Positions 1 to 15,240 of a stretch of 15,240 nt of DNA are shown in pieces. The notes beneath the pieces were generated by a model. That model searched no databases. It saw only the letters and a list, made by a program, of their open reading frames with translations, and was not told the origin of the DNA. The stretch spans positions 1 through 15,240 of the forward strand of contig CAIQEX010000103.1 of the NCBI GenBank assembly GCA_903870955.1. Reading direction: 5' to 3'. A program made the position numbers and the translations under genes. This stretch comes from an uncultured beta proteobacterium. GTDB lineage: Bacteria; Pseudomonadota; Gammaproteobacteria; Burkholderiales; Burkholderiaceae_C. Position 1 is the first letter of the stretch. Every line of letters begins with the position of its first letter.

Positions 1-718
1 AGGCATTGGCCACTTTGCTGGTGTCACTGGCTGTGGCCATCACGCGCTCAAAGGGGATGCCCAACTCGTCGGCCACAATTTGTGAGACCTTGGTGTGCAG
101 ACCCTGGCCCATCTCGGTGCCACCGTGGTTGACCTGCACGCTGCCATCGGTATAGACATGCACCAAAGCGCCCGCCTGATTGAACAGGGTGGCGGTAAAG
201 CTGATGCCGAACTTCACCGGGGTCAGCGCAATGCCGCGCTTGAGCACGCTGCTCTGGGCGTTCCAGCGTGCAATTTCCGCGCGCCGCGCGCGGTATGCGC
301 TGCTCTGTTCGAGCGTGCCGATGAGCGGTTGCAGGATGTTGTCTTCCACCCGCATCTGGTAGTGCGTGGTGTCGCGTTTGCCGCTGCCATCCGCCAGGGC
401 CTCGTCGCTGTAGAGGTTGCGCAGGCGCACATCCAGCGGGTCCATTTTGAGGGCACGGGCGATGTCGCCCATGATGGCCTCGATCAGGATCACCCCCTGC
501 GGCCCACCAAAACCGCGAAAAGCCGTGTGGCTTTGCGTATTCGTTTTGCAACGGTACGAGGCAATGTCCACATGCTCCAGGTAATAGGCGTTATCGCTGT
601 GGAAAATGGCCCGGTCAGCCACCGGACCGGACAGGTCGGCGCTAAAGCCGCAGTTGGCGGCCATCATCAGTTGCAGGGCGGTTAACCGGCCGGTGTCGTC
701 AAAGCCTGCGGTGTAGGA
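1..718 (-). pseudogene. xdhB: C-terminal continuation of xdhB (molybdopterin domain), cut off from its start by an in-frame stop; runs off the left edge
   Basis: After the TAG at 719-721 the same frame stays open for 239 codons to the window edge. It reads as normal XdhB: SYTAGFDDTG directly after the stop, FRGFGGPQG with its Arg codon at 515-517, and GGTEMGQGLHTKV near position 100. In the xanthine dehydrogenase family this Arg binds and orients the purine (Arg880 in the bovine enzyme), and the GQG region contacts the molybdenum cofactor. Spacing across the stop matches the family: HPF, three positions, Tyr, then the GF of the next strand. So one codon was changed and nothing was inserted or deleted. 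The first in-frame ATG after the stop (about 665-667) has no Shine-Dalgarno sequence, so an independent start is unlikely. The last third of the protein, including the catalytic Glu region, lies outside the window. Alternative explanation: a base-calling or assembly error in an intact gene. Confidence 0.8.
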
Positions 719-1579
719 CTATTCAAACGGGTGGCGTTTACCGGTGACCATAAAGTCGTCATCGCGGTCCAGGCGCAGCTTGATGGCCTGACCGACTTTC
801 CTGGCCGCTACCGCTGCCCACACGGCCAGATGCCCGGCCTGCGTCTCCTTGCCGCCAAAGCCTCCACCCATACGGCGGCATTCCACGCGCACAGCGTGGT
901 TGTCTATGCCCAGCGCATGCGCGACCCAGTGTTGCACCTCGCCGGGGTGTTGGGTGCTGCTGTACACCGTCCACTGGTTTTGCTCCATCGGCAGCACATA
1001 GGCAATCTGGCCCTCCAGATAAAAGTGCTCCTGGCCACCGACTTCCAGCGTGCCGCTCAGCGTGTGGCTGGCGCGCTGCAGCGCGGCAGCGGCATCGCCC
1101 CGGCGCACATGCACCGGCGGCAGCACGTAACTCTTCGCGGCCAGCGCATCTTTCACCCGCAGGATGGCGGGCAGGGGTTCAATATCGAGCTTGATCTTGC
1201 GTGCTGCACGACGGGCTTGCATCGTGGTTTTGGCGACCACGACGCCGATCACCTGGCCGACAAACTGCACGCTGTCCATGGCAAAAACGGGCTCGTCTCC
1301 GGCAAACGCCGCCAGCATCGGGTCACCGGGGATATCTTTGGCCAGGATGACATCCACCACGCCGGGCATGGCCAGCGCAGCGCTGGTATCCACGCCTTTG
1401 AGTTTGCCGTGGGCCACGTTGGAGAGGATCGGCGCCGCATGCAGGGTGCCGCGCACCTCGGGCAGGTCGTCGATGTAGTGCACCGCGCCGGCCACTTGGG
1501 CAGCAGCACTCTCGTGGTGCACCGAAATTCCCGCTGCGGGGGAAGTTGCCTGCGTCGCGGAGGAGGGGGCTTTGCTCAT
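719..1579 (-). CDS. xdhB: Xanthine dehydrogenase molybdopterin-binding subunit XdhB, N-terminal part (prematurely terminated)
   Basis: This is the large subunit of heterodimeric cytoplasmic xanthine dehydrogenase, which oxidises hypoxanthine to xanthine and xanthine to urate. The 286 residues seen here contain the aldehyde oxidase/xanthine dehydrogenase a/b hammerhead domain (about 20-130). They also contain the start of the Moco domain: GGQEHFYLEGQ (about 182-192) and GGGFGGKE (238-245), where Glu245 corresponds to the substrate-contacting Glu802 of the bovine enzyme. The family subunit is usually close to 780 residues, but this frame ends at a TAG right after GKRHPFE. The substrate Arg and catalytic Glu are therefore lost unless the stop is read through. 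The ATG at 1579 overlaps the xdhA stop (ATGA), and AAGGAG lies about 8 bases upstream, so the start is well supported and translation is coupled to xdhA. The protein as encoded should be inactive. Confidence 0.87.
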   Translation of the reverse strand: MSKAPSSATQATSPAAGISVHHESAAAQVAGAVHYIDDLPEVRGTLHAAPILSNVAHGKLKGVDTSAALAMPGVVDVILAKDIPGDPMLAAFAGDEPVFAMDSVQFVGQVIGVVVAKTTMQARRAARKIKLDIEPLPAILRVKDALAAKSYVLPPVHVRRGDAAAALQRASHTLSGTLEVGGQEHFYLEGQIAYVLPMEQNQWTVYSSTQHPGEVQHWVAHALGIDNHAVRVECRRMGGGFGGKETQAGHLAVWAAVAARKVGQAIKLRLDRDDDFMVTGKRHPFE

Positions 1580-3039
1580 GCTGCGGCTCCTTCAAGAACC
1601 AGGGTTTCCAGGGAGCTATCCGGCTTACCCTGACTTTCCAGCCAGCAGCGTTGCAGCAGATTGCCCAGCACCTCGGTGCGGTAGGCAGCAGAGGCGCGCA
1701 TGTCGCTGATGGGTGTGAATTCGGCGCGCAGCACCTGCATCGCGGCTTGTACGGTGGCCAGGTTCCAGGGTTGGCCCAGCAACGCGGCTTGTGTTTGGCG
1801 GGCGCGCACCGGTGTTGCGGCGACACCGCCAACGCCAATCGAGGCATGCTTCACCACGCCGTCGGCAATGTGCAGGTTCAGGGCCAGGCATACCGCGGAA
1901 ATGTCGTCCTCAAAGCGTTTGGAAATTTTGTAGACCCGGCTGAATTCGGCCTTTACCGCCTTGGGCACCTTGATCCAGGCCAGCACTTCGTCTTTGGCCA
2001 TCACGTTCTTGCGGTAGCCGGTGTACAGGTCCTCCAGGCGCAGCTCGCGGCTGCCGCGCGTGCTCATCAGCACTACGTTGGCACCCAGCGCAATCAGCAA
2101 TGGCATCGAATCCCCAATCGGAGAGCCGTTGGCCACATTGCCTCCCAGCGTGCCGGAGTTGCGCACCGGCAGTCCGGCAAAGCGGTGCGCAAAGCTGGCC
2201 AGTTGCGGCCGATCCGCCACCAAGGTGGCAAAGGCGTCCGCCAGTGGAACCGCAGCGCCGATGGCGATGTGGTTTTTGTAGGGTTCGATGCGGCGCAATT
2301 CCTTGACCTTGGTGACGTCCAGAATGCGCGGGAACTGCATGTGCATCTTGGTGACCCACAGCCCGACGTCGGTGCAACCAGCCACCAACTGCGCATCAGG
2401 GTGCTGGGCGCGCAACGCCAGCAGTTCTTTCAGGGTTTTGGGACTCAGGTAACTGGCGTCCGGTGCTGGCGCGTCTGGCTTAGTCTTCTTGCGCTCGGGT
2501 TTGCCCAGTTGGCGCAAATTTTCCAGCACGGCCGCCTCATTCACCCGCACGGCGGGCAAATTCTGCATGGCCTGGGCCGCGTCGAGGATGGGCCGGTAGC
2601 CGGTGCAGCGGCACAGGTTGCCGGACAGCGCGCCCTGGGCCTGGGTGCGGGAAATGGGCGAACCGGCCCGGCTTTCGTAGAGGGCAAACAGACTCATGAC
2701 AAAGCCAGGGGTGCAAAAACCGCATTGCGAGCCGTGGCACGCCACCATGGATTCCTGGACCGGATGATCTTTTAAGTCTTCCACCGTCCACAGCGCCATG
2801 CCGTCAATCGAGTGCGCCAGACGGATGCAGCTGTTGATGGCGCGCAGCTCCAGTTTGCCGCTTTTTTCTTCGCCAAGCACCACGGTACAGGCACCACAGT
2901 CGCCTTCGCCACAGCCCTCTTTGGTGCCGGTGCAATGCAGGTCCTCGCGCAGCAGGTCGAGCAGGGTGCGGTTGGCATCCACACCGTCCAGGGTGACGAT
3001 TTGGCCACGCCGTAAAAAACGCAGGGGTTTTGTATTCAT
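1576..3039 (-). CDS. xdhA: Xanthine dehydrogenase small subunit XdhA (2Fe-2S and FAD domains)
   Basis: This subunit passes electrons from the molybdenum centre in XdhB through two 2Fe-2S clusters to FAD and then NAD+. It has 487 residues, normal for XdhA. The plant-type ferredoxin domain comes first, with Cys43, Cys48 and Cys51 in GCGEGDCGAC plus Cys71. The helical 2Fe-2S domain follows, with QCGFCTPG (Cys106, Cys109) and CRCTGYRP (Cys143, Cys145). The FAD-binding domain starts near 195 and contains GGNVANGSPIGD (299-310) and RFEDDIS (375-381). The C-terminal part is the CO dehydrogenase flavoprotein-like domain. An upstream in-frame ATG would add 23 residues, but the ATG at 3039 is preferred because GAGGAA (3047-3052) sits 7 bases before it and the family N-terminus begins here. 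It is the first gene of the minus-strand operon and looks fully intact, unlike xdhB. Confidence 0.95.
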   Translation of the reverse strand: MNTKPLRFLRRGQIVTLDGVDANRTLLDLLREDLHCTGTKEGCGEGDCGACTVVLGEEKSGKLELRAINSCIRLAHSIDGMALWTVEDLKDHPVQESMVACHGSQCGFCTPGFVMSLFALYESRAGSPISRTQAQGALSGNLCRCTGYRPILDAAQAMQNLPAVRVNEAAVLENLRQLGKPERKKTKPDAPAPDASYLSPKTLKELLALRAQHPDAQLVAGCTDVGLWVTKMHMQFPRILDVTKVKELRRIEPYKNHIAIGAAVPLADAFATLVADRPQLASFAHRFAGLPVRNSGTLGGNVANGSPIGDSMPLLIALGANVVLMSTRGSRELRLEDLYTGYRKNVMAKDEVLAWIKVPKAVKAEFSRVYKISKRFEDDISAVCLALNLHIADGVVKHASIGVGGVAATPVRARQTQAALLGQPWNLATVQAAMQVLRAEFTPISDMRASAAYRTEVLGNLLQRCWLESQGKPDSSLETLVLEGAAA

Positions 3040-3124
3040 GAAAGGGTTCCTCGTGCGGGAGGGTAAATCGGGAGTCAGCCGGCAGCCATACGCATTAGCA
3101 TATGGCACACATCGAGCCCCCTGT
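3040..3124. promoter_or_regulatory. Divergent xdhA / lysR intergenic region with an 18-bp inverted repeat (candidate operator)
   Basis: These 85 bases separate the starts of xdhA (minus) and the LysR gene (plus), so both promoters must lie here or run into the flanking genes. The clear element is the inverted repeat CATACGC-ATTA-GCATATG at 3087-3104: 7-bp arms with one mismatch and an AT-rich 4-base centre. LysR-type regulators commonly bind dyads of this size between themselves and a divergent target. The spacing within this dyad is T-N12-A, not the textbook T-N11-A, so the match is suggestive only. I could not identify convincing -35 or -10 boxes. Confidence 0.5.
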
Positions 3125-4054
3125 ATGAGAGATCAAAACCTTTTCGACAAGATAGACCTTCATCTGATAAGGGTTCTCCATACCGTGTTGACTGAACGCA
3201 GCGTTTCAAGAGCAGCTATCCGACTGGGCATGCACCAGCCGGCGGTAAGCAGCGCCCTGAAACGCCTGCGGGAATTCGCCGGAGACCCACTTTTGGTGCG
3301 CTCAGGCTCCGGCATGGTGCCTACCGTGGCGGGCCAGCGCATGCTTGAACCCAGTGCCAGCATTTTGCGTGCCGCGCAGATGCTGTTTGCCGAGGCACGC
3401 GGCTTCGAGCCCGCCAAAGCCCGCGACATCTTCCGCGTGGCCGCCGCCGATTACCTCGATCCCCTGTTTCTGCCGCATTTGGTTGCCGAGATCAAAAGCC
3501 AGGCCCCGTTGTGCGAGATTGAAATTCACCCCCTGTCTCCTGCCACCGACTACCGCACCCAGTTGGCGCAGGGCGAGGTGGATGTGGTGATCGGCAATTG
3601 GCTTTCGCCGCCGCTGGACTTGCACCTTGGGGCATTGTTTGACGATGAAGTGGTCTGCCTGGTGTCCAACAAGCACCCGGCAGTGCGACGCGGTTGGGAC
3701 CAGCAGTCCTGGCTGGAGGTCGAGCACATTGCGCCGGGTGCCACCCATCCGGGTGCCAAAGGTTTTATTGACGCGCACCTGGCCACGCTGGGGCTGCAGC
3801 GGCATATCAGTGCGCGCTGCCCCTATTTCGGGCTGATTCCGGGCATGGTGGCATCAACCTTGCTGGTGCTAACCACAAGCCGCCAGTATTGCGAACGCTT
3901 TGTAAACGCACTGCCGGTTACGATTTTGCCTTGCCCCATCGCGTTTCCAAAAATGATGTATTACCAGTTATGGCATGAACGCACGCACAGCTCGGAGTCC
4001 ATTCGCTGGTTGCGTGAGCGTGTAAAGTCCGCCGCTGCTTCGTTGAAAAAATAA
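3125..4054 (+). CDS. LysR-family transcriptional regulator
   Basis: This 309-residue DNA-binding regulator has the normal length for the family. An N-terminal winged helix-turn-helix covers about residues 8-67 (DLHLIRVLHTVLTERSVSRAA, then QPAVSSALKRLR and the GMVPT wing). The HTH style, with RSVSRAA, DPLLVR and GMVPT, is that of the NodD/LinR-like subgroup. The effector domain follows from about 100 and contains RVAAADY and the LAQGEVDVVIG segment. The ATG at 3125 is chosen because the family N-terminus begins here; its Shine-Dalgarno is weak. The gene is divergent from xdhA and ends 18 bases before the importer ATPase gene in the same direction, so it may be cotranscribed with the importer. 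By position it is the likely controller of both arms, sensing a purine or a breakdown product. The ligand cannot be read from the sequence. Confidence 0.93.
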   Translation: MRDQNLFDKIDLHLIRVLHTVLTERSVSRAAIRLGMHQPAVSSALKRLREFAGDPLLVRSGSGMVPTVAGQRMLEPSASILRAAQMLFAEARGFEPAKARDIFRVAAADYLDPLFLPHLVAEIKSQAPLCEIEIHPLSPATDYRTQLAQGEVDVVIGNWLSPPLDLHLGALFDDEVVCLVSNKHPAVRRGWDQQSWLEVEHIAPGATHPGAKGFIDAHLATLGLQRHISARCPYFGLIPGMVASTLLVLTTSRQYCERFVNALPVTILPCPIAFPKMMYYQLWHERTHSSESIRWLRERVKSAAASLKK

Positions 4055-4072
4055 AACGGGAATCTGCACACG

Positions 4073-5620
4073 ATGACACACCCCAGATTGCAACTGACCG
4101 GCATCACCAAGGCTTACCCCGGCGTGGTGGCCAATAGCGAGGTGTCTCTCACCGTGATGCCCGGCGAAACCCATGCCGTTCTGGGCGAAAACGGTGCTGG
4201 CAAGTCCACTTTGATGAAGATCATTTATGGCTCCATCAAGCCGGATGCCGGGGAGATGCGACTCAACGGGCAGCCCATCGTGATTCACAACCCGAAAGAA
4301 GCGCGCGCCAACGGCATCAGCATGGTGTTTCAGCACTTCAACCTGTTTGACACCATGACCGTGGCTGAAAACGTCTGGCTCGGTCTGGCGCGCGAGTCGC
4401 TGGAGCAGGTGACGGCCAGCATCGTTGCCAAGGCCAATGAATATGGCCTGGATATTGATCCGGCCCGACCCGTGCATACGCTGAGCGTGGGTGAAATGCA
4501 GCGCGTGGAAATCATCCGCGCCCTGTTAACCCGACCCGAGTTGTTGATCCTGGATGAGCCGACCTCGGTGCTCACCCCGCAGGCGGTGGAAAAGTTGTTT
4601 GTGGTGCTGAAGAAGCTGGCATCCGAGGGCTGCAGCATCCTCTACATCTCGCACAAACTGCATGAAATCCGTGAGCTTTGCACCGCCTGTACCGTGCTGC
4701 GCGGTGGCAAGGTCACCGGCGTGTGCAACCCGCAGGAAGAATCCAATGCCTCGCTGTCGCGCCTGATGATTGGCGCCGAGCCACCGCAACTGGAGCATCG
4801 ACCGCAACAACCGGGTGAGAGCCGTTTGACGGTGACAAACTTGAGTCTGGAGCGCGAAGACCAGTTTGGCGTGGATCTGGACGGCATCAGCCTGGACGTA
4901 CGCGCCGGCGAGGTGGTGGGCATTGCCGGTGTCTCGGGTAACGGCCAGAAGGAACTGCTGTACGCGCTCTCGGGTGAAGACTGCCGCGCCGCCACGGGTT
5001 CGATTCGCATGAAAGACAAAGACGTGTCCGCCCTGCACCCCGGCTCGCGCCGCAAACTGGGCCTGCACTTTGTGCCGGAAGAGCGCCTGGGCCGTGGTGC
5101 CGTGCCCACGTTGAGCCTGGCGCACAACCTGCTGCTGACCCGCACCGGTTCCATCTCCAACCCCAAGTTTGCGGGTGGCTGGATTAAGGTGAAGAAACTG
5201 GAAGAACATGCCGCCTCCATCATCAAGGCGTTCAACGTCAAAGCCGGTGGACCTAACGCAGTGGCCAAATCGCTTTCAGGCGGCAACCTTCAAAAGTTCA
5301 TCGTCGGCCGTGAGATCGATGCCAAACCCACGCTTTTTATCGTCTCGCAGCCGACCTGGGGCGTGGACGTCGGCGCTGCCGCCCAGATCCGTGGCGAGAT
5401 TCTGGCCCTGCGTGACGCCGGTTGTGCAGTGCTGGTGGTCAGCGAAGAACTCGAGGAACTGTTCGAAGTGAGCGACCGCCTGCATGTGATTGCACGTGGC
5501 AAGCTCTCGCCCTCGGTACCGATTGCGGAGGCTACGGTGGAAAAGATTGGTGAATGGATGAGTGGGCTTTGGGAACAGGGTAGCGCGGCGGAGCGTGGGG
5601 GGCAACATCACCATGCTTAA
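4073..5620 (+). CDS. BMP-family ABC importer, double ATP-binding protein (purine nucleoside/nucleobase type)
   Basis: This 515-residue protein has two fused nucleotide-binding domains, the arrangement found in RbsA-like and NupO/YufO-like importers. Domain 1 is complete: Walker A GENGAGKST (38-46), Q-loop Gln87, signature LSVGEMQR (137-144), Walker B LLILDE (157-162) and H-loop His194. Domain 2 (about 250-500) has a degenerate P-loop, GVSGNGQKE (286-294), without the GKS/T. It keeps a good signature, LSGGNLQK (401-408), and its Walker B-like segment ends SQPTWG rather than DEPT. This asymmetry is usual in the family and implies one main hydrolysis site. The ATG at 4073 follows the LysR gene by 18 bases and is preceded by a moderate ACGGGAA site. 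It acts on the cytoplasmic face with the two permeases downstream. The substrate assignment rests on those partners and the neighbouring xdh and deaminase genes. Confidence 0.93.
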   Translation: MTHPRLQLTGITKAYPGVVANSEVSLTVMPGETHAVLGENGAGKSTLMKIIYGSIKPDAGEMRLNGQPIVIHNPKEARANGISMVFQHFNLFDTMTVAENVWLGLARESLEQVTASIVAKANEYGLDIDPARPVHTLSVGEMQRVEIIRALLTRPELLILDEPTSVLTPQAVEKLFVVLKKLASEGCSILYISHKLHEIRELCTACTVLRGGKVTGVCNPQEESNASLSRLMIGAEPPQLEHRPQQPGESRLTVTNLSLEREDQFGVDLDGISLDVRAGEVVGIAGVSGNGQKELLYALSGEDCRAATGSIRMKDKDVSALHPGSRRKLGLHFVPEERLGRGAVPTLSLAHNLLLTRTGSISNPKFAGGWIKVKKLEEHAASIIKAFNVKAGGPNAVAKSLSGGNLQKFIVGREIDAKPTLFIVSQPTWGVDVGAAAQIRGEILALRDAGCAVLVVSEELEELFEVSDRLHVIARGKLSPSVPIAEATVEKIGEWMSGLWEQGSAAERGGQHHHA

Positions 5621-6683
5621 ACTTGAAGCCCGTCAGCAACCGTCCAGTTTCTGGAGCTATGGCTCACCCTTGTTGGCACTTCTGTGCACAGTGGTGATTG
5701 GTGTTATTTTGTTCCTGATGCTGGGCAAAGACCCCTTGCGTGGACTGCAGGTTTTCTTTTGGGAGCCACTCAAGAGCGGCTATGCACTCGGCGAATTGGT
5801 GGTCAAGGCCACGCCGCTGCTGTTGATTGCTTTGGGCCTGGCGGTGTGCTTCCGCTCCAACGTGTGGAACATTGGTGCCGAGGGCCAATACCTGCTGGGT
5901 GCAATCGCGGCCAGTGGTGTGGCGCTCATGGCTGAGAAAAACGGCAGCGCGCTGATCGTCATTCCAATTCTGCTGGCCGGTGTGCTGGGCGGTATGTTCT
6001 GGGCTGCCATTGCCGCCTTCCTGAAGGACCGCTTCAATACCAACGAGATTCTGGTCAGTTTGATGCTGGTTTACGTGGCCGTACAGGTGCTGGGCTATAT
6101 GGTCTACGGCCCCTGGAAGGACCCCAACGGCTACAACTTCCCACAGACCAAGAACTTTGAACTTGTCACCCGCATCCCGCGCCTTTTCACTGGCTCGCGT
6201 CTGTCGATAGGCGTGTTGTTTGCACTGGTTGGCGTGGGCGGCATGTGGATTTTTCTGTTCCGCACCCGTGCCGGTTTTGCGCAACAGGTGGGTGGCCTGG
6301 CTCCGGCGGCGGCACGTTATGCCGGGTTCTCCTCGCGCGGCGCGCTGTGGACGGCGTTCCTGATTTCCGGCGGTCTCGCCGGCCTGGCGGGGGCTTTGGA
6401 AGTGGCCGGTCCGATTGGACAGCTCACGCCTTATGTGCCAGCGGGCTACGGTTTTGCCGCCATCATCGTGGCCTATGTGGGGCGCTTGCATCCTGTTGGC
6501 ATGATGTTTTCGGCCATTTTGATGAGCATGTTTTATATCGGCGGTGAACTGGCGCAGTCGCGCCTGGGGCTGCCCAAGTCTTTGACCGGGGTGTTCCAGG
6601 GACTGCTGCTCTTTACTTTGCTGGGGTGCGACACGCTGGTGAATTACCGATTGGTGTGGAAGCACACCGCAGGAGCCAAATAA
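5613..6683 (+). CDS. BMP-family ABC importer, permease subunit 1
   Basis: This is an inner-membrane permease of 356 residues. Hydrophobic segments lie at about 18-38, 63-80, 92-108, 113-137, 147-165, 196-216, 244-263, 278-290, 296-312 and 326-340. The segment around FRSNVWNIGAEGQYLLG (80-96) is the hallmark of the branched-chain-type permease family used by BMP purine importers (COG4603-like). The ATG at 5613 is preferred over an in-frame one 51 bases upstream. It overlaps the end of the ATPase gene by 8 bases, has a G-rich ribosome site (about 5597-5602), and gives the normal N-terminus. The overlap implies coupled translation. It should pair with the second permease to form the channel. Confidence 0.93.
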   Translation: MLKLEARQQPSSFWSYGSPLLALLCTVVIGVILFLMLGKDPLRGLQVFFWEPLKSGYALGELVVKATPLLLIALGLAVCFRSNVWNIGAEGQYLLGAIAASGVALMAEKNGSALIVIPILLAGVLGGMFWAAIAAFLKDRFNTNEILVSLMLVYVAVQVLGYMVYGPWKDPNGYNFPQTKNFELVTRIPRLFTGSRLSIGVLFALVGVGGMWIFLFRTRAGFAQQVGGLAPAAARYAGFSSRGALWTAFLISGGLAGLAGALEVAGPIGQLTPYVPAGYGFAAIIVAYVGRLHPVGMMFSAILMSMFYIGGELAQSRLGLPKSLTGVFQGLLLFTLLGCDTLVNYRLVWKHTAGAK

Positions 6684-7606
6684 TGGATGCTTCCTACGCA
6701 CTGCTAGTCGCTGCAACGCTCAACGCCGGCACCGTGCTGGCGATCGCCTCGCTGGGCCTCTTGATCAATGAGAAGGCCGGTATCGTGAATTTGGGTGCCG
6801 AGGGCATGATGCTGTGTGCCGCTATCGCCGGGTTTGCCGCCGTGGTGGCCACCGGTAGCGACACCCTGGGATTTCTTGCAGGCATTGGTGCCGGTGCGCT
6901 GATGGCCGGTATCTTTGGTGGCCTGGTGATCTGGCTCAACACCAACCAGTACGCCACCGGATTGGCGCTCAGCCTGTTTGGTGCCGGCTTCTCGGCCTTC
7001 GCCGGAATTACCTATGTGCAGGAGAAAATTCCTGAGCGGCCACAGTTCGAGATCCCGTTCCTCACTGACATTCCGTTCTTCGGCCCGGCGCTGTTCCGCC
7101 AGCATCCGCTGGTTTATCTGACCGTGCTTTTTGCCGGTGCCCTGATCTGGTTCTTCTACCGCACCCGTGCCGGTTTGATTCTGCGCAGCGTGGGCGAGAG
7201 CCCGGAGTCAGCCCACGCGCTGGGCTATCCGGTGCGCCGCATCCGCTTGGCTGCGGTCATGGTGGGAGGCGCACTGTGCGGCCTGGCAGGTGCCTACATC
7301 TCCATTATTTACACCCCGTTATGGGTCGAGGGCATGGTGGCCGGCAAGGGCTGGATCGCGCTGGCACTCACCACCTTTGCCACGTGGCGACCGGCGCGTG
7401 TGCTGCTTGGTGCCTACCTGTTTGGCGGCGTTACGATGCTGCAGTTTCACCTGCAGGGCATCGGTGTGGACATTCCCAGCCAGTTGCTCAGCACCTTGCC
7501 CTACCTGTCGACCATCATCGTTCTGGCCATGATTTCACGGAATCCGCGTTGGATTCGTATTAATATGCCCGCTGCTATTGGCAAGCCCTTTTACCCGGGC
7601 TCCTGA
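6683..7606 (+). CDS. BMP-family ABC importer, permease subunit 2
   Basis: This second inner-membrane permease has 307 residues and is almost entirely hydrophobic, with about eight to ten membrane segments. Near its start, EKAGIVNLGAEGMML (30-44) parallels the NIGAEGQYLLG motif of permease 1, as expected for the paired COG1079-like subunit. Its ATG shares one base with the permease 1 stop (TAATG at 6681-6685), and AGGAG at 6671-6675 gives an excellent ribosome site, so this start is firm. FRQHPLVYLTVLFAGALIWF (138-157) and the GKGWIALALTTFA stretch (221-233) are typical of the family. It works with permease 1 and the ATPase to import the ligand delivered by the lipoprotein downstream. Confidence 0.93.
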   Translation: MDASYALLVAATLNAGTVLAIASLGLLINEKAGIVNLGAEGMMLCAAIAGFAAVVATGSDTLGFLAGIGAGALMAGIFGGLVIWLNTNQYATGLALSLFGAGFSAFAGITYVQEKIPERPQFEIPFLTDIPFFGPALFRQHPLVYLTVLFAGALIWFFYRTRAGLILRSVGESPESAHALGYPVRRIRLAAVMVGGALCGLAGAYISIIYTPLWVEGMVAGKGWIALALTTFATWRPARVLLGAYLFGGVTMLQFHLQGIGVDIPSQLLSTLPYLSTIIVLAMISRNPRWIRINMPAAIGKPFYPGS

Positions 7607-7650
7607 AACTTTTTCGCCGTAACTTTCCCTCATCACATAAAGGACTTCAC

Positions 7651-8805
7651 ATGACAGATTTGCAAAAACGTTCGTTGTTGAAAATTGCAGCCTTGACCGC
7701 CGTGGCAAGCGCAGCACTGGTCGGTTGCGGCAAGAAGGAAGAGCCCGCTCCTGCGCCCGCACCGGCACCTGCCGCCTCTGCGCCCGCTGCCAAGGCCGAG
7801 CCACTGAAGATCGCTTTTGCCTATGTCGGCCCTGTGGGCGACGGCGGCTGGACCTTTGCACACGACTCCGCACGCAAGGCGCTGGAAAAAGAATTCGGCG
7901 ACAAGATCGTCACCTCTTTCGTGGAAAACGTGCCCGAGTCTGCTGACGCCGAACGCGTCATCCGCGACATGGCCACCCAAGGCAACAAGCTGATTTTCGG
8001 CACCACCTTTGGCTACATGGAAACCATGCTCAAAGTGGCTCCCGATTTCAAGGACGTGAAGTTTGAGCACGCCACCGGTTACAAGACTGCAGACAACCTG
8101 CGCACCTACGACAGCCGCACCTACGAAGGCGCGTACATGGCGGGTGTGATTGCCGGCAAGATGACCAAGAGCAACACGCTGGGTGTGGTGGCCTCGGTGC
8201 CAATTCCTGAAGTGATCCGCAACATCAACAGCTTTACGCTGGGCGCTCAAAGCTCCAACCCCAAGGTCAAGACCAAGGTGGTTTGGGTGAACGAGTGGTT
8301 CAACCCACCGAAAGAAACCGAAGCCGCAACCAGCCTGATCAACGGCGGTGCCGACGTTCTGTTCCAGAACACCGACTCTCCCGCTGTGCTCAAGACTGCG
8401 CAAGACAAGGGCAAGCGCGCCTTTGGTTGGGATTCCGACATGACAGCCTACGGCCCCAAGGCCCACCTGGCATCCAGCGTGATCAACTGGGGTCCTTACT
8501 ACATCAAGGCCACGCATGACTTTATCGATGGCAAGTGGGCTACCGGTCAAAGCTGGTGGGGTGTGAAGGAAGGCGCGATTGACATCGTCTCCATCGCCGA
8601 AGACGTGCCTGCTGAAACCAAGGCCAAGGTCGAAGAGGTCAAGGCCGGTCTGAAGGATGGCAGCTTCGTCATCTGGAAGGGCCCAATTGTTGACAACACC
8701 GGCAAAGAGCAGATCAAGAAGGGTGAAGCCGCTGACGACAAGTTCCTCGGTGGTCTGAATTTCTACGTCAAGGGCGTAGAAGGCAAGATCCCTGGCGGAA
8801 AATAA
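7651..8805 (+). CDS. BMP-family substrate-binding lipoprotein of the purine ABC importer
   Basis: This is a 384-residue periplasmic binding protein. Residues 1-26 form a lipoprotein signal with lipobox ALVGC, so Cys26 would be lipidated and the protein anchored to the membrane. A flexible Pro/Ala-rich linker (about 32-48) follows, then the Bmp/PnrA fold from about 51. The motif GPVGDGGWTFAHD (60-72) is the ligand-side loop of the family; the Trp may stack on a flat ring. NTDSPAV (240-246) and FGWDSDMTAYGP (258-269) are other family landmarks. PnrA-type members bind purine nucleosides, but this GDGGW variant might prefer a free base; that is inference. AAGGA lies about 8 bases before the ATG. 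A 44-base gap separates it from permease 2, larger than elsewhere in the operon, and a strong terminator follows it. Confidence 0.93.
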   Translation: MTDLQKRSLLKIAALTAVASAALVGCGKKEEPAPAPAPAPAASAPAAKAEPLKIAFAYVGPVGDGGWTFAHDSARKALEKEFGDKIVTSFVENVPESADAERVIRDMATQGNKLIFGTTFGYMETMLKVAPDFKDVKFEHATGYKTADNLRTYDSRTYEGAYMAGVIAGKMTKSNTLGVVASVPIPEVIRNINSFTLGAQSSNPKVKTKVVWVNEWFNPPKETEAATSLINGGADVLFQNTDSPAVLKTAQDKGKRAFGWDSDMTAYGPKAHLASSVINWGPYYIKATHDFIDGKWATGQSWWGVKEGAIDIVSIAEDVPAETKAKVEEVKAGLKDGSFVIWKGPIVDNTGKEQIKKGEAADDKFLGGLNFYVKGVEGKIPGGK

Positions 8806-8820
8806 ACCGGGTTGATAGAT

Positions 8821-8847
8821 AAAGGGCCGCCTTGTGCGGCCCTTTTT
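8821..8847 (+). terminator. Rho-independent terminator after the binding-protein gene
   Basis: AAAGGGCCGC (8821-8830) and GCGGCCCTTT (8836-8845) form a perfect 10-bp stem around the 5-base loop CTTGT, and the T run at 8843-8847 follows. It starts 15 bases after the binding-protein stop. It ends 23 bases before the ATG of the oxygenase gene, so it separates the importer operon from the Rieske-deaminase unit. Confidence 0.9.
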
Positions 8848-8870
8848 GGTTCTGGGGCTATGCTTTCACC

Positions 8871-9863
8871 ATGATTGAAAAAGAACTTTGGCATCCCGTC
8901 GCGTTGAGTGAGGCGGTGACGGATGACCCACTTGCTGTCGAACTGCTGGAGCGCCATGTGGTGCTGTGGCGTGACAGCAGTGGCGCAGTGCTGGCCTGGG
9001 CTGACAGATGCCCCCACCGGGGTGCGCGGCTGTCAATGGGCCGGATTTGCGCCGGACGTTTGGAGTGTCCCTACCACGGTTGGCAGTTTGAATCGAGTGG
9101 CCGCTGCGTGCATGTGCCGGCACTGCCTGACTTTGTGCCACCCGCAGGCCATGCCACCAGAACCTACGTTTGCGCCGAGCAATACGGGTTGATCTGGGTG
9201 CGTATGGTGGCATCGCACGACGCGGTCACGCACGCCATGCCCGCGTTCGAAGCGGAACAGGACGCGCAACTGCGCAAGGTCAACTGCGGCCCGTATGACG
9301 TGGCGACCAGCGCACCACGGATCGTGGAAAATTTTCTGGACATGGCGCACTTCGGCTTTGTGCATGAGCATTGGCTGGGTAGCCGCGATGCCGCACAAAT
9401 TGCCGACTACACCGTGGAGCCCACCCACACCGGTATCCGCGCCACCGGTTGCCGGGCGGTGCAACCCAAAAGCAATTTGCACTCCACCACTGCTGCGCAA
9501 GTGGAATACACCTATGAGGTGACCGCGCCCTATGCCGCGGTGCTGACCAAAATTCCGGAGGCCGGCAGCGTGGCGGTAGCGGGCTGGCGCGAGGCCATCG
9601 CCCTGTTTATCTGCCCTATGGGCCATGAACGCAGCCGCGTCTGGTTCCGGCTGGCGGTGGCCGACTTTGAGTCCCTGGACCAGACCCTGCGCGATTTCCA
9701 GCACACCATCTTCAAGCAAGACCAGCCGGTGCTGGAATCGCAAAATCCCAAGCGCCTGCCGCTGGATTTGCGCGCCGAAGTACATACCTCGGCGGACAAG
9801 GCGTCCAGCGCCTACCGGCGTTTTTTAAGTCAGCAATCCATTACCTTTGGAGTGATTCCATGA
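8871..9863 (+). CDS. Rieske [2Fe-2S] non-heme iron oxygenase, alpha subunit (NdmA/VanA-like, candidate demethylase)
   Basis: This is a 330-residue oxygenase with two domains. The N-terminal Rieske cluster is C-x-H-x16-C-x2-H: CPHRG (Cys47, His49) and CPYHGW (Cys66, His69). The catalytic domain has NFLDMAHFGFVH (154-165), where Asp157 is the bridging residue and His160 and His165 bind mononuclear iron. The third iron ligand is probably an acidic residue in the FKQDQPVLESQNP region (281-293). Size, N-terminus (LWHPV), the YGLIW segment and the DQPVLESQNP element resemble the one-component demethylase group: methylxanthine N-demethylases NdmA/NdmB and vanillate O-demethylase VanA. It is less like two-subunit ring dihydroxylases. 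It needs an electron-donor reductase, not encoded here. It overlaps the deaminase gene by 4 bases, which ties it to purine metabolism. The substrate is unknown; removal of a methyl group from a modified purine is a hypothesis. The ATG at 8871 has only a weak G-rich site upstream. Confidence 0.88.
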   Translation: MIEKELWHPVALSEAVTDDPLAVELLERHVVLWRDSSGAVLAWADRCPHRGARLSMGRICAGRLECPYHGWQFESSGRCVHVPALPDFVPPAGHATRTYVCAEQYGLIWVRMVASHDAVTHAMPAFEAEQDAQLRKVNCGPYDVATSAPRIVENFLDMAHFGFVHEHWLGSRDAAQIADYTVEPTHTGIRATGCRAVQPKSNLHSTTAAQVEYTYEVTAPYAAVLTKIPEAGSVAVAGWREAIALFICPMGHERSRVWFRLAVADFESLDQTLRDFQHTIFKQDQPVLESQNPKRLPLDLRAEVHTSADKASSAYRRFLSQQSITFGVIP

Positions 9864-10906
9864 GCCACGTGCGCCTCGTAAAACCCATCGCCGCAGAGCG
9901 TATGCCCGCGCTGCTGCGCGCCATGCCCAAGGCTGAGTTGCATATGCACATCGAGGGTTCGCTGGAGCCCGAACAGATGTTTGCCCTGGCCCAGCGCAAC
10001 CACGTGCCGCTGGCCTACCCCAACGCGCAGGCCGTGCGTGAGGCCTATGTGTTTGACAACCTGCAGAGCTTTCTGGACATCTACCACGCCGGCACCCTGG
10101 TGCTCAAGACAGAGCAGGATTTTTACGACATGGCCTGCGCCTATTTGCAGCGTGCCCAAGCCGACAACGTGACCCACACCGAGCTTTTTTTCGACACCCA
10201 AACGCATACCGGCCACGGCCTGAGCGCCGAGATCGTGGTGAATGGTTTGCACCGTGCCTGCATGGACGCGCCGGCCAGGTTCGGCATGACCGCCTCGCTC
10301 ATCCTGTGTTTTTTGCGCCACCTAAGCGAAGAAGAAGCCTTCGAATGCCTGGAGCAGGTGCTGCCTCTGCGTGACAAGATTGTCGGCATTGGTTTGGCCA
10401 GCAGCGAAGTCGGGCACCCACCCGAGAAGTTTGCCAAAGTTTTTGCACGTGCGAAACAACTGGGTTTTCGTCTCGTGGCCCACGCGGGCGAGGAGGGACC
10501 ACCGGCCTATATCTGGGGCGCGCTCGATGTGCTGAAAGTGGAGCGCATTGACCATGGCGTGCAGTCCATGAATGACCCGGACCTGATCAAACGGCTGGTG
10601 CAGGACCGCATTCCACTCACGGTCTGTCCGCTCTCCAATCTCAAGCTGCGTGTGTACCCATCTTTGACGCAGCATGCGATTGGCCGCATGTTGGAGGCAG
10701 GGTTGGTCGCCACCATCAACTCGGACGATCCTGCCTACTTTGGCGGCTACATCAACGAGAACTTCACACAGACCTTTAGCGCCCTGCAATTGGGCAGCCA
10801 ACAAGCCTACCAACTGGCGCTCAACAGCTTCAATGCCAGCTTTATTGAGGCTTCTGAACGGGCACGCCACATCGAAAAACTGGACGCTGTTTTTGACACC
10901 TTCTAA
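9860..10906 (+). CDS. add: Adenosine/adenine deaminase family protein, probably adenine deaminase (zinc hydrolase)
   Basis: This 348-residue zinc-dependent TIM-barrel deaminase would convert adenine (or adenosine) and water to hypoxanthine (or inosine) and ammonia. Metal and catalytic residues are all present: LHMH (His28, His30), AHAGEEG (His208, Glu211), RIDHGV (His232) and NSDDP (Asp289). The specificity region reads SSEVGHPPEKF (181-191). Together with the REAYVFDNLQSFLDIY segment (60-75), this is the pattern of the adenine deaminase subgroup (fungal Aah1, Pseudomonas PA0148), not of classical adenosine deaminase, which has a GDE-type motif. The symbol add is therefore used in the loose family sense. 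The start is firm: GGAG at 9849-9852 lies 7 bases upstream, and the ATG overlaps the oxygenase stop (ATGA). Hypoxanthine is the natural substrate of XdhAB, which links it to the minus-strand operon. Confidence 0.92.
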   Translation: MSHVRLVKPIAAERMPALLRAMPKAELHMHIEGSLEPEQMFALAQRNHVPLAYPNAQAVREAYVFDNLQSFLDIYHAGTLVLKTEQDFYDMACAYLQRAQADNVTHTELFFDTQTHTGHGLSAEIVVNGLHRACMDAPARFGMTASLILCFLRHLSEEEAFECLEQVLPLRDKIVGIGLASSEVGHPPEKFAKVFARAKQLGFRLVAHAGEEGPPAYIWGALDVLKVERIDHGVQSMNDPDLIKRLVQDRIPLTVCPLSNLKLRVYPSLTQHAIGRMLEAGLVATINSDDPAYFGGYINENFTQTFSALQLGSQQAYQLALNSFNASFIEASERARHIEKLDAVFDTF

Positions 10907-10929
10907 ACCCTGAGCAGGGCGCTGGAACA

Positions 10930-12183
10930 ATGTCTGACAAACCGCCCCGCCGGCTCAGCCCGATTCGGCTGCAGGACTTGCAGGGGCTGGCGCGCCTGGG
11001 TTTTGATGCCACCATTGCGGTGACCAATCTGGTGGAGAACATGCACCAGACCATTGCCTCCCGGGCCGGCATTTTGGGGCCCGGTCAGGATCTGCCTACC
11101 CGGGGAATTACCGGTCTGGTTTACCGCATGGTGCGTGGCACCACACGCATCGCGGGCCTGGGTGTGGACCACCTCACCGGCTTGCTCAACCAAGGGCACA
11201 CGGGCAACAGCCCAAGCAGCCCCGAGCGCGAAGCGGTGATTGCAGCGATGTGTGGCGTCTGGGGCGACCACATGGCCGAGACCCACAATCCGTTGGCGAT
11301 TCAGATGGCGTTTCGTGTGCAGGGACAGCCACTGAGTCTGACGCGCGCAGCACTGCAGCATCACATTCCACAACCTAAGTCACGCTTGCTGGTCATGGTG
11401 CACGGGCTCTGCATGAATGATCTGCAATGGCAGCGCAAGGGGCATGACCATGGCGCATCCCTTGCCGGCGCGTTGGACGTGACAGCGCTTTATTTGCACT
11501 ACAACACCGGCTTGCATGTTTCAGGAAACGGGCAGTTGTTTTCGCAGGCTTTGCAAACGCTGGTGGAAGAGTGGCCGGTGCCTGTGGAAGAACTGGTCAT
11601 CATCGGCCACAGCATGGGCGGTCTGGTGGCGCGCAGTGCCTGCCAGCATGCAGAAGTTGCGGGCTTGGATTGGCCCGCTAAATTGCGCCACCTGGTCTGT
11701 CTGGGCACGCCGCACCACGGTGCGCCGCTGGAGCGCGGTGGTCAGTTAATCGATAGTCTGTTGGGCACCAGCCCCTATCTGGCACCCTTCGCGCGCCTGG
11801 GTAAAGGACGCAGCGCCGGTATTTCTGATTTGCGCTTTGGCAATGTGCAGCAAGCGGATTGGTCGGGCCACCGCAAGCACGATCAGAAAGTCGATGAACG
11901 ACTGCCCACGCCCTTGCCGCAGGGTGTTCAAACCTTTTTGGTGGCTGCGGTGCAGGCACAACGCACGGACGCCGCGCGCAATGCCTGGATTGGCGACGGC
12001 CTGGTGCCCTTGGCCTCTGCTTTGGGCGAGCATGCGCGAGTGGCCATGGCATTGACCGTGCCAGATAGCCATAAACAGGTCGTAACCGGTGCCAACCATT
12101 GGGACCTGCTCAACCGCCCCGAGGTTTATCAACAGTTGTTGAATTGGTTGTCGCAACCCCAGGCGTCATCCAAGACTGCCTGA
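10930..12183 (+). CDS. Alpha/beta hydrolase (PGAP1/lipase-like esterase)
   Basis: This 417-residue protein has an N-terminal helical extension of about 145 residues, then an alpha/beta hydrolase core. MVHGL (156-160) is the oxyanion-hole HG motif. GHSMGG (226-231) is the nucleophile elbow with Ser228. GDGLVP (355-360) probably carries the catalytic Asp356, and NHWDLL (389-394) the catalytic His390. LGTPHHGAPLERGG (258-271) after the nucleophile is typical of PGAP1-like and bacterial triacylglycerol-lipase-like hydrolases. I see no clear signal peptide, so it is probably cytoplasmic. It begins 23 bases after the deaminase gene on the same strand and may be cotranscribed, but nothing in it points to purine metabolism. 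The substrate cannot be inferred. The gene ends 10 bases from the convergent response regulator gene. Confidence 0.87.
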   Translation: MSDKPPRRLSPIRLQDLQGLARLGFDATIAVTNLVENMHQTIASRAGILGPGQDLPTRGITGLVYRMVRGTTRIAGLGVDHLTGLLNQGHTGNSPSSPEREAVIAAMCGVWGDHMAETHNPLAIQMAFRVQGQPLSLTRAALQHHIPQPKSRLLVMVHGLCMNDLQWQRKGHDHGASLAGALDVTALYLHYNTGLHVSGNGQLFSQALQTLVEEWPVPVEELVIIGHSMGGLVARSACQHAEVAGLDWPAKLRHLVCLGTPHHGAPLERGGQLIDSLLGTSPYLAPFARLGKGRSAGISDLRFGNVQQADWSGHRKHDQKVDERLPTPLPQGVQTFLVAAVQAQRTDAARNAWIGDGLVPLASALGEHARVAMALTVPDSHKQVVTGANHWDLLNRPEVYQQLLNWLSQPQASSKTA

Positions 12184-12193
12184 GCCGGGGTCC

Positions 12194-12613
12194 TCAGTTG
12201 CTCGGCGGCAGGTTGCGATTGGCGATTGCACCCATCACCTTTTCGTAGAGGTCGCGGTGGTTGAAGGGCTTGACGACATAGGCGTCCACGCCCAGCCGCA
12301 TGAAGGCCTCGATGATGTCTTCGTTCTGGTTCTTGCCGGAAATCATGATGAACGGAACTTTGCGGAAGTGCGGCCGTGAACGCATCCATTTGAGCAAGGC
12401 CTCGCCGCCGCCATCGGGCATGTTCCAGTCCGAGATCACGGCGTTGTAGTTTTCCTGAGAGAGCTTTTCCATCGCCTCGTCCACCGAGGCGGCCTGATCC
12501 AATTGAATGAACGGGTTGATTTTTTTGATGCTGGATTCCATCAGAAACCGGTACACCGGCACGTCGTCAATCACTAAAAATTTAAGCTTTTGCTCGTAAT
12601 TGATATCTGCCAC
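12194..12613 (-). CDS. Single-domain response regulator (CheY-like receiver)
   Basis: This 139-residue protein consists only of a receiver domain. The acidic pair Asp16/Asp17 lies in FLVIDDVP, the phosphorylated Asp62 in VISDWNMPDGG, the switch Ser92 in MISGKNQ and the conserved Lys115 in VVKPFN. There is no DNA-binding or enzymatic output domain, so it must act by protein contact or as an intermediate in a phosphorelay, like CheY or Spo0F. The start is a GTG at 12613. An overlapping ATG is out of frame, and GGGAG sits 6 bases upstream. It begins 12 bases after the histidine kinase gene, so the two are almost certainly one operon and likely partners. The WNMPDGGG wording is similar to chemotaxis-type CheY proteins. 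Confidence 0.93.
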   Translation of the reverse strand: MADINYEQKLKFLVIDDVPVYRFLMESSIKKINPFIQLDQAASVDEAMEKLSQENYNAVISDWNMPDGGGEALLKWMRSRPHFRKVPFIMISGKNQNEDIIEAFMRLGVDAYVVKPFNHRDLYEKVMGAIANRNLPPSN

Positions 12614-12619
12614 ATTTTT

Positions 12620-12624
12620 CTCCC
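12620..12624 (-). promoter_or_regulatory. Ribosome binding site deciding the GTG start of the response regulator
   Basis: Read on the minus strand, GGGAG is followed by six bases (AAAAAT) and then GTG. The nearby ATG shares bases with the GTG but is in another frame, so the GTG is the start. The site lies in the 12-base gap after the kinase stop codon. Confidence 0.75.
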
Positions 12625-12625
12625 A

Positions 12626-15240
12626 CTAAGATGATTTGTAGATAACCAGTTGATCCAGATCCGGCAGGGTTTGCGCCAGGGCAGTGGCCAAGCGTTCCAT
12701 CGCCTCGGCATAGTGCGCTGTTGCCCCACCTTTTGCCAATACTTCAAGTGCAACGCAGGCGTCGAAAGCCGCCGTTGCGCCGATCGATGACAGGCTGCTT
12801 TTTAGACGGTGGCAGCCTTGCGCAAGTTTCTCGCTCTCCATGGAACCACAACATTGCTCCAGCACAGGCAGTTCGTCACGAACTTGCTGCGCCACGATTT
12901 CAGCCACGGTGATGAGTGTTTCCAGATCGCCGCCGACCTGCAGCAAGGGCGTCTCCAGATCCAGCGTGGCAAATTTGGGCGTGTCTGCTGCGCTTGGCGT
13001 TGCAGGGCGGTCAACCTCACCCGGAGCGTCTGCAGACAGGGCATGCCTATCGCGTGCGCGGCGTCCGGCGTCCAGCCAGTGCTTGAGTACTTCAATGACT
13101 TGGTGAATGTCCACCGGCTTGGCCAGGAAGTCGTTCATGCCGGAGTCCATGCAATGCTGCCGGTCCTTTTCAAAGGCGCCCGCCGTCAACGCCACGATGG
13201 GCAATTGCGGGCGCTCGGCATGGATTTCCCATTCGCGTATTTGGCGCGTCGCCTCAAAGCCGTCCATGACGGGCATCTGACAATCCATCAAGACCAAATC
13301 CAGCGGTTGACTTTGAATGTTTTTGACCCGCGTGACCGCCTTCTGGCCATCGTCCACCACTTCGCATTGCAGTCCGAGTTTGCCCAAAATGGCTTTGATC
13401 ACTGTCTGGTTGGCGGGGTTGTCATCGACCACCAGAATCTGTCCGGATAGTTGCATCGACATGGCCTGCGCATAGTCTTCATCCAAAGACAGCGGGCGCG
13501 AGTGATAAGCCTCCAGATTGAATTCGAGAATCTCCAGGCGAATGCGGAACCAGAAGGTAGAACCCACGCCTTCTTCACTGATCAGCCCCGACTCGCCGCC
13601 CATCATTTGGGCCAGACGCTGCGTGATGGAGAGGCCGAGTCCGGTGCCACCAAATTCGCGCGTGGTTGAACTGTCGGCTTGTTTGAAGGCTTGAAATAAA
13701 TGTTGCTGCTTGTCTTTGGCGACACCGACACCCGTGTCCGAGACCGAGAATTCGATCACTGCCATGTTGTCTTCGCGGCTGATTTCGCTACCGCCGATGT
13801 CGATGTGTCCATGCGCGGTGAACTTGATGGCGTTGCCAACCAGGTTGCTAAGCATCTGGCGCAGACGGTGCGGGTCACCCCGGTACAACTGCCCAACGGG
13901 ACCATTCCAGCCGGACTTTAATTGCAAGCCTTTGTCATGCGCAGTTTGGGCGAAGAGCGAGTTGATTTCATCCACAATTTGTTCTGGCACCAACGGTATG
14001 GCTTCAAGGTCCAGGCTGCCAGATTCAATTTTGGAAAAATCCAGAATGTCGTTTAGCAGGTTGAGCAGCGTGCGTCCGGCGGTGTGAATGATGCCGGCGT
14101 AGGCCTGTACTTCTTCCGCATGGACCACGGGAAGTCGCAGCAATTGGGTCAAGCCCAGAATGCTGTTCATGGGTGTGCGAATTTCGTGTGACATGGCGGC
14201 CAGGAACTCGCTCTTGGCACGGTTTGCCGCTTCGGCAGCTTCCTTGGCTTCGTACAGTTCGGTGATGTCGATGCGAAAGCCCACGATCAAACCGTTGCTG
14301 GTTTTTTGTTCGCGAACCCGCAGCCAGCGCCCATCGCTCAGGTGTTGGGCAAAACCAATGCCGGGGTTGTGGTGCTGGCGTATGCGTTCACTGATCCATG
14401 CCTCTTGCGTACCGGGGCTGATTTGGTATTGGCCGCGCCGAATACCCTCGCGTAGCACTTCTTCAAAGTGGCATCCTGGCACGAACAGGTCAGCGATCTT
14501 CGGGTAATAGCTGCCAAACCTTTCATTGCAATAAACCAGGCGGTCGTTGCCATCGAAGATGACAAAACCTTCGCCCAGCGTATCGATGGCTGCGCGCAGC
14601 ATGGCTTGTGTCTCGTCGTGGCGTCGGTGCGCAAGTTCGCGTGCGGCCAGGGAGTGGTAGACCAGCCACAACAGGGCGGCGGCAATGACGCTCACGATTG
14701 CGGCCCTTTGCAGCGTTCTGTCACGGTGTTCGTGATATCCCTGGAGCGCGCTGAAGGAATCACGACCCACGACAAAGTTCAGGCCGAATTCTGGAATGCG
14801 GAAATAGCCGAATATGCGGTCAACCCCGTCGACTGGCGAAAGGCGCTGAAAATGTCCGCTGTTTTGTGTTTGCGGGTCAAGGTAGGGGGCGCCCTGAATT
14901 GCCTTCCCCATGGCCTTTTCGTTATCCGGTTGGCGAATGAGAAAGTCGCCTGTGGTCATGACGATCGAAGTCGAGTCTTTGTCGTTGAGATTGAGCGCGT
15001 CATTGAAAGGCGCAAATATGGTGGGCAGGGTGTACAACACCATGACTGCGCTGGGTCCGGTCGATAGCGGTGCGGCTCTGGCGAATTGAATAATCCAGGG
15101 GCCCGACGGCCCCGAGATGCGGATGGGCTTGCTGACGTGCAGACGCCGGTCATCGCGACCGTCAAACCCGTCCGGAAAGTTGGCGCTGTCAAAGCTGGGC
15201 AAATTTCCGGACAGGTCCTGGCTGGCGAACAACAATTTGC
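12626..15240 (-). CDS. Hybrid sensor histidine kinase with PAS, HisKA, HATPase, receiver and Hpt domains (5' end beyond the window)
   Basis: This is a membrane-bound multi-step phosphorelay kinase. At least 869 residues are visible and the frame is open to the right edge, so the true N-terminus is missing. In order, counting from the TTG at 15235: periplasmic sensor remainder, probably double-Cache (1-175); transmembrane helix (about 179-193); PAS domain (about 208-330); HisKA with His350 in [10 protein letters not shown]; HATPase with N-box NLVGNAIKF (464-472), DTGVG (500-504) and GGTGLGL (529-535); receiver with Asp651 in [13 protein letters not shown] and Lys706; Hpt with His809 in [13 protein letters not shown]. 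The likely phosphate path is His350 to Asp651 to His809 and then to an external receiver, for which the adjacent single-domain regulator is the obvious candidate. All catalytic residues look intact. The layout matches BarA/ArcB-like kinases. The signal sensed is unknown; Cache domains often bind small molecules outside the cell. Confidence 0.93.

Follow-up and report, generated by a model that had tools for sequence, protein, structure and literature searches.

Does an amber codon in the middle of xdhB record a very recent loss of purine oxidation, a stop that is suppressed or read through, or a base error in the assembled sequence? The question is raised by the window analysed here, the whole of contig C103 (15,240 bases) from a 4,388,102-base draft genome in 787 contigs with 86.84% completeness and 5.58% contamination. 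These were the options named in the original prediction and they are the right ones: recent loss and error both stay open, and the evidence presented below speaks against suppression or readthrough.

One codon of xdhB is replaced by TAG

On the reverse strand the sequence reads ...GGTAAACGCCACCCGTTTGAA TAG TCCTACACCGCAGGC..., within a frame whose ATG (at 1579) overlaps the xdhA stop (Table 1). There are 286 codons before the TAG and 239 after it, and past it the unchanged frame is open as far as the contig end. The match of the upstream piece to the NCBIfam xdhB profile TIGR02965 extends through residue 286, and that of the downstream piece begins at its own residue 2, with a single profile position lost at the stop (272 on one side and 275 on the other, of 758) and both pieces collinear. 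Neither interrupted piece reaches the profile's cut-off of 849.5 bits; P0001, a whole XdhB of 776 residues in the protein database that is 97% identical to the window protein, scores 1131.8 bits. The alignment with P0001 is gapless and identical at 510 of 526 positions (277/286 upstream, 233/239 downstream). Because both pieces align with P0001 without a gap, a chance open frame is ruled out, and the collinear alignments bear out the prediction of an in-frame TAG at 719-721 without change in length.

The same prediction described xdhB as otherwise intact, which stands for residues 1-526. Beyond these the gene is cut, window base 1 being the contig end, 718 bases from the stop, and a search of the assembly for the last 250 residues (527-776) did not find them on other contigs. 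A close second copy of xdhB was likewise not present in the assembly, where the remaining matches are 27-33% identical. An xdhC-type gene scoring above its cut-off lies on another contig (C234), adjoining a gene that is presumably of the membrane-bound urate-oxidising type. In sequence, domain order, the adjoining xdhA and the motifs flanking the stop, the interrupted gene is like XdhB of the two-subunit bacterial xanthine dehydrogenase (TIGR02965; 1jro); it differs in having TAG for one codon, an open product of 286 residues against 776 in P0001, and a tail that is not assembled.

Table 1. Coordinates of the features discussed, with strand and supporting evidence.
Feature	Position	Strand	Evidence
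In-frame TAG, codon 287 of xdhB	719..721	-	Sense codon in 109/109 other loci, Tyr in 105
xdhB upstream part, residues 1-286	722..1579	-	349.1 bits to TIGR02965 (positions 3-272); Pfam Ald_Xan_dh_C, then MoCoBD_1 (first half)
xdhB downstream part, residues 288-526, ends with contig	2..718	-	378.3 bits to TIGR02965 (positions 275-505); MoCoBD_1 (second half), then MoCoBD_2 (start)
Glu 245 in GGGFGGKE, upstream of the stop	845..847	-	Aligned to 1jro_B position 232
Arg 323 in PVADRAIF, downstream of the stop	611..613	-	Aligned to 1jro_B position 310
Arg 355 in AFRGFGG, downstream of the stop (codon of the original prediction)	515..517	-	Reading of the xdhB frame
xdhA (xanthine dehydrogenase small subunit), open, no internal stop	1576..3039	-	TIGR02963, 590.7 bits (cut-off 467)
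LysR-type regulator, divergent from xdhA, open	3125..4054	+	Best families under their cut-offs
ABC importer with ATPase, two permeases and BMP-type binding protein, open	4073..8805	+	Best families under their cut-offs
Rieske-type oxygenase, between importer and adenosine deaminase	8871-9863		Weak family match, 60.4 bits (cut-off 600)
Adenosine deaminase, open	9860..10906	+	NF006850, 536.3 bits (cut-off 419)

The interruption falls inside MoCoBD_1, between profile positions 140 and 144 of 244. From the trio formed by the active-site Glu, the Arg and the C-terminal Glu, the window encodes Glu 245 and Arg 323; the last of the three, residue 732 in P0001, falls past the contig end. The reference for these assignments, 1jro_B, is chain B of the Rhodobacter capsulatus enzyme, with an active-site role attributed to its position 232 and substrate binding to the Arg at its position 310. 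The stop had been said to split Glu 245 from the purine-binding Arg; the separation is correct, but the codon chosen for the Arg (515-517) is not, the residue aligned to position 310 being encoded at 611-613. Since Arg 323 also falls after the stop, the conclusion holds despite the wrong Arg. Homology supports the claim that the product cannot work as a molybdopterin subunit: the 286-residue protein, without most of the molybdopterin-binding region, should be inactive. The side chain at 287 itself is not essential in the family, because the residue aligned to it in 1jro_B is Ile; the truncation is what counts.

Relatives carry a sense codon at the same position

Codon 287 is read as Tyr in 105 of the 109 other loci compared and as Phe (2), Cys (1) or Val (1) in the rest, this set being 114 loci less the window itself and four distant paralogues below the E-value, with some genomes counted twice via two collections. 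Among 120 database proteins the same position is Tyr in 118 and Phe in 2. The alignment with relatives, suggested beforehand as a way to see the ancestral codon, thus returns Tyr nearly always, and the stop lies where all 109 loci have a sense codon, as in a nonsense pseudogene. The nearest loci with named records belong to uncultured Burkholderiales and Comamonadaceae genomes and to Rhodoferax lacus.

In a survey of the genus, xdhB was matched in 94 of 103 genomes. Once the window's own genome and another whose sole match is a 31% paralogue are set aside, 92 genomes have an orthologue, many of them fragmentary, and in all of these the matched part of xdhB is free of in-frame stops. Matches in the wider family were obtained in 253 of 299 genomes; among the 150 matches listed, 148 are without a stop, one is the window and one is genome G189, whose apparent internal TGA turned out to be the natural end of the protein at residue 775.

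Near-identical truncated proteins were sought in the protein database by scoring the 8000 candidates sharing most words; the 114 that passed the threshold include none, the best being 91% identical. A search for an independent copy of the downstream piece matched three proteins, with 76% identity at best. At the DNA level, the window and the compared loci have no long stretch in common at the stop, the maximum being 15 bases before it.

No clear sign of relaxed constraint after the stop

In pairwise comparisons with 11 relatives, dN/dS ranged from 0.039 to 0.18 for the upstream part, from 0.079 to 0.152 for the downstream part and from 0.115 to 0.276 for xdhA, values that are dominated by the long branches to these relatives and can exclude an old pseudogene only. 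In the comparison with L035, the closest locus, dN/dS is 0.087 downstream, about twice the 0.039 found upstream, both being low; with L038 the two are equal (0.095 downstream, 0.091 upstream). Taking the majority residue of 119 other proteins as a crude proxy for the ancestral state, the 15 residue differences between the window and P0001 were polarised to P0001 in 10 cases, to the window in one and to neither in four. Six of the differences fall after the stop, with none polarised to the window and three to neither. Neither dN/dS nor the polarised differences give a clear sign of relaxed constraint after the stop, which a young allele need not show. It follows that the stop is young, or that it is not real.

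Elsewhere in the window, the 11 other frames checked are all open, in agreement with the earlier statement that xdhA, the regulator and the importer show no decay.

A recent nonsense allele or a consensus error

We give about an even chance to a very recent single-base nonsense allele. Under this reading, a young mutation of one base would have arisen in xdhB of a Rhodoferax-like population, translation would end after residue 286, midway in the first molybdopterin-binding domain, and cells with the allele would have lost the molybdenum subunit and hence xanthine dehydrogenase, with xdhA, the regulator, the importer and the deaminase retained. Both the reality of the stop base and the loss of the enzyme are what we infer here, in favour of which count the preserved frame, the sense codon in relatives, the lack of a close second copy, the reading of TAG as a stop (see below) and the outcome of a screen for other interrupted genes. 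Mutations reported in PMC8190622, which may or may not include a stop, are cited beside this reading.

The screen looked for in-frame stops flanked on either side by coding sequence in 60 stretches of the assembly, of which 51 were readable (577,759 bases of ACGT, C103 included). It flagged 44 stops, and when their flanks were read only the one in xdhB was judged to lie inside a single gene; an earlier screen of 20 stretches had flagged six, including the one in xdhB. The five hardest to judge among the others of the 44 (10 pieces) gave one Pfam domain in one piece, and no family extended across any stop. A single intragenic case argues against frequent nonsense errors, in a screen that is blind to frameshifts and missense errors.

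Bacterial pseudogenes with one premature stop are a known general kind, which the window resembles in its single nonsense change without change in length. Unlike a typical case, it shows no clear further decay, and its stop base is known from the consensus only. The lack of decay is not diagnostic of a mutation, because a consensus error would look alike. It is possible, at somewhat less than even chances, that the organism has a whole xdhB and that the TAG is a low-coverage sequencing error or a chimera of strain variants. The fragmentation, incompleteness and contamination of the draft agree with such an error, and one error is, as a matter of judgement rather than computation, well within expectation for a genome of this quality. 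The contig break inside xdhB and the missing residues 527-776 fit low coverage or a mixture of strains and add some weight. The lack of clear decay, the genus survey, with no in-frame stop in the matched xdhB of 92 other genomes, and the existence of the 97% identical whole P0001 also count on this side; the lack of a near-identical truncated protein among those above threshold counts against the mutation. Against an error stand the readable bases of the screen, where no other stop-interrupted gene was recognised, and the 11 other open frames of the window.

Either way this is an ordinary case, a recent catabolic gene loss or an assembly error, with no hint of a novel biological mechanism. A real allele would be one more recent catabolic gene loss in a natural population, and an error would be a warning against calling gene loss from a single draft genome; little new is learned from either.

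TAG is read as a stop

Readthrough or suppression of the TAG, giving full-length XdhB, perhaps at a controlled level, is improbable. It would account for the coding constraint that persists past the stop, but release factor 1 is present in the assembly (481.4 bits, cut-off 423.25) and the hybrid histidine kinase gene of the window itself terminates in TAG, on which grounds a recoded TAG was rejected. Among open frames of at least 350 codons in the sampled stretches, antisense frames counted in, 63 of 267 end in TAG.

The search for amber suppressor tRNAs, which had been proposed as a check, found none with a CTA anticodon in the 21 tRNA loci recovered, an incomplete set without tRNA-Tyr. A pattern search for an amber tRNA gave 62 hits, 30 of which were examined as loci without revealing a tRNA; one of the remaining 32 (C423:663) falls in an already recovered tRNA-Arg. 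The 62 hits are no excess, since a reversed control pattern gave 222. The best match to the pyrrolysine synthetase PylS in the assembly scored 25.3 bits against a cut-off of 178.15. Within this incomplete assembly, then, neither a suppressor or pyrrolysine system nor loss of release factor 1 was found, and with no stop at codon 287 in any of the 109 other loci nothing is conserved at the site, as it would be for a recoded UAG. A suppressor tRNA could sit on the missing sequence; a lineage-specific amber stop suppressed by such a tRNA, with the level of xanthine dehydrogenase set by readthrough, is in our view very improbable. A two-piece enzyme, with the downstream part started from the ATG at 667, 17 codons past the stop, and assembling with the upstream part, is hardly credible given a cut inside MoCoBD_1 and no split at this site in the 109 other loci.

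Interrupted xdhB sequences in other genomes

Breaks of other kinds were observed elsewhere in the genus. In draft genome G020, one of the 92 with an orthologue, about 70 extra bases between residues 596 and 597 split xdhB (L270, G020:C236:8400-11300; 827-898). A single contig of G076 (G076:C135:3385-5490) has residues 234-775 on one strand and 50-214 on the other, an arrangement suggestive of inversion or misassembly; xdhB is therefore broken or misassembled in other drafts too. A 31% identical XdhB paralogue in a further genome of the genus (G021:C204:4922-7216) has one TGA counted inside the match, which may be its natural end.

Among the 114 database fragments mentioned above, 59 align to their own C-terminal end with at most one residue over. 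Six of these 59 cleanly ending fragments stop aligning at residue 285, and at every other position at most two do so. Five of the six (P0133, P0158, P0163, P0177 and P0186) have one residue beyond 285 and so end just before residue 287; these ends could be contig ends or (recurrent) single-base events at the Tyr codon.

Purine-related neighbours

If the stop is real, cells with genes for purine import and deamination would halt at hypoxanthine or xanthine. The importer of the window matches models of putative B6 transporters, under their cut-offs; from the context of xdhA and adenosine deaminase, nucleosides or purines are a more likely substrate for it than B6. The Rieske-type oxygenase may act on a purine or a similar compound.
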